A DNA stretch of 64,000 nucleotides, taken from the NCBI RefSeq assembly GCF_000158175.1, contig NZ_DS999411.1, forward strand, positions 481,009 to 545,008. The letters run 5' to 3'. Positions 1 to 64,000 of this stretch are shown piece after piece. Both the position numbers and the translations under genes were made by a program. Position 1 is the first letter of the stretch, and each line of letters opens with the position of its first letter. This DNA is from Luminiphilus syltensis NOR5-1B (GTDB lineage Bacteria; Pseudomonadota; Gammaproteobacteria; Pseudomonadales; Halieaceae). The notes below the pieces were generated by a model that was given only the letters and a program-made list of their open reading frames with translations, ran no database searches and was not told the DNA's origin.

Positions 1-2293
<2,293 letters not shown>

Positions 2294-2294
<1 letters not shown>

Positions 2295-2800
2295 TGATGC
2301 GCCGGCGATTAAGTCAGGTCGTGGTCCTGCTCGCAGTCTTCACCCTGGCGGGATGTGGCTTTTATTTGCGCGGATCAGGTGGCGGTAACAGCGACAGCCT
2401 GTCGGGACTTACCTTATCCGTGGTCAGTGCAGAGCCCAGTAGCGAATTAACCGCTGCTGTGCTGCGACAGCTGCGCCTGGCCGGTGCCGAGGTGGTCGAC
2501 CTCGGCGAAGCTGAGCTCCGGCTGAAACTGGCTCCCGAGGTCTTCCAGCGGCGCAATATCTCCCTCACAGCCCAGGCCCGTGCCGCCGAAGTGGAGTTAA
2601 CGATAGCGACCCGATTCGACCTGCTGCGAGCCGATGAGCCGCTGGTCACCGCCGCCGACGCTACCGTGGTTCGCCAGATGCTCAATGATCCCGAAAACGT
2701 GGTCGGCAAGGTGGAAGAACTGCGTCTGCTGCGCGCAGAAATGCGCCAGGATCTCGCCGGACAGATTGTGCGTCGCACCGCCTACAGCCTCGCCAACTGA
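2294..2800 (+). CDS. lptE: LPS-assembly outer-membrane lipoprotein LptE
   Basis: LptE is the plug of the LptD barrel that inserts lipopolysaccharide into the outer membrane. The 168-residue product starts with a lipoprotein signal: basic MMRRR, a hydrophobic stretch and the lipobox LAGC at about residues 18-21, followed by GFYLRG, which is typical of LptE/RlpB. A second ATG immediately follows the first, so the start could be one codon later. It sits between leuS and holA as in E. coli and Pseudomonas and overlaps each by one base. The call rests on lipobox, size and position, since the family is weakly conserved. The tail (QIVRRTAYSL) also fits. Confidence 0.93.
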
Positions 2801-3831
2801 TGCAAGTCAAGCCCGAGCAACTCAGCCGACAACTGGATGCTGGTCTTGCCCGCTGCTACCTCGTTACCGGCGATGAACCCCTACTGGTTCAGGAGAGTGC
2901 CGACGCCATTCGCGCCGCTGCTCGTGCTGCAGGTTGCGACGAGCGCGAACGTATCGACACCACAACACCTGCGGGCTGGCAGGATCTGCTGCAATCGGGT
3001 GGCGCCTTGTCACTGTTTGCCCAACGAAAGTTGGTTGAAGTTCATGTGCCCAGCGGCAAACCGGGCACCGAGGGCAGCAAGGCGCTGCAGGCCTACCTCG
3101 ATAGGGAGGGCGATGATGTCCTGCTGATTATCGCCGGTAAAATCGACAAGTCGTCGCGGCGCGGCAAGTGGTTTAACGCTCTCGACCAGGCCGGCGTGGT
3201 GGTTACTGTCTGGCCCGTCAGCCCGCAGGAAATGCCGCGCTGGCTGCAGGGTCGCCTGCAACAGGCGGGATTGCGTGCGGATCGCGAGGCGTTGCAGCTG
3301 CTCAGTGAACGGGTAGAGGGCAATCTCCTCGCGGCGATGCAGGAGGTCGAAAAGCTGAAGCTGCTCGCGGACAGTAACGACATTACCGCGCAAACGGTGA
3401 TCGAATGCGTGTTCGATAATGCGAGGTACAGCGTTTTTGGTCTTATCGACAAAGCGCTGGCCGGGGATGCACGGGGCGCACTGCGCACGCTGCGCGGCCT
3501 GCGCGCCGAAGCCACGGCGCCGCCGGTACTGCTGTGGGCGATTAATCGAGAGGTCAAGCTGCTCGCGGAGATTACCGATGATATCGCCCGGGGTACAGCG
3601 GCCCATTCAGCAATGAATCAACGCGGGGTTTGGCGAAACCGCACCGCGCTGGTGCAACAGGGGCTCGACCGGCATACCCCATCCAGCATCGCCGAGCTCC
3701 AGTCAGGGTGCTTTGCCGTTGATGCCAGCACCAAGGGCTTCGGACCGGGCGATCCGTGGGATCACCTCGAAACCGTCATCGTTCAACTGGCGCTGGGTGA
3801 TTCATCGAGTAACTCGCGTCGTCGGGCGTAA
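2800..3831 (+). CDS. holA: DNA polymerase III delta subunit
   Basis: The delta subunit opens the beta clamp within the clamp-loader complex. The 343-residue product has the family length and typical motifs: YLVTGDEPLLVQESADAIR near the N terminus and the later helical region with LLSERVEGNLLAAMQEVEKL. The start codon shares its A with the lptE stop (TGATG). The last 49 bases overlap the 3' end of the convergent MFS gene, so the two transcripts would be complementary there. Likely transcribed with leuS and lptE. Confidence 0.96.
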   Translation: MQVKPEQLSRQLDAGLARCYLVTGDEPLLVQESADAIRAAARAAGCDERERIDTTTPAGWQDLLQSGGALSLFAQRKLVEVHVPSGKPGTEGSKALQAYLDREGDDVLLIIAGKIDKSSRRGKWFNALDQAGVVVTVWPVSPQEMPRWLQGRLQQAGLRADREALQLLSERVEGNLLAAMQEVEKLKLLADSNDITAQTVIECVFDNARYSVFGLIDKALAGDARGALRTLRGLRAEATAPPVLLWAINREVKLLAEITDDIARGTAAHSAMNQRGVWRNRTALVQQGLDRHTPSSIAELQSGCFAVDASTKGFGPGDPWDHLETVIVQLALGDSSSNSRRRA

Positions 3832-5021
3832 AGCAACGACACCAGCAGCACGCCCAGCCCTCCGGTAATGGTCAGCACACCAATAAACCCCAACCAGTCG
3901 GCAAGGGCGCCGATGACAAACGTTCCCGCGGCCGGTGCCACCATCGCCACCACGGCCCACAGGCTCAACACGCGCCCCCGGTAGTCCTCTTCCACCGATA
4001 AATGCGTCAGGGTTTGCGCGCCGGTGCCACACATGGTGGTCGTCAGCGCCAGTATCGATACGGCGACACATAAGCCCCACAGGGAGGCGGCGAGTCGCAA
4101 ACCGACCAGCACCAATGCGCCGATAATCAATGCCACCGCGATAAGCAATAGCAGTCGCTTCAACTGCGCCCGCTGTCGGCTGACAATAAGCCCGCCGACA
4201 ATGGACCCGGCACCGGCAAAGGCGGTCAGTACCGCAAGATCACCGGAGTCACCGGCGATGAGCTGGCCCGACACCGCCGGCAGCAATTCGATAACCGTTC
4301 GGCCCAGCAGACCGTTAACAACGGTAAAGGCGAAAATCAGCCGCAGGCCCGGGTGGGTGTAAACGTAGGCAAGCCCCGCACGGAACTGCTGCAAAAAGGG
4401 CTCTCTCGGCTTGGGTTCGCGGCCGCCGATACCGCTTAATGTCGATAAAATGAGAAGCGAGACGGTGAACATGAGTGCGGCAAGCAGGTAGGCCTCGGCA
4501 CTACCCGAGATACTGAGCACCCAGGCACCGATGGCCGGACCGACAATACGCGCGCTGTTGAAGGTCATCGCCGAAAGCCCGACGGCGCTGGGTAAGGCAT
4601 CGCGGCCCACCAGCAGCGGTATCAGCGCCAGTCGCATGGGCGTGTGGCCCGACAGCCCCACCCCCATTGCCAGCGCCAGTATCAGCAGGGTTGTCAGCGA
4701 ATACAGCCCGTAAATCATGGCAAGTCCGCCGATCAGCGCAATGGTGGCGTGAAAAACCATCGAAATAATCAAGCCAAACCGCGGGTTTACCCGGTCAGCG
4801 AGAATCCCGAACACCGGCGACAGCACCAGGGCAGGCGCCAGCATGAGACCGGCAACTACGCCAACCCAGGCGGCGGAATGGGTGAGCTCCCAGGCGCTCC
4901 AGCCAAACAGAAAGCGCAACATCCAGCTGCCAAGGCTGGAAAAAATGCTGGCCGGGAAGTAGCGCCGGAAGCGCACCTCTGCCAGTGCCGAATGATGCAC
5001 ATGTCTACTTTCGCGACACAC
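3783..5021 (-). CDS. Major facilitator superfamily exporter
   Basis: A 412-residue, strongly hydrophobic protein with about 12 membrane segments and the MFS loop motif after helix 2 (GILADRVNPRFG). It resembles the EntS/DUF894-like group of exporters (PASIFSSLGSWMLRFLFGWSAWELT at the N terminus matches its usual first helix). The substrate cannot be read from sequence. The frame opens with GTG at 5021; an in-frame GTG at about 5000, preceded by GAAAG, is an equally good start. It is divergent from imuA, and the LexA box at 5058-5077 lies just upstream of both, so SOS control of this exporter is possible but unproven. Its 3' end overlaps holA by 49 bases. Confidence 0.82.
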   Translation of the reverse strand: MCRESRHVHHSALAEVRFRRYFPASIFSSLGSWMLRFLFGWSAWELTHSAAWVGVVAGLMLAPALVLSPVFGILADRVNPRFGLIISMVFHATIALIGGLAMIYGLYSLTTLLILALAMGVGLSGHTPMRLALIPLLVGRDALPSAVGLSAMTFNSARIVGPAIGAWVLSISGSAEAYLLAALMFTVSLLILSTLSGIGGREPKPREPFLQQFRAGLAYVYTHPGLRLIFAFTVVNGLLGRTVIELLPAVSGQLIAGDSGDLAVLTAFAGAGSIVGGLIVSRQRAQLKRLLLLIAVALIIGALVLVGLRLAASLWGLCVAVSILALTTTMCGTGAQTLTHLSVEEDYRGRVLSLWAVVAMVAPAAGTFVIGALADWLGFIGVLTITGGLGVLLVSLLYARRRELLDESPSAS

Positions 5022-5057
5022 CCAAAAGGCCCCACTTGATTTTCAGCGAACAGTTGA

Positions 5058-5077
5058 TACTGTGTTTTTATACAGTA
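5058..5077. promoter_or_regulatory. LexA operator between MFS gene and imuA
   Basis: The site is TACTGT, eight bases (GTTTTTAT), then ACAGTA. This is a perfect match to the gammaproteobacterial LexA core CTGT-N8-ACAG with the preferred TA flanks. A TTGATT 16 bases upstream of TACTGT could serve as a -35, which would place the operator over the -10 of a rightward promoter for imuA (start 5135). It is also about 40 bases upstream of the leftward MFS gene. Confidence 0.9.
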
Positions 5078-5134
5078 ATTAATCAAACCACCGTGTGGAT
5101 AAAAAACCACCGCCAACAGTTACCGGAGACCATC

Positions 5135-5866
5135 ATGAACGATCCCCTCGAACACATCATAAGCCGTTCCGATACCTGGCGTGGATTCAGTGCCAATCAG
5201 GGTGCAACACTGCACCGCATTCCCACACCCGCCAACAGTGACTGGCACGGCACCGATAGCGTGCCTACGGGTTATACGTCCCTCGATAACGCCATCCAGC
5301 TGGGAGGCTGGCCGCAGCGCGGCAGCATCGAAGTCTTAAGCGATAGCTGCGGCATGGGCTCGATGGGCCTGTTCATGCCCACCATGGAAAAACTCAGCGA
5401 ACAGGGTCGCTGGCAGGCCTTTATCGCTCCACCTTATACCCCTTATGCGCCATTACTGGCAGCCCGCGGTATCGATACCCGCCAGATACTGATGGTACAC
5501 CCCCGCAATCGCGAAGAGCTGTTATGGGCCACCGAACAGGCACTGCGCAGCACTACCTGCAGCGCTGTCTTCAGTTGGCTCGGCGCCACCGCTTTCCGCT
5601 ATAGCGAATTGCGTAAACTACAACTCGCGGCAGCGGAGAACGACACCCTGTCGGTACTGTTTCGGGCGACTTCTTTTATGGATAGCCACACCCCCGCCAG
5701 TCTGCGCCTGGTCATGAAGGCCTATCGCAGTGTTGAAATCCTCAAGCAGCGCGGCGGCAGGAAGGGCGTTACGGTGGACATCCCGGCAACCGATGATGTC
5801 CCCGGACAGCCCCAGTTATGGGAACTGCCAATGACCTCAGACCCCAGGGCCACCACCAGCGCCTAG
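5135..5866 (+). CDS. imuA: ImuA, SOS mutagenesis accessory protein (RecA/SulA-like)
   Basis: ImuA works with ImuB and DnaE2 in error-prone translesion synthesis induced by DNA damage. The ATG at 5135 is preferred over upstream in-frame codons because it has a Shine-Dalgarno (GGAG, 5125-5128) and gives a normal 243-residue protein starting MNDPLEHIISRSD. The family signature VPTGYTSLDNAIQLGGWPQRGSIEVL near residues 45-70 is clear (RecA-fold N-terminal part; usually G-W-P-x-G). The C-terminal KxxGGRKGVTVDIP region also fits. Unlike the common imuA-imuB-dnaE2 operon, imuB is 3.5 kb and dnaE2 6 kb downstream, each with its own operator. Confidence 0.9.
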   Translation: MNDPLEHIISRSDTWRGFSANQGATLHRIPTPANSDWHGTDSVPTGYTSLDNAIQLGGWPQRGSIEVLSDSCGMGSMGLFMPTMEKLSEQGRWQAFIAPPYTPYAPLLAARGIDTRQILMVHPRNREELLWATEQALRSTTCSAVFSWLGATAFRYSELRKLQLAAAENDTLSVLFRATSFMDSHTPASLRLVMKAYRSVEILKQRGGRKGVTVDIPATDDVPGQPQLWELPMTSDPRATTSA

Positions 5867-5975
5867 GGGCTCTCAATCACACGTACACACGTATTAGCGC
5901 TATTAACATAGCGCGGGGTCTGTGACGGCGCTATGCTAGGAGAACAGGATATCGAATCAATAGCAGGAGCCGCCC

Positions 5976-6413
5976 GTGCAAGCATTACCCCATCACTACA
6001 CTGTCACCGCCAACGCCGACAGTGCCAACAGCAACATCGCCATCAGCAGCGCTGGTGTCGTCGACATTACGACCGATGCGCCTGCTGAGTTTGGCGGACC
6101 GGGTGATTGCTGGTCTCCGGAAGGGCTGTTGATCGCCGCCATCGCCGACTGCTTCAGCCTGACCTTTCGCGCCATCGCCGGGGCTTCCAAGCTCGAGTGG
6201 CAAACCTTGTCCTGCGAAGCCACCGGCACCCTCGACAAGGTCGATCGTGTTTCTCGTTTTACCGAGGTCGCCCTCAACGTCACCCTGCAATTACCCGCCG
6301 GCCCCGATGAAGATAAAGTCGTTCGGCTGTTACACAAAGCCGAGGAAAACTGTCTGATCACCAACTCAATGACGGCGACCATCGAGCTCAGCTGCGACAT
6401 CAACTTCGTCTGA
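5976..6413 (+). CDS. OsmC/Ohr-family peroxide-detoxifying protein
   Basis: A 145-residue protein with the OsmC fold signature, including PEGLLIAAIADCFSLTFRAIA with the first reactive Cys and ENCLITNSMTATIEL with the second. These cysteines reduce organic or lipid hydroperoxides in the cytoplasm in characterised members. The start is GTG at 5976, with CAGGAG at 5964-5969 as ribosome-binding site. It lies between imuA and the small membrane protein gene at 6424 and just upstream of katG, so it belongs to an oxidative-stress cluster inserted into the SOS set. Which peroxide it uses is unknown. Confidence 0.88.
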   Translation: MQALPHHYTVTANADSANSNIAISSAGVVDITTDAPAEFGGPGDCWSPEGLLIAAIADCFSLTFRAIAGASKLEWQTLSCEATGTLDKVDRVSRFTEVALNVTLQLPAGPDEDKVVRLLHKAEENCLITNSMTATIELSCDINFV

Positions 6414-6423
6414 ACCCGGCGTC

Positions 6424-6636
6424 GTGGATCTCGACCTCTGGCTCAGCGAATGGGGAGTGACGCTGGGCGTCGGTGCGCTAATGGCTTTTATGGCCTTTAT
6501 CGTCTGGGATCTTGCGCACAAAAGTAATGCCGGCAAGTTCGGCACCTTCATTCTCTACGTCGCTCTCGCCCTCGGTGTGTTCGGTCTGCTGATCAAGGTA
6601 GCCATCAAATACCTGCTGGAACGGGGCATGTCTTAA
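6424..6636 (+). CDS. Small two-helix membrane protein, DUF2788-like
   Basis: A 70-residue protein with two predicted membrane helices (roughly residues 10-30 and 40-62) separated by a short charged loop (DLAHKSNAGKFGT). Length and pattern resemble the DUF2788 family of unknown function. The GTG start lies 10 bases after the OsmC stop, which suggests cotranscription with it. No catalytic residue is apparent. Confidence 0.75.
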   Translation: MDLDLWLSEWGVTLGVGALMAFMAFIVWDLAHKSNAGKFGTFILYVALALGVFGLLIKVAIKYLLERGMS

Positions 6637-6677
6637 CCCGCCATTAATCGGATTTATCGATCGAATTTTGCATTTAA

Positions 6678-9029
<2,352 letters not shown>

Positions 9030-9053
9030 TCGCTGAGCCAAGCCAAGACTCGT

Positions 9054-9081
9054 AAAAGCCCGCCTTATGGCGGGCTTTTTT
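9054..9081 (+). terminator. Intrinsic terminator after katG
   Basis: A perfect 8-bp stem, AGCCCGCC (9057-9064) with GGCGGGCT (9069-9076), has a TTAT loop and runs into TTTTTT. It ends the katG transcript and isolates it from imuB. Confidence 0.93.
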
Positions 9082-9342
9082 ATGGGTAATCGCGGATTCA
9101 GGGATCGTCCACCTCTTCGTAGAGGCCTCGCGTATGACTTCATTCCTGGCCCGGGCGGCTCAGCCCCGGATTACGCGAGCAGCTCAAAGGATGACCGGCT
9201 GCCTCACCGACATCAAGACAACAGTCTGGTTGTCAGCAGCTGTCTTCCAGAGCAATGATTGAGATACCGCAAAGGCCTTGACCCTGCTAACACGCAACGC
9301 AACCTTTGTTATTGTCGCCAATCGCCCACGTCAGCTTGGCAC
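9082..9342. other. Non-coding stretch between katG terminator and imuB promoter
   Basis: No convincing gene here. A 63-codon open frame (9067-9258) overlaps the terminator, has no ribosome-binding site and encodes a sequence without recognisable features. I see no repeat or RNA gene. Confidence 0.5.
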
Positions 9343-9356
9343 TTGCTGCCGTGCCT

Positions 9357-9394
9357 CATATCAAATACTGTACAAATAAACAGTATTTGATATG
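9357..9394. promoter_or_regulatory. LexA operator of imuB inside a 15-bp-arm perfect palindrome
   Basis: The LexA core TACTGT-ACAAATAA-ACAGTA occupies 9366-9385. The symmetry continues outward: 9357-9371 (CATATCAAATACTGT) is the exact reverse complement of 9380-9394. TTGCTG at 9343-9348 is 17 bases upstream of TACTGT, so a TTGCTG-17-TACTGT promoter would be covered by LexA. The imuB ATG at 9397 begins two bases after the palindrome. Confidence 0.92.
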
Positions 9395-9396
9395 TC

Positions 9397-10821
9397 ATGG
9401 CGCTTTGGCTCTGTCTTCGATTCACCCACCTCCCCCTGGAATGCCTGTCGCAGGATCAGGAACAACCCGTCGTGGTATTCGATCGGGAGCGCGTCATTTG
9501 CGCCAATGATCCGGCACTCGAACGGGGGGTACGTCCGCAACAAAATACAGCCACAGTACGATCCCTTCTGAACGAAGAGCAGGGGCACCTGCTGGAGCGT
9601 GACACCACCGCCGAAGCCACAATGCTGAAGCAGCTCCTGGCCTGGGGTTACGGCATAACCCCGACCCTGATGATCTATCGCGATGATTGCCTGCTGCTCG
9701 AAATCGGCGGCTCATTAACCCTGTTCCACGGGCTCGACACGCTACTCGATCTTATTCGGCAGGCGCTTCTCCAGCGGCAGGTCAGCTGTGCCATGGCAAT
9801 TGCGGAAACCCAACCGGGTGCCTGGCTGTTGACTCACGCCGAGCCAACACTCGCCCTCGATTGTCGGCGGCCACTGAATGAACGCATTGGCGTGCTTCCA
9901 ATCGCCCTCATACCTGATTTTACCCATCAGATAACCGGCTTTGAACGGGCGGGCATTCGCTACTTCAGCGAATTACTGGCCCTACCTGCGGCGGCGCTGG
10001 GGCGCCGTGGTGGCGAGGAGCTGCTGCGCTGGCTCGATCAGCTCACGGGCAGGCGTGAAATACCACCGGTTGACCACCAGCCACCCAGCACGTTCCGCGA
10101 TGCCCTCTGGTTTGGTTTTGAAGTCCGGCAACAGCAGGAGCTGCACCCGGCGCTCAAGACGCTGCTGCAGGGGTTTTGCCGCTTTCTGACCCATACCCAG
10201 CTGGACACTCAGACTGTCGACTGGCAGCTACTGCGTATGAGCGGTGATGCACAGACGCTGACCGTACGTAGCAGCGAAGCCCACGCCCGGTGGGAAACCT
10301 GGTTTGAACTGTCCTGCCTGCGCCTGGACCAATTGACGATCGCCCGCGATATCGAGGGCGTGGCCCTCGCCGTCGATCACCTGCAACCGAATCAGCCACT
10401 CGCCAGCGACCTGTTCAACAATGCCCGCAATGAAGAACCGCTCAATAACCTGACTGACCGCTTACGCGGCCGCCTGGGATTGCGTGCCGTCACGCGGATT
10501 GCCATGCGCGACGCCCATTTACCCGAGCACTGTCTTTATCAGGGCACCCCGGCACCGGCGCCAATGCCTGCCATTAACGGCCAGGCCCAGCGCCCCTTTT
10601 GGCTGCTGCCTGAACCCCAGCCGTTGCGGCTGGAGCAGGGAAGAGTCCACTGGAATGGCCCGCTCGAGTTGGTTCACGGGCCCGAACGCATCGAGGATAA
10701 CTGGTGGGCAAATCCGGCCAGCCGCGACTACTTTATTGCCCGGGGCCATGATGGCCAGCGACTGTGGATTTACCAGGATCGACACCACCAGCGCTGGTTT
10801 TTGCATGGCTTTTTCCACTGA
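9397..10821 (+). CDS. imuB: ImuB, Y-family polymerase-like mutasome hub
   Basis: ImuB is a catalytically inactive Y-family polymerase relative that recruits DnaE2 and the beta clamp to lesions. The 474-residue product begins MALWLCLRFTHLPLE, the usual ImuB N terminus, and ends with the characteristic RPFWLLPEPQPL-type segment and a short WIYQD..HQRWFLHGFF tail. The start at 9397 is fixed by this N-terminal match. No good Shine-Dalgarno precedes it, because the LexA palindrome occupies that space, so the mRNA may have a very short leader. QPLASDLF at about residues 337-344 could be a clamp-binding element; I cannot confirm it. It is separated from imuA by osmC, the small membrane gene and katG. 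Confidence 0.9.
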   Translation: MALWLCLRFTHLPLECLSQDQEQPVVVFDRERVICANDPALERGVRPQQNTATVRSLLNEEQGHLLERDTTAEATMLKQLLAWGYGITPTLMIYRDDCLLLEIGGSLTLFHGLDTLLDLIRQALLQRQVSCAMAIAETQPGAWLLTHAEPTLALDCRRPLNERIGVLPIALIPDFTHQITGFERAGIRYFSELLALPAAALGRRGGEELLRWLDQLTGRREIPPVDHQPPSTFRDALWFGFEVRQQQELHPALKTLLQGFCRFLTHTQLDTQTVDWQLLRMSGDAQTLTVRSSEAHARWETWFELSCLRLDQLTIARDIEGVALAVDHLQPNQPLASDLFNNARNEEPLNNLTDRLRGRLGLRAVTRIAMRDAHLPEHCLYQGTPAPAPMPAINGQAQRPFWLLPEPQPLRLEQGRVHWNGPLELVHGPERIEDNWWANPASRDYFIARGHDGQRLWIYQDRHHQRWFLHGFFH

Positions 10822-11047
10822 TCTTGAGAGCGGCTTGGCAGTACATCGGGTAACTGTCTGTTTTCTGTACAAAATTCACGGCGCACCGACTCGACAGAAA
10901 ATGACAGTTTTGTTACAGTATTGTTTCAGGTTGGTTACACACCTGAGCGGGATTTTTACCCGACCCATGAGAAGGCACTCCTCAGTGACTGTCCGCCTTC
11001 ACCGCTGCGAAGCGATTGATGCGCCGTGAGGCGCAGGGAGAATAGCA

Positions 11048-11395
11048 ATGAATCGTATTAAAACCATTACCAGCACTCTGATCGCCGGCAGTCTCGCACT
11101 CGCAAGCCACGTCGCCTCAGCGGATATTTCGCAGGAATGTATCCTCAAGGGTCGCGTTGATCAGAGCCGCAGTACCGATGCAGGCCAGGAAGTTCGTGTG
11201 ACGTTCCACCGCGCTGAGCACGGTGATCAGGCACGCTGCCGCATCAACAAGGGCAACACCAAAAACCGCGTCCAGTTCAAGGCACGCCCGGAAGACAAGC
11301 TTCAGGAATTACCCGACGGTGCCGCGGTTGAGTACCGTTATATCGAAAGAAACAACGGCCAGGGGCAATGGCAGCGGCTCAATACCCAGACCTGA
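11048..11395 (+). CDS. Small secreted protein of unknown function
   Basis: A 115-residue protein with a Sec signal (MNRIK, hydrophobic stretch, cleavage near VASA-DIS at about residue 26) and a small mature part of about 90 residues. The mature part contains two cysteines (EC at about 31 and RCR at about 59), many Lys/Arg and Gln residues and no membrane helix. AGGGAGAAT at about 11035-11043 gives a good ribosome-binding site for the ATG. I do not recognise the family. It lies between imuB and the convergent lipocalin gene. The 226-base region upstream contains no further gene; it has a half LexA-like GTTACAGTA but no complete operator. Confidence 0.7.
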   Translation: MNRIKTITSTLIAGSLALASHVASADISQECILKGRVDQSRSTDAGQEVRVTFHRAEHGDQARCRINKGNTKNRVQFKARPEDKLQELPDGAAVEYRYIERNNGQGQWQRLNTQT

Positions 11396-11431
11396 TTGCC
11401 ACTGATCGAAGCTACGTTCTTCACAACTGAT

Positions 11432-12004
11432 TCAACGCGCTGCTGAGGCTTCTATGCCCGGCGGCGTTTCGTCTGGAAGCTGCGTTTCGGGCCAGATCAG
11501 TTCATCGGTGGAAAAGCCCAGCTCGCCGAGGCGTCGCTCAAAGCGCTGCTTAATCTCATCACTCACCTGCGGCGTTCGCGCGAGAAGCCAGGCGTAGCTG
11601 GTGTTATAGCCCGAAATAAACGCGTAGTCGTACTCCTCCCCCAATTCAAAGACGACGTAACTGCCAAAAAAAGGGCCAAAGAAAGAGACCTTGAGATGTG
11701 CCACCGTCGGATTATCGACAAATTGAGCGCGTCCTTCGGCCTCCTTCCAGCTTTCGGATTCCGCATCGAAACCACGATTGATAACACGGATCTCGCCATT
11801 GTCCTTGAGGCTGTAACTGGCCGTTACCGCAGATAGTCCGCGCTCAAAACTGTGGTCGAGTCGCGCTATCTCATGCCAGGTACCGAGATAGCGCGATTGC
11901 TCGAAGCCGGTAACCGGCTGGATACCCTCTGGCATCCCGGTACAGCCAATCAGAACCAGCCCCAACAGCACAGCCCATAGCGGCCTCATTCTCTTCCCTA
12001 TCAC
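11432..12004 (-). CDS. blc: Lipocalin-family outer-membrane lipoprotein (Blc-like)
   Basis: The 190-residue product has a lipoprotein signal with lipobox LIGC at about residues 18-21. The lipocalin fold signature follows, with GxW in YLGTWHEIARLDHSFERG at about residues 40-57. The usual internal beta-strand motif (NPTVAHLKVSFFGPFFGSYVVFEL) and the C-terminal ARTPQ segment are also visible. Bacterial lipocalins bind lipids or lysophospholipids under envelope stress. The ATG at 12004 is only 42 bases from the divergent dnaE2 start, and a LexA box lies between them. A second in-frame ATG is at 11989. SOS control of this gene is plausible from position alone. Confidence 0.88.
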   Translation of the reverse strand: MIGKRMRPLWAVLLGLVLIGCTGMPEGIQPVTGFEQSRYLGTWHEIARLDHSFERGLSAVTASYSLKDNGEIRVINRGFDAESESWKEAEGRAQFVDNPTVAHLKVSFFGPFFGSYVVFELGEEYDYAFISGYNTSYAWLLARTPQVSDEIKQRFERRLGELGFSTDELIWPETQLPDETPPGIEASAAR

Positions 12005-12017
12005 GATAACTCCTATA

Positions 12018-12037
12018 TACTGTATAAATTTACAGTA
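12018..12037. promoter_or_regulatory. LexA operator between lipocalin gene and dnaE2
   Basis: The site is TACTGT, ATAAATTT, ACAGTA, a perfect CTGT-N8-ACAG with TA flanks. It sits in a 42-base divergent gap, 13 bases from the lipocalin ATG and 9 from the dnaE2 GTG. Any promoter in this gap must overlap it, so LexA could block both genes. Confidence 0.92.
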
Positions 12038-12046
12038 TTCTTAATT

Positions 12047-15000
12047 GTGTCCTACGCCGAACTTCATTGCCTGAGCAACTTCAGCTTTTTGCGCGGGGCA
12101 TCGCACCCGGCAGAACTGGTGGAGCGCGCTGCACACTGTGGCTATAGCGCACTGGCAATCACCGATGAGTGCTCGCTGGGTGGCGCCGTAAAGGCTCACG
12201 TTGCCGCCAAAGCCTGTGGCATTCAGTTGATTGTAGGCAGCGAGTTTAACCTGAACGAGGGTATACGGCTGGTCGCTCTGGCGCCAGACCGGGCCGCTTA
12301 CGCCGAGCTTTCGGGACTGATCAGTCGCTCCCGACGACGCAGCGCCAAGGGCGAATACTCCACCTCTCTGCGGGACGTCATATTCCATCTCAAGCGCTGC
12401 CTGATTATATGGTTACCCACCGATGACGAGGAGCAGAGCGCCTACGGCAAACAGCTGTCCAGCCGGTTTTCCGGCCGACTCTGGATCGGTGTCAGCCGTT
12501 TGCTGGGGAACGACGAAATACGCCGTTTTCGGGCTCGTTATCAGTTCGCGCGGGAACTCGCATTGCCGATGGTGGCCTGTGGTGATGTACAGATGCACTG
12601 CGCGGCACGAAAACCCTTGCACGATGTCCTGACGGCACTGCGTTACAACACGTCGGTACAACAACTCGGGCAGCGACGACTGGTCAACAGCCAACAGCAC
12701 CTGCGCAGCCTCGACAGGCTACTGCCGCTATACCCCCCCTCGCTGACTGATGAGACCCTGGCCATTGCAGCGCGATGCCACTTCAGCCTCGATGAGCTGC
12801 GTTACGAATACCCCGAGGAAGTCATCCCCGCGGGCGAAACCGCCAACAGCTATTTACGCCGGCAAGTGGCGCTGGGCGCCCACGCCCGGTGGCCGGATGG
12901 CGTGCCCGGTGATATCGAAGACCGAATCCATCGAGAGCTCGACCTGATTACGGAACTGAACTACGAGTATTATTTCCTCACGGTTTACGACATTGTTCGC
13001 TTCGCCCGGGAGCGCGACATTCTATGCCAGGGTCGCGGTTCCGCCGCCAACTCTGTCGTCTGCTACTGCCTCGCCATCACCGAAGTATCACCCGAGCAGA
13101 TCTCCCTGTTATTTGAGCGCTTTATCTCCCGCGAACGCGACGAACCCCCCGATATCGACGTCGACTTTGAACACGAGCGACGCGAGGAAGTCATCCAGTA
13201 CATCTACCAGAAGTACTCGCGTCGCCGCGCCGCATTGGCGGCGACCTATATTACCTACCGATCGCGCAGTGCGGTGCGCGATATCGGCAAAGCGCTGGGA
13301 CTCGACCCCATTTTTGTCGATGACCTGGCCAAATCCCTGGCCTGGTGGAACCGCGAGCGTGAGCTCAGTTCACGCTTTGCAAAACACGGTATTACCGCTG
13401 CCGGTCGACAAGCCCATCTTTTTTTGAATCTGGTGCAGGAGATACTGGGTTTCCCCCGTCATCTTTCCCAGCATGTCGGCGGTTTTGTCATCAGCCGGGG
13501 CCCGCTATCCCATCTCGTACCGATAGAGAATGCCGCCATGGACTCACGTACGGTCATCCAGTGGGATAAGGAAGACATCGAATCGCTGGGCTTGCTCAAG
13601 GTCGATATTCTGGCCCTGGGTATGCTGTCAGCCATCCGTAAAAGCCTCGACTGGCTGCATCAATACCACCCCTCGATCCGCTCGATTCAGGATATTCCCA
13701 AGGAGGACCAGGCGACCTACCAAATGCTGCAACGGGGCGACTCCCTGGGGGTATTCCAAATCGAATCCCGCGCCCAGATGTCGATGCTGCCACGACTCAA
13801 GCCCGCCTGCTTTTACGACCTGGTGATCGAAATCGCCATTGTCCGGCCGGGTCCCATACAGGGAGACATGGTCCACCCGTATCTGCGGCGCCGGAATGGA
13901 CTCGAGCCGATTTCCTATCCCAGTGAAGACATTCGCTCGGTACTCGAAAGCACACTCGGCGTGCCGATTTTTCAGGAGCAGGTGATTCGGCTGGCCATGG
14001 TCGCCGCCGGTTTCACCGGTGGTGAAGCCGATGCGTTGCGTCGGGCTATCACCAACTGGGGGCGCGACAGCAAGCTGCTGACGTTCGAGCAAAAACTGAC
14101 CGAGGGCATGATTAGCCGGGGTTACAGCCCCCAGTTCGCCCGCCAGTTATTCGATCAGATCAAGGGCTTTGGCGGCTATGGGTTTCCCGAGTCACACTCC
14201 GCAAGCTTTGCGCTACTGGCGTATGTCTCCGCCTGGCTGCGGCGCCATCATCCCGCCGCGTTTTATCTCGGGCTGCTGAACAGCCAACCGATGGGCTTTT
14301 ACACGCCTTCCCAGCTGATTCAGTCGGCGCGACGTCAGGGTGTTGTTGTACTGCCCATTGCCATCAATCACAGCCAGTGGGACCACCAGTTATTACCCCC
14401 CGGCAATGGTCAAGCACCCCCGCTGCGACTGGGATTGCGCCTGGTGAAAGGCCTTAGCCAGGCCGGGGCTGAGCGTATTGTCGCGCAGCGGGAGCAACGC
14501 CTCTTTGCCCACGTGGGTGACTTACGTCGACGCGCCCGGCTCGACAAGCGGGACATGGAGGCGCTCGCTAACGCCGATGCGCTCCAGAACCTGAGTGGCA
14601 ATCGTCACCAGTCCCAGTGGCAGATCATGGCCCTCGAACCAGACTCGCAGCTGCTGCATCAGACCACGTCCACAACAGAGACCTGGGATGACGACATCCA
14701 CCTACCCGCACCGTCGACGGTGGAAAACGTGCTTGCTGATTACAACGCCACCGGCCTGACACTGCGTAGTCACCCGCTGGCACTATTACGGCCGCAGTCG
14801 CCGTTTGATCGCTGTCGACGACAGAGCGAACTCGCAAGCCTGGGCAACCATCGTTTTGTCCGCATTGCCGGTATCGTCACTTGTCGACAACGTCCGGGGA
14901 CCGCTTCAGGTGTCATCTTTCTCACTCTGGAAGATGAAACGGGCAACCATAACGTGGTGGTCTGGCCCCGGGTGCAGGAGCGCTTTCGGCAGGCATTGAT

Positions 15001-15133
15001 GACCGGAACTCTGCTGCTCGTGAAAGGTACGCTTGAGCAGCGGGACGGTGTCAGCCATGTTATCGCCGGCGGGCTCTACGATTACAGCGATGCACTGGCG
15101 TCACTGGACGTAAAATCAAGAGATTTCCACTAG
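12047..15133 (+). CDS. dnaE2: Error-prone DNA polymerase DnaE2 (ImuC)
   Basis: Alpha-type C-family polymerase that performs the actual lesion bypass in the ImuA-ImuB-DnaE2 mutasome. The 1028 residues start at GTG 12047 (SYAELHCLSNFSFLRGASHP), the standard DnaE2 N terminus and PHP domain. The catalytic acidic residues are present: Asp371 and Asp373 in PPDIDVDF and Asp520 in LLKVDILALG. HhH and OB-fold regions follow (GFGGYGFPESHSASFALLAYVSAWLRRHHP, then VRIAGIVTCRQRPGTASG near the C terminus). The GTG is 9 bases after the LexA box, with no room for a normal ribosome-binding site. A bidirectional hairpin follows the gene. Confidence 0.96.
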   Translation: MSYAELHCLSNFSFLRGASHPAELVERAAHCGYSALAITDECSLGGAVKAHVAAKACGIQLIVGSEFNLNEGIRLVALAPDRAAYAELSGLISRSRRRSAKGEYSTSLRDVIFHLKRCLIIWLPTDDEEQSAYGKQLSSRFSGRLWIGVSRLLGNDEIRRFRARYQFARELALPMVACGDVQMHCAARKPLHDVLTALRYNTSVQQLGQRRLVNSQQHLRSLDRLLPLYPPSLTDETLAIAARCHFSLDELRYEYPEEVIPAGETANSYLRRQVALGAHARWPDGVPGDIEDRIHRELDLITELNYEYYFLTVYDIVRFARERDILCQGRGSAANSVVCYCLAITEVSPEQISLLFERFISRERDEPPDIDVDFEHERREEVIQYIYQKYSRRRAALAATYITYRSRSAVRDIGKALGLDPIFVDDLAKSLAWWNRERELSSRFAKHGITAAGRQAHLFLNLVQEILGFPRHLSQHVGGFVISRGPLSHLVPIENAAMDSRTVIQWDKEDIESLGLLKVDILALGMLSAIRKSLDWLHQYHPSIRSIQDIPKEDQATYQMLQRGDSLGVFQIESRAQMSMLPRLKPACFYDLVIEIAIVRPGPIQGDMVHPYLRRRNGLEPISYPSEDIRSVLESTLGVPIFQEQVIRLAMVAAGFTGGEADALRRAITNWGRDSKLLTFEQKLTEGMISRGYSPQFARQLFDQIKGFGGYGFPESHSASFALLAYVSAWLRRHHPAAFYLGLLNSQPMGFYTPSQLIQSARRQGVVVLPIAINHSQWDHQLLPPGNGQAPPLRLGLRLVKGLSQAGAERIVAQREQRLFAHVGDLRRRARLDKRDMEALANADALQNLSGNRHQSQWQIMALEPDSQLLHQTTSTTETWDDDIHLPAPSTVENVLADYNATGLTLRSHPLALLRPQSPFDRCRRQSELASLGNHRFVRIAGIVTCRQRPGTASGVIFLTLEDETGNHNVVVWPRVQERFRQALMTGTLLLVKGTLEQRDGVSHVIAGGLYDYSDALASLDVKSRDFH

Positions 15134-15176
15134 TGCTATCAAACCGACACACCCTATGTCTTGGAGTCGGCGAGGC

Positions 15177-15204
15177 AAAAAAAAGCCCGGGGGCTACCCG
15201 GGCT
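15177..15204 (-). terminator. Intrinsic terminator after the peroxiredoxin gene
   Basis: The 8-bp stem AGCCCGGG (15184-15191) / CCCGGGCT (15197-15204) is flanked on the plus strand by an A-run (15177-15184). Read on the minus strand this is a stem followed by a T-run. It may also stop dnaE2 transcripts coming the other way, though the downstream T-run there is weak. Confidence 0.88.
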
Positions 15205-15225
15205 CTTTGCTGACCGTCAGGGGAA

Positions 15226-15795
15226 TCAGCCTTCGAATGCCAGACGTGGCTCTGATACCGAAGCAGACTCAGTACCACGCAGGTGGGCGAGCATGGTGTC
15301 GGCGTCAGACACTTCGAACGGATCGGTCGGGCAGTTATCGTCGTAACCCGCTTCAGCGAAGACCTTCTCGATCTTGCCGTCGTTGATCAGTGCCGAGTAG
15401 CGCCATGAACGCATGCCAAATCCGAGGTTGGATTTGTCAACCAACATACCCATCTTGCGGGTAAATTCGGCGTTGCCGTCGGGCAGCAGGAAGATGTTCT
15501 TGTTACCGATTTCCTTGCCCCACTTGTACATAACGAAAGCGTCGTTTACGGAGATGCAAATGACTTCGTCAACGCCTTCTTTCTTGAACTCTTCATAGAG
15601 CTCATCGTATCGCGGCAGGTGGTTGGATGAACAGGTTGGCGTGAAAGCACCGGGCAGAGAGAACAGCACCACTTTCTTGCCACCAAAAATGTCCTGGCTG
15701 GTCTGGTCTTCCCAGCGGAACGGGTTATCGCCTTCTACAGACTCGTCACGAACACGTGTCTTGAATGTCACATTGGGTACGCTTATGGGGTGCAT
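15226..15795 (-). CDS. Peroxiredoxin of the Prx5 type
   Basis: Thiol peroxidase reducing hydrogen or alkyl peroxides. The 189-residue protein has the peroxidatic centre PGAFTPTCS at about residues 48-56 and the conserved Arg region further on ([13 protein letters not shown]). Some relatives carry a fused glutaredoxin domain; this one does not, ending with a short Ala/Ser/Glu-rich tail. The ATG has an unusually complete Shine-Dalgarno (TAGGAGGT), which suggests high expression. It is transcribed toward dnaE2 with its own terminator. Confidence 0.92.
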
Positions 15796-15920
15796 TGATT
15801 TACCTCCTAGGATTTATTGGATTCATACATGGAGCATGACACCCCATCTTTAAATTATAAAGTGAATTAAATCGACAAAACTAATCGATTTTAACGATTG
15901 ATGGCAGGTATTGACGAACG

Positions 15921-16118
15921 CTATTCATTATCGCTCCGGGCATTAGCGCCCAGGCTGCCATCCGGCATCTCGTACACCGTGAATTCAATCGGGCGGCAAC
16001 AGACCTGACAATCCTCAATATAGTCCTGCCCCAGATCCTCGGGATTCAGCAGCACATCAAGGAGTTCGCCACAGTACGGGCAGAACACCTCCGCAGGCTG
16101 TAGGTGTGCGTCCATCAA
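15921..16118 (-). CDS. Small CPxCG zinc-ribbon-like protein
   Basis: A 65-residue acidic protein with the FCPYCGE motif and a second cysteine pair (CQVCCRPIEF), probably a single metal-binding ribbon. It resembles the CPXCG-motif cysteine-rich family, of unknown function. Two ATG codons (16118 and 16115) are possible. The start overlaps the last bases of the monooxygenase gene, so the two are probably cotranslated. Function cannot be inferred beyond metal binding. Confidence 0.82.
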   Translation of the reverse strand: MMDAHLQPAEVFCPYCGELLDVLLNPEDLGQDYIEDCQVCCRPIEFTVYEMPDGSLGANARSDNE

Positions 16119-17695
16119 CCGAACGCCCCAAAGGCACCCGGCGCCGATTGTGACGTCGACGGACCGCGGCGCTCAAAGTGCAAGGCGCCGTCAGCGAGCT
16201 CACCCCGCAACAGCAATTGGCGATCCGCCCGGTACGTTTGCGGGTTGATCCACGGCGCCCGATCACCCTGCTTGGGGAATGCCGGCAGGGCGCGCTGCAT
16301 ATAGCCCGCCGAAAAATCATCGATCCACCACCGTCGCGGCATGCTTTTCGCAACCCTATCCGGGCACCGGGGTATCGCGGTATCGGCTCCCGTAGACTCC
16401 ATGTGATTGAGCAAACGGCAGGTCCAGGTGGCGATCAGATCAGAGCGCAGGGTCCATGAGGCGTTTATGTAGCCAAAAATCTGCACCATATTGGGGACGT
16501 TGCTGCACATCACCCCCTTGTAAGTCCATTCGTTGGCGAAGTCGATCGGGCTGCCGTCGACCGTAAATACCGCACCGCCAAGATTGACCAATTCCAGCCC
16601 CGTCGCGGACACAATAATATCGGCGTCAATCCGTTCACCGGATTTCATCGCGATGCCTTCGGGCCTGATACGGTCGATGTCGTCGGTGACGACGTCGACC
16701 TTCCCGGCACGAATAACCTTGAACAAGTCATCATCCGGAATAAGACACAGCCGCTGATCCCAGGGACCGTAAGCCGGCACAAAGTGCTTATCGACATCAA
16801 CGACATCACCGATCTCACGACGCACCGAAGCGATCAGGAACCTCTTCATCAAACCCGGCATAACCCGCGTGCACCAGTAGCTGAATTGCTGTCGAGCGGT
16901 GTTGCGCCAGCGGGTCAATCCATAGGCCCATGTCGCAGGTAACCAGCGCGCGAGCAGCCGGGCAAAACCATCGACCGAAGGCATACTGATTACGTACGTC
17001 GGTGAGCGCTGCACCAATATCACCTTGTTCGCCGTTTCCGCCATCGTAGGCACCACTGTCATCGCGGTAGCCCCCGAGCCAATCACAGCAACACGTTTAC
17101 CCGAATAGTCCAGACTGTCGGGCCAGAATTGCGGATGTACCCAGGTGCCGGAAAAGGAATCACGCCCGGGAAAGTCAGGCTGATGGGCGCTGTCATAGCG
17201 GTAATAACCCGAGCACATCAGCAGAAATTGCGCTTCGTAGTACAAGCATTCACCGGTCTCGGTGAGTTCGACCTTGAGTTGCCACCGGGCGCGCTCGCTG
17301 CACCAATTGGCAGAGGCCAGGCGCCGACCAAATTGAATGTGACGGCGGACATCAAATTGATCGGCGGCTTCCTGGAGATAACGCAGAATAGAGGGGCCGT
17401 CAGCGATGGACTTCTCAGCCTCCCAGGGTTTGAAGCCAAAGCCAAGGGTTTGCATGTCACTGTCCGACCGGACCCCGGGATAACGGAACAGATCCCAGGT
17501 GCCTCCCAGTGATTCTCGCTGCTCAAGCAAGGCAAAGCGATGACCCGGACAATCCCGCTGCAGGTGCACCGCAGCGCCGATACCGGAGAGACCAGCCCCG
17601 ACAATGACGACATCAAAGCACTGTAGCGTTGATGCACCGTCCTCCGCCGACGCTACGGATTCTCCAGGCCCACCGGTGTTTTCAGCGATTATCAC
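16115..17695 (-). CDS. Flavin-containing / Baeyer-Villiger-type monooxygenase
   Basis: A 526-residue FAD- and NAD(P)H-dependent oxygenase. Visible motifs are the N-terminal FAD Rossmann GxGxxG ([14 protein letters not shown], about residues 29-42), the [18 protein letters not shown] segment, a BVMO-like fingerprint ([12 protein letters not shown]) and the second Rossmann [11 protein letters not shown]. This group oxidises ketones, alkanes or heteroatoms; the substrate is not predictable. Its first codons overlap the 3' end of argG by 14 bases, and the small CPxCG gene follows, giving an argG-monooxygenase-CPxCG order whose metabolic logic is unclear. Confidence 0.88.
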
Positions 17696-18902
17696 GCCCC
17701 TTACCGGCGGCGATGCGCAGCCTCAGCGCATTGAGTTTGATGAAGCCCTCAGCATCTTTCTGGTCATAAGCGCCCGCGTCGTCCTCAAACGTCGCGACGC
17801 TCTCGTCAAACAGCGAATCCTCCGATCGACGACCAGCGACAATCACATTGCCCTTGTAAAGTTTGATCCTGACCTCGCCGTTAACGTAGGTCTGCGTATC
17901 ATCGATCGCGGCCTGCAGCATTTTGCGCTCGGGAGACCACCAGTAGCCGTTATAGATCAGATTGGCATACCGGGGCATGAGCTCGTCTTTCATGTGCGCC
18001 GCTTCACGATCGAGGGTGAGCGACTCAATCGCCCGATGCGCCTTCAACATAATGGTCCCACCCGGCGTCTCGTAACAGCCGCGGGATTTCATACCCACAT
18101 AGCGATTCTCTACGAGGTCCGCCCGTCCGATCCCATGGGCACCACCGAGACTATTCAAGCGCTCGAGGACCTGCGCCGGGGTCATGGGCTCCCCATTGAT
18201 CGCCGTGATATCGCCGTTGACATAAGTCAGGGTAATTTCCTCGGCCTGATCGGGTGCCGCCTCGGGGCTCACCGACCAGCGCCACATATCCTCCTCCGCC
18301 TCTGCCCACGGATCCTCGAGAATCCCGCCCTCGTAGGAAATATGCAGAAGATTGGCGTCCATGGAGTAAGGCGATTTCTTTTTCGCGGACGAAAAATCAA
18401 CCGGGATACTATGGGTCTCACAATAAGCCATCAGTGACTCCCGGGAGGTAAGATCCCACTCACGCCATGGTGCAATAACCTGCACACCCGGCTTCAGCGC
18501 ATAAGCGCCCAGCTCGAAGCGAACCTGATCGTTACCCTTCCCGGTGGCCCCATGAGAGATGGCATCGGCACCGGTTTCGTTGGCGATCTCTATCAACCGC
18601 CTGGCAATCAAGGGGCGGGCGATGGAGGTACCGAGCAGGTATTCGCCCTCATAGACCGTGTTGGCGCGAAACATGGGATAAACGTAATCGCGGACGAACT
18701 CCTCCCGGAGGTCATCGATATAGATTTCCTTCACACCCAGCGCCCGCGCCTTCTCGCGCGCCGGTTCCACCTCTTCTCCCTGGCCGATATCGGCGGTAAA
18801 GGTCACCACCTCACACCCATAAGTATCCTGTAACCAACGGACAATGACCGAGGTGTCGAGCCCACCCGAGTAGGCGAGCACCACTTTATTGATCGACGAC
18901 AT
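17682..18902 (-). CDS. argG: Argininosuccinate synthase
   Basis: Condenses citrulline and aspartate with ATP in arginine biosynthesis. I chose the ATG at 18902 ([20 protein letters not shown]) over the in-frame ATG at 18920 because it gives the standard N terminus with the ATP P-loop AYSGGLDTS at residues 9-17. The product is 406 residues, matching the family. [17 protein letters not shown] and [19 protein letters not shown] are further signatures. It is first in a three-gene minus-strand group and divergent from pyrC, leaving about 105 bases for both promoters. Confidence 0.97.
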
Positions 18903-19007
18903 AACCCAATTCCATAGCAAAGTCAGAAAGTTGCGCAGTTTACTAGGCTAGCGGCACGAAGCCCAGTTAAGGCCTGCTAGACTAGCGACTGAGCATAGAG
19001 GCCCCTA

Positions 19008-20045
19008 ATGAACCCAATCACCATTACTCAACCCGATGACTGGCATATTCATCTTCGAGACGAGGAGGTGCTGCAGCGCACCGTCAATGATGTCGCACGC
19101 TGGGCGGGACGGGCCATCATCATGCCCAACCTCATACCTCCGGTAAGAACCGTTGCCGACGCACTCGCCTATCGCGATCGCATCCTCGATGCACTGGTGG
19201 AGGAGTCATCGGGCTTTCAGCCTTTGATGACGCTTTATCTCACCGACGCCACCTCGACTGTGGATATCGAGGAGGCCGCTGCCAGCGCCCACGTCCACGG
19301 CGTTAAACTCTATCCGGCGGGAGCGACGACCAACTCATCGGCGGGTGTGAACGACCTGGAATCGCTCTACCCGGTACTTGAGTCCATGGCAAAGCACGAT
19401 ATGCCCCTCTTGGTGCACGGCGAGGTGACCTCTTCTGATATCGACATCTTCGACCGCGAAAAGGTGTTCATCGATCGCCATCTACAGCCTATTGTTGACA
19501 CCTTTCCCGGCCTGCGTGTGGTGTTCGAGCACATCACAACCGCCGACGCCGTCGCGTTTGTGCGCGAAGCCAGATCCGGGGTGGCAGCGACAATTACCGC
19601 GCATCACCTGTTGTATAACCGCAACGACCTCCTGGTCGGCGGCATTCGCCCCCACTATTTCTGCCTGCCTATTTTGAAGCGCAGCAGTCATCAGGCCGCG
19701 CTGTGTGAGGCAGCAACATCGGGTAACCCACGATTTTTTCTCGGAACCGACTCCGCACCCCATACCCAGGCCAGCAAAGAGAGCGCCTGCGGCTGCGCCG
19801 GTTGCTACAGCGCCCATGCGGCACTCGAACTCTATGCCGAAGTTTTTGATGCCTGCAATGCGCTCGACCGACTCGAGGGCTTTGCCAGTCACTTCGGCGC
19901 GGACTTTTACGGACTGCCAAGAAACGACCGAACAATTACTCTCGAGCGTATCGAGCAATCAATACCCGAGTCACTCAGCCTGGGTGGGGACGTCGTGGTT
20001 CCCCTTCGTGCGGGGGGCCGGGTGCAGTGGCAGATCCGCTCGTGA
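19008..20045 (+). CDS. pyrC: Dihydroorotase
   Basis: Third step of pyrimidine synthesis, cyclising carbamoyl-aspartate to dihydroorotate. The 345-residue product has the class II (E. coli PyrC-like) hallmarks: metal-binding DWHIHLRD at about residues 11-18, the carboxylated Lys in [14 protein letters not shown] (about residue 100), and the C-terminal [10 protein letters not shown] with the catalytic Asp. The rnt start lies inside the last codons, so the genes are coupled. Confidence 0.97.
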
Positions 20046-20686
20046 TCGATAGCGATGCACCACAGATCAGAGATCGTTTCAGAGGTTTTCTTCCCGTCGT
20101 CATCGATGTTGAGACCGGCGGCTTCAATGCCGATACCGATGCTGTGCTCGAGATAGCAGCGACATTGGTCGGTATGAACGACGACGGCATCCTCACACCC
20201 AAACAAACGCTGTGCCACAACGTAGAGCCCTTTGAGGGTGCCAATCTGGAGCCCAGTGCACTCGAATTCACCGGGATTGACCCCGAGAGTCCGCTGCGCG
20301 ACGCCGTCCCCGAAGCCATCGCCTTCGGCGAGATTTTCTCAGCGATTCGCAAGGAGATTCGCGAGCAGGGTTGCAACCGAGCCATTCTCGTCGGTCACAA
20401 CGCCCACTTCGACGCCGGTTTTATCAATGCCGCGTCCATGCGGGCGGACATCAAGCGCAATCCCTTCCATCCGTTCTCCCACTTCGATACCGCGACCCTG
20501 GCGGGACTCGCGTATGGCCAGACGGTGCTCGCCAAAGCCTGTAGAACGGCTGGGATCGACTTTGACAACAACGAGGCCCATTCCGCAGCGTACGACGCTG
20601 CAAAAACGGCCGAGCTGTTCTGCAACATTGTCAATCGCTGGCAGGCGCTGGGGGGCTGGCAGCCGGATTTATTGCCCGCACCCTGA
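20027..20686 (+). CDS. rnt: Ribonuclease T
   Basis: DEDD-family 3'-5' exoribonuclease that trims the CCA ends of tRNA and other stable RNAs. The 219-residue protein shows the ExoI motif [10 protein letters not shown] (about residues 25-34), Exo[12 protein letters not shown] and ExoIII HSAAYDA. The GTG start at 20027 overlaps pyrC by 19 bases. The pyrC-rnt pair is common in Pseudomonas relatives. Confidence 0.95.
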
Positions 20687-20690
20687 ACCC

Positions 20691-21293
20691 TTATTCAGCG
20701 TCTTCGCCACTCACCTGATTGAGCAGCAGATCGAGTTCAGCCACCAGCGTTTCAATCGATGTCATACCCAGAAGCTCGTACTTGATCGACTCATCGAAAG
20801 GGAGCAGCTGAAGCAGGGTATACGCGACTTCCCATGCATCATCATAGTCGATGCTGAGATTCATGCGCTGAACATGCGGATGCATTTCCAGCCCCTTGAG
20901 TACGGCCGTCAATGATTCCCAGCGTTCCAGTAGCGGGGTCGGCGTCAGGGGTTCTGCGAGTTCGACCGAGGCCATGACCAGACCATCGGGCTCGCGCCAG
21001 ACCTCACCCACATCAAAACGCTCATTGCCGCGAATGGTGATGCCCAAAAGACCATTATCCAGCTGATCCCAATCTACAATTCGGGCAAAGGTGCCGTAAT
21101 CACCGAGATCCGGGGTGCTGATACCCTCCCCCGCAATCTCAGCACCGCGCCGCATCCAAACCACACCAAATCCCGACTGCTCACGCATGGTTCGGGCGAT
21201 CAGGTCTATGTAGCGCTGTTCAAAGATCTGCAGGGGCATGTGGCCGTGGGGTAGTAACACGGTCGACAGCGGAAAAAGCGGTATTTCGGTCAT
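20691..21293 (-). CDS. LON N-terminal-domain protein
   Basis: A 200-residue protein consisting only of the LON substrate-binding (PUA-like) domain, without the AAA+ or protease parts. Motifs are MTEIPLFPLSTVLLPHGHMPLQIFE at the start and YGTFARIVDWDQLDNGLLGI. I use the ATG at 21293 because it makes the usual N terminus and overlaps the YkgJ-like stop as ATGA. The role of the family is not established. It is last in an mpl-RND-YkgJ-LON operon. Confidence 0.85.
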   Translation of the reverse strand: MTEIPLFPLSTVLLPHGHMPLQIFEQRYIDLIARTMREQSGFGVVWMRRGAEIAGEGISTPDLGDYGTFARIVDWDQLDNGLLGITIRGNERFDVGEVWREPDGLVMASVELAEPLTPTPLLERWESLTAVLKGLEMHPHVQRMNLSIDYDDAWEVAYTLLQLLPFDESIKYELLGMTSIETLVAELDLLLNQVSGEDAE

Positions 21294-21556
21294 CGATGCG
21301 CCTCCGGTTGGGTTGAACATTCAAGGGCTGACAGCATCTCCAACGCCTGCTCTCGGCTGCCCCCACAAAACAATGCCTCCGCCTGAAAGTCGGCGCAGGC
21401 CTGCGGTCGGCGGGGATCGTCAAACAGGAGGCAGCGCAGTGCGTCGCTAAGGTGTACGCAGCGAACACCCGCCGGTTTACCCCCCGGCATACCGAAGAAG
21501 GGTGTCACGATGGCAGGCGCTATACAGCAGGCACCGCATCCCGTTCGACAGTCCAT
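21290..21556 (-). CDS. YkgJ-family Cys-cluster protein
   Basis: An 88-residue protein with the N-terminal CxxGCGxCC pattern (CRTGCGACC, residues 3-11), a later Cys in VRCVHL and more in LRCLLF and ACADF. This fits the YkgJ/DUF3109-like metal-binding cluster family of unknown function. It starts 3 bases after the RND gene stop and overlaps the LON-domain gene by 4 bases. Confidence 0.85.
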   Translation of the reverse strand: MDCRTGCGACCIAPAIVTPFFGMPGGKPAGVRCVHLSDALRCLLFDDPRRPQACADFQAEALFCGGSREQALEMLSALECSTQPEAHR

Positions 21557-21559
21557 GGC

Positions 21560-24100
21560 TCAGAGCCCTTCCGGACCCAGAGGCCGGAACGCCAGAATGA
21601 GTTTTGGCAAGAGCAGCAACGCGCCTGCGACCGCCGCAATCATCGCCGCCATGGTCAGCAAGCCGAAATACAGGCTGGGGGTAAAGTTTGACAGGGTTAG
21701 CAGGGAGAAACCGACGCAGATGGTCAGCGTGGTGTAATACATCGCCCTGCCGATACTGCCATGACTGCGATACATCGCCGCGTGGTAATCACCGTCTTTG
21801 GCAAACTCGGTGCGGAATCGATGAATGTAGTGAATACAATCATCAACCCCAATACCCACCACTATCGCGGCGATCGTGATGGTCATGATATCCAGCGGTA
21901 TACCCAGAATACCCATGGCTCCCAATACCATTCCCGCGGCAAGCAGATTGGGCGCCAGTGCCAGCAAGGCGAGTGACAACGACCTGAACAACACCCAGAA
22001 CATCACACCAATCGCCGCGAAAACAGCGCCCAGGGTCAGAATCTGGGATGAAAACAGGCTTTGAAGCACGTTGTTGTAAAGCACCAGCAAGCCGGTAAAA
22101 CGGATCTGGTCGGGTTCAATATCGAGCTCATCAACCAGGGTCTGGCGCAGGGTTTTCAGGAAACTGTCCCGGCGCAGACTTTCGCTGGTCTCCATAACGC
22201 GGACACTGATTCGCGCCTCATCGACACCGGGCGCAAAATAGGGATTAACCAGTGTTTCCGCCACATTGTCGGGCATGCTGTTCTCGATAAGCGCCAACTC
22301 GATTGAGCCCAGCTTTGAACCGAAAAGACCATCCAGAACCTCAAACGCCGTCGATAGCGACATCACCTTACCCGACTCCTCCCGCGCCTCAACAATGTCG
22401 TGGGCCTGATCGAGAATACGTCGGCCCTGAAGCGTGAACCAGTAGCTGGGGCCGCTGTCCGAGTCGTTCGATGCAAAAGGATCATTACTTTCGGCGAAAG
22501 GATCATCTCCGAAAAAGTCATCATCGAATCCGATATCGCCGGTGCTTTCAGCCGGCGCTTGCAGTGCCGATTCACTATCCGATGGCGCGGTCTCCCCGGG
22601 CGCGAACAAAACAATATCGAGGGGTATCGTCCCACCCAGCTTTTCGTCGAGGAGCACCATGCCCTGATAGATTTCAGTGCTCTCCTTGAAATAATCGATG
22701 AACCGATTCTCCACCTTCAGCTGGGTGATGCCATAGATGGTCAGCGCCGTCAGTAACAACGTAGTGCCAAAAACCGCGCTGCCGTGATGCGCCACCCAGA
22801 CGGCAAAGCGGGTCGTCATCGCCTGCTCACTTGCCCTGGATTCACCCCGGGTCTGCTCGGGTAACACCGCCATCAACGCTGGCACCATCAGAAACGTCAT
22901 GGCAAAGCCGACAACAATACCCACGGTCATCATCCAACCGAAATCAATCACCGGTTGAATTTTAGCCACCACCAATGAGGAGAAGGCCACTATGGTGGTC
23001 AGGGCCGTGTAGAAGCAGGGCGTAACCATCAACCGCGCTGTGGCTGCCGCGCGCTCACTCCGCGACATGCTCGGCTCTCGCCATTCGAGCTCGCGATAGC
23101 GCACCACCAGGTGAATAGAGAGTGAGAGGGTGATGATCAGCAGCACCGCCACAAAATTTGACGAGATAACGCTCATGCGCCAGTCGAGGGCGGCGAGCAG
23201 ACCCAGCATTAGCGTTGCTGTCAGCGCGCAGTTGAGTATTGGGGCCACCACCCAGCGCCAGTCACGGAAGATAACCAACAGCACGATTGCCATGATAAAG
23301 ATGATCGCCGTGCCAAAGGTGACCAGATCGGACTGCACAAAGGCCAGCATATCCGCCGCGATCATCGGTACGCCACCGACGAAGATCTCGGCGTGATCAC
23401 GATAGCGGGAGGCGACTTCCCGCACATCAGCGACCAGTCGGGAGCGATTACTCGAGTAGCGCGCGGACGCCGCATCATACTCGGCCTCAACCGCGTCGAG
23501 CCGCGCCAGGCCAGCGGCATCGAGGGCATCCTGCGCGGCCTGCTGCCGAAGCTCGCTACGTTCATCGAGTAGTTGTTCGGCTTCAGTGTCGGGCTCGAGG
23601 TTGACCTGAACAGCGGTCAGGTCACCGTCTTCGCTCGCGAGCAGATTGCGGTAGATGGGGCTGGTGGTGAGTTCGCGCAGCGCGAGAAAGCGATCCACGC
23701 CCGGATCCCGCAATGTGGGTAGCGAGTCGGCCCGGGCTATGTCGAGTAAATCAAGGGGCGGACTTTCGAGCAAGGGCACATCAAGCAGGGTGGTAACGCC
23801 GCGCACACCCTCGATATCACCAAGCTCTTCCGCGAGGGCCCTGAGCGGACCCAGGGACTTTTCGGATAGGAGCGGCACACCCGGACGCCAGGTTAAAACC
23901 AGGAACTCATTGCTGTCGTAGTGGCTTGCGGTCTCTCGAAAAAAGGCCAGATCGGGATCGCCCTGCAGCAATAACGCGTCGGAAGAGGCATCCAGGCGAG
24001 TTTTGCCCACCTGGGTAACTGCGACCAGCCCCAGAGCCAGCAATAAGAGTAGCGTCAAAAACGGCCGATCCAGCACCAGCCGGCGGTACACCTTTTCCAT
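21560..24100 (-). CDS. RND/MMPL-superfamily exporter
   Basis: An 846-residue inner-membrane protein with two halves, each one membrane helix, a large periplasmic loop and five more helices. GVDDCIHYIHRFRTEF and the AVLLIITLSLSIHLVVRYRELEW helix mark the MMPL/HpnN-like class, which exports lipids or hopanoids rather than drugs; the cargo here is unknown. The second periplasmic loop carries an acidic, Phe/Asp-rich insert (around residues 515-545, with FFGDDPFAESNDPF). It begins 17 bases after mpl and precedes the YkgJ-like and LON-domain genes. Confidence 0.88.
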   Translation of the reverse strand: MEKVYRRLVLDRPFLTLLLLLALGLVAVTQVGKTRLDASSDALLLQGDPDLAFFRETASHYDSNEFLVLTWRPGVPLLSEKSLGPLRALAEELGDIEGVRGVTTLLDVPLLESPPLDLLDIARADSLPTLRDPGVDRFLALRELTTSPIYRNLLASEDGDLTAVQVNLEPDTEAEQLLDERSELRQQAAQDALDAAGLARLDAVEAEYDAASARYSSNRSRLVADVREVASRYRDHAEIFVGGVPMIAADMLAFVQSDLVTFGTAIIFIMAIVLLVIFRDWRWVVAPILNCALTATLMLGLLAALDWRMSVISSNFVAVLLIITLSLSIHLVVRYRELEWREPSMSRSERAAATARLMVTPCFYTALTTIVAFSSLVVAKIQPVIDFGWMMTVGIVVGFAMTFLMVPALMAVLPEQTRGESRASEQAMTTRFAVWVAHHGSAVFGTTLLLTALTIYGITQLKVENRFIDYFKESTEIYQGMVLLDEKLGGTIPLDIVLFAPGETAPSDSESALQAPAESTGDIGFDDDFFGDDPFAESNDPFASNDSDSGPSYWFTLQGRRILDQAHDIVEAREESGKVMSLSTAFEVLDGLFGSKLGSIELALIENSMPDNVAETLVNPYFAPGVDEARISVRVMETSESLRRDSFLKTLRQTLVDELDIEPDQIRFTGLLVLYNNVLQSLFSSQILTLGAVFAAIGVMFWVLFRSLSLALLALAPNLLAAGMVLGAMGILGIPLDIMTITIAAIVVGIGVDDCIHYIHRFRTEFAKDGDYHAAMYRSHGSIGRAMYYTTLTICVGFSLLTLSNFTPSLYFGLLTMAAMIAAVAGALLLLPKLILAFRPLGPEGL

Positions 24101-24117
24101 AATACAATTCCGAAGAT

Positions 24118-25488
24118 TCAGAGGGCGCGGTTTTGCAACGCCTCGAGCAAGCGATCATGAAAACCTGAAAAGCCGCCATTGCTCATTACGACCACAGTGT
24201 CGCCGGGCCTGACGGTATCAACAACAACGCCTACCAGGGCATCAATATCAGCGATTCGAGAGGACCGATCAGGATCTTCTGAGACTATACGTTCCAAAGC
24301 CCAGTTCAGACCGGGTGGTTCGAACCAGAATACCCGATCAGCCGCCTCCGTTGCAGGGCCGAGGGCCTCCGCATGAACACCGGCGCGCATCGTATTTGAG
24401 CGGGGTTCGATCACCGCAATCAGGCGCCCCCCCTCCATTCTCGCCTTCATACCCGCAAGCGTGGTCGCAATCGCCGTAGGATGATGGGCGAAGTCATCAT
24501 AAACCGACACGCCACCCGGCGAACCCCGCCACTCGAGACGACGTTTCACTCCGTTGAAGTCAGCCAGCGCTTTGGCGGCGATCCGAGGGGCAATTCCCAC
24601 ATGTCGTGCCGCCGCCATGGCGGCGCTCGCATTGGCGACGTTATGGGCACCAAACAGGGGCCATGTCACAGAATGGGACTGCCCATCGGGTGCCTTCAGG
24701 ACAAACTCCCCGCCGCCGCCTGCGATTACCTGCCACGACCAGTTACAGTCTGGCTGTTGTCCTACAGTAGCCGCAGGTGTCCAACAGCCGCGCTCGAGAA
24801 CCCGTTGCACAGCGGCCGAACCGTCATGAATGATGTGGCCCTGCTCGGGAACGCAGCGAATCAGATGATGGAACTGCTGCTCGATGGCCGCCAAATCGGG
24901 GAAAATGTCCGCGTGATCGTATTCAAGGTTACCGATGATCAGGGTGCGCGGTTTGTAGTGAATAAACTTTGAGCGCTTGTCGAAAAAGGCCGTGTCGTAC
25001 TCGTCGGCCTCCACCACAAAGAAGTCGCTGCCGCCGAGCCGCGCGGACACGCCGAAATTGGCCGGAACCCCGCCGACCAGAAATCCGGGATCCATACCGG
25101 CATACTCGAGTATCCACGCCAGCAGGCTGGTGGTCGTCGTTTTACCGTGGGTTCCCGAAACGGCCAGCACCCAGCGATCGGCCAGGAGATGTTCGCCCAG
25201 CCACTGGGGACCTGAGGTGTAGGGCAGATTCGCATTGAGCATATATTCGATGGCCGGATTGCCCCGGCTCATCGCATTGCCAACAACGACCAGGTCCGGT
25301 GCCGGTTGCAGGTGCTCGGGATGGTAGCCTTCCTCGACGGTAATTCCCGACTCGCGCAACTGTGTGCTCATTGGCGGATAGACCTGGGCATCGGACCCAG
25401 AGACCCGGTAACCCATCTCTCGTGCCAGCAGCGCCAAACCGCCCATAAACGTGCCGCAAATACCGAGTATGTGAATATGCTGGGACAA
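24118..25488 (-). CDS. mpl: Murein tripeptide ligase Mpl
   Basis: Attaches recycled L-Ala-gamma-D-Glu-meso-DAP to UDP-MurNAc. The 456-residue Mur-ligase shows MSQHIHILGICGTFMGGLA at the start (UDP-binding Rossmann), the ATP P-loop VSGTHGKTTTTSLLAW and the DFAHHPTAI segment near the C-terminal domain, all typical of Mpl. The start codon is TTG, with GGAG upstream. First gene of the operon leading to the RND exporter; divergent from the phosphofructokinase gene. Confidence 0.95.
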   Translation of the reverse strand: MSQHIHILGICGTFMGGLALLAREMGYRVSGSDAQVYPPMSTQLRESGITVEEGYHPEHLQPAPDLVVVGNAMSRGNPAIEYMLNANLPYTSGPQWLGEHLLADRWVLAVSGTHGKTTTTSLLAWILEYAGMDPGFLVGGVPANFGVSARLGGSDFFVVEADEYDTAFFDKRSKFIHYKPRTLIIGNLEYDHADIFPDLAAIEQQFHHLIRCVPEQGHIIHDGSAAVQRVLERGCWTPAATVGQQPDCNWSWQVIAGGGGEFVLKAPDGQSHSVTWPLFGAHNVANASAAMAAARHVGIAPRIAAKALADFNGVKRRLEWRGSPGGVSVYDDFAHHPTAIATTLAGMKARMEGGRLIAVIEPRSNTMRAGVHAEALGPATEAADRVFWFEPPGLNWALERIVSEDPDRSSRIADIDALVGVVVDTVRPGDTVVVMSNGGFSGFHDRLLEALQNRAL

Positions 25489-25594
25489 GAAGCGGCTCCA
25501 AGACGGGCGTTTCAGTTTATCATGTTGGACGAGTGCTCAGGGCCGCCCAAATGCGACACTCCCTGCTTTGTCTGTTCTCGGTTCGGAAGGTTCC

Positions 25595-26857
25595 ATGCCA
25601 AAAGCCAATGCGTTTTATGCACAATCAGGCGGCGTCACGCCGGTCATCAATGCGTCAGCAGCGGGCGTCATCGAAACCGCCGCGCTGCACAAACAGCAGA
25701 TCGGTAAAGTGTACGCTGGTCGCAATGGTATTCTCGGGGCGCTTACCGAGGACCTGATCGATACTTCGAAGGAGCCCCGCCGCAACATCCGCGAGTTAAT
25801 CAACACCCCCTCCGGTGCTTTCGGTTCCTGTCGCTACAAACTTCGAAGCATCGAGGAGAACCGGGCGGAGTACGAGCGGCTGATTGAGGTATTCAAGGCC
25901 CACAATATCCGCTACTTCTTCTATAACGGCGGCGGCGACTCGGCGGATACCTGCCTCAAAGTGTCCCAGCTGAGCAAGAAATTGGGCTACCCACTACAGG
26001 CCATCCATGTACCCAAGACGATCGACAACGACCTGCCCGTTACGGACAACTCGCCCGGGTTCGGCTCCGTGGCCAAATACGTTGCGATCTCGACCCGCGA
26101 GGCCGCGCTCGACGTCGCTTCCATGTGCTCGACGTCCACCAAGGTATTTATTCTCGAAGTGATGGGTCGTCACGCGGGCTGGATTGCCGGGGCTTCGGGG
26201 CTCGCCGCCGAAAAAAGCGGCGATGCGCCGCATATTATCCTGTTCCCGGAAGTCCCCTTCGAACAGGCCCGATTTATCGACAAAGTCCGAAAGACCGTGG
26301 AAAAACGCGGGCACTGCGTCATCGTCGCCTCGGAAGGCGCACAGTACGCCGATGGTGCATTTCTCAGTGACTCCGGCATCACGGACGCCTTTGGCCACGC
26401 CCAGCTCGGAGGGGTTGCACCCATGCTCGCCAACCTGGTGCAGAGCGAGTTGGGCTACAAGAACCACTGGGCGGTCGCCGATTATTTGCAGCGCGCTGCC
26501 CGCCATATAGCCAGCAAAACCGACGTCGAACAGGCCTATGCCGTCGGTAAGGCAGCGGTTGAAATGGCCATTGCCGGTAAAAACGCAGTGATGCCCGTTA
26601 TCCAACGCAAGTCTGGGAAAACCTATCGATGGTCCGTGGGTGAAGCGCCATTGGAGCGAATCGCCAACCGGGAAAAAGCCATGCCAAAACGGTTTATCAG
26701 CAGCGATGGCTTTAACATCACAGCGGCCGCCCGGCGTTATTTCGCGCCACTGATCCAGGGCGAGGCCTACCCGACATATTCAGGAGGGATGCCCCGGTAT
26801 GTCACGCTCAAGTGCGTCCCGGTACCGAAAAAATTGAAGACACGTTTCGACCCGTGA
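25595..26857 (+). CDS. Pyrophosphate-dependent 6-phosphofructokinase
   Basis: Interconverts fructose 6-phosphate and fructose 1,6-bisphosphate. The ATG at 25595 (MPKANAFYAQSGGVTPVINAS) gives 420 residues. Two sites favour PPi over ATP: the nucleotide loop reads GGGDS (112-116), with Asp where ATP enzymes have Gly, and PKTIDND carries Lys141 where ATP enzymes have Gly. MGRHAGWIAG also fits the PPi class. Such enzymes are reversible and save ATP. A soluble pyrophosphatase gene follows 118 bases downstream on the same strand. Biochemical proof of phosphoryl donor is not available from sequence. Confidence 0.9.
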   Translation: MPKANAFYAQSGGVTPVINASAAGVIETAALHKQQIGKVYAGRNGILGALTEDLIDTSKEPRRNIRELINTPSGAFGSCRYKLRSIEENRAEYERLIEVFKAHNIRYFFYNGGGDSADTCLKVSQLSKKLGYPLQAIHVPKTIDNDLPVTDNSPGFGSVAKYVAISTREAALDVASMCSTSTKVFILEVMGRHAGWIAGASGLAAEKSGDAPHIILFPEVPFEQARFIDKVRKTVEKRGHCVIVASEGAQYADGAFLSDSGITDAFGHAQLGGVAPMLANLVQSELGYKNHWAVADYLQRAARHIASKTDVEQAYAVGKAAVEMAIAGKNAVMPVIQRKSGKTYRWSVGEAPLERIANREKAMPKRFISSDGFNITAAARRYFAPLIQGEAYPTYSGGMPRYVTLKCVPVPKKLKTRFDP

Positions 26858-26975
26858 GCCGGAATCGACAGCCCGATGGCGTCGGTCCCCGCGACTTATT
26901 GCGGGCTGGACTGGCAATCGGGGTATGATGCGCACCGCTTGAAATCCGTTTCTATAACCCAAGAAGGAGAAATAA

Positions 26976-27611
26976 ATGTACAACGATGGTGAATTTGCAC
27001 GCTGGCGACGTCACCCCTGGCATGGGCTCGCGCCCATGGCTGACGACGCTGACGAGGGCGTGGTTACCGCCTATATCGAGATGCTGCCCAGCGACACCGT
27101 AAAGTACGAGCTGGACAAGAACACGGGGTTCCTGATGGTCGACCGACCCCAGCGCACCACCGCGACGCCCCCTGCGCTGTACGGTTTTATCCCTAGAACC
27201 TATTGTGCCGAGGAAGTGGCCAAGCGCTGTGAACACGCGGATGTCGCCGATGGCGACCCCCTGGACATCTGTGTTTTCTCTGAACGCCTGATTACCCGAG
27301 CCGATATTATCCTTCAGGCGCGAGTCGTTGGCGGTATCCAAATGATCGATGACGGCGAGGCCGACGATAAAATTATTGCGGTTCTCGATGGCGACAATAT
27401 CTGGGGCGGTGTACACGATATCGCCGACCTGCCACCGATCAAAACCGAGCGTCTGCAGCATTATTTTTCGACCTACAAAATGATTCCGGGAAAGGACATC
27501 GAAATTCGAGTCGATACGGTCTATGGGCGTGATGAAGCCCTGAAGGTGATCGAAGCGTCCCGAACCGATTACAACAACCACTATGGGCATCTGTTCGATC
27601 GGAAGTCCTAG
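26976..27611 (+). CDS. ppa: Soluble inorganic pyrophosphatase, family I
   Basis: Hydrolyses PPi to phosphate. The 211-residue protein has the family I active-site signature DGDPLDICVF (about residues 90-99), YGFIPRTYC and the KTERLQHYF/YKMIPGK region. It is about 35 residues longer than E. coli Ppa, with an N-terminal segment FARWRRHPWHGL that resembles the longer eukaryote-like or plant-like branch. AAGAAGGAGAAATAA just before the ATG is a strong ribosome-binding site. It is next to the PPi-dependent phosphofructokinase gene. Confidence 0.9.
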   Translation: MYNDGEFARWRRHPWHGLAPMADDADEGVVTAYIEMLPSDTVKYELDKNTGFLMVDRPQRTTATPPALYGFIPRTYCAEEVAKRCEHADVADGDPLDICVFSERLITRADIILQARVVGGIQMIDDGEADDKIIAVLDGDNIWGGVHDIADLPPIKTERLQHYFSTYKMIPGKDIEIRVDTVYGRDEALKVIEASRTDYNNHYGHLFDRKS

Positions 27612-27660
27612 TGCACCCGGTGCGCCCCGGGTAACGGGCCGCACCGCTTATCGATCGGCT

Positions 27661-28371
27661 TCAGCAACCCAGGTTGACGAAGCGCCCCCACAATTCGGCA
27701 ACACGATCGATTACCGACTCCCCCAGGGCCAGAGGGCTGGTCTCCGGCCACTGCGGATCCCCGCGCCACAACGGCACAAGAAGCTCCGCCGATACCGCGG
27801 GAGAAAAGCCCTGTGCGGTATCGCGGTGACTGACATGCCAGGGCTCGGGGGCAACGCCACCTTGATCCTCAGCATAGGGGCGAAAAAACCCTTCGGCATC
27901 GTCTCGAGAAATACAATCACCCAACCAGTCAGACAGGGCGGCAAACGGCCCATCGCCGGTGTACTCGTCGGGTTCAAGACGTAGCCGATAACCGTCGTCG
28001 ATCGCCGCGGCATCATAAACATCCAAATCCGATCCCCAGTGGTGCCGCGATGTTCCCGGCAAGGCCGAAAACCGCATAATCGCGTCTATCCATTCGCCAT
28101 CGCTCATCGACGCCCGCTGCAACGGACGCCCCTTACCGTCGACAACAATCCGGTTGCCAGCCGCCTTGGCATCCCAAATCATTCGTTGGCGGGCATAGCT
28201 GCGGAAACCGGAAGCAATGGTGAGATCGAAACCTAGCGCCTGGCCGCGCCGCCTCAGGCGCTGCCAGGCCACTACGGTGTCGGGGCCCAACCGGTGGCGC
28301 CCCCTGAAAGGGACCAAATGGTCAGCACGTAGTCCAAGTGCCCGCTGCGCTACGAGATTCAGCGAGGCCAT
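27661..28371 (-). CDS. VanY-like D-alanyl-D-alanine carboxypeptidase (M15)
   Basis: The 236-residue zinc peptidase, starting at ATG 28371 (MASLNLVAQRALGL), has the M15B motifs: FDLTIASGFRSYARQRMIWD, the zinc site SRHHWGSDLDV (SxHxxGxAxD-like), and EPWHVSH with the catalytic Glu and third zinc ligand. No signal peptide is visible in this start. The longer open frame upstream lies inside sfsA and is not credible. It starts one base after the sfsA stop, so the two are coupled. Probably trims peptidoglycan peptides, but location is uncertain without a signal. Confidence 0.83.
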   Translation of the reverse strand: MASLNLVAQRALGLRADHLVPFRGRHRLGPDTVVAWQRLRRRGQALGFDLTIASGFRSYARQRMIWDAKAAGNRIVVDGKGRPLQRASMSDGEWIDAIMRFSALPGTSRHHWGSDLDVYDAAAIDDGYRLRLEPDEYTGDGPFAALSDWLGDCISRDDAEGFFRPYAEDQGGVAPEPWHVSHRDTAQGFSPAVSAELLVPLWRGDPQWPETSPLALGESVIDRVAELWGRFVNLGC

Positions 28372-28372
28372 G

Positions 28373-29086
28373 CTAATCCACCAGCACCGGTAACAGCCCG
28401 TCGGGCACGAGATGGCGGGGATCCAGCGACACCTTAAGTGCCAACAGCTCAAGCCCCCCGGCTGCCGCTGCCGCGAGATCGTGGGCGTAATCCGGATCGA
28501 TATCCCCGGCCGCAGCCACGCGCTCGATACCCTCATGAAAAACGCAGAAGACCAGGGCTACCCGGGTATTGGCATCCCGGACGGCCATCAATTCCTTGAT
28601 ATGCTTTTTCGCCCGGACGCTCACGGCGTCAGGGAATACACCGACACCGCGGTCACGGCACAGCGTAACGGCTTTGACCTCAATCAGTTGACGACGACCA
28701 TCATCCCATTCCGCCATCAGATCCACCCGCGAACCGGCACCAAACTTGACCTCGCTTCGCAATGTGGCGCAATCCTCAGCAAAATCAATCAGTTGGGACT
28801 CGATCGCCTCTCGCACTACCGCGTTGGCCCGTGCCGAATGGATACAGGCCATACCGCTTTCTGTCTCCACCAGCTCCCATGTCCAGGACAGCTTTCGCCT
28901 GGGGTTATCGCTGTGTGATAGCCAAACTCGGCTGCCGGGCTCAGCACATCCCGTCATCGCGCCTGTATTGGGGCAGTGAGCCACTACCCGCTCACCCGAC
29001 GGCAGCAGGACATCCGCGAGAAACCGTTTATACCGACGCTCGAGTACGCCCGCCTGAAGCTTTGGGAAGTCCATCGATGCCCGCAT
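28373..29086 (-). CDS. sfsA: SfsA family DNA/RNA-binding protein
   Basis: A 237-residue protein matching SfsA throughout: RYKRFLADVLLPSGE near the N terminus, AHCPNTGAMTGC, and the nuclease-like RVDLMAEWDDGRRQLIEVKAVTL segment with DxnExK character. Known as a sugar-fermentation stimulation protein, also suggested to be a nuclease. Alternative start at Met5. It is divergent from dksA, as in many gammaproteobacteria where sfsA borders dksA. Confidence 0.93.
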   Translation of the reverse strand: MRASMDFPKLQAGVLERRYKRFLADVLLPSGERVVAHCPNTGAMTGCAEPGSRVWLSHSDNPRRKLSWTWELVETESGMACIHSARANAVVREAIESQLIDFAEDCATLRSEVKFGAGSRVDLMAEWDDGRRQLIEVKAVTLCRDRGVGVFPDAVSVRAKKHIKELMAVRDANTRVALVFCVFHEGIERVAAAGDIDPDYAHDLAAAAAGGLELLALKVSLDPRHLVPDGLLPVLVD

Positions 29087-29169
29087 CGCTGTGATTGAAC
29101 AACCAGTTTAACATCGCGCCCTCGCTTGACTCCGACAAGAAAAACAGCAGCAACAAATGCTGGCCTCTG

Positions 29170-29211
29170 CCCCCCTTATCTGATAGTTTCCCGTGCCGCA
29201 AATACGGGGGG
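29170..29211 (+). other. Hairpin in the dksA leader
   Basis: CCCCCCTTAT (29170-29179) can pair with ATACGGGGGG (29202-29211) with one mismatch and a 22-base loop. It lies 39 bases before the dksA start and has no T-run, so it is not a plain terminator. Could be a leader structure; weak evidence. Confidence 0.35.
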
Positions 29212-29250
29212 ATTTACTCCCTGCTAGAATACGAGTCAGGGGTAGCAAAG

Positions 29251-29988
29251 ATGGCTGCAAAGAAAACGACTGAAAAGAAGGCGCCCGCGAAAGCCAAGAC
29301 GGCGAGCAAAGCCAAATCGCCTGCCAAGAAAGCGGCGGCTAAAAAGAGCCCAGTGAAAAAAGCACCCGCCAAGAAAGCAGCGGCGAAAAAGAGCCCGGCG
29401 AAAAAAGCACCCGCCAAGAAAGCAGCGGCGAAAAAGAGCCCGGCGAAAAAAGCACCCGCCAAGAAAGCGGCAACCAGCAAAGCGCCCGCGAAAAAGGCAC
29501 CTGCGGCCAAGAAGAAACCAGCCGCCAAAAAAGCCGCTTCTGCACGCAACGTGGCCCGGGCCGTCGGTGAGGTCCAGAAGTTTGACGACTTCAAGCCTTA
29601 CAAGCCCGGTCGCGGCGAAAGCTACATGAACGATGAACAGCTTGAGCATTTTCGGCAGATTCTGCTGAACTGGCGCGGCGAGTTGGTCGATGAGGTGACG
29701 CAAACCATCTCGCACATGAAAGACGAGGCTGCGAATTTCCCGGATCCGGCAGACCGAGCGACTCAGGAAGAAGAGTTCAGCCTGGAGCTACGCACTCGCG
29801 ATCGTGAACGCAAGCTGATTAAAAAAATAAATTCGACCCTCGAACGCATCAAGATCGATGACTATGGCTACTGCGATGCCTGTGGTATCGAGATCGGGAT
29901 CCAGCGACTTGAGGCGCGACCCACAGCCACACTCTGCATTGACTGCAAAACACTCGCAGAAATCAAGGAGAAGCAGGAGCTCGGTTGA
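29251..29988 (+). CDS. dksA: DksA with a histone-H1-like Lys/Ala/Pro N-terminal tail
   Basis: DksA binds the RNA polymerase secondary channel and works with ppGpp in the stringent response. The last ~150 residues are an ordinary DksA: coiled coil with [12 protein letters not shown] tip (the functional Asp pair region), then the zinc finger [10 protein letters not shown]...CIDC. Ahead of it lies an extra ~90-residue tail built of [14 protein letters not shown]-type repeats, ending near [12 protein letters not shown] chose ATG 29251 ([14 protein letters not shown]), because upstream in-frame sequence is not DksA-like. The tail resembles histone H1 or AlgP C-terminal arms and should bind nucleic acid. 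gluQRS overlaps the stop by 4 bases. Confidence 0.93.
29326..29460 (+). repeat. Three tandem 45-bp units inside dksA
   Basis: Units at 29326-29370, 29371-29415 and 29416-29460 encode 15-residue blocks of the [15 protein letters not shown] type. The last two are identical; the first differs at three positions. Copy number could vary between strains without shifting frame. Confidence 0.93.
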
Positions 29989-30857
29989 GCACCTGCAAAA
30001 GCGGAACCACAGCGCAGTACGTCGGGCGGTTTGCACCGTCTCCGACCGGTCCCCTCCATGCAGGTTCACTGGTCGCGGCGCTGGCCAGTTACCTCGATGC
30101 ACGGCATTACGCGGGTCGGTGGCTGTTGAGAATCGACGACATTGATCCCCCTCGAAGCAGCCCCGGTGCCGATGAACTGATCCCCCAGGCGCTCCGCGCC
30201 CATGGGCTGGACTGGGATGGACATATCCTCCGGCAGAGTGAATCCAGCGACCTTTACGACCGCGCCCTTACCCAGCTTATCAACGCTGATTTGGCGTTCT
30301 ACTGTACCTGTACGCGACGCAGACTGGGCCCCAGTGGTTGCTGTATGGCCGACTGCGCCAACCAGAACCACAGCACTGACGACTCCAGTCTCCGGGTCCG
30401 GGTTCCACCGGATACCCTTATCGAGTTCCATGATCGATTTATGGGGCTGCAGCGTTATCCCCTTGGCGAGCATCTACCCAACTTTATTATCCGCCGCCGG
30501 GATGGACTGTATGCGTACCAGCTGGCAGCGGCGGTAGATGACGGCGATGGCTTGATTACCGATGTTGTGCGCGGCGCTGATCTACTGCCGTCAACGCCCC
30601 GACAAATTTATTTGCAGCGACTGCTGGGCCTGGCAACACCGCGCTATGCCCACGTACCCGTGGTTTGTGGCAGTGACGGTGAAAAGCTGAGCAAGCAAAC
30701 CGGAGCGCAGCCTTTGGAGGCCGCCAATGCCCGGCACAACCTACTTGCCGCACTGGCGTTTCTGGCCCAGGAACAGCCCCCCGAAATTGGCCAGTCGATG
30801 GCTGAAATGGTGGACTGGAGTGTTACTCATTGGGATCCCGAGAGACTGATTCGGTAA
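29985..30857 (+). CDS. gluQRS: Glutamyl-Q tRNA(Asp) synthetase
   Basis: Attaches glutamate to queuosine-34 of tRNA-Asp. The 290-residue product is a truncated GluRS-like class I synthetase with [16 protein letters not shown] (HIGH region, residues 10-25), a zinc-type CTCTRRR..C..DC cluster and EKLSKQTGA (KMSKS equivalent). There is no anticodon-binding domain. Start is TTG at 29985, overlapping the dksA stop. The dksA-gluQRS pair is conserved in gammaproteobacteria. Confidence 0.94.
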
Positions 30858-30902
30858 CGCAAAACGCAAAACTGTTACTTCCCGATGCATTCTGCAGTAA
30901 CA
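30854..30902. promoter_or_regulatory. Three GTAAC/GTTAC half-sites upstream of cbrB
   Basis: GTAAC at 30854-30858, TGTTAC at 30873-30878 and GTAACA at 30897-30902 are spaced by 20 and 23 bases centre to centre. TGTTAC-N18-GTAACA forms an inverted pair. As I recall, P. putida CbrB recognises TGTTAC/GTAACA subsites, so autoregulation is an inference. The first overlaps the gluQRS stop. Confidence 0.5.
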
Positions 30903-30968
30903 TCGTGGCTTGCCGGGGTCGCGGTACTTCCCTGACGCACCACAGACAAGCAACACCAAGGTGATTCG

Positions 30969-32387
30969 ATGCCCCAAATCCTGCTGGTCGATGACGAACC
31001 TTCACAGCGCCAGTCCCTGCGCAAGGTGCTACGCGCCAGAGATTTCAAAACTGCCGAAGCGGGTTCGGTAGCCGAAGCCCAGGATCAAATCAGCGGCGGG
31101 AAATTCGATCTGGTGATCACGGAGATGAACCTGCCCGGCACCTCCGGTAAGGAACTGATTCGGTTGTGCGCACCGACCCCCGTTATTGTCATGACCAATT
31201 ACGCCAGTCTGCGGTCGGCAGTGGAAGCAATGAAGCTCGGTGCCGCCGACTACATTGCCAAGCCCTGCACCCCCGCCGATCTTGTCGCCGTTGTCGATCA
31301 GGCGATGGTCGGCATCGACGAGAGCACCGGCGCGGGATCGAATTACACCGGGCGCAGCGATGAGGGGTTCTTTACCGGCAAATGTGATGCCATCCGCTCC
31401 CTGTTGCGCAATATCGAAAAGGTCGCCCGAACGGATTCGACCTGCCTCATACTCGGCGAGACCGGCACCGGCAAAGAGCTCACCGCGCGTCAGGTTCACC
31501 TCAACAGCGCGCGGGCCGATCGACGCATGGTCGCGGTTAACTGTGCGGCCATCCCGGATACACTGATCGAGTCGGAACTTTTCGGCTACGAAAAAGGGGC
31601 CTTTACTGGCGCCAATACCAGTCGAGTCGGACTCATCGAAGCCGCCGATGGCGGAACCCTGTTCCTTGATGAAATCGGCGAACTGCCTCTGGCTGCTCAA
31701 GCACGATTGCTACGATTTATTCAGGAAGGAGAAATACGGCGAATCGGATCCACATCGAGCAAACGTGTCAATGTCAGACTGCTGTGCGCAACCCATCGCG
31801 ATCTGGCCGCCCTGGCCTCGCGCAATGAATTTCGTCAGGACCTTTACTACCGCATCAATGTACTGCGGCTCGAGATGCCCCCACTGCGCGAACGTGGCGA
31901 CGACGTTAATGACATGGCTCATTGGTTTGTCAGCCGCCTCTCATCCGAGATGGGCATGCCCGGAAAAAGCCTCACTGACAACGCGCTTCATGCGATATCA
32001 CGCTATCACTGGCCCGGTAATATCCGCGAGCTCGAACACGCCATCGAGCGCGGCGTAGTCATGGCTGAAGGCAGCGAGATCTGTGTCGATGATCTCGGCC
32101 TGGAGACCAACGCCATCCGTCCCATACCCCAGCGGCCACGCGATAGCGAGCGCAGCAGTCCTGTGACCACAGCAACCCACGAGGCCCCGAATGAGACGGC
32201 GCAGGATGTGGGTGTTTCTGAAGAGCTGTCGCTTGAAGATTATTTTCAGCGGTTCGTTCTTGAGTACCAGGATTCCATGAGCGAGACCGAATTGGCGAAA
32301 AAACTAGGTATCAGCCGCAAATGCCTGTGGGAGCGTCGCCAGCGATTCGGATTGCCACGACGCAACGGGCGCAAGAAAACCGCCTGA
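30969..32387 (+). CDS. cbrB: CbrB-like sigma-54 activator with Glu at the phosphorylation site
   Basis: An NtrC-family regulator of 472 residues: receiver (1-120), AAA+ domain with Walker A GETGTGKE, sigma-54 loop GAFTGA and Walker B GGTLFLDEIGEL, and a C-terminal helix-turn-helix (ETELAKKLGISRKCLWERRQRFG) that closely resembles CbrB. Gene order dksA-gluQRS-[this]-pcnB-folK-panBC matches Pseudomonas cbrB. Two things are odd. The kinase gene cbrA, normally just upstream, is absent: only 111 bases separate gluQRS and this gene. And the receiver reads DLVITEMNLPG, so residue 52 is Glu (codon 31122-31124) where the phospho-acceptor Asp belongs. The rest of the pocket (Asp8, Asp9, Thr76, Lys98) is intact. 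It may be constitutively active. Confidence 0.9.
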   Translation: MPQILLVDDEPSQRQSLRKVLRARDFKTAEAGSVAEAQDQISGGKFDLVITEMNLPGTSGKELIRLCAPTPVIVMTNYASLRSAVEAMKLGAADYIAKPCTPADLVAVVDQAMVGIDESTGAGSNYTGRSDEGFFTGKCDAIRSLLRNIEKVARTDSTCLILGETGTGKELTARQVHLNSARADRRMVAVNCAAIPDTLIESELFGYEKGAFTGANTSRVGLIEAADGGTLFLDEIGELPLAAQARLLRFIQEGEIRRIGSTSSKRVNVRLLCATHRDLAALASRNEFRQDLYYRINVLRLEMPPLRERGDDVNDMAHWFVSRLSSEMGMPGKSLTDNALHAISRYHWPGNIRELEHAIERGVVMAEGSEICVDDLGLETNAIRPIPQRPRDSERSSPVTTATHEAPNETAQDVGVSEELSLEDYFQRFVLEYQDSMSETELAKKLGISRKCLWERRQRFGLPRRNGRKKTA

Positions 32388-32417
32388 AACCTCCCGGTCA
32401 GGGATCGAGTCCGTCTA

Positions 32418-32449
32418 TTGGTAACACCAGAAAGTGGTATTTGGTAACA
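32418..32449. promoter_or_regulatory. Two direct TTGGTAACA repeats, candidate CbrB enhancer
   Basis: TTGGTAACA occurs at 32418-32426 and 32441-32449, 23 bases apart (about two helical turns). They lie about 75-105 bases upstream of the -24/-12 element, the normal enhancer distance for sigma-54 activators. They share GTAACA with the sites ahead of cbrB. Confidence 0.6.
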
Positions 32450-32491
32450 AAATGCTTACTTCGCCCAGTAGCAGCAAAGAATTAATTTTAA

Positions 32492-32504
32492 TAAACCCTT
32501 GATT
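32492..32504 (-). promoter_or_regulatory. Perfect IHF consensus between enhancer and promoter
   Basis: Read on the minus strand, AATCAAGGGTTTA matches WATCAANNNNTTR at every defined position. It lies in A/T-rich DNA between the GTAACA repeats and the -24/-12 promoter, where IHF bending brings activator and polymerase together. Confidence 0.6.
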
Positions 32505-32523
32505 ATTAACATTTTTATTTTTT

Positions 32524-32539
32524 TGGCACTACACGTGCA
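32524..32539 (+). promoter_or_regulatory. Sigma-54 (-24/-12) promoter between cbrB and pcnB
   Basis: TGGCAC, five bases (TACAC), GTGCA. The invariant GG and GC are exactly 10 bases apart, and TGGCAC is perfect. Expected transcription start about 32549-32552. Same location as the crcZ promoter in Pseudomonas. Confidence 0.75.
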
Positions 32540-32549
32540 TAATAGGGGT

Positions 32550-32626
32550 CAGAGCCACAACAACAATAAGCGGCCAAATAAAAATAACAGTGCAAACGGA
32601 CCTGGGTGGGGAAGGAGACTTCCCCA
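32550..32626 (+). ncRNA. Candidate CrcZ-like Hfq-binding RNA or pcnB leader
   Basis: The expected transcript opens with CACAACAACAATAAG; AACAACAA (32559-32566) is a perfect AAYAAYAA motif of the kind that titrates Hfq/Crc. A second A-rich motif, AAAAATAA (32580-32587), follows. A perfect 8-bp stem, TGGGGAAG/CTTCCCCA (32607-32626), comes next, but it is followed by TGTTTCGTTG rather than a T-run. CCCCA can instead pair with TGGGG further on, so two folds compete. Either a short sRNA ends near here or the RNA continues as the pcnB 5' leader. The rest of 32627-32725 holds no gene. Pseudomonas crcZ is about 400 nt with five motifs, so this is at best a reduced form. Confidence 0.45.
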
Positions 32627-32725
32627 TGTTTCGTTGTGGGGTCCTGTAATCTTTGACACTTCTCCATTGCCAGAGTTCCCCGGGGTAGTAAACTTGCGCT
32701 CACACGCAACTGCTAAGGACGACCT

Positions 32726-34024
32726 TTGAGGGTCATCACCCCCGACGTACACCGCATCAGCCCCAACCTCGTCAGCGAGGCCGCTGTCAAAGTGGTATCC
32801 CGGCTTAAGTCCAAAGGCTACGAAGCTTACATCGTCGGTGGCGCCGTTCGCGACCTCCTCCTTGGCGGGCAACCCAAAGACTTTGATGTCGGTACCAACG
32901 CCACCCCCGAGCAAATAAAAGCGGTGTTCAAGAACGCGCGGATCATCGGTCGACGCTTCCAGATCGTCCATGTGCGCTTCGGCCCCGAAATTATCGAAGT
33001 CACCACCTATCGTGGTCACCACGCCTCGGGCTCTGCCCCGGCATCGGGCAAGGATAGCGGCAATACCAAAGCCCACAGCCGGCAATCCGATAAGGGCCTG
33101 CTGTTGCGTGACAATGTTTATGGGACGCTCGAGGAGGACGCCGCCCGCCGCGACCTGACTATCAATGCGCTTTACTATGATCCCGAGGACGAGTCGGTTC
33201 TCGACCAGCTAAACGGCATGGCCGACGTCGAGGCCCGGTTGGTGCGAGTCATCGGGGAACCCCACACGCGCTATCGCGAGGATCCCGTACGCATGCTGCG
33301 GGTTCTGCGGTTTGCCGCCAAATTGCAGTTCGACGTCGAGTCTGAGACCGATCACGCGATCGCCGAATGCGCACCGCTGCTCGCTGAGATTCCATCGGCA
33401 CGGCTTTTCGATGAATTTTTAAAGCTGTTCATGGCCGGTTATGCCACGCCCACCTTCAAATTGCTGTATCGCTATGGCCTACTGCACCATCTTTTTCCTG
33501 AACCCACCCGGGTTCTTGCACATGAAGCCAGGCACTACGAATTAGTGGTTGCCGCGATGGAAAGTACGGATCGCCGTGTACGGGAAGATCGGCCGGTGAC
33601 GCCCGCCTTTCTGCTCGCCGCCATTATGTGGCCCGTCGTTCAGGAGCGTGCTGCAGAGTTGATCCATGCCGGCGAGACCGCTATTCCCGCCTTCCACAGC
33701 TCTGGCCAACAGGTTGTGGCTGAGGTCTGTGTGCATACCGCCATACCTAAACGATTCTCCCTGCCCATGCGGGAAATGTGGGATTTTCAGCCCAAGCTGG
33801 AGCGACGTCAGCCGAAACAGATCAAAAGTCTACTCGCCAGCCGCCGCTTCCGTGCCGCGTACGACCTGCTCCTGCTCCGGGAGGCCTCGGGTGAGAAACT
33901 GAATGACTGTGGTCAATTCTGGACCGAGCAGCAGGAAATCTATCCCGATCTGGTGGGTTCAGCACCACGCAGGGATCCACCCCCCAACCGGCGTCGCGGG
34001 CGGCGCAGGCGCACGCCCCAGTGA
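32726..34024 (+). CDS. pcnB: Poly(A) polymerase I
   Basis: Adds 3' poly(A) tails that mark RNA for decay. The 432-residue class II nucleotidyltransferase has GGAVRDLLLGGQPKDFD with the catalytic Asp pair (DFD), RRDLTINALYYD and VRMLRVLRFAAKL. The basic tail (RRGRRRR) near the C terminus is typical of PcnB as opposed to CCA-adding enzyme. Start is TTG at 32726, with AAGGA 8 bases upstream. The folK GTG overlaps the stop (GTGA). It lies downstream of the sigma-54 region and could be partly transcribed from it. Confidence 0.95.
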   Translation: MRVITPDVHRISPNLVSEAAVKVVSRLKSKGYEAYIVGGAVRDLLLGGQPKDFDVGTNATPEQIKAVFKNARIIGRRFQIVHVRFGPEIIEVTTYRGHHASGSAPASGKDSGNTKAHSRQSDKGLLLRDNVYGTLEEDAARRDLTINALYYDPEDESVLDQLNGMADVEARLVRVIGEPHTRYREDPVRMLRVLRFAAKLQFDVESETDHAIAECAPLLAEIPSARLFDEFLKLFMAGYATPTFKLLYRYGLLHHLFPEPTRVLAHEARHYELVVAAMESTDRRVREDRPVTPAFLLAAIMWPVVQERAAELIHAGETAIPAFHSSGQQVVAEVCVHTAIPKRFSLPMREMWDFQPKLERRQPKQIKSLLASRRFRAAYDLLLLREASGEKLNDCGQFWTEQQEIYPDLVGSAPRRDPPPNRRRGRRRRTPQ

Positions 34025-34542
34025 ATACCGCCTATATCGGTCTTGGCGCCAATATCGAGTCCCCCGCACAGCAGTTACTCGATGCCGCAGCCGCGCTTTC
34101 ACGACTCCCCGACAGCGAGATTGCCGGCTGCTCGAAGGTGTATCAATCACCGCCGATGGGACCCCAGGATCAACCGGACTTCCTCAACGCCTGTGTACAT
34201 TTACGTACCGGGTTAACGCCCATCAAATTACTGGATCACCTGCAGTCCATCGAGGCAAGACAGGGACGAAGGCGCGAACGGCGCTGGGGTGAGCGTTGTA
34301 TTGACCTGGATATCCTGGTGTTCAACGACCTGGTTATGGAGACTCCTCGACTCACCCTTCCCCATCCGGGAATCGGCCATCGACGCTTTGTTTTACAGCC
34401 CCTGAGCGACCTGCTGGCGCCCCACCACCACCTCGCGGGAGTCGGCGAACTGGGCGCGCTCAGTGCGAGGCTGGAAGATGCACCCCTCCAAGTCACGGAT
34501 TTGTCCCTCGAGTCCGTCCTCATTCAGGTCGTCACCCAATGA
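34021..34542 (+). CDS. folK: HPPK, 6-hydroxymethyl-dihydropterin pyrophosphokinase
   Basis: Transfers pyrophosphate to the pterin in folate synthesis. The 173-residue protein has YIGLGANIESP at the start, RRERRWGERCIDLDILVFND (the HPPK signature with Asp pair) and LPHPGIGHRRFVLQPLSDL. GTG start overlapping pcnB; stop overlaps the next ATG (ATGA). Confidence 0.96.
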   Translation: MNTAYIGLGANIESPAQQLLDAAAALSRLPDSEIAGCSKVYQSPPMGPQDQPDFLNACVHLRTGLTPIKLLDHLQSIEARQGRRRERRWGERCIDLDILVFNDLVMETPRLTLPHPGIGHRRFVLQPLSDLLAPHHHLAGVGELGALSARLEDAPLQVTDLSLESVLIQVVTQ

Positions 34543-35222
34543 TTGAAATCACCGCCGGTGACGGTATCGATCTTCGGGGTCGATCCGCCCCCGGTTTTAT
34601 TGCGGTTGAAGGGCCCATTGGCGTGGGTAAAACCACGCTGGCCAACCGGCTCGCGGGCACCTTCAATTATGATGTGCTGCTGGAGGATCCCCAGGAAAAC
34701 CCGTTTCTGGAGCGCTTCTATCAGAACCCACGGCAAACGGCATTGGCCACCCAGTTATTCTTCCTGTTCCAGCGCGCGCAGAAAATACAGGATATGCGCC
34801 AGCAGGATATTTTCGAGCCGGTCAGGGTCGCCGATTTTCTGATCGATAAAGACCCGCTGTTCGCCCGAGTCAATCTCGATAGCGACGAGTATCAGCTGTA
34901 TAACAAGGTTTATGGACAGCTCACCATTGATGCGCCAACCCCCGATCTGGTCATTTACCTGCAGGCGTCGGTCGATCGCCTGCAGGAGCGGATCCAACAG
35001 CGGGGACTCCCGGCGGAGCGCCATATCGATCGTGAGTACCTCGAAACACTCAATGAGGTCTACAGCGAGTTTTTTCTCTATTACGATGCTGCACCGCTTT
35101 TGATCATCAATGCCAATGAGCTCGATTTATCCGACAACGACCGCGACTACAGACAACTGGTTGACTATCTACTTGATGTTCGCAGTGGACGTCACTACTT
35201 CAACCCCACCTTCTTCGGTTAA
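34539..35222 (+). CDS. Deoxynucleoside kinase (dGK/dAK family)
   Basis: A 227-residue P-loop kinase of the dNK/dCK family: P-loop EGPIGVGKTTLA (about residues 24-35), the ED-type motif LLEDPQENPFLERFYQN, the QLFFLFQRAQKI segment and the lid RIQQRGLPAERHIDREYL. It phosphorylates deoxynucleosides for salvage; base specificity is not clear from motifs. It sits between folK and panB, which are usually adjacent. Confidence 0.88.
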   Translation: MIEITAGDGIDLRGRSAPGFIAVEGPIGVGKTTLANRLAGTFNYDVLLEDPQENPFLERFYQNPRQTALATQLFFLFQRAQKIQDMRQQDIFEPVRVADFLIDKDPLFARVNLDSDEYQLYNKVYGQLTIDAPTPDLVIYLQASVDRLQERIQQRGLPAERHIDREYLETLNEVYSEFFLYYDAAPLLIINANELDLSDNDRDYRQLVDYLLDVRSGRHYFNPTFFG

Positions 35223-35272
35223 GCTGCGGTTAGGGCTCAAGTGACCGAATTAACGACGCAGGAATCGAAGCC

Positions 35273-36064
35273 ATGAAACGCGTAACCATCAGTACGTTGG
35301 ATGCCATGAAGGCCGCGGGCGATAAATTTGTGATGATCACTGCCTATGATGCGACCTTTGCCCGCCTGGTCAGCGAGGCGGGTGCAGAAACCATTCTCGT
35401 CGGCGATTCTCTGGGCATGGTGTTGCAGGGTCATGACACAACGATTCCCGTCGACCTCGAAGCCATGGCCTACCACACCGCCTGTGTTGCGCGGGCAAGA
35501 CCCCACTCATTGATTGTCGCTGACATGCCGTTCATGTCCTACTCAAGCACTGACGATGCGTTGGCAGCGGGTACCCAGCTGATGCAGGCCGGTGCACAAA
35601 TGATCAAGATGGAGGGCGGTACCTGGCTCAGCGACAGTATCAACCAGTTGGTCGAGCGCGGCATTCCCGTTTGCGCCCACCTGGGCCTGACACCGCAATC
35701 GGTCAATGTTTTCGGTGGCTATCGGGTACAGGGTAAGACGCCAAAAGAAGCGAAATCCATTCTTGCGGACGCCGTAGAGATTCAGGATGCAGGAGCCAGC
35801 CTGCTGGTACTTGAGTGCGTGCCTGCGCACCTTGCGGCCGACATCAGCTCCAAGCTCGACATCCCGGTTATTGGTATCGGTGCCGGGGCGGGTACCGATG
35901 CCCAGGTACTGGTGCTCCACGACTTGCTGGGCCTCAGCGATGTAACACCCAAGTTCGTGCAGAACTTCATGGCCGAGGCGGATTCAGTTCAAGACGCGCT
36001 CAAGGCGTTTGTCGCAGCGGTGAAGTCCGGTGATTATCCGCTCGAACAGCACACCTACACCTAG
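35273..36064 (+). CDS. panB: Ketopantoate hydroxymethyltransferase
   Basis: First committed step of pantothenate synthesis. The 263-residue barrel protein has VMITAYDATFARLVSEAG, GDSLGMVLQGHDTTIPVDLEAM, KMEGG and HLGLTPQSVNVFGGYRVQGK, all standard. panC follows after 7 bases. Confidence 0.97.
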   Translation: MKRVTISTLDAMKAAGDKFVMITAYDATFARLVSEAGAETILVGDSLGMVLQGHDTTIPVDLEAMAYHTACVARARPHSLIVADMPFMSYSSTDDALAAGTQLMQAGAQMIKMEGGTWLSDSINQLVERGIPVCAHLGLTPQSVNVFGGYRVQGKTPKEAKSILADAVEIQDAGASLLVLECVPAHLAADISSKLDIPVIGIGAGAGTDAQVLVLHDLLGLSDVTPKFVQNFMAEADSVQDALKAFVAAVKSGDYPLEQHTYT

Positions 36065-36071
36065 CCGCTGA

Positions 36072-36914
36072 ATGGAAATCGTTTCAGATTCCAACGCCCT
36101 GCGCTCAAGTCTGGCCCAATGCGCTGACAACACGAAAACCGTGGCCTTTGTACCGACCATGGGTAATCTTCATGCGGGCCATCTTGCGCTGGTTGACCGG
36201 GCGCGGCACGTTGCCGATTGTGTGGCCGTATCCATCTTTGTTAATCCGATGCAGTTCGGCCAGAACGAAGACCTCGATAGTTATCCCCGCAGCCTGCAAA
36301 AGGACATCGAGCAGCTGGAACGCCTGGATACCGACCTGGTATTTACCCCGACCACCAGCGACATATACCCCGAGGGTATTGATCGCCATACGCAAGTGAA
36401 AGCACCGGGGTTAACCAATGTCCTCTGTGGTGCCAGCCGGCCGGGACATTTCGATGGGGTGACTACGGTCTGCTGCAAGCTATTCAACCTCGTTCGGCCC
36501 GACGTGGCTATTTTCGGCGAAAAAGACCTGCAGCAAGTGATGGTCATCCGCAAAATGGTAAGCGATCTCGCCCTGCCACTGAACATCGAGACCGTGGCCA
36601 CAGCAAGAGCTGAAGATGGTCTCGCACTAAGCTCGAGAAACGGGCGTCTCACCCCGGAGGAACGGGCGAAGGCACCCTCGATTTATCAGGCGCTTGTCGA
36701 CTGTGCGCAGGCTATTCGTGGCGGAGATCGAGATTTTCAACGCCTGCAGAAAACCACCATCGAGCATCTCGATAATGTCGGTTTTGCTACCGATTACTTC
36801 GAGATCCGTCGCCGCGATAATCTCGAGCTGGCAACCCCGGAAGACACCGAGCTGGCCATTTTTGCAGCCGCCAGGCTCGGTAGCACTCGTTTGATCGACA
36901 ACATCAGTGTCTGA
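36072..36914 (+). CDS. panC: Pantoate-beta-alanine ligase
   Basis: Joins pantoate and beta-alanine. The 280-residue product has VPTMGNLHAGHLALVDRA (HIGH-like, about residues 27-44), FVNPMQFGQNEDLDSYPR, GEKDLQQ and LALSSRNGRLT. The last gene of this plus-strand run; no panD follows. Confidence 0.97.
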   Translation: MEIVSDSNALRSSLAQCADNTKTVAFVPTMGNLHAGHLALVDRARHVADCVAVSIFVNPMQFGQNEDLDSYPRSLQKDIEQLERLDTDLVFTPTTSDIYPEGIDRHTQVKAPGLTNVLCGASRPGHFDGVTTVCCKLFNLVRPDVAIFGEKDLQQVMVIRKMVSDLALPLNIETVATARAEDGLALSSRNGRLTPEERAKAPSIYQALVDCAQAIRGGDRDFQRLQKTTIEHLDNVGFATDYFEIRRRDNLELATPEDTELAIFAAARLGSTRLIDNISV

Positions 36915-37400
36915 TCATCGATTGTTGGGCTCGAGCCAGGTAAAACCCGCCTCACCGAAATACATCACCCCAGCGCGCATCGCGATAAGGCGCAGTCGAT
37001 CATCACTACCAGGCAATTGCGCAAGCTCGAGTTGCCATTCGCCCGGATTATCACCCACCTGCCTCGCCGCTGTGGGCGCTTCAGGACCCTGATTGACGAG
37101 CCCCAGTAGCAACGAATCGAGGGGAAACACCGACGATATACGCAGCCCGGCCGATTCCTGGTCAAGGCGGGAGATCTCGAGCTGAAAATCTTCATTACGC
37201 AGTCGACAGATGCCACCTCCGTATCGGCAGCCGCTTTGTTCAACAAGAGGGTAGGACTGCCCGGGCTCTGCTTTTTGGGGCATCAATAAATCACCCCCCA
37301 TAAACCAACCCACTGCGAACCATGCCAGGACGGCCAGCACGGGGGTGACCAGCATAGCGATCACCACGTGCTTGTTCTTCATAAGCGACACTACAGACAT
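36915..37400 (-). CDS. Single-pass membrane protein of unknown function
   Basis: A 161-residue protein from ATG 37400 (MSVVSLMKNKHVVIAMLV, with GAGAG upstream). One N-terminal membrane segment (about residues 10-30) is followed by a periplasmic domain containing a Cys pair (SGCRYGGGICRL) and mostly beta-like sequence (EDFQLEISRLDQESAGLRI, LRLIAMRAGVMYFGEAGF). I do not recognise the family. It is convergent with panC, with no gap between stop codons. Confidence 0.75.
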   Translation of the reverse strand: MSVVSLMKNKHVVIAMLVTPVLAVLAWFAVGWFMGGDLLMPQKAEPGQSYPLVEQSGCRYGGGICRLRNEDFQLEISRLDQESAGLRISSVFPLDSLLLGLVNQGPEAPTAARQVGDNPGEWQLELAQLPGSDDRLRLIAMRAGVMYFGEAGFTWLEPNNR

Positions 37401-37474
37401 AGGTTTTCTCTCATCAATCGCCAGGGCGCGGTAAACACGCGGGTAACCCGGCTTATCTGGCAAAAATAGCGCAT

Positions 37475-37495
37475 AAAAAAGGGGGCAAAGCCCCC
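37475..37495 (-). terminator. Intrinsic terminator after the symporter gene
   Basis: GGGGGC (37481-37486) pairs with GCCCCC (37490-37495) over a short AAA loop. On the minus strand the stem is followed by six T's. It ends the porin/symporter transcript. Confidence 0.9.
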
Positions 37496-37522
37496 AAAGA
37501 TTACAACAGTGCAACAGAAAGA

Positions 37523-39253
37523 TCAGTGCGTCTGGGCAATACTCGCGCCCACCGGAACACGAATGTCCTCGACCAGTGCCTGGATACGCTCGGGCGGCGC
37601 AGCCGTGACCTTGCTGACCACGATCGCCACGGTAAAGTTAATCACCGCACCGATGCAGCCAAAGGCGTTGGGCTCAATACCCATGAACCAGTTGCTACCG
37701 AGTCCTTCCAGGTAACGCCACTCGGGTATGAACATGATCCCCTTGTGCTGGAACACGTAGAAGAGGGTGACACCGATACCGGCAACCATGCCTGCAATTG
37801 CCCCTTCGCGAGTAATCTTTCTCGAGAAGATACCCATCATCAGCACCGGGAAAATCGAGGAAGCGGCAAGGCCGAACGCCAAGGCCACCGTCCCCGCGGC
37901 AAATCCTGGCGGGTGCAGCCCGAGATAGCCGGCGCCGACAATCGCGAGCGCCATCGCCACCCGGGAGGCACGAAGTTCCTGCTTCTCGCTGATATTGGGT
38001 AGCAGCATCCCCTTGAGTAGGTCGTGGGAAATGGCTGACGAAATTGCGAGCAACAGTCCCGCAGCGGTAGACAGCGCCGCGGCCAGGCCGCCTGCCGCGA
38101 CCAGGGCAATCACCCAGTTGGGCAGATTGGCGATCTCGGGGTTAGCCAGTACCAGAATATCCCTATCCAGCTTGACCAACTCATTGACCGACTCGTCGGC
38201 ACTGTACTGGATACGACCATCACCGTTCTTGTCTTCAATCTCGAGAAGGCCCGTGGTCTCCCAGTTCTTGAACCAATCGGGACGCTCATCAATTTTCAGG
38301 TATTCACCCGGACTCGGTTCAATGGTCTGCATGATATTGAGACGCGCCATACCGGCGACCGCTGGTGCCGTGGTGTAAAGAATGGCGATAAAGATCAACG
38401 CCCACCCGGCAGAGCTTCGCGCATCCTTCACCTTGGGTACGGTGAAGAACCGGATAATGACATGGGGCAAGCCCGCGGTTCCGATCATGAGTGAAGCGGT
38501 GTAGGCGAACATATTGAGCGTACTCAGTCGTCCGGTCGTCGTGTACTCGGAAAAGCCGAGATCCATCACCATCATATCGAGCTTGTCGAGCAGGTAGGTA
38601 TCCGTACCCACCAAAGTGCTACCGAGCCCCAATTGCGGGAACGGATTACCGGTAAGCTGCAGGCTGATGAAGATCGCTGGAATCGTGTAGGCGAGAATCA
38701 AAACGCAGTACTGGGCGATCTGGGTATAGGTAATCCCCTTCATTCCACCGAGCACAGCGTAGAAGAAGACAATGACCATACCGGTGTACAGCCCGGTCTC
38801 GTAATCGGTCTCGAGGAAACGTGAGAAAGCCACACCGATACCTTTCATCTGACCGATGACATAAGTCACCGAGCAAATGATCAGGCAGATCACCGCCACG
38901 GTTCGCGCGGTATCCGAGTAAAATCGGTCACCGATAAACTCAGGCACAGTGAACTTACCGTACTTTCGCAGATAGGGTGCCAGCAGCATGGCCAGTATCA
39001 CGTAGCCACCGGTCCACCCCATCAGGAACACCGAGCCGCCGTAACCCATAAACGCGATCAGACCCGCCATACCAATAAACGATGCGGCCGACATCCAGTC
39101 GGCGGCGGTTGCCATACCATTGGCGACCGGGTGAATACCCCCGCCTGCAACATAAAACTCTTTTGTTGAACCGGCGCGTGCCCAAATGGCAATGCCGATA
39201 TAGATGGCGAAGGTGAAACCTACAACAATGTAGGTGATCGTTTGCAGTTCCAT
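37523..39253 (-). CDS. Sodium:solute symporter, ActP-like (VC_2705 subfamily)
   Basis: A 576-residue SLC5-type transporter with about 13 membrane helices: WMSAASFIGMAGLIAF, TVPEFIGDRFYSDTARTVAV and GMKGITYTQIAQYCVLILAY are family signatures shared with acetate permease ActP. A polar insert (about residues 315-370, ERPDWFKNWETTG..DKNGDGRIQYSADESV) has an EF-hand-like DKNGDGRI loop, common in this subfamily. It is preceded by its usual DUF4212 partner, with TAATG overlap. Acetate or another small carboxylate is the likely substrate, from family and neighbours. Confidence 0.9.
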   Translation of the reverse strand: MELQTITYIVVGFTFAIYIGIAIWARAGSTKEFYVAGGGIHPVANGMATAADWMSAASFIGMAGLIAFMGYGGSVFLMGWTGGYVILAMLLAPYLRKYGKFTVPEFIGDRFYSDTARTVAVICLIICSVTYVIGQMKGIGVAFSRFLETDYETGLYTGMVIVFFYAVLGGMKGITYTQIAQYCVLILAYTIPAIFISLQLTGNPFPQLGLGSTLVGTDTYLLDKLDMMVMDLGFSEYTTTGRLSTLNMFAYTASLMIGTAGLPHVIIRFFTVPKVKDARSSAGWALIFIAILYTTAPAVAGMARLNIMQTIEPSPGEYLKIDERPDWFKNWETTGLLEIEDKNGDGRIQYSADESVNELVKLDRDILVLANPEIANLPNWVIALVAAGGLAAALSTAAGLLLAISSAISHDLLKGMLLPNISEKQELRASRVAMALAIVGAGYLGLHPPGFAAGTVALAFGLAASSIFPVLMMGIFSRKITREGAIAGMVAGIGVTLFYVFQHKGIMFIPEWRYLEGLGSNWFMGIEPNAFGCIGAVINFTVAIVVSKVTAAPPERIQALVEDIRVPVGASIAQTH

Positions 39254-39522
39254 TATTCTTCCTCCTCGACATCAAATTCCTTGTCGAGTCGACCCATCGC
39301 CCAGGTGTAGTAAAACACCAGCAGAATAAAGGTATAAATCGACCCCTGTTGTGCGAACCAGAATCCTAATTTGTAGCCTCCCAGATGGATGGCATTCAAT
39401 TGATCAACAAGCAGTATTCCGAAGCCGTAGCTCACTGCGAACCAGATCACTCCGAGTTTGACCATGAGTGACTTGTTGCGGCGCCAGTACTCTTCGGCAT
39501 TTTTTTCAGACAGATTTGACAT
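39253..39522 (-). CDS. DUF4212 small symporter partner
   Basis: An 89-residue protein with two membrane helices (KLGVIWFAVSYGFGILLVDQ and SIYTFILLVFYYTWAMGRL) and an acidic tail (DVEEEE). I use the ATG at 39522 (MSNLSEKNAEEYWRRN), which has GGAGAA upstream. This family is nearly always the partner of VC_2705-type symporters. Its stop shares a base with the symporter start. Confidence 0.9.
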   Translation of the reverse strand: MSNLSEKNAEEYWRRNKSLMVKLGVIWFAVSYGFGILLVDQLNAIHLGGYKLGFWFAQQGSIYTFILLVFYYTWAMGRLDKEFDVEEEE

Positions 39523-39549
39523 AGTGTTCTCCTTGGCTCGAATGACCAA

Positions 39550-40869
39550 TTATTTAAAGCTGTACTGAACAGCCATCTGGATACGGTCGAGGTCACCCTT
39601 GTCACCGTTTTCCAGCTCTTTGCTCGCGTAAATGTATTCACCACCAATCCAGAGTCCTGGTGCTGGCTTGTACTTCAGGTTGGCATGAAACGAATGGTAT
39701 TCCTTCGCCCAACTACTCGAATCCACATCCGAAGGATTGTCGGCTGCGGAGTAGGAGTAACCAATGGAGGACTCCCAGGCCTGGGACCACAAGTGCCGAT
39801 AAGCGAGATAGCCGCCCATTTGATCGAAGGTTTCAACATCGCCGTTGATATCAACGTAGCCGTCATTGAACATGTTCAGCCCGAGGTAACGACCCAGCGC
39901 ATCGCCGTAGCTAAGCTGCATCCGAATATCGTGGCCGCCCTCCAGCGTATACTTTCCGGATCCCGAAATACCATAACCCTGGGCTGAATCATCCATTCCC
40001 GTATTGCGGTCATCGTAAGAAAGTGTCCGCAGGATACCCGCTACCGACCAATTCATATTGCCGGTCTTGGTTTTGTACCGGGCCACGAGGTCGGGCATGT
40101 AGCTGGAATTGAAATCGTCATGGGCAACACCGTTCAGGCGAGTCCGCGGGTTCTCGGCGGCGAATTGCCAATTACCCGTGGACCATCGAACCATCGCCTG
40201 CCGGTTAAACACCGTGCCCGCGGGTCCTACGAAATCAACAAAATAGGGTAGCGTGCTGACGTCATGGAACGTCGACCACGCCTGTCCCGCCAGCAGCGAG
40301 CCCGAACCATAGTTCCAGTCGACATAAGCCTGACGAATTCGCGCGGCGTAGCTATTGGATATCCGCTCATCACCCTGCCCGCCGATCATAAAATCAAGTT
40401 CAACCCGCGAGGAAAACACTCCCGCATCGGTTTTGGTTTCGGTACCGAACAAAAATCGCGACTGCTTGGCGTGGATATTGGTGGTCGAATACGAGCTATC
40501 ACCACCGGTTGGAATCAGCGAAGGCACGAGTAAATCATCGATCAATGGGCTCGCCGGTTTTCCATCGCTGTAATTGGTCGCCAGCGCATTCAATGAGATA
40601 AAGCCACCATAAGTGAACTTGGTATTCGGACTCATCGGCCGCATTTCTTCATGCATGGTCCGGGCTTCATTGACATCGAGAAACTCAGTGGAGACCTCCA
40701 CACTCGCTTCATGCTGCTCGAGCTTGGATAGCAATAAAGCCACCTGCCTCTCCAGCTGTGCGATTCGCTGCTCCGTTGCATCGTCGGCATATGCCATTGT
40801 GGATGCGGCGGTACATGAGACGACCGCCGCAGCCAGTACTGACCGATGCATCCCCCTGATCAAAGCCAT
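39550..40869 (-). CDS. DcaP-like outer-membrane porin
   Basis: A 439-residue protein with a Sec signal (cleavage after AYA, about residue 28), a short N-terminal coiled coil with heptads (TEQRIAQLERQVALLLSKLEQHE), then a beta-barrel rich in alternating aromatic residues (YGGFISLNALATNYSDG to IQMAVQYSF). This arrangement is that of DcaP-type trimeric porins for dicarboxylates and related acids. It is 27 bases ahead of the DUF4212 start and would bring substrate across the outer membrane for the symporter. Divergent from the response regulator gene. Confidence 0.87.
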   Translation of the reverse strand: MALIRGMHRSVLAAAVVSCTAASTMAYADDATEQRIAQLERQVALLLSKLEQHEASVEVSTEFLDVNEARTMHEEMRPMSPNTKFTYGGFISLNALATNYSDGKPASPLIDDLLVPSLIPTGGDSSYSTTNIHAKQSRFLFGTETKTDAGVFSSRVELDFMIGGQGDERISNSYAARIRQAYVDWNYGSGSLLAGQAWSTFHDVSTLPYFVDFVGPAGTVFNRQAMVRWSTGNWQFAAENPRTRLNGVAHDDFNSSYMPDLVARYKTKTGNMNWSVAGILRTLSYDDRNTGMDDSAQGYGISGSGKYTLEGGHDIRMQLSYGDALGRYLGLNMFNDGYVDINGDVETFDQMGGYLAYRHLWSQAWESSIGYSYSAADNPSDVDSSSWAKEYHSFHANLKYKPAPGLWIGGEYIYASKELENGDKGDLDRIQMAVQYSFK

Positions 40870-41079
40870 AGTGCGCTCCTTTTATGTTTATTGGCCTATC
40901 GGAGCGTTCGTTATACGGACAAGCGCGGACACTACCCACTAGACTTTGGTCAAAACAAGGGCTAATTTCGACTAAGGTCTATACCGATCCAAACGGGATT
41001 GTTGCCAGACCATTGCTCTCACATTCTGATAAAAATTAAGGCCGAGACGGCATCGGTCCATAAACGGGTTGCGCTACCT

Positions 41080-41760
41080 ATGGGTACCACTATTTGTATT
41101 GCTGACGATCATCCGCTGTTTGGTCAGGCACTCAGTACAGTGATTTCCGCCAGCGATCTCGATGCTGAAGTCATGACTGTGGCCGATGTGGAGACCGTGC
41201 AGAAACACCTGCTCAGCCAAAAACCGGTCGATTTACTGATGCTGGATTTACACATGCCGGGCGCCGTTGGTTTCTCAGTGCTTAGCTGGTCTTTGGCGCA
41301 GCGCCAGCGTTTGCCCATTATCATCATCTCCGCGAATACCCATCCTGAAACCGTGCGCCGCGCACTCGATCACGGCGCGGCCGCATTTCTCAGCAAGTCT
41401 GCAGAGCCCGAAGTCATTGTCAGCACCATAGGTCGGGTTATCGCCGGTGAGAGAGGTCTCCACCCAGGGCTTGAGACCTCAAGTCGCGGCGAATCCCTGA
41501 GCGGCCTCGATGCGGCGGAAGCCATCGCGACAATGACCGCGCAACAGTTTCGAGTAGTGTCCATGCTGGTGGAGGGACAACTCAATAAGCAGATTGCTTA
41601 CGAACTGGGGGTGAAAGAAGCCACCGTGAAAGCACACATGACCGAGATCTTTCGCAAATTGGGTGTACATTCCCGTACTCAGGCGGCGCTGGTATTAAAC
41701 CGCTTGATGCCGGAAACCAACCAGAACTACGAGGCCCCACCAAGCTCTGGAGCTTCCTGA
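41080..41760 (+). CDS. LuxR/NarL-type response regulator, CrbR/ErdR-like
   Basis: A 226-residue regulator from ATG 41080 (MGTTICIADDHPLFG). The receiver has Asp56 (LLMLDLHMPG), acidic pocket Asp9/Asp10, Thr/Ser and Lys positions (ISAN, FLSKS). The C-terminal LuxR helix-turn-helix is TMTAQQFRVVSMLVEGQLNKQIAYELGVKEATVKAHMTEIFRKL. Position beside an SLC5-fused kinase and an acetate-type symporter fits CrbR (Vibrio) or ErdR (Pseudomonas), which control acetate use. Its last 34 bases overlap the convergent kinase gene. Confidence 0.88.
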   Translation: MGTTICIADDHPLFGQALSTVISASDLDAEVMTVADVETVQKHLLSQKPVDLLMLDLHMPGAVGFSVLSWSLAQRQRLPIIIISANTHPETVRRALDHGAAAFLSKSAEPEVIVSTIGRVIAGERGLHPGLETSSRGESLSGLDAAEAIATMTAQQFRVVSMLVEGQLNKQIAYELGVKEATVKAHMTEIFRKLGVHSRTQAALVLNRLMPETNQNYEAPPSSGAS

Positions 41761-44700
41761 GCAAGTGCCGTCAACAACGCTCTGAGTCGCTGCTCATCCA
41801 GGGGCTTGGGCAGAAATCGACATTGAGATGCCCTCGCCTGATCGCGAACGCTGCCGCTGTCATCCGCGCTCACGATAACAACAGGCGATTGCAGACCCAG
41901 TTGCCGGAGTGCGGCAACAACCGACAGGCCGGTCTCGCCCCGGTCGAGATGATAGTCGGCGATAACGGCGAGTAGCCCGCTGCCGGTATGGGAAAATACC
42001 CGGCGAGCTTCCCCGCCCGAGGCCGCAACCTCCACCGAGAGGCCAAACCCCTCGAGCACGCTCGCGATACCCGCTCGCAACGAGGGATCGTTATCGATCA
42101 CGATAACCCTGCCGGCGATGAACCCTTGATTATGGGTGGCAGCACCCTCGGTGTCGGTAGTTTCGGTCAGTGCTTCAACGCGGGGTAAGCGCAGGGAAAA
42201 ATGGCTCCCTTTTCCTCGTTCCGATTCGAGATCCAGTGTGGCGTTTAACAATTCGGCGTATCGAGCAACCAGAGACAGCCCCAGGCCAAGGCCATCTGCC
42301 CCGGGACCGTCCGCCCGTTCGAGACGCTCAAACTCATTGAAGATTCGGCCCTGATCCGCCCGGTCGATCCCAGGCCCGGTATCGTAAACATCGATGCATA
42401 CCGTTCCACCGCTATGACGCACACCGATCAATATCCTGCCCTTCTCGGTATATTTAACCGCATTGCCCACGAGGTTCTGCAACAGCCGCAGCAACATCGC
42501 CTCATCTGTCCGCACCCAGCTGGTGGTAGGAACGAATCTCAGCTCCAGTGCCTGGCTCTTTGCCTGAGGCGCGAACTGAAAACTGAGTTCATCAAACAGT
42601 TTTTGCAATGGGAAAGTGGTTTCAGTCGCTACCATTCCTCCAGAGCCGAGGCGGGCCATCTCGCGTAATTCCTGAATCATGGTCTGGGCCCGATCCAGCG
42701 AATTCAACAATTGTCGGCGCAGGTTTGTTTCCCCTGAATCCTCAGTGCGCGGTAAGGCGCCCGCCAGCAATCGTGCAGCATTGATAGGCTGGAGTAAGTC
42801 GTGGCTGGTCGCCGACATAAAATGGGTCTTACTGCGGTAGGCATCCCGCAATTGTGCCTCGGCCTCGGATCGAAGACGAACTTCATGGCGTAAATCCGCA
42901 TTGCGCTCGCTCAGCGCCTTCTCGCCGGTTACCAGTCGGCTCTCAAGCTCAATCTTTGCCTCCCCCAGCTGAACTACCAGCTCGTTGTAGTCGGAGATGT
43001 CCACGTAGGTGGTCACAAAACCGCCACCGGGCAGGGGTGCGCCGTGGACCTTGAGCACCCGACCATCAGCCATCTCGCGCTCGATGGTGTATTCAGACCC
43101 GTCGCGCAAAAACTCCAGCCGACGATCAACCTCCTGTTGCAGGGTTCTTCCCTCAGAGGCTGACAAAATGCCGCGCTCGGCATTAAAGCGATAGACCCGA
43201 TCAATAGGACAACCTACAAACAGGAACCGCGCAGGATAATCGAACATTCGCTCGTACTCGCCGTTCCAGGCAACCAGGCGCAACTGGGCATCGACCACCG
43301 AAACGCCATGGCCAATATTTTCGACGGCGGTTTCCAGCACCTCTCGATTGAATGAGACTGAACGCTGCGCATCACCAACCAGCGCGGTAAGGTCATTAAT
43401 ATCGAGCTGCAAATCCTTCTCCAAACGAGCGACAATCTGTTGCGCTGACGTCGCGCCAACCGCATTGGCCAGAACGGCCTCCACGGCCGCAATCACAAAC
43501 CGCGGTGCTCGATCCGAGGGCAACAACCGCTGCTCATACGACGCCTCCAGCTCCCGCCAGAATCGCTGAAAACCCAAATCGGATAACAGCGGACGAATCA
43601 GACTGGCAAGCTGGACGACATGCACAACGCTGGGAGAGAAATCGAGTGCTGCCGTCTCATCGGACCCACTCATAAAACGGTGAGCCTGACGCAAATCCGC
43701 CGACCGTGCTCGCAGAACCAGAGACAGGACCAGACAGATCAGCGTATTCAATCCCAAACTGAAAAAAGTCACGAAAGCAAACGACGAGTCTGTCAGTAAC
43801 GCCTCGAGTGGCCCGTCGGGTAGTAACTGATGCCAGGCGCTATCCACAGGAAGCGTCGCGGGCAGTACACCCATGACGAGCCACACCAGCGCACCGCTCA
43901 GCATACCCACGAGAATTGCCGTGCCGTTGGCCCGCTGCCAGTACAGCCCAATGAGTAAGGCGGGTGCCAATTGCGCGGTACCCAGAAACGAGAGGAAACC
44001 AATTTGAGTGAGCCCCGGCAGTGCAGAGAGCCCCGACGCCACAAACCAGGCGGCGATCGAAATCGCAAAAACCGTAATCTGGCGAGAGCGACGCAGTACC
44101 CTGCCAAAATTAAGCAAGGTCCGTGAGGCCGGGTCTGCCACCCTGAACAAGAGCGGTACCACCAACTCATTGGTGACCATAATCGATACACTAACCGTGG
44201 CCACCAGCACCATCCCGGTCGCCGCGCTGATACCGCCCAAAAATACCAGCGCCGATACCCCACCGGAATCGAGTGCGATGGGTATAAGCTGAACATAGGT
44301 ATCCGCGACCCCGGGGCCCTCGCCGGAAAAAATCTGCTGACCCGCCAATGCTATCGGTACCACCAGGAGCATGAAGAGCAGCAAGTAGGAAGGAAACAAC
44401 CATCGCACCCGGCGGGTTTGCTCAATACTGTCCACCTCCACGACGGTCACGTGGAACTGGCGCGGCAGGCACAGTATGGCCACCGCAGAAATCAGCAACT
44501 GTGCCCAAAATGTCGAATCAAATTGCATCGTACTTATCGGTGCTGTTGGCGACGATACCGAACCGTGCTGGTACAGCCAGACAGCCGCCAACCCCGCTAC
44601 GGCTATAAATGCAATCAGCTTGACCAACGCTTCTGCGGCCATGGCATGCATCAGACCGCGGTAACGCTCGCTGCCATCCAGCCGCCGAACCCCGAACAAA

Positions 44701-45212
44701 ACCGCAAATGTCGCCAGCCCCAGCGCAATCAGCAGGGTAATACTGTCAGCGGCAGCGCCAGGCAACAGGGTGTCACCCGTGTTGACCACTGCCCAGACCT
44801 GCTGCAGGGCGCGAAATTGCAGCGCGAGATAAGGCAACACTGCAGCAAGACAAATCAACGCAGCGCCCGCGGCAACCGATTGGCGCTTGCCGTATCGGGA
44901 GCCAAGAAAATCGGCGATAGAGGTCACCCGCTGTCGATGCCCTGTCTGCACCAGACGATCGATAATCGGGCGACCGAGGGTCAGTACCAGAAACGGTCCG
45001 ATATAAATCGCGGCGTGTGACCAGGGCTCTGTGGCCATCGACCCAACAGCACCATAAAAGCTCCAGGACGTGCAGTACACCGCCAGCGTCAGGGCATAAA
45101 CATACGGTGACGTCTGCCGCTGGCTAACGCCTCGATACTCGAAATAATTCGCAATAATGAACAGTGCGCCGATGTAGGCCAGCGCGAGCACCAGAAGGAT
45201 TGTGGGGGTCAT
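41727..45212 (-). CDS. SLC5-fused hybrid histidine kinase, CrbS/MxtR-like
   Basis: A 1161-residue sensor. Residues about 1-500 form a sodium:solute symporter-like domain of 12-13 helices (AYIGALFIIANYFEYRGV at the start). A linker and PAS-type domain follow (NIGHGVSVVDAQLRLVAWNGEYERMFDYP), then the HisKA box with His804 (SATSHDLLQPINA), an ATPase domain (NLVGNAVKYTEKG, DTGPGI, GLGLGLSLVARYAE) and a C-terminal receiver with Asp1086. This layout is that of CrbS/MxtR, partner of the adjacent LuxR-type regulator. Such kinases sense acetate or its metabolism. Convergent overlap with the regulator gene is 34 bases. Confidence 0.92.
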   Translation of the reverse strand: MTPTILLVLALAYIGALFIIANYFEYRGVSQRQTSPYVYALTLAVYCTSWSFYGAVGSMATEPWSHAAIYIGPFLVLTLGRPIIDRLVQTGHRQRVTSIADFLGSRYGKRQSVAAGAALICLAAVLPYLALQFRALQQVWAVVNTGDTLLPGAAADSITLLIALGLATFAVLFGVRRLDGSERYRGLMHAMAAEALVKLIAFIAVAGLAAVWLYQHGSVSSPTAPISTMQFDSTFWAQLLISAVAILCLPRQFHVTVVEVDSIEQTRRVRWLFPSYLLLFMLLVVPIALAGQQIFSGEGPGVADTYVQLIPIALDSGGVSALVFLGGISAATGMVLVATVSVSIMVTNELVVPLLFRVADPASRTLLNFGRVLRRSRQITVFAISIAAWFVASGLSALPGLTQIGFLSFLGTAQLAPALLIGLYWQRANGTAILVGMLSGALVWLVMGVLPATLPVDSAWHQLLPDGPLEALLTDSSFAFVTFFSLGLNTLICLVLSLVLRARSADLRQAHRFMSGSDETAALDFSPSVVHVVQLASLIRPLLSDLGFQRFWRELEASYEQRLLPSDRAPRFVIAAVEAVLANAVGATSAQQIVARLEKDLQLDINDLTALVGDAQRSVSFNREVLETAVENIGHGVSVVDAQLRLVAWNGEYERMFDYPARFLFVGCPIDRVYRFNAERGILSASEGRTLQQEVDRRLEFLRDGSEYTIEREMADGRVLKVHGAPLPGGGFVTTYVDISDYNELVVQLGEAKIELESRLVTGEKALSERNADLRHEVRLRSEAEAQLRDAYRSKTHFMSATSHDLLQPINAARLLAGALPRTEDSGETNLRRQLLNSLDRAQTMIQELREMARLGSGGMVATETTFPLQKLFDELSFQFAPQAKSQALELRFVPTTSWVRTDEAMLLRLLQNLVGNAVKYTEKGRILIGVRHSGGTVCIDVYDTGPGIDRADQGRIFNEFERLERADGPGADGLGLGLSLVARYAELLNATLDLESERGKGSHFSLRLPRVEALTETTDTEGAATHNQGFIAGRVIVIDNDPSLRAGIASVLEGFGLSVEVAASGGEARRVFSHTGSGLLAVIADYHLDRGETGLSVVAALRQLGLQSPVVIVSADDSGSVRDQARASQCRFLPKPLDEQRLRALLTALAQEAPELGGAS

Positions 45213-45282
45213 AGTCCTACCGCCCCAATCCCGAAGCCCAAGCAGGTATTGAACAGCAGCATCAGCTTAAACCGCCTCACAG

Positions 45283-45477
45283 TCACTCGGTATTCATCAC
45301 TATCGGCCGCCACTGATCTTGGTCGGTAGCAGTGATACGTCGGTACTGCTCAGGGCGTGGGCACCCTGTACCTTTGGCCGCGGATACCACTGCCCCCGAA
45401 TCGGTGGCGAGATTCATTCGCGCGGCATCCAGAAAATGAAAGGTCTTGCCGCCGATAATCAATGTATCCGTCTTCAT
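45283..45477 (-). CDS. Possible small protein of unknown function
   Basis: A 64-codon frame, MKTDTLIIGGKTFHFLDAARMNLATDSG, with plausible composition and a compact start. It has no clear ribosome-binding site and I know no relative. It lies upstream of the kinase gene on the same strand. It may be real, but the 392-base gap between the kinase and pnp genes otherwise holds only the pnp terminator. Confidence 0.35.
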   Translation of the reverse strand: MKTDTLIIGGKTFHFLDAARMNLATDSGAVVSAAKGTGCPRPEQYRRITATDQDQWRPIVMNTE

Positions 45478-45549
45478 ATCGCGAGTCTAACCGACCGCTA
45501 TAAAAGAATGACAAGAATTTCCAGGGTGGGATAGCAAGGCTTTCAGGGC

Positions 45550-45580
45550 AAAAAAAAGCGGCCCACGAAATGTGGGCCGC
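45550..45580 (-). terminator. Intrinsic terminator after pnp
   Basis: A 9-bp perfect stem, GCGGCCCAC (45558-45566) / GTGGGCCGC (45572-45580), with loop GAAAT. On the minus strand it is followed by seven or more T's. Ends the rimP-nusA-infB-rbfA-truB-rpsO-pnp run. Confidence 0.95.
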
Positions 45581-45604
45581 TATCGCAGTCTTACGTTTTA
45601 GACG

Positions 45605-47758
45605 CTATTCAGCGGTCAGCGACTCGGGTTCGGGGTCGCCCTGGTCAACGTCATCAGCCGGCGCATCCGCCGCTTCGTCAGCCTTGAGCTCCTTGATCGA
45701 CAGCTTAATACGGCCGCGCTGATCGACGTCGAGTACCTTGACGCGCACTTCTTCCCCCTCGGTGAGGTAGTCGGATACGTTCTCAACCCGCTCCTCGGCG
45801 ATCTGGGAAATATGAACCAACCCATCTTTGCCGGGAAGAATGGTGATGAACGCACCAAAGTCAACAATACGCGCCACCGTACCGGTGTACACAGCGCCTA
45901 CTTCTGCCTCTGCGGTGATCTCCATGATCATATCGACAGCGGCATCGCGCGCCGCCTGAGTCTGACCAAACACCTTCACCGTTCCGTCGTCATTGATGTC
46001 AACGGTTGCACCCGACTCTTCGGTGATTTGACGGATAGTGGCACCGCCCTTACCGATAATGTCGCGAATCTTGTCGGAGTCGACCTTGAGGGCAACCATA
46101 CTCGGTGCGTTCTCAGAGGTGATCTCGCGAGGTGCATCGATGACTGCGTTCATCTGACCGAGAATGTGTAACCGAGCCTGAAGTGCCTGCTCGAGCGCGA
46201 TTTCCATAATTTGCTCGTTGATGCCTTCAATCTTGATGTCCATCTGCAATGCAGTAACGCCGCTCGCGGTACCCGCCACCTTGAAATCCATATCGCCGAG
46301 ATGATCCTCATCGCCCAAGATGTCGGTGAGGACGGCAAAGTTGTTGCCTTCCTTGACCAGACCCATGGCAATACCCGCGACCGGTGCCTTCAGAGGCACG
46401 CCCGCGGCCATCAGACCGAGGGAACCCACGCAGACTGACGCCATTGAGCTTGATCCGTTGGATTCAGTAATTTCAGAGACAACGCGGATGGTGTAGGGAA
46501 ATTCTTCTTCCGTCGGCAACACAGCAGCGAGACCACGTCGGGCGAGCCGCCCATGGCCAATCTCACGACGACTGGTAAAGCCGATGCGGCCGGCTTCACC
46601 CACCGAATAGGGAGGGAAGTTGTAATGCAACATGAATGGATCGCGTCGCTCGCCTTCCAGCGCATCGATAATTTGCGCATCGCGAGTAGAGCCCAGCGTG
46701 ATGGCACCAATGGCCTGGGTCTCTCCGCGAGTGAAGAGTGCCGACCCGTGAACTTTGGACAGGATGTCGAGTTCGCAGGCAATCGGACGTACGGTTCGGC
46801 CATCACGGCCGTCGATTCGCGGCTCACCATCGAGAATTCGCTGACGAACAATCCGCTTTTCCAGCCCCTTGAAGACGTCTTTGATGTCATCAGCGGTCGG
46901 GCCGTCTTCGGCCGCCAATTTCTCGACCACAGCATTGCGAACTTCACCGACACGCTCGTAGCGCGCCGCTTTTTCGGTGATGCGATAAGCCTCGCCCAGA
47001 GCGGCGCCGGCTTCAGCTTCTACCGCTGATTGCAGGCCTTCGTCCACCGCAGGCGCTTGCCACTCCCAACGCGGCTTACCGGCATCGGCAACCAGCTCAT
47101 TGATCGCGTGAATGACCGCCTGCATTTCCTGGTGGGCAAACAACACAGCACCCAGCATCTGGTCTTCGGTCAGTTGGTCGGCCTGGCTCTCAACCATGAG
47201 TACCGCGTCCTTGGTACCCGCAACCACCATATCGAGCTTGCTGCTCTTCAATGCGCTGTAGGTTGGATTGAGGAGGTAGCCCTCAGCTTCGGTAAAGCCG
47301 ACGCGGGCGCCACCAATGGGGCCATTAAAAGGTGCACCGGAAATCGCGAGTGCCGCAGAGGTGCCGATCATTGCGGGAATATCGGGATCAATCTCGGGGC
47401 CGGCGGACATCACAGTACAGACTACCTGTACTTCATTCATGAAGCCGTTCGGGAACAAGGGACGAATCGGTCGATCGATCAATCGTGATGTCAGGGTCTC
47501 TTTCTCGCTCGGTCGCGCTTCACGCTTGAAGAAACCACCCGGGATCTTACCAACGGAATAGGTTTTCTCGATGTAATGCACGGCCAGGGGAAAGAAATCC
47601 TGTCCAGGGCGCATGCTGCGTGCGGCAACAACGGTACACAGAACGCTGGTATCACCCATGGTGACCATGACCGCGCCTGAGGCTTGACGGGCAATACGCC
47701 CGGTTTCCAGGGTGACTTCATGGCCACCGTACTGGAACGATTTACTAACTACGTTCAC
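45605..47758 (-). CDS. pnp: Polynucleotide phosphorylase
   Basis: 3'-5' phosphorolytic exoribonuclease of the degradosome. 717 residues: two RNase PH domains ([46 protein letters not shown]), KH domain ([15 protein letters not shown]) and S1 domain ([34 protein letters not shown]), then a short acidic tail. The start is GTG at 47758, with GGAGA upstream. A hairpin between rpsO and pnp (47774-47799) probably reduces read-through, as at the E. coli locus. Confidence 0.98.
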
Positions 47759-47773
47759 TGACTATTCTCCAAA

Positions 47774-47799
47774 ATAAAACGGCCGGCAAAAAGCCGGCC
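47774..47799 (-). terminator. Hairpin between rpsO and pnp
   Basis: GGCCGGC/GCCGGCC 7-bp stem (47781-47799) with a five-base loop, followed on the minus strand by GTTTTATTTT. A partial terminator that would set the rpsO:pnp ratio. Confidence 0.75.
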
Positions 47800-47812
47800 T
47801 GTGGGCTGAACA

Positions 47813-48082
47813 TTACCGGCGCAGGCCGAGACGCTTGATGAGTTCTGCGTATCGAGGGGTGTCTTTGCGCTTGAGGTAGTCCAGCAGCTTACGACGCTGA
47901 TTAACCATTCTGATCAGACCACGACGGGAATGATGATCCTGTCCGTGTTCCTTGAAGTGCTTCTGAAGCTCTTCGATGTTGGCTGTGAGCAGTGCCACCT
48001 GAACTTCGGGTGAGCCGGTGTCACTCTCGGATTGCTGGTAATCCTTGACGATTTGCGCCTTACGGGCGGCGTTTAATGCCAT
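47813..48082 (-). CDS. rpsO: 30S ribosomal protein S15
   Basis: Binds 16S rRNA early in small-subunit assembly. The 89-residue protein has the family length and motifs ([56 protein letters not shown] at the end). GGAGAT precedes the ATG. Between truB and pnp, as in E. coli. Confidence 0.98.
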
Positions 48083-48159
48083 GTCGTTATCTCCAACCTG
48101 CGATGTTTAACGAGCCCAACCGTGCAGGTTTACAGATGGGTTCGGCCGGGGACTCCCGG

Positions 48160-49092
48160 CTAAAATCGTTGCGTCGCGAGAATGCGCTTTGGGGCCACGC
48201 GGCCATCCTCCAGCATCTCACCTATACCGAGGAACGCTCCCCCGGTAATCGCGAGGCGCACCATACCATCTCGCGGGCCATTTGGCACTAGTACGGGCTG
48301 CCCCTGACGCAGGTAATATCCCGCAGATTCTCCAACCTCAACCCGCGGCAGATGGGTAATTGCGAGCTCCATGGACTGTAAAGTGGCATCCAGCGCTGGC
48401 GGCCCCCCCTGGCTGGCAATGTCCTCGAGCTGCTCCATCGTGAGCGCCTGATCGAGGGTAAATATGCCAGCACCCGTTCGTCGCAATGTAGCCACGTGCG
48501 CGGGAAGTCCAAGCGCCCGACCCAGATCCTCAGCAAGCGAGCGGACATAGGTGCCTTTGGAGCAGCGAATATCCACCACGGCGTGAGCACACTCACCGGG
48601 CATAAAATCCAGGAGTTCAAAGGCGGCGATCGTCACCCGCCGACCCTCCCGCTCGACCTCGATACCCTCGCGTGCCAGCTTGTACAACGGCTGTCCATCG
48701 CGCTTGAGTGCAGAGTACATGGGAGGGACCTGGTCGATTTCGCCACGAAATTCGCTGATGGCAGCTTCCACGGCGTGCCGGGTCAGTGAAGACGCGTCAG
48801 CGCGAGCCGTTTCATCACCCTCGGCATCACCCGTCGCTGTGCCAACACCAAAGGCAAAAGTGCTCTGATAGGCCTTATCGGCGTCCAGTAAAAACTGGGA
48901 CACCTTGGTAGCCTCGCCAAAGCAGAGGGGGAGCACACCGGTCGCAAGAGGATCCAGACTACCCGTGTGGCCCGCCTTCGCTGCGCCAAAGAGCCGCTTG
49001 ACCCGTTGCAGAGCACCGTTTGAAGTAACGCCTTTTGGTTTATCAAGTACGAGGATGCCGTTAACGGCTCGTCCACGACGACGACGTGCCAC
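48160..49092 (-). CDS. truB: tRNA pseudouridine-55 synthase
   Basis: Makes pseudouridine 55 in the T-loop of tRNAs. The 310-residue product has NGILVLDKPKGVTSN, GHTGSLDPLATGVLPLCFGEATK with the catalytic Asp (about residue 46), SKGTYVRSLAEDLG and the C-terminal PUA-like region. GTG start one base after the rbfA stop. Confidence 0.97.
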   Translation of the reverse strand: MARRRRGRAVNGILVLDKPKGVTSNGALQRVKRLFGAAKAGHTGSLDPLATGVLPLCFGEATKVSQFLLDADKAYQSTFAFGVGTATGDAEGDETARADASSLTRHAVEAAISEFRGEIDQVPPMYSALKRDGQPLYKLAREGIEVEREGRRVTIAAFELLDFMPGECAHAVVDIRCSKGTYVRSLAEDLGRALGLPAHVATLRRTGAGIFTLDQALTMEQLEDIASQGGPPALDATLQSMELAITHLPRVEVGESAGYYLRQGQPVLVPNGPRDGMVRLAITGGAFLGIGEMLEDGRVAPKRILATQRF

Positions 49093-49093
49093 T

Positions 49094-49498
49094 TTAATTT
49101 CCCACAGATGGGTCTTCGTCTTCAGCGTCGCGCAACCGGCGATCGGCGTCCTTTACCCGGTCGATCAATTGCTCCATCGAGCGACCGTAACCCACGCTCT
49201 CGTCGAAACGAAACTGCAGTCGAGGCACGGTCCGCATAGTCGCAGAACGCGCGATGCGGGAGCGCAGGAATCCGGCGGCGCCATTCAGCACCTGGGTGGT
49301 CTCCTCAGCGGCTTCCCGGGAATCAACCCCAAGCTGGGTGTAATACACCTTGGCATGGGCGAAATCCCGAGTCACATCAACGCCGGTAACGCTAACCATA
49401 TGCGCGCGAGGATCTCGAACTTCCTGTTGAATCAGCCGAGCCAGCTCCTGCTGCAGAAAGTCACCAACCCGTTGCGACCGTGTGAATTCACGCGCCAT
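49094..49498 (-). CDS. rbfA: Ribosome-binding factor A
   Basis: Late maturation factor of the 30S subunit. The 134-residue KH-like protein has RSQRVGDFLQQELARLIQQEVRDPR, VTGVDVTRDFAHAKVYYT and the RTVPRLQFRFDES segment. Between infB (19 bases upstream) and truB. Confidence 0.97.
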   Translation of the reverse strand: MAREFTRSQRVGDFLQQELARLIQQEVRDPRAHMVSVTGVDVTRDFAHAKVYYTQLGVDSREAAEETTQVLNGAAGFLRSRIARSATMRTVPRLQFRFDESVGYGRSMEQLIDRVKDADRRLRDAEDEDPSVGN

Positions 49499-49517
49499 CA
49501 GGCGATCGATCCCCTAT

Positions 49518-52205
49518 TCAGAGGGTTCGCGCCACTTCATTGACGTCAAAGACCTCAATGAGGTCGCCGACCTTAACGTCGTTGTAATTCTTCACGCCAA
49601 TACCGCACTCCATGCCATTTCGCACTTCACTGGCATCGTCCTTGAAGCGTCGCAGCGACTCCAGCTCACCCTCGTAAATCACCACGCTGTCGCGCAGTAC
49701 ACGAATAGGCTTGGCGCGATACACCGTTCCCTCGGTCACCATACAGCCGGCAATCTGGCCGAGCTTCGGCGAGCGGAAGACATCGCGGACCTCGGCAATA
49801 CCGACAATTTCTTCGCGCAGTTCCGGCGACAACATACCGGTAAGCGCCGCCTTAACATCGTCGATGAGATCGTAGATGACGTTGTAATACCGCACCTCGA
49901 TACCCTCGTTTTCGGCGACGTTTCGCGCCTTGGAATCTGCACGAACATTGAAGCCGAACAAAATGGCGGAACTGGTCATCGCCAAAGAGACGTCGGTCTC
50001 GGTGATACCACCGACACCGCCGGCAACCACATTCACCTTGACTTCATCATTGCCAAGATCTGACAGCGCACCGAGCAGAGCCTCAAGAGAGCCGCGTACG
50101 TCTGCTTTAACCACCAGATTCAGTGACTCCACTTCACCTGCGGTCATGGTCTCAAACATATTGTCGAGCTTGGCGGCTTGCTGACGGGCCAGTTTGGTAC
50201 TGCGGGTTTTTTCCTGCCGGTAATCGGCGATCTCCCGCGCGCGCTTTTCGCTCTCCACCGCCGCAAACGGATCTCCCGCATCGGGGGTGCCATCGAGTCC
50301 GAGCACCTCGACAGGGATACTCGGTCCGGCCTCTTTGATGGGCTCGCCGTTTTCGTCGAGCATCGCCCGAACACGACCGTACTGCAGGCCCGCAAGAACA
50401 ATATCGCCCTGGCGCAACGTACCGCCCTGGATCAGCAGTGATGCCACAGGGCCTCGACCTTTATCCAATCGGGACTCAATCACAATGCCCTGGGCCGGCA
50501 CATCTTCCGGTGCACTCAGTTCGAGCAGTTCTGACTGGAGAAGAACCGCATCGAGCAGTGCATCAATACCGTCACCGGTATGGGCAGACACCGGCACGAA
50601 CTGGGTATCGCCACCCCACTCCTCGGGGATCACTTCCTTGGCCGACAACTCATTTTTGACTCGGTCCGGATCGGCGCCCTCTTTATCCATCTTGTTGATC
50701 GCCACCACCATGGGGACGCCAGCGGCTCTTGCGTGCTGCACCGCCTCCTCGGTCTGTGGCATAACGCCATCATCGGCAGCCACCACCAGGATCACGATAT
50801 CGGTAGATTTCGCACCACGGGCGCGCATCGAGGTGAACGCCGCGTGTCCAGGGGTATCGAGGAAGGTGATCATGCCGCGGCCGGTCTCGACGTGATAGGC
50901 GCCGATGTGCTGGGTAATGCCACCCGCTTCACCACTCGCTACTTTCGCCTTACGAATGTAGTCGAGTAATGACGTTTTGCCATGATCTACGTGGCCCATT
51001 ACGGTAACCACCGGAGCTCGCGGCAACGGTGTGCCATCCTGGCTGGACAGCGTCTCGACGAGCCGCTCTTCGAGTTCGTCTTCACTGACCAACTTGGCGG
51101 TATGGCCCAGCTCTTCCACGACGAGTACCGCCGTGTCCTGGTCGACCATCTGGTTAATGGTCGCCATCACACCGAGCTTCATCAGTTCTTTGATGACCAA
51201 ACCGGCTTTCACTGCCATTTGCGACGCGAGATCACCCACGCTGATATTCTCGGAAATCTCGACATCGCGAACAATGCGCTCGGTAGGCTGCTCAAAACCG
51301 TGCTTGCTATGCTCCTCGTGGCTCGACTTCTTGCGCCGGCCACCGCGTCGTCGGGCAACGCCCGATTCGACAGCATCGAGCACATTCAGCGATAGATTGT
51401 GACCCCGTTGCTTACCGCGAGCGCCGGGGATATTGGACTTGCTCAGGCGTCCGCGACTGGGTTTCTTGCGCTGTACCTCTTCGCGGGCCGGCGCATCATG
51501 CAATCGCTTGGGCTTGCGATCTGCCGCACCGGCAGAGGCATCGGGCGCAGTCTTGGCGAGCTCGGCCTGACGCTTGGCCTCCTCGGCTTCCGCCTGCTTG
51601 CGCGCTTCCTCTTCCTTGCGCGCCGCAATTGCGGCCTCCATGTCCTGCTGACGTTTTTCCTCTTCACGCTGACGCCGCTGGGCCGCGCGCTGTCGCAGCA
51701 CTTCCGGATCGAGATCCGTCTCATCCTCAGGTTCGGGCTCAACCTCGGGCTCAGCAGCGGCGGGTGTCTCAGCCACGGGGGCCTCTACCGGCTCAGAAAC
51801 GGTGTCGGGTGTTGCCGCTGTCACTTCGACTTCAGGCGCCGCAGCAGTCTGATCTTCAGGTGAGACCGCGTCCGTATCGGCTACTTCAGCCTCAACTTCG
51901 GCTTCCATGTCATCACGCTTGATATAGGTGCGTTTTTTGCGCACTTCTACATTGACGGTGCGCTTACCCGCGCCGCCAGTCCGCAATGTGCTTAACGACT
52001 TACGCTTGAGTGTAATTTTCTTGGGCGCATCACTGCTTTCGCCGTGGCTGCGCTTTAGGTGCGCCAACAGCGTCTGCTTATCTTCATCGGACACTTCCTG
52101 TGCCGCCGAAGAATGCGGCAAGCCCGCCTCCTTCATCTGCGACAACAGCCGTTCCGCCGATGCGCCTACTGTCTTTGCCAGCTGCTCTACTGTCACCTGT
52201 GCCAT
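49518..52205 (-). CDS. infB: Translation initiation factor IF-2
   Basis: GTPase that brings fMet-tRNA to the 30S P site. 895 residues: IF2 N-terminal helical domain ([21 protein letters not shown]), a long Ala/Glu/Arg-rich variable region (about residues 85-270), then the G domain with G1 [10 protein letters not shown]3 DTPGH and G4 NKMD, and domains II-IV ending [19 protein letters not shown]. Operon position nusA-infB-rbfA is canonical. Confidence 0.98.
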
Positions 52206-52257
52206 TTTGAACTCCCTTGCCCGTCTGGTTTTACGCCGAAGTCATCCGCTCTGATAA

Positions 52258-53757
52258 TCAGGAAGCCGATTCCTCCTCAGCGAACCACGGCTCGCGGGCG
52301 GTCATAATCAATGCGGCCGCACGCTCCTCGGTCATATCTTCAATATCCATAATGTCGTCGACACCCTGCTCGGCAAGATCTTCCATGGTGACAATGCCGC
52401 GGCTCGCCAGGACAAAGGCGAGATGCCGTTCCATGCCCTCCATGGCCAGTAAGTCTTCTGCCGGCTCATTGGCACCCAACTGTTCCTCCGAGGCGATCGC
52501 CATGGTCAGCAGCGCATCTTTGGCTCGTGCGCGCAACTCTTCGGAGATATCCTCGTCAAAGCCTTCAATCGACATCATCTCTTCAAGCGGCACGTAAGCC
52601 ACCTCTTCCAGCGTGGTGAAGCCTTCTTCGACCAGAACCCCGGCGACATCTTCATCAACATCGAGAGCGTTCATGAAGGTTTCCATGACCTGGATGGCTT
52701 CAGCCTCCTGCTTCTCGATCGCATCATCCACGCTCATCACATTAATGGTCCACTCGGTCAAATCCGAGGCAAGACGAACATTCTGGCCACCACGGCCGAT
52801 CGCCTGGGCGAGATTGTCCTCGGCGACCGCCACTTCCATGGTGTTGCTGTCTTCGTCGACCACAATCGACTCGACCTCGGCCGGAGACATGGCATTGATG
52901 ACCAGTTGCGCCGCATTATCGTCCCAGAGAATAATGTCAACACGCTCGTTATCGAGCTCATTGGACACCGCCTGAACCCGCGAACCGCGCATACCGACAC
53001 AAGCGCCGACCGGATCGATTCGCTGATCGCCGGTCTTGACCGCGATCTTGGCACGGGAACCCGGATCCCGAGCTGCCGCTCGGATTTGTATGACACCCTC
53101 CGCGATTTCGGGGACCTCTATTTTAAACAACTCAATCAACATTTCCTTGCAGGCGCGGGACAGAATCAATTGTGGTCCCCGCGACTCAGTGTTGATCTCG
53201 GTAAGAATGGCGCGGACACGATCGTTGATTCGGAAGGTCTCACGGCCCACCAGCTCGGTGCGCGGCAGCAAGCCCTCAGCATTGCCGCCGAGATCAACGA
53301 TGACGTTGTCCCGGGTGACTTTCTTGACCGTTCCCGCGAGCAATTCGCCGACGCGGCTCTGATACTGCTCGACGATTTGCGCGCGCTCCGCATCGCGAAC
53401 ACGCTGAACGATGACCTGCTTGGCGGTCTGTGCGGCGATGCGTCCGAAATCCACATTGTCGACGACTTCTTCGTGGACATCGCCGGGCTTCAGTTCGGCA
53501 TTAACCTCAATGGCTTCTTCAGTAGTGAACTGGGTGCCCAACAAAGCCAGCTCACTGTCGGGTACTACCAGCCAACGGCGTGTCGTGACGTAATCGCCGG
53601 TTTCGCGATCGATCTGCACCTCGATGTCCGACTCTTCGTCGTAGCGTTTCTTGGCCGCCGTCGCGAGCGCCAGCTCAATCGCTTCAAAGATGATGTCCTC
53701 TGACACCCCTTTTTCATTCGATACCGCTTCCGCCACCATCAGGATTTCTTTGTTCAT
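52258..53757 (-). CDS. nusA: Transcription elongation/termination factor NusA
   Basis: I chose ATG 53757 ([21 protein letters not shown]) over the upstream frame, since this is the standard NusA N terminus; product 499 residues. Domains are N-terminal RNAP-binding, S1 ([22 protein letters not shown]), KH1 and KH2 ([15 protein letters not shown].., [13 protein letters not shown]), and two C-terminal acidic repeats as in gammaproteobacteria ([32 protein letters not shown]). Confidence 0.97.
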
Positions 53758-53793
53758 TGTCACTCTCTCACCCTTCCCGGTATTCAACCGATT

Positions 53794-54300
53794 TCATTCA
53801 GCTTTGGCACTTTCGCGCTTTAACTTGTTCTTTCCCTTGCCGATTTCAACGCGGGGCTCCACCTTGGCGCGCTCCACCGAATTCAACGGCAATACATACT
53901 CATGCTCACCCGCACGTACCACGACCTCGTCCCCTTCCACCCCGACCAGCCAGCCACGAAACTTACGCCGGCCCTCGAAGGGCATCCGCAGGCGAACTTC
54001 TATCGGCTCGCCGATATACAGGCGATACTGCTCAGGACGGAACAGCAGCCGGTCGATTCCTGGCGAGGAGACCTCCAGCGTAAACTCGGTCTGGATGGGA
54101 TCCTCCACATCGAGTACACCACTGATATGGCGACTCACCATGGCGCAGTCGTCGACCGTCACACCCTCCTCACGATCGATGTAAACGCGAAAAGTCGGCT
54201 TTCGAAACGGGGGCAGTAATTCGAGGCCCCACAATTCAAACCCCAGCGACTCGATGGTCGGTGTCAGCAATTCGCTCAACTGGGTGGTCTTGCCTGCCAT
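53794..54300 (-). CDS. rimP: Ribosome maturation factor RimP
   Basis: Needed for 30S assembly. The 168-residue protein begins MAGKTTQLSELLTPTIESLGFELWGLELL and has FRVYIDREEGVTVDDCAMVSRHISGVLDVEDPI and the SSPGIDRLL motif. The basic tail is typical. First protein gene of the nusA operon, 36 bases ahead of nusA, with the initiator tRNA gene upstream as at E. coli metY. Confidence 0.96.
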   Translation of the reverse strand: MAGKTTQLSELLTPTIESLGFELWGLELLPPFRKPTFRVYIDREEGVTVDDCAMVSRHISGVLDVEDPIQTEFTLEVSSPGIDRLLFRPEQYRLYIGEPIEVRLRMPFEGRRKFRGWLVGVEGDEVVVRAGEHEYVLPLNSVERAKVEPRVEIGKGKNKLKRESAKAE

Positions 54301-54357
54301 CTAATCGATTGATCCCCAATCTATTGTGTTATTCGCCTGTCCACATTCAACAGACAC

Positions 54358-54380
54358 AAAAAAGCCCCAAAGAGGGGCTT
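54358..54380 (-). terminator. Terminator between initiator tRNA and rimP
   Basis: Stem AAGCCCC (54362-54368) / GGGGCTT (54374-54380), loop AAAGA, then a T-run on the minus strand. It separates the tRNA transcript from rimP. Confidence 0.88.
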
Positions 54381-54420
54381 CCACAAATGATGGTTACCTG
54401 AGCAGTAGGCACCATCTAAA

Positions 54421-54497
<77 letters not shown>

Positions 54498-54688
54498 TCA
54501 AAACTTGCTGTGACCGCCCCCTAGTACACCAAAACGCTCGGTGTTGGCTGTCACGCCTGACTTGAATAAATGCTTCAAATCAGAGGCGCCGAAGTATAGG
54601 TAGTGCTTTTGATAACGTCAAGGGCGACACACTGCAAAATGTACAGTGATTGCCTTGCCACCCTCAGTGATCGCTGCATTTACGGTCG

Positions 54689-54712
54689 AAAAAGCCCCAC
54701 TTTACGTGGAGC
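54689..54712 (-). terminator. Repeat-unit terminator (most distal)
   Basis: Minus strand: GCTCCAC stem, GTAAA loop, GTGGGGC, then TTTTT. Same element as in the other units. Confidence 0.85.
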
Positions 54713-54842
54713 TTCTTCGGTATTTGGTGCGGAAGGCGGGGTGATTGCCACCGGCAATCACGGCCGAGCCCGGCGCGACTCTGGCGCGACGGAAAAAGCG
54801 AGGCCTGGAATAGTCCCGCATGCAACGCGTACCCCAGAAACG

Positions 54843-54867
54843 AAAAAAGCCCCACTTTACGTGGAGC
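54843..54867 (-). terminator. Repeat-unit terminator
   Basis: GCTCCAC/GTGGGGC stem with loop GTAAA and six T's; one extra T makes this unit 155 rather than 154 bp. Confidence 0.87.
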
Positions 54868-54997
54868 CTCTTCGTTGTATGGTGCGGAAGGCGGGGTGAT
54901 TGCCACCGGCAATCACGGCCGAGCCCGGCGCGACTCTGGCGCGACGGAAAAAGCGAGGCCTGGAATAGCCCCGCATGCAACGCGTACCCCAGAAACG

Positions 54998-55021
54998 AAA
55001 AAGCCCCACTAAACGTGGAGC
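54998..55021 (-). terminator. Repeat-unit terminator
   Basis: Same stem with loop GTTTA (TAAAC on the plus strand) and five T's. Confidence 0.85.
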
Positions 55022-55151
55022 CTCTTCGTTGTATGGTGCGGAAGGCGGGGTGATTGCCACCGGCAATCACGGCCGAGCCCGGCGCGACTCTGGCGCGACG
55101 GAAAAAGCGAGGCCTGGAATAGTCCCGCATGCAACGCGTACCCCAGAAACG

Positions 55152-55175
55152 AAAAAGCCCCACTAAACGTGGAGC
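55152..55175 (-). terminator. Terminator directly after tRNA-Leu
   Basis: First of the series, 12 bases beyond the CCA end. Stem GCTCCAC/GTGGGGC, five T's. If it were fully efficient, the three downstream copies would rarely be transcribed. Confidence 0.88.
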
Positions 55176-55187
55176 CTCTTCGTTGTA

Positions 55188-55273
55188 TGGTGCGGAAGGC
55201 GGGACTTGAACCCGCACAGCCAATGGCCACTACCCCCTCAAGATAGCGTGTCTACCAATTCCACCACTTCCGC
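55188..55273 (-). tRNA. tRNA-Leu (GAG)
   Basis: 86 nt class II tRNA with encoded CCA, acceptor GCGGAAG/CTTCCGC, anticodon GAG in the loop CTTGAGG, and a long variable arm (GTGGCCATTGGCTG). Same position as E. coli leuU, just after secG. Its 3' end is duplicated in the adjoining repeat array. Confidence 0.97.
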
Positions 55274-55284
55274 AAATACTGTCC

Positions 55285-55701
55285 TCAACCCGAGGGGATC
55301 TCTGAATCCGTGCCAGCGGCACCTGACTCGCTACCGTCAATCTGAGGAATTTCGCTCGACGATTCTAGCACAGGTGCTTCGAATCCCGCCTGATCTATGG
55401 GCAGCGCTTCAGGCGCACTGGATGACGCCTCAACGGGGATCTCAAAGCCGAGATCCTCATCGCCAGCCGTCCGGCTGTCGGCGATCATGGCCAGACTGAA
55501 GCTCGAGGCAAAAAACGCTGCGGACAACCACGCCGTCGATTTGGTCAGCACATTGGTCGTGCCCGTGCTGCCAAACAGCGTCTGTGACGCACCTGCGCCA
55601 AAAGAGGCCCCGATGTCAGCGCCTTTGCCCTGTTGCAACATGATCAAACCAATAATCGCCAGTGCGACAAACAGGTGACCCACTAAAATCAATTGTTCCA
55701 T
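55285..55701 (-). CDS. secG: Preprotein translocase SecG with an acidic C-terminal tail
   Basis: Small subunit of SecYEG. The first ~75 residues show the two helices and GKGADIGASFGAGASQTLFGSTGTTNVLTKSTAWLSAAFF, the SecG hallmark. A ~60-residue acidic, Ser/Glu/Pro-rich tail follows (EASSSAPEALPIDQAG..), of no clear function. 138 residues against about 110 in E. coli. Followed closely by tRNA-Leu. Confidence 0.96.
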   Translation of the reverse strand: MEQLILVGHLFVALAIIGLIMLQQGKGADIGASFGAGASQTLFGSTGTTNVLTKSTAWLSAAFFASSFSLAMIADSRTAGDEDLGFEIPVEASSSAPEALPIDQAGFEAPVLESSSEIPQIDGSESGAAGTDSEIPSG

Positions 55702-55718
55702 TCTTCCTCCGTGACGCG

Positions 55719-56456
55719 CTATGCCGCGGTCACAATCTGCCAGAAGCTCTCGGCTTCAAGTGAGGCGCCGCCAACCAGCGCCCCATCAATATTGTCACAG
55801 GCAAACAAACCACCCGCCGTACTCGGCTTTACGCTGCCCCCGTACAGGACTCGCAGCGCTCGGCCCGATTCTCCATAGAGTTCCACCAACACCTGGCGTA
55901 TCACCCCATGCATCTCATCAGCCTGCTCAGGAGTTGCCGTCTCGCCGGTGCCAATCGCCCAGATAGGCTCGTAAGCAACGACCAGATTCTCTGCGGCAAC
56001 ACCTTCAAGCGACGCCCGAACCTGACTGGCCACACGTTGTATGTGATCGCCCCGCTTGCGCTCTTCAAGCGATTCTCCAACGCAAACTACTGCACATAAA
56101 CCCTGCTGCTGTACCGCCACCGCCTTGAGCGCCACACCCGCATCGCTTTCGGCGTGGTATTGCCGCCGCTCCGAGTGGCCGACAATACTCCACCGGCACC
56201 CGACATCCGCCAGCATTGCTGCCGACACCTCGCCGGTAAAAGCGCCCTCGGTGTTAACAGAGCAGTCCTGGGCGCCAACACCCACCTCGGGCAACACCGC
56301 AGCCAGCGTCGCCAGGTATGGGTATGGCGTGCAAATAACCACCTGCTGCGCATCCAACCGTCCGGCACTGAGTGCTTTCAGCTCAATCGCAAACTCGCGG
56401 ATCCGCTCATTCGAGCCGAACAACTTCCAGTTACCGATAACCAGCTTATCCGCCAT
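55719..56456 (-). CDS. tpiA: Triosephosphate isomerase
   Basis: Interconverts the glycolytic trioses. The 245-residue barrel has NWKLFGS (residues 6-12, Lys), the His in IVGHSERRQY, the catalytic Glu in VVAYEPIWAIGTG, and the LYGGSVKP phosphate loop. Inserted between glmM and secG, which are neighbours in E. coli; this order occurs in Pseudomonas. Confidence 0.97.
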   Translation of the reverse strand: MADKLVIGNWKLFGSNERIREFAIELKALSAGRLDAQQVVICTPYPYLATLAAVLPEVGVGAQDCSVNTEGAFTGEVSAAMLADVGCRWSIVGHSERRQYHAESDAGVALKAVAVQQQGLCAVVCVGESLEERKRGDHIQRVASQVRASLEGVAAENLVVAYEPIWAIGTGETATPEQADEMHGVIRQVLVELYGESGRALRVLYGGSVKPSTAGGLFACDNIDGALVGGASLEAESFWQIVTAA

Positions 56457-56540
56457 GCGAACCCCTGCTTTTCAGGCGCGCGATACTACCCAACAGTGAC
56501 CGACACCGCAACCGGCGCTTACGACACCCGAACCGAGCAG

Positions 56541-56565
56541 CAGGTCAGGTCAGGTCAGGTCAGGT
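56541..56565. repeat. Five-copy pentanucleotide repeat over the glmM stop
   Basis: (CAGGT)5 on the plus strand, read as CTGAC units in glmM. The stop TGA lies within the first three units. Gains or losses of units further on do not alter the protein, as long as at least three remain. Confidence 0.9.
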
Positions 56566-57895
56566 CAGCAATCGTATCCGCCATCGAGTGCGCGAGCTGG
56601 TGAATAGTATCCTGATCCTCACCCTCGACCATCACCCGAATCACGGGTTCGGTCCCGGAGGGGCGGAGCAGGACGCGCCCACGTCCTTCCAGAGACTTCT
56701 CAGCCGCCGCGGTGGCGGCCTGCACCTGCGGATGATCCCGCAACTGGGCCCCATTGGTAACCGGTACGTTGACAAGAACCTGGGGCATTTTGCACATACC
56801 GCCGCGCAATTCCCCCAGCGACATTTCCGTCATCACTATCGCTGCGAGTACCTGAAGGGCAGACACGATCCCGTCGCCCGTTGTTGTCACATCGGAGCAA
56901 ATAATATGCCCGGATGATTCACCACCGAGGTGCCAGCCCTGAGCATTCATGATTTCACGAACGTAGCGGTCACCCACATTGGCGCGTGCGAGCTTCAATC
57001 CGTGTTCCTGCAAGGCCAGCTCAAGACCCATATTGGACATCAGCGTGCCGACGACGCCAGAGTCCGATCGCCCCGTCATCACCCGATGCGTGGCCAGCAC
57101 GTACAGCAGCTCATCACCATCGACAACCGAGCCATCGGCATCGACAAACAGCACACGATCACCGTCGCCGTCAAAAGCAATCCCCAAATCGGCCCCCGCT
57201 TCAATCACCGCCGCAATAAGGGCATCCGGTGCAGTGGAACCAAACTCATGGTTGATGTTGTAGCCATCAGGGCTCGCACCAATAACGGTGATCTCGGCAC
57301 CCAGCTCAGCAAATACCGCCGGGGCAATGTGATAAGTCGCCCCGTTGGCGCAATCGAGCACTATTTTCAGCCCCCGGAGACTCACGTCTTCGGGTAGGGT
57401 TGATTTGCAAAACTCGATATAGCGACCTGCAGCATCGACGACACGGCTCGCTTTACCCAGCTTACGCGAGTCGACCGTTTCCAGTGGCATCTCCAGTGCG
57501 GCCTCGATGGCCAGCTCGGTCTCATCGGACAACTTCGCACCCTTATCGCAGAAGAACTTGATGCCATTGTCATAAAAGGGATTGTGCGAGGCACTGATGA
57601 CTATCCCCGCTGCCGCGTTCTGTGAGCGGGTCAGTAGTGCCACTGCGGGGGTAGGCATCGGACCCAGCAAGCGCACATCTGCCCCTGCAGCCACCAGCCC
57701 GGCCTCGAGTGCAGACTCAAACATGTAGCCGGATACTCGGGTGTCCTTGCCGATAATCACCGTCGGTTTACCCTGCCACTGATCAGCGAACACACGGCCG
57801 CAGGCCCAACCCAGCTGCAGCATAAAATCGGGGGAAATCGGTGCTGTACCCACCCGGCCACGAATACCGTCGGTGCCGAAATATTTCTTTTTCAC
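56555..57895 (-). CDS. glmM: Phosphoglucosamine mutase
   Basis: Makes glucosamine 1-phosphate for peptidoglycan and LPS. 446 residues: [14 protein letters not shown] start, active Ser in [19 protein letters not shown] (about residue 100), metal loop DGDGDR, and C-terminal [19 protein letters not shown] overlap with folP. Its stop codon falls in a (CTGAC)5 repeat. Confidence 0.97.
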
Positions 57896-58770
57896 AATCC
57901 CACTTGCTCCATAGCTGTCAGCATAGCGAGGGCGTCGCTGCTCTCCCTCACATCATGAACCCGCAATAGTCGCGCCCCACGCTCAGCCGCCATAAGTGCC
58001 AGTGCAATACTCGCGGAGACGCGCTGATCCATGGTGCGGTCAATCACAGAGGCTATCATTGATTTGCGCGATAAGCCGACCGCGAGTGGACAGCCCAATA
58101 CGAGAAATTCACCCAGCCTTCTGAGCAGGGTGAAATTATGCTCCGGGGTCTTACCAAACCCAAATCCCGGATCGAGGAGCACCCGGGAGCGAGGAATACC
58201 GGCCAGCTCAACAGCCTTGATTCGCTCGGCGAAAAACGTCGATACCTCATCGACCACAGAATCGTAATGGGGTTGATCCTGCATATCACCCGGCTCACCA
58301 CGCATGTGCATCAAACACACCGGCAGTCCGGCAGCGGCGGCCGCCTCAAGCGCACCGGGTCGACGCAAGGCGCGCACATCGTTGATGACGGCGGCACCTG
58401 CCGCCGCTCCTTCGGTGATCACACGGGGCGAGCTGGTATCCAGCGAAATAATGGCGTCGAAGCGACTCTCGATGACGGCGAGGGCTGCCAGTACACGGTC
58501 GAGCTCCTCCTGCTCCGAGACGGCTGTCGCTCCGGGCCGCGTTGACTCTCCGCCAATATCAAGCACCGCCACTCCCGCATCTACCATGGCTTCAGCACGC
58601 CGGCAGAGCACGTCGGCCCTAAGCTCGCCGTCGCGATAAAGCTGACCACCGTCTGAAAAAGAGTCTGGTGTGATATTGAGCACCCCCATTAACTGCGGAG
58701 TGCTCAAATCGAGGGGCTTATCGCCGCAAAACATAACGCCTGCGGCTTGAGGGGGTGCGGCTGACGTCAT
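57892..58770 (-). CDS. folP: Dihydropteroate synthase
   Basis: Target of sulfonamides; joins pterin and p-aminobenzoate. I use the ATG at 58770 ([22 protein letters not shown]), 13 bases after the ftsH stop; the upstream frame lies within ftsH. The 292-residue product has [35 protein letters not shown] and [10 protein letters not shown]. Between ftsH and glmM as in E. coli. Confidence 0.96.
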
Positions 58771-58783
58771 GGCAGCCGAAAAC

Positions 58784-60703
58784 TCAGTGGTCGCTAGCCG
58801 GTCCGCCGATGGGGCCTGTGCTGCTCTCGGTCGCCTCGGTCTCTCCACCCCCTGAGGAAGGGCTGTCACGGTCATCGTCAGACCATCCCGCGGGTGGCCT
58901 CGGCTCCCTGTCGTTCATGATGTCGTCGATCTGCTCCGCATCGATAGTTTCATACAGCATCAGTGCGTCCGCCATCTTATCGAGCTTGCCGCGATTCTCT
59001 TCAAGCAGCGTCGTCGCTTTGGTGTAGCACTCATCAATGATTTTGCGCACTTCCTTATCAATAGACCGCGCCGTCTCGTCAGACATGGCCTTCGTAGGCT
59101 GCCCTGCCGACCGGCCAAGGAAGACCTCTTCACCGCCTTCGTCATACATCAATGGACCGAGCGCCTCGGAGAGGCCCCACTTGGTCACCATGTTGCGCGA
59201 CATCTCGGTGGCGCGCTGAATATCATTGGAGGCGCCCGTCGTAATACCGTCCGGCCCAAGCGTCATTTCCTCGGCAACCCGACCGCCAAACAGACTGGTA
59301 ATCTGGCTGATGATGTGGCGCCGGCTGTGGCTATAGCGATCTTCCTCGGGCAGGAACATGGTGACACCCAATGCGCGGCCGCGAGGAATTATCGATACCT
59401 TGTAAACCGGGTCGTGCTCGGGCATCAAGCGCCCAACGATGGCATGTCCCGCCTCGTGATAAGCCGTATTGCGCTTTTCCTTTTCCGACATGACCATCGA
59501 ACGCCGCTCGGCACCCATCATGATCTTGTCCTTGGCCAGCTCAAACTGCTCCATATTGACCATACGTACACCGGCACGGGCGGCGAAGAGCGCCGCCTCG
59601 TTGACCAGGTTCGCAAGATCCGCTCCCGAAAAACCCGGAGTACCCCGAGCAATCTTGCTCGGATCGACGTTCTCACCCAGAGGTACCTTGCGCATGTGTA
59701 CCTTGAGGATCTGTTCGCGGCCGCGAATGTCAGGCAGGCCCACCACCACCTGCCGGTCGAAGCGTCCGGGACGCAGCAAGGCGGGATCAAGAACATCAGG
59801 GCGGTTGGTGGCGGCAATCACGATGACGCCATCGTTGGCCTCAAAACCGTCCATCTCTACCAACAATTGGTTAAGCGTCTGCTCGCGCTCATCATGACCG
59901 CCGCCGAGTCCGGCACCTCGATGCCGACCTACGGCATCGATCTCGTCGATGAAAATAATACACGGCGACTGCTTCTTGGCCTGCTCAAACATATCGCGGA
60001 CCCGGGACGCACCGACGCCGACAAACATTTCGACAAAGTCAGAGCCAGAGATGGAGAAAAAGGGAACCTTGGCCTCTCCCGCGATGGCCTTCGCCAATAG
60101 CGTCTTACCCGTACCGGGCTGTCCGACCATGAGTACGCCGCGGGGAATGCGACCGCCCAGTTTCTGGAACCGACTCGGATCCCGAAGGAAATCCACCAGC
60201 TCATGGGTGTCTTCCTTGGCCTCCTCAACACCCGCCACGTCGGCAAAGGTGGTGGTGATCTGGTCTTCTCCCAGCAACTTGGCTTTGCTCTTTCCGAAAC
60301 TCATCGGACCACCGCGGCCACCACCACCGCCTTGCATCTGGCGCATAAAGAACATGAAAACGGCGATAATGATCAGAATCGGGAAGCTGGCGACCAGCAA
60401 TTGGGTCCAGACGCTCTGCTCCTGGGGCTTACGCCCTTCAACCACCACGTCGTGGGCGAGCAAATCATCCATCAGCTTTGGATCTTCGACCATGGGTCGA
60501 ATCGTCTCAAAAGACGAGCCATCGTAGCGCGAGGCCGTTATGGTCAAGCCATCCACCACAACCTTTTTCACGTTGTCGTTCTGGATTTCCTCGATAAATT
60601 CAGAATACCCCACCTGCTCGGCAGCGCTTTGCATGTTGAAATTGTTAAAAACTGACAACAGCACGGCCGCAATGACCAGCCAGAGCAGTAAATTCTTTGC
60701 CAT
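58784..60703 (-). CDS. ftsH: ATP-dependent zinc metalloprotease FtsH
   Basis: Membrane AAA+ protease. Start at ATG 60703 ([19 protein letters not shown]), giving 639 residues. Two membrane helices flank a small periplasmic domain; then Walker A GQPGTGKT, second-region [18 protein letters not shown] and the protease zinc site HEAGH. The C-terminal tail is acidic. The 230-base gap to rlmE likely holds its promoter. Confidence 0.98.
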
Positions 60704-60931
60704 ATTGTTCAAAGCGCCTTCCTCATAAAACGTTGGTATTGCGTTGCGCGGCCGCACAGTATAGCGCGTCTTTTACAGAATCCGGATTCTGCGGATTTGC
60801 AGGGTATACGTGCGGCGCGCCGGGCCTGGACCGCACAACGGGTGGATGGGCGGAGTTTGCTCCTGATAATGACCTAACCTGATGGTTTATCGGACGGATT
60901 TCAACCCCGACAGCACAATGAACACCGAAAA

Positions 60932-61552
60932 CTACCGCTTGCCCGTGGCAACCAGATAAACCTCTCTCGATCTCGGACGCGATGCCGTCGGTTTGCGCGT
61001 CAGAACCCGATCAAACTGGCCCCGGCACGCCTTCAATAGGGGTTCGAATCCCTCGCCGTGAAAAACCTTGGCAACGAAAGCGCCTCCCGGTGGCAACAGG
61101 GTGACCGCAAGATCAAGGGCCAACTCCACCAGTGCCATGGCCCGCGGCTGATCCACCGCCGTCATTCCACTCAGGTTGGGCGCCATGTCTGACATCACCA
61201 ACTGGGGCGGTGCGAGCTCAAACTCCGCCAGCAACTTCTGGTAAATCGCCTCCTCGGTAAAATCTCCCTGCAGGAACGTGACGCCCGCCAGACTATCCAT
61301 CGGCAGAATGTCACTCGCGACGACACGGCCTTTGGCACCCACCAGGTTGGCCGCCACCTGGGACCAGCCACCCGGTGCGGCGCCGAGATCCAGCACCGTC
61401 ATTCCCGGCCTGATCAGTCGGTCGCGCTCATTGAGCTCCAGTAATTTATAGCAGGCGCGGGAGCGGTAACCTTCTTTTTGAGCCCTTTGGACGTAGGGGT
61501 CCTCGCGATGCTCCTTCAGCCATGCCCGACTTGACGATTTTTTCTTCCCCAT
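60932..61552 (-). CDS. rlmE: 23S rRNA 2'-O-methyltransferase RlmE (FtsJ)
   Basis: Methylates U2552 of 23S rRNA. From ATG 61552 ([15 protein letters not shown]), 206 residues: [36 protein letters not shown] is the SAM motif with its catalytic Lys, then [11 protein letters not shown] and the KVFHGEGF Lys. Upstream of ftsH and divergent from yhbY, as in E. coli. Confidence 0.97.
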
Positions 61553-61614
61553 GCACCGGCGACTCCCTGCGCCCACTGCTTTACACTTAACTTCCGAGTC
61601 TAACGCCAGAAATC

Positions 61615-61938
61615 ATGAATACCGAATCAAACGCGCCCAGCCGGGCACAGATCAAGCAGTACCGGGCCATCGCGCACAAGCTATCGCCCGTCGTTACCGT
61701 CGCCGGAGCCGGGCTCAGCGAGTCCGTGCTCGCCGAAATCGACCGTGCCCTCAATGATCACGAACTGATCAAACTTAAAGTGGCCGTGGGGGATCGCGAT
61801 GAGCGGGACGCCCTGATAAAGCAGCTGACCGAGCTGTGCGGCACTGCCTTGATCCAGCGAATCGGCAACACCGCGACGATTCTGAGGCGAAATCCGAAAG
61901 CCGATCCGCGCAAGTCGAATCTGCAGCGAACACTCTGA
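61615..61938 (+). CDS. yhbY: RNA-binding protein YhbY (CRM domain)
   Basis: A 107-residue single CRM domain that associates with pre-50S ribosomes. Motifs: KQYRAIAHKLSPVVTVAGAGLSESVLAEIDRALNDHELIKLKV, with GxxG-like VAGAGLSE. Divergent from rlmE. Confidence 0.94.
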   Translation: MNTESNAPSRAQIKQYRAIAHKLSPVVTVAGAGLSESVLAEIDRALNDHELIKLKVAVGDRDERDALIKQLTELCGTALIQRIGNTATILRRNPKADPRKSNLQRTL

Positions 61939-61941
61939 TCG

Positions 61942-62286
61942 ATGGCCGAGGTGCTCGAATTCCCGACGCGGGAAACACAGGCATTCGCGTTTCTCGAGCG
62001 CGAGCTAAGACGCTTGCTGCAAGCCAAAGGTGCTGACGACGCGCTGATTGAATTCGCGCTGGAGACATTGACGGCGGTCTACGCTGAACTCGATCCTGGC
62101 CACGATGTCGCCTTTCAGGTCGATCTGCCCGGCGGCATTACCGAGGCCGAAACCAAAACCCTGCAATCCCAGATCACCGAGGGGGTCGCCGCGGTACATC
62201 GCCAGAACCACAGACTGATGCTGACGCTTGCCGCTCGCCTGGTACTTGCAGAGATGCGGCTGTTTCAACAACAGCGCAGCCGCTAG
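61942..62286 (+). CDS. Small protein of unknown function after yhbY
   Basis: A 114-residue, mostly helical, soluble acidic protein (LEFPTRETQAFAFLERELRRLLQAKGADDALIEFALETLTAVYAEL, then a QNHRLMLTLAARLVLAEMRLFQ helix). It starts 3 bases after yhbY, suggesting co-transcription, and its last 4 bases overlap the convergent feoB stop. I recognise no domain. Confidence 0.7.
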   Translation: MAEVLEFPTRETQAFAFLERELRRLLQAKGADDALIEFALETLTAVYAELDPGHDVAFQVDLPGGITEAETKTLQSQITEGVAAVHRQNHRLMLTLAARLVLAEMRLFQQQRSR

Positions 62287-64000
62287 ACCAGCCACTCCAC
62301 CAGGTAGAAGACCCCCAGCGCCGACATGTAGGCCAACACGAGGTACGCCGCAGCCATCCGCAACGGTATTTTCCAGGAGCGGGTCTCTCGGGAGAGGATC
62401 GCGAGCGTCGATACGCATTGAAGCGCAATGGCGAAAAAGACCAGCAGCGCGACACCACTGCCTATCGGAAGGCCGCTGGCCTGAATCTGGTCAACAAGCG
62501 GCGCCATATTGTCCTCCGCATCCTCGATACCGAAGATAGTACCGAGCGTCCCAACAAAGACTTCCCGCGCCAGGAACGAACTGATGATGGCCACACCGTA
62601 GCGCCAATCGAGTCCAATGGGCTCGAAAACAGGCTCGATGAAATGGCCTATGGTACCCAGCCAGGAGGTCGCAAGATCGGCGCCGTAATTCGGGAAGTAG
62701 CCGAGAATCCAGACGACAATGGTCACACTGAGAATCACCTTGCCTGCTTTTGTAACAAAGTGACGGCACCGCTTCTCCGCATTGCGAAGAATGGGCAGCA
62801 AGCCCGGCAATCGGTACGGCGGGAGTTCAAGAACAAACGGTAAATCATCAGCCACCACGCGACTGATTCGATGGGTGATTCCCGTAACGATCAACCCCAT
62901 CAGCATGCCCAGAAAATAAATCGAGAACATCGCCACGCCCTGCCAGCCGAGCAATCCACCGAACATGGTTTCATCGGGGATAAAGGTCGCGATCAGCAGC
63001 GCATAAACCGGTAGGCGAGCAGAACAGGGCATCAGCGGTATGGCCAGGTACGTCATCAGACGCTGGCGCTGCGAATCCACCGAACGCGCCGCGTAAATAG
63101 CGGGAATAGCGCAGGCCACCCCGGACAGCATGGGAATAAAACTTTTCCCCGTCATGCCAAACAGGCGCAGCGGACGGTGGCAAATCAGGGCCGCCCGGGC
63201 CAGGTAACCCGAATCCTCGAGAAGCCCGATGATAAAAGTCAGCACGAAGATCTGGGGTACAAAAACAAGAAAAGCGCCAATACCGCCGAACAGCGCGTCG
63301 GCGACAAAATCCGCGATCACGGTATTTTCAATCAACGGGACAACGACGGAGCCCACAGCGCCAACCAGCGCCTCCACCGCATCCATAACCGGAGCAGACC
63401 AGGTAAAAATCGACTGGAACAACAGCAGCATAATGCCGAAAAACGCCACGCCACCGGTAAAGCCACTGAGAAAAAAGCGATCCAGCCGGGTCTGACTCTG
63501 GATAAGTACATCCCCGCGCGGACCGTGCTGGTGCGCCAGCTGATGGGCGGTACCCCGTAACAGGGCATCGGGCGTCTCCGACCAACGTCCCCCCGACACC
63601 TCCTCCCTGACCAGCGCATCGCGCAAACGATCAATAATCGACTCGATACCCGACCCGCTCTTCGCCGATACCATAAGCACAGGCGCGCCGATTTCCGCGG
63701 CCAACGCGTCGGCATCAAGCGTCAGGTTATTGCGATCGATGATGTCTGCCATATTGGCAAGTACAGTGATTAACTTGCCGTGGTGCTGAGCGTCGCGGAT
63801 GACCTGTAGCGTGAAGTAGAGGCTTTTCTCCAGCCGCGTGGCGTCTACAACACAGAGAACATGACGAACCTCGGGATCCGCGAGGGCGCGGCGAAAATAC
63901 TCGACCGCCACCTCTTCTTCGGCGGAGATCGCCTGAAGGGAATAGGTCCCGGGAAAATCAACCAATTCGACGTCGGGCAGTGCCAACAGCGAACCCGAGG
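62283..64000 (-). CDS. feoB: Ferrous iron transporter FeoB, 5' end beyond window
   Basis: GTP-gated Fe(II) transporter. The visible part starts just before G3 (VDFPGTYSLQ) and includes G4 (VLANMADI), G5-like VSAKSGSG, the linker and the two Gate domains with GKSFIPMLSGVACAIPAIYAARSVDSQRQRL and PLMPCSARLPVYALL. About 570 residues follow G3, so the full protein would be about 630, shorter than E. coli FeoB (773). No feoA is visible on this side. Confidence 0.94.
   Translation of the reverse strand, partial: SGSLLALPDVELVDFPGTYSLQAISAEEEVAVEYFRRALADPEVRHVLCVVDATRLEKSLYFTLQVIRDAQHHGKLITVLANMADIIDRNNLTLDADALAAEIGAPVLMVSAKSGSGIESIIDRLRDALVREEVSGGRWSETPDALLRGTAHQLAHQHGPRGDVLIQSQTRLDRFFLSGFTGGVAFFGIMLLLFQSIFTWSAPVMDAVEALVGAVGSVVVPLIENTVIADFVADALFGGIGAFLVFVPQIFVLTFIIGLLEDSGYLARAALICHRPLRLFGMTGKSFIPMLSGVACAIPAIYAARSVDSQRQRLMTYLAIPLMPCSARLPVYALLIATFIPDETMFGGLLGWQGVAMFSIYFLGMLMGLIVTGITHRISRVVADDLPFVLELPPYRLPGLLPILRNAEKRCRHFVTKAGKVILSVTIVVWILGYFPNYGADLATSWLGTIGHFIEPVFEPIGLDWRYGVAIISSFLAREVFVGTLGTIFGIEDAEDNMAPLVDQIQASGLPIGSGVALLVFFAIALQCVSTLAILSRETRSWKIPLRMAAAYLVLAYMSALGVFYLVEWLV

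Follow-up and report, generated by a model that had tools for sequence, protein, structure and literature searches.

The window, the whole stretch of 64,000 nucleotides of Luminiphilus syltensis NOR5-1B (contig NZ_DS999411.1) that was analyzed, contains a tRNA-Leu(GAG) gene directly followed by a tandem array, behind which lie tRNA-Met and three protein-coding ORFs. The features are listed below in window coordinates.

55188-55273, minus strand: tRNA-Leu(GAG) (ARAGORN); its last 16 nt (55188-55203) are the repeated tail
55151-55187, minus strand: first terminator-like hairpin and U-run (-19.4 kcal/mol, z -6.6 against shuffles)
55034-55187, minus strand: unit 1 (154 bp), composed of terminator, spacer and tail copy (55034-55049)
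55050-55070, minus strand: 9-bp hairpin GTGATTGCC-GGT-GGCAATCAC of unit 1, found also at 54896-54916 and 54741-54761
54880-55033, minus strand: unit 2 (154 bp), with its tail copy at 54880-54895
54725-54879, minus strand: unit 3 (155 bp), with its tail copy at 54725-54740
54687-54724, minus strand: rump unit, a fourth, diverged terminator copy at which the array ends
54593-54621, minus strand: weak sigma-70-like promoter match (TTGACG-17-TATACT) before tRNA-Met, the one match in 53700-55800, where shuffles average 0.8
54421-54497, minus strand: tRNA-Met(CAU) (ARAGORN), the first gene behind the array
53794-54300, 52258-53787 and 49518-52205: ORFs behind tRNA-Met that we take, from their translations, to be rimP-, nusA- and infB-like

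The minus-strand ORF ahead of tRNA-Leu(GAG) is presumably secG-like, again from its translation.

Tandem Repeats Finder delimited one array here, spanning 54687-55203 with a period of 154, 3.4 copies, 97% matches and a score of 962; a 154-bp unit that recurs with such fidelity could not plausibly arise by chance. A repeat search of the window returned three copies of 166 nt, whose identity to the reference copy was 95-100%, and four copies of 52 nt that comprise tail plus terminator (92-100%) at steps of 155, 154 and 154 bp. Together with ARAGORN, these programs confirmed the observation of an earlier note, made from the sequence alone, that the last 16 bp of tRNA-Leu(GAG) occur three times at 154-155-bp steps. 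The tRNA gene and the three units thus provide four copies of the last 16 nt of the tRNA with a terminator hairpin. The 16-nt tail, CCCGCCTTCCGCACCA, closes each unit, is the same at 16/16 positions in all four copies, and consists of the 3' strand of the T-stem, the 3' strand of the acceptor and the CCA of tRNA-Leu(GAG). As in tyrT/RtT arrays, the 3' end of the tRNA is thus present in every one of the tandem repeats that adjoin the gene, and, as in attachment repeats of integrative elements, the direct repeat of that end runs from T-stem to CCA.

Each of the three units contains, as the earlier note had described, the 9-bp hairpin and a double GTCGCGCC (GGCGCGAC on the plus strand); the 8-mer of the GTCGCGCC pair has 11 occurrences in the window, the array accounting for six, where 6.0 were expected. 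Units 1-3 are 97-99% identical to one another, which fits the recent expansion or gene conversion that had been suggested. The description of one and the same terminator holds for copies 1-3 (91-100% identity over 45 nt), whereas the fourth is homologous yet diverged (74% over 45 nt) and is followed by sequence at random identity, a leftover GGCAATCAC being the exception. The genome assembly consists of one contig (completeness 99.83). Elsewhere in the window, CAGGT is repeated 5.6 times at 56541-56568, overlapping the 3' end of a presumably glmM-like ORF (56555-57895, minus strand), and a 45-bp tandem repeat (4 copies, 90% matches) lies at 29323-29501.

When the whole array was used as the query, 57 of 58 genomes gave a match; among the matches listed, only that in the L. 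syltensis genome (G000) extended beyond position 136 of 587, that is, beyond the tRNA and first terminator region. We then compared 30 tRNA-Leu loci, from this genome and 29 relatives, of which 29 had at least 300 bp downstream. The last 9 nt of tRNA-Leu recurred downstream in two of them, G000 (+154, +308 and +463) and G002 (one short copy at +136), and an antisense 9-nt match was found in 1/30. The G002 unit has a different spacer and keeps 9 nt of the tail, and therefore represents an event independent of the G000 array. Further, G010 possesses one copy of a spacer related to that of the window (GCATGCGGGAC, CCTCGCTT, GGGCTCGGCCGT) behind tRNA-Leu and no second tail, so the flank can exist before or without an array. 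The shared body of G010 and G002 was spotted by eye and aligned.

A BLAST search of the relatives with the spacer gave, outside the L. syltensis genome, only matches of 15-44 bp (E 0.013-0.98). The window unit had no match at E<=1e-5 among plasmids and phages, and the 21-nt hairpin had no exact match among viral contigs. The earlier note had also proposed a search of other genomes for tRNA-Leu tail repeats. A scan of named genomes, which may leave the L. syltensis genome or very near ones outside it, for two exact tails at a 133-163-bp period found three loci, none with a tRNA gene; by eye, one resembled a CRISPR-type array (L241) and two resembled repetitive DNA (L242 and L243).

Tail copies behind other genes were sought in three genomes (108 tRNA and tmRNA genes) using the last 14 nt, up to 2 mismatches and up to 1.2 kb downstream, with antisense tails as the control. 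In L. syltensis, 3 of 40 genes had copies: tRNA-Leu, tRNA-Asn (+153 and +306) and tmRNA (+157). Two of 39 genes did so in G031, namely tRNA-Met (+120) and tRNA-Val (+187, counted although the copy has 2 mismatches), and 1 of 29 in G002 (tRNA-Met, +119), whose tRNA-Leu copy is too short for the 14-nt test. The antisense control gave 0/40 in L. syltensis and 0 in each of the other two genomes. When the tails of other genes were used, 0.6-0.8 genes per genome scored, presumably because of neighboring tRNA genes. Tail copies at tRNA-Met occur in G031, G017 and G002 (the tRNA-Met locus of G019 yielded no row). Eighteen tmRNA loci of the genus are full-length, and for 14 of them the downstream sequence extends to 300 bp or more. 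Of these 14, 5, that of L. syltensis included, have a tail copy between +152 and +199, and in G016 a second one, altered, lies at about +311. Two tmRNA matches were dropped, L298 at +242 and L293 at +1017 (2 mismatches). In two other families of the order, tmRNA tails recur at 148- and 149-bp steps in G053, and a tRNA-Ala tail is copied at +149 in G191.

The periods of these unrelated loci range from 119 to 199 bp. The left boundary of the copy lies near the T-stem at the Leu, Met, tmRNA, Tyr and Pro loci, while the length of tail retained falls to 9 nt in the G002 tRNA-Leu copy and 7 nt at tRNA-Asn; the core is therefore not constant. Rather than being a single oddity, such arrays look like something that bacterial chromosomes form repeatedly and that has been little described. 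At a tRNA-Leu(CAA) gene of G278 (L332, 1354-1620), the 5' end and leader appear, by eye, to be duplicated upstream of the gene beside a match to module B (described below), in what appears to be a 5'-end counterpart of the tail repeats.

A hairpin and U-run follows each of the four Leu tails, one genuine and three copied, so that, in structure only, several hairpin and T-run signals stand in series behind one gene as in tandem intrinsic terminators. A consensus terminator scanner listed none of these four hairpins and one other site, in the unit 2 spacer; we think that the four were passed over because the stem of each continues into the T-run. Of 15 extra tail copies from the Leu, Asn and genus tmRNA arrays, 14 had behind them a hairpin with a folding energy of -15.6 kcal/mol or lower, the remaining one being the G036 tmRNA copy; the T-run behind the first G066 copy is weak, and G075, which was entered in this tabulation, yielded no row. 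In contrast, no strong hairpin with a T-run followed the tails of the tRNA-Met copies or of E. coli tyrV. The suggestion of multiple terminators is plausible on these structures, but the tRNA-Met and tyrV tails show that termination is not a general reason for tail repeats.

We compared neighboring copies over the 16-nt tail and the next 105 nt, for which random letters give 43-46% identity (sd 6-8). The 40 nt before the tail are uninformative for the first pair of any array, because there the gene is compared with a spacer. For the interior copies of the window Leu array, the Asn array and the G010 and G016 tmRNA arrays, the next 105 nt were 80-100% identical. In contrast, the three pairs at tRNA-Met and those at the tmRNA of G036 and G003 had a tail identity of 94-100% and only 39-59% over the next 105 nt, little more than random. 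The flanks of the G066 and G000 tmRNA pairs were intermediate (59-67%), and the second G053 pair and the last unit of E. coli tyrV break off after the tail. Pairs with near-identical flanks may be read as expansion of whole units, and pairs that share the tail only as products of recombination with the tail as the core.

Evidence that the tail may serve for integration came from the relatives. Of the 17 stretches downstream of tRNA-Leu, 15 were scanned (the short L257 and L261 were left out), and four (G006, G016, G021 and G022) contained an exact copy of the last 12 nt of tRNA-Leu(GAG) 4.3-12.5 kb downstream; a distant copy in G029 with 1 mismatch, inside an ORF, was dropped. G021 encodes an integrase directly behind tRNA-Leu (PHROG_1, E 1e-11; no Pfam match at 0.1) and, in the same stretch, a DUF5906/VapE-like protein, while a crude motif search found no integrase in the G006, G016 and G022 stretches. 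At tmRNA, an integrase arm domain (PF13356, 8.6e-28) was found on a fragment in G009, and in G066 tail copies lie in a 2.7-kb locus without a tmRNA gene. From the distant tail copies, the G021 integrase and the G009 and G066 loci, it is very likely that this tail is an integration site in the genus.

The Burkholderia "tRNA-SSR" islands likewise have the tRNA end (14 bp or more) duplicated downstream (PMC2612704), as in the window and at tRNA-Leu(GAG) in relatives. However, such islands are one kb-sized element, whereas the window has three near-identical 154-bp units. Between its copies, which leave room for only 154-155 bp, there is no island or gene, and no mobile cargo with an integrase. 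The tail identity is 16 nt in the window units versus 14 nt, counted by eye, at the islands of the relatives. In two of these, G021 and G022, the left side of the island tail copy looks similar to the GTCGCGCC pair, a likeness that is an unproven lead. In G317, of the same family, an element at 755-1420 of L325 has an ORF for a LAGLIDADG endonuclease (PF00961, E 7.8e-6); on one side of it stands a complete tmRNA whose T-arm is altered and, 662 bp further along, a displaced copy of the usual tmRNA 3' end with its terminator. It looks like a very small tmRNA-targeting element and, by its layout, is not an intron.

Some unit bodies are shared between loci. A BLAST search of 57 genus genomes with the G002 unit gave 13 non-self matches at E below 1e-4, of which 12 adjoin tRNA-Met, tmRNA or a tmRNA tail copy, while a contig ends at the remaining one. 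Their common part, module B, folds into two hairpins that show compensatory changes: 91.8% of cells are paired, both partners differ in six pairs, and the covariation is 0.210 versus 0.104 shuffled. The module B model, R1, had 18 matches in 12 of the 57 genomes, of which 14 were its own training sequences and 4 were new, forming a cluster behind an RND-pump-like operon of L. syltensis about 5.5 kb from tRNA-Asn. This cluster (L240, G000:C1:2079340-2079593), downstream of tRNA-Asn and behind genes that we take to be a MarR/HlyD/RND-like operon, comprises approximately five head-to-tail palindromic module B units of about 49 bp and one copy of module A, a second body that is common to tRNA-Asn, tRNA-Met and the RND cluster.

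Across the order, R1 matched 12 of 293 genomes at E<=1e-4, L. syltensis included; a tRNA or tmRNA gene accompanies 7 of the 17 new loci (two of the 7 are the same tmRNA), and several others lie, by eye, behind terminators of protein genes. In three of the order's members (L329, L330 and L333), module-B-like palindromes stand, by eye, directly after terminator-like sequences away from tRNA genes, which suggests a wider family of post-terminator palindromes. The Leu spacer of the window convincingly contains neither module, and R1 does not match the array. A link of the window unit to module A by one 19-bp match to the G002 tRNA-Met unit (nominal E 0.004) was too weak and was set aside. REP/BIME elements likewise have GC-rich palindromes, and module B of the related units is a covarying two-hairpin structure. 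However, mobilization by a RAYT was rejected, as the Y1 transposase domain PF01797 was found in 0 of 57 genus genomes (the E. coli control was positive). The window array also lies outside the R1 matches.

The parallel with E. coli tyrT that the earlier note had drawn is apt. Behind tyrV, tails recur at +178, +356 and +534, in exact 178-bp steps, and, as in the window, tandem units with a hairpin-rich body each end in the tail of the tRNA, here the last ~19 nt of tRNA-Tyr. The Rfam RtT model (RF00391), which gave four matches at the E. coli tyrV locus as a positive control, had no match at E<=10 in window positions 54600-55300 and none at the gathering score in five other array loci. The body thus lies outside the RtT family, in agreement with the proposal of an independent case at a different tRNA; that proposal understated the case, since two more loci lie in the same genome and tRNA-Pro units in E. 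coli and Salmonella. An RtT unit was found at E<=1e-5 in 4,695 of 5,426 E. coli genomes, at 1-14 places each (median 3; the counts may include the tRNA-Pro locus), and this range between strains is as unequal exchange would give.

A link to a tRNA-Tyr operon is absent from the window, where the tRNA is tRNA-Leu(GAG), and RtT units also occur behind tRNA-Pro, with one tail copy in E. coli CKJ_1000_3.1 (L339) and two in Salmonella Infantis SARB27 (L340). In these, an 18-nt tail recurs at +168 (in Salmonella also at +337), and the parts are ordered as in the window, each tail being followed by a terminator-like GC hairpin and T-run and then by a structured body; the body, unlike that of the window, is annotated as RtT, and the tRNA, tail and terminator sequences differ. 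We conclude that the window locus is a tandem array of tRNA-tail/terminator units with RtT-array architecture that does not belong to the RtT family, an assignment that is well supported. To our knowledge, the E. coli tyrT repeats have been treated so far as a peculiarity of one operon, and a literature search, in which coverage of subscription journals was poor, found no description of such arrays.

The explanation that we favor, with a probability of about 0.5, combines a breakpoint at the tail, unequal exchange and stacked terminators that would shield tRNA-Met-rimP-nusA-infB. The end of tRNA and tmRNA genes from T-stem to CCA, the same stretch that islands duplicate in relatives, would act as a recombination breakpoint. 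Once two copies of tail and flank stood side by side, unequal exchange could multiply and homogenize the whole unit. For this origin taken by itself, we put the odds at about even. RNA polymerase leaving tRNA-Leu would then meet up to four terminators before the promoter of tRNA-Met-rimP-nusA-infB, and four terminators in series would therefore lessen read-through of a strong tRNA gene into the operon. The tail copies themselves would code for nothing. Such stacked termination is plausible and is the function we prefer; the array may equally do nothing. Against this explanation, the window units contain neither a gene nor an integrase and share 16 nt rather than the 14 nt of the islands, the tails at tRNA-Met and tyrV lack terminators, the core is not constant, the G066 and G000 tmRNA flanks are also related, so that tail-only identity is not the rule, and slippage at palindromes would also give tandem units.

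Such slippage is part of a simpler account, which we regard as possible although on the unlikely side. In this account the units arose by ordinary tandem duplication, through replication slippage or template switching at palindromes, and were kept by drift; the tail was included by accident and nothing was selected. The whole-unit identity of the Leu and Asn arrays, the palindromes in each unit and the occurrence of repeats in just 2 of 30 tRNA-Leu loci agree with it. However, neither the tail-only identity of the Met and two tmRNA pairs nor a left boundary that lies near the T-stem at five kinds of locus is expected from random end points.

The tail-only identity of some neighbors also prompts a more speculative idea, which we consider doubtful: that the units are gene-free mobile cassettes of ~120-200 bp, each with a tail copy and usually a terminator, that insert at the 3' ends of tRNA and tmRNA genes through site-specific recombination and pile up like integron cassettes, with RtT at tRNA-Tyr and tRNA-Pro among them. 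The bodies common to different tRNA genes (modules A and B, and RtT at Tyr and Pro) and the spread of periods speak for it as well.

Less probable still is that the array yields small RNAs, the role given to rtT in E. coli annotation; read-through transcripts would then be cut near the tail copies to release RNAs of ~150 nt. The layout is that of tyrT/RtT and of the RtT units at tRNA-Pro, and some bodies contain a stretch antisense to the T-arm of their own tRNA (GCGGGACT in the window unit, GGGGAAGGAT in tyrV). In 8 of 17 units, representing 5 of 7 gene types, no more than 1 of the 36-48 other 3' ends matched as well, the background tails being those of G000 and G031 only, and the other 9 units were nothing special. 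This stretch is a lead only, because it was noticed before testing and many units are related. Against this role, the fold of the spacer by itself is no more stable than that of shuffles (z -0.6; the whole Leu unit has z -3.4), positions 54600-55300 have no Rfam match, and a terminator precedes each spacer, so that little RNA would be expected from the units.

The earlier note had also suggested that tail copies may be decoys for processing enzymes, which they would be as tRNA-like minihelices ending in CCA; 17 of 19 folded copies do end in an intact CCA or CCCA-type end and ACCA is unpaired when the complete window unit is folded, yet only 4 of 19 exceeded the mean of shuffled controls and none by more than 1.2 sd, so this suggestion found no support and is highly improbable. 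An assembly or collapse artefact is just as improbable, for although short near-perfect repeats are easily miscounted, the units carry distinguishing differences, other genomes have comparable arrays and many E. coli records contain RtT repeats.

The same layout, with other bodies, lies behind tRNA-Leu, tRNA-Asn, tRNA-Met, tRNA-Ala, tmRNA and tRNA-Pro, and thus constitutes a class rather than the oddity of a single operon. This bears on annotation, as the tRNA-Pro unit of E. coli is labeled as RtT "processed from tyrT transcript" though the locus is not tyrT. The class also offers independent instances in which to ask for what reason genes of stable RNAs re-create their 3' ends, whether as termination stacks, integration scars or small cassettes.
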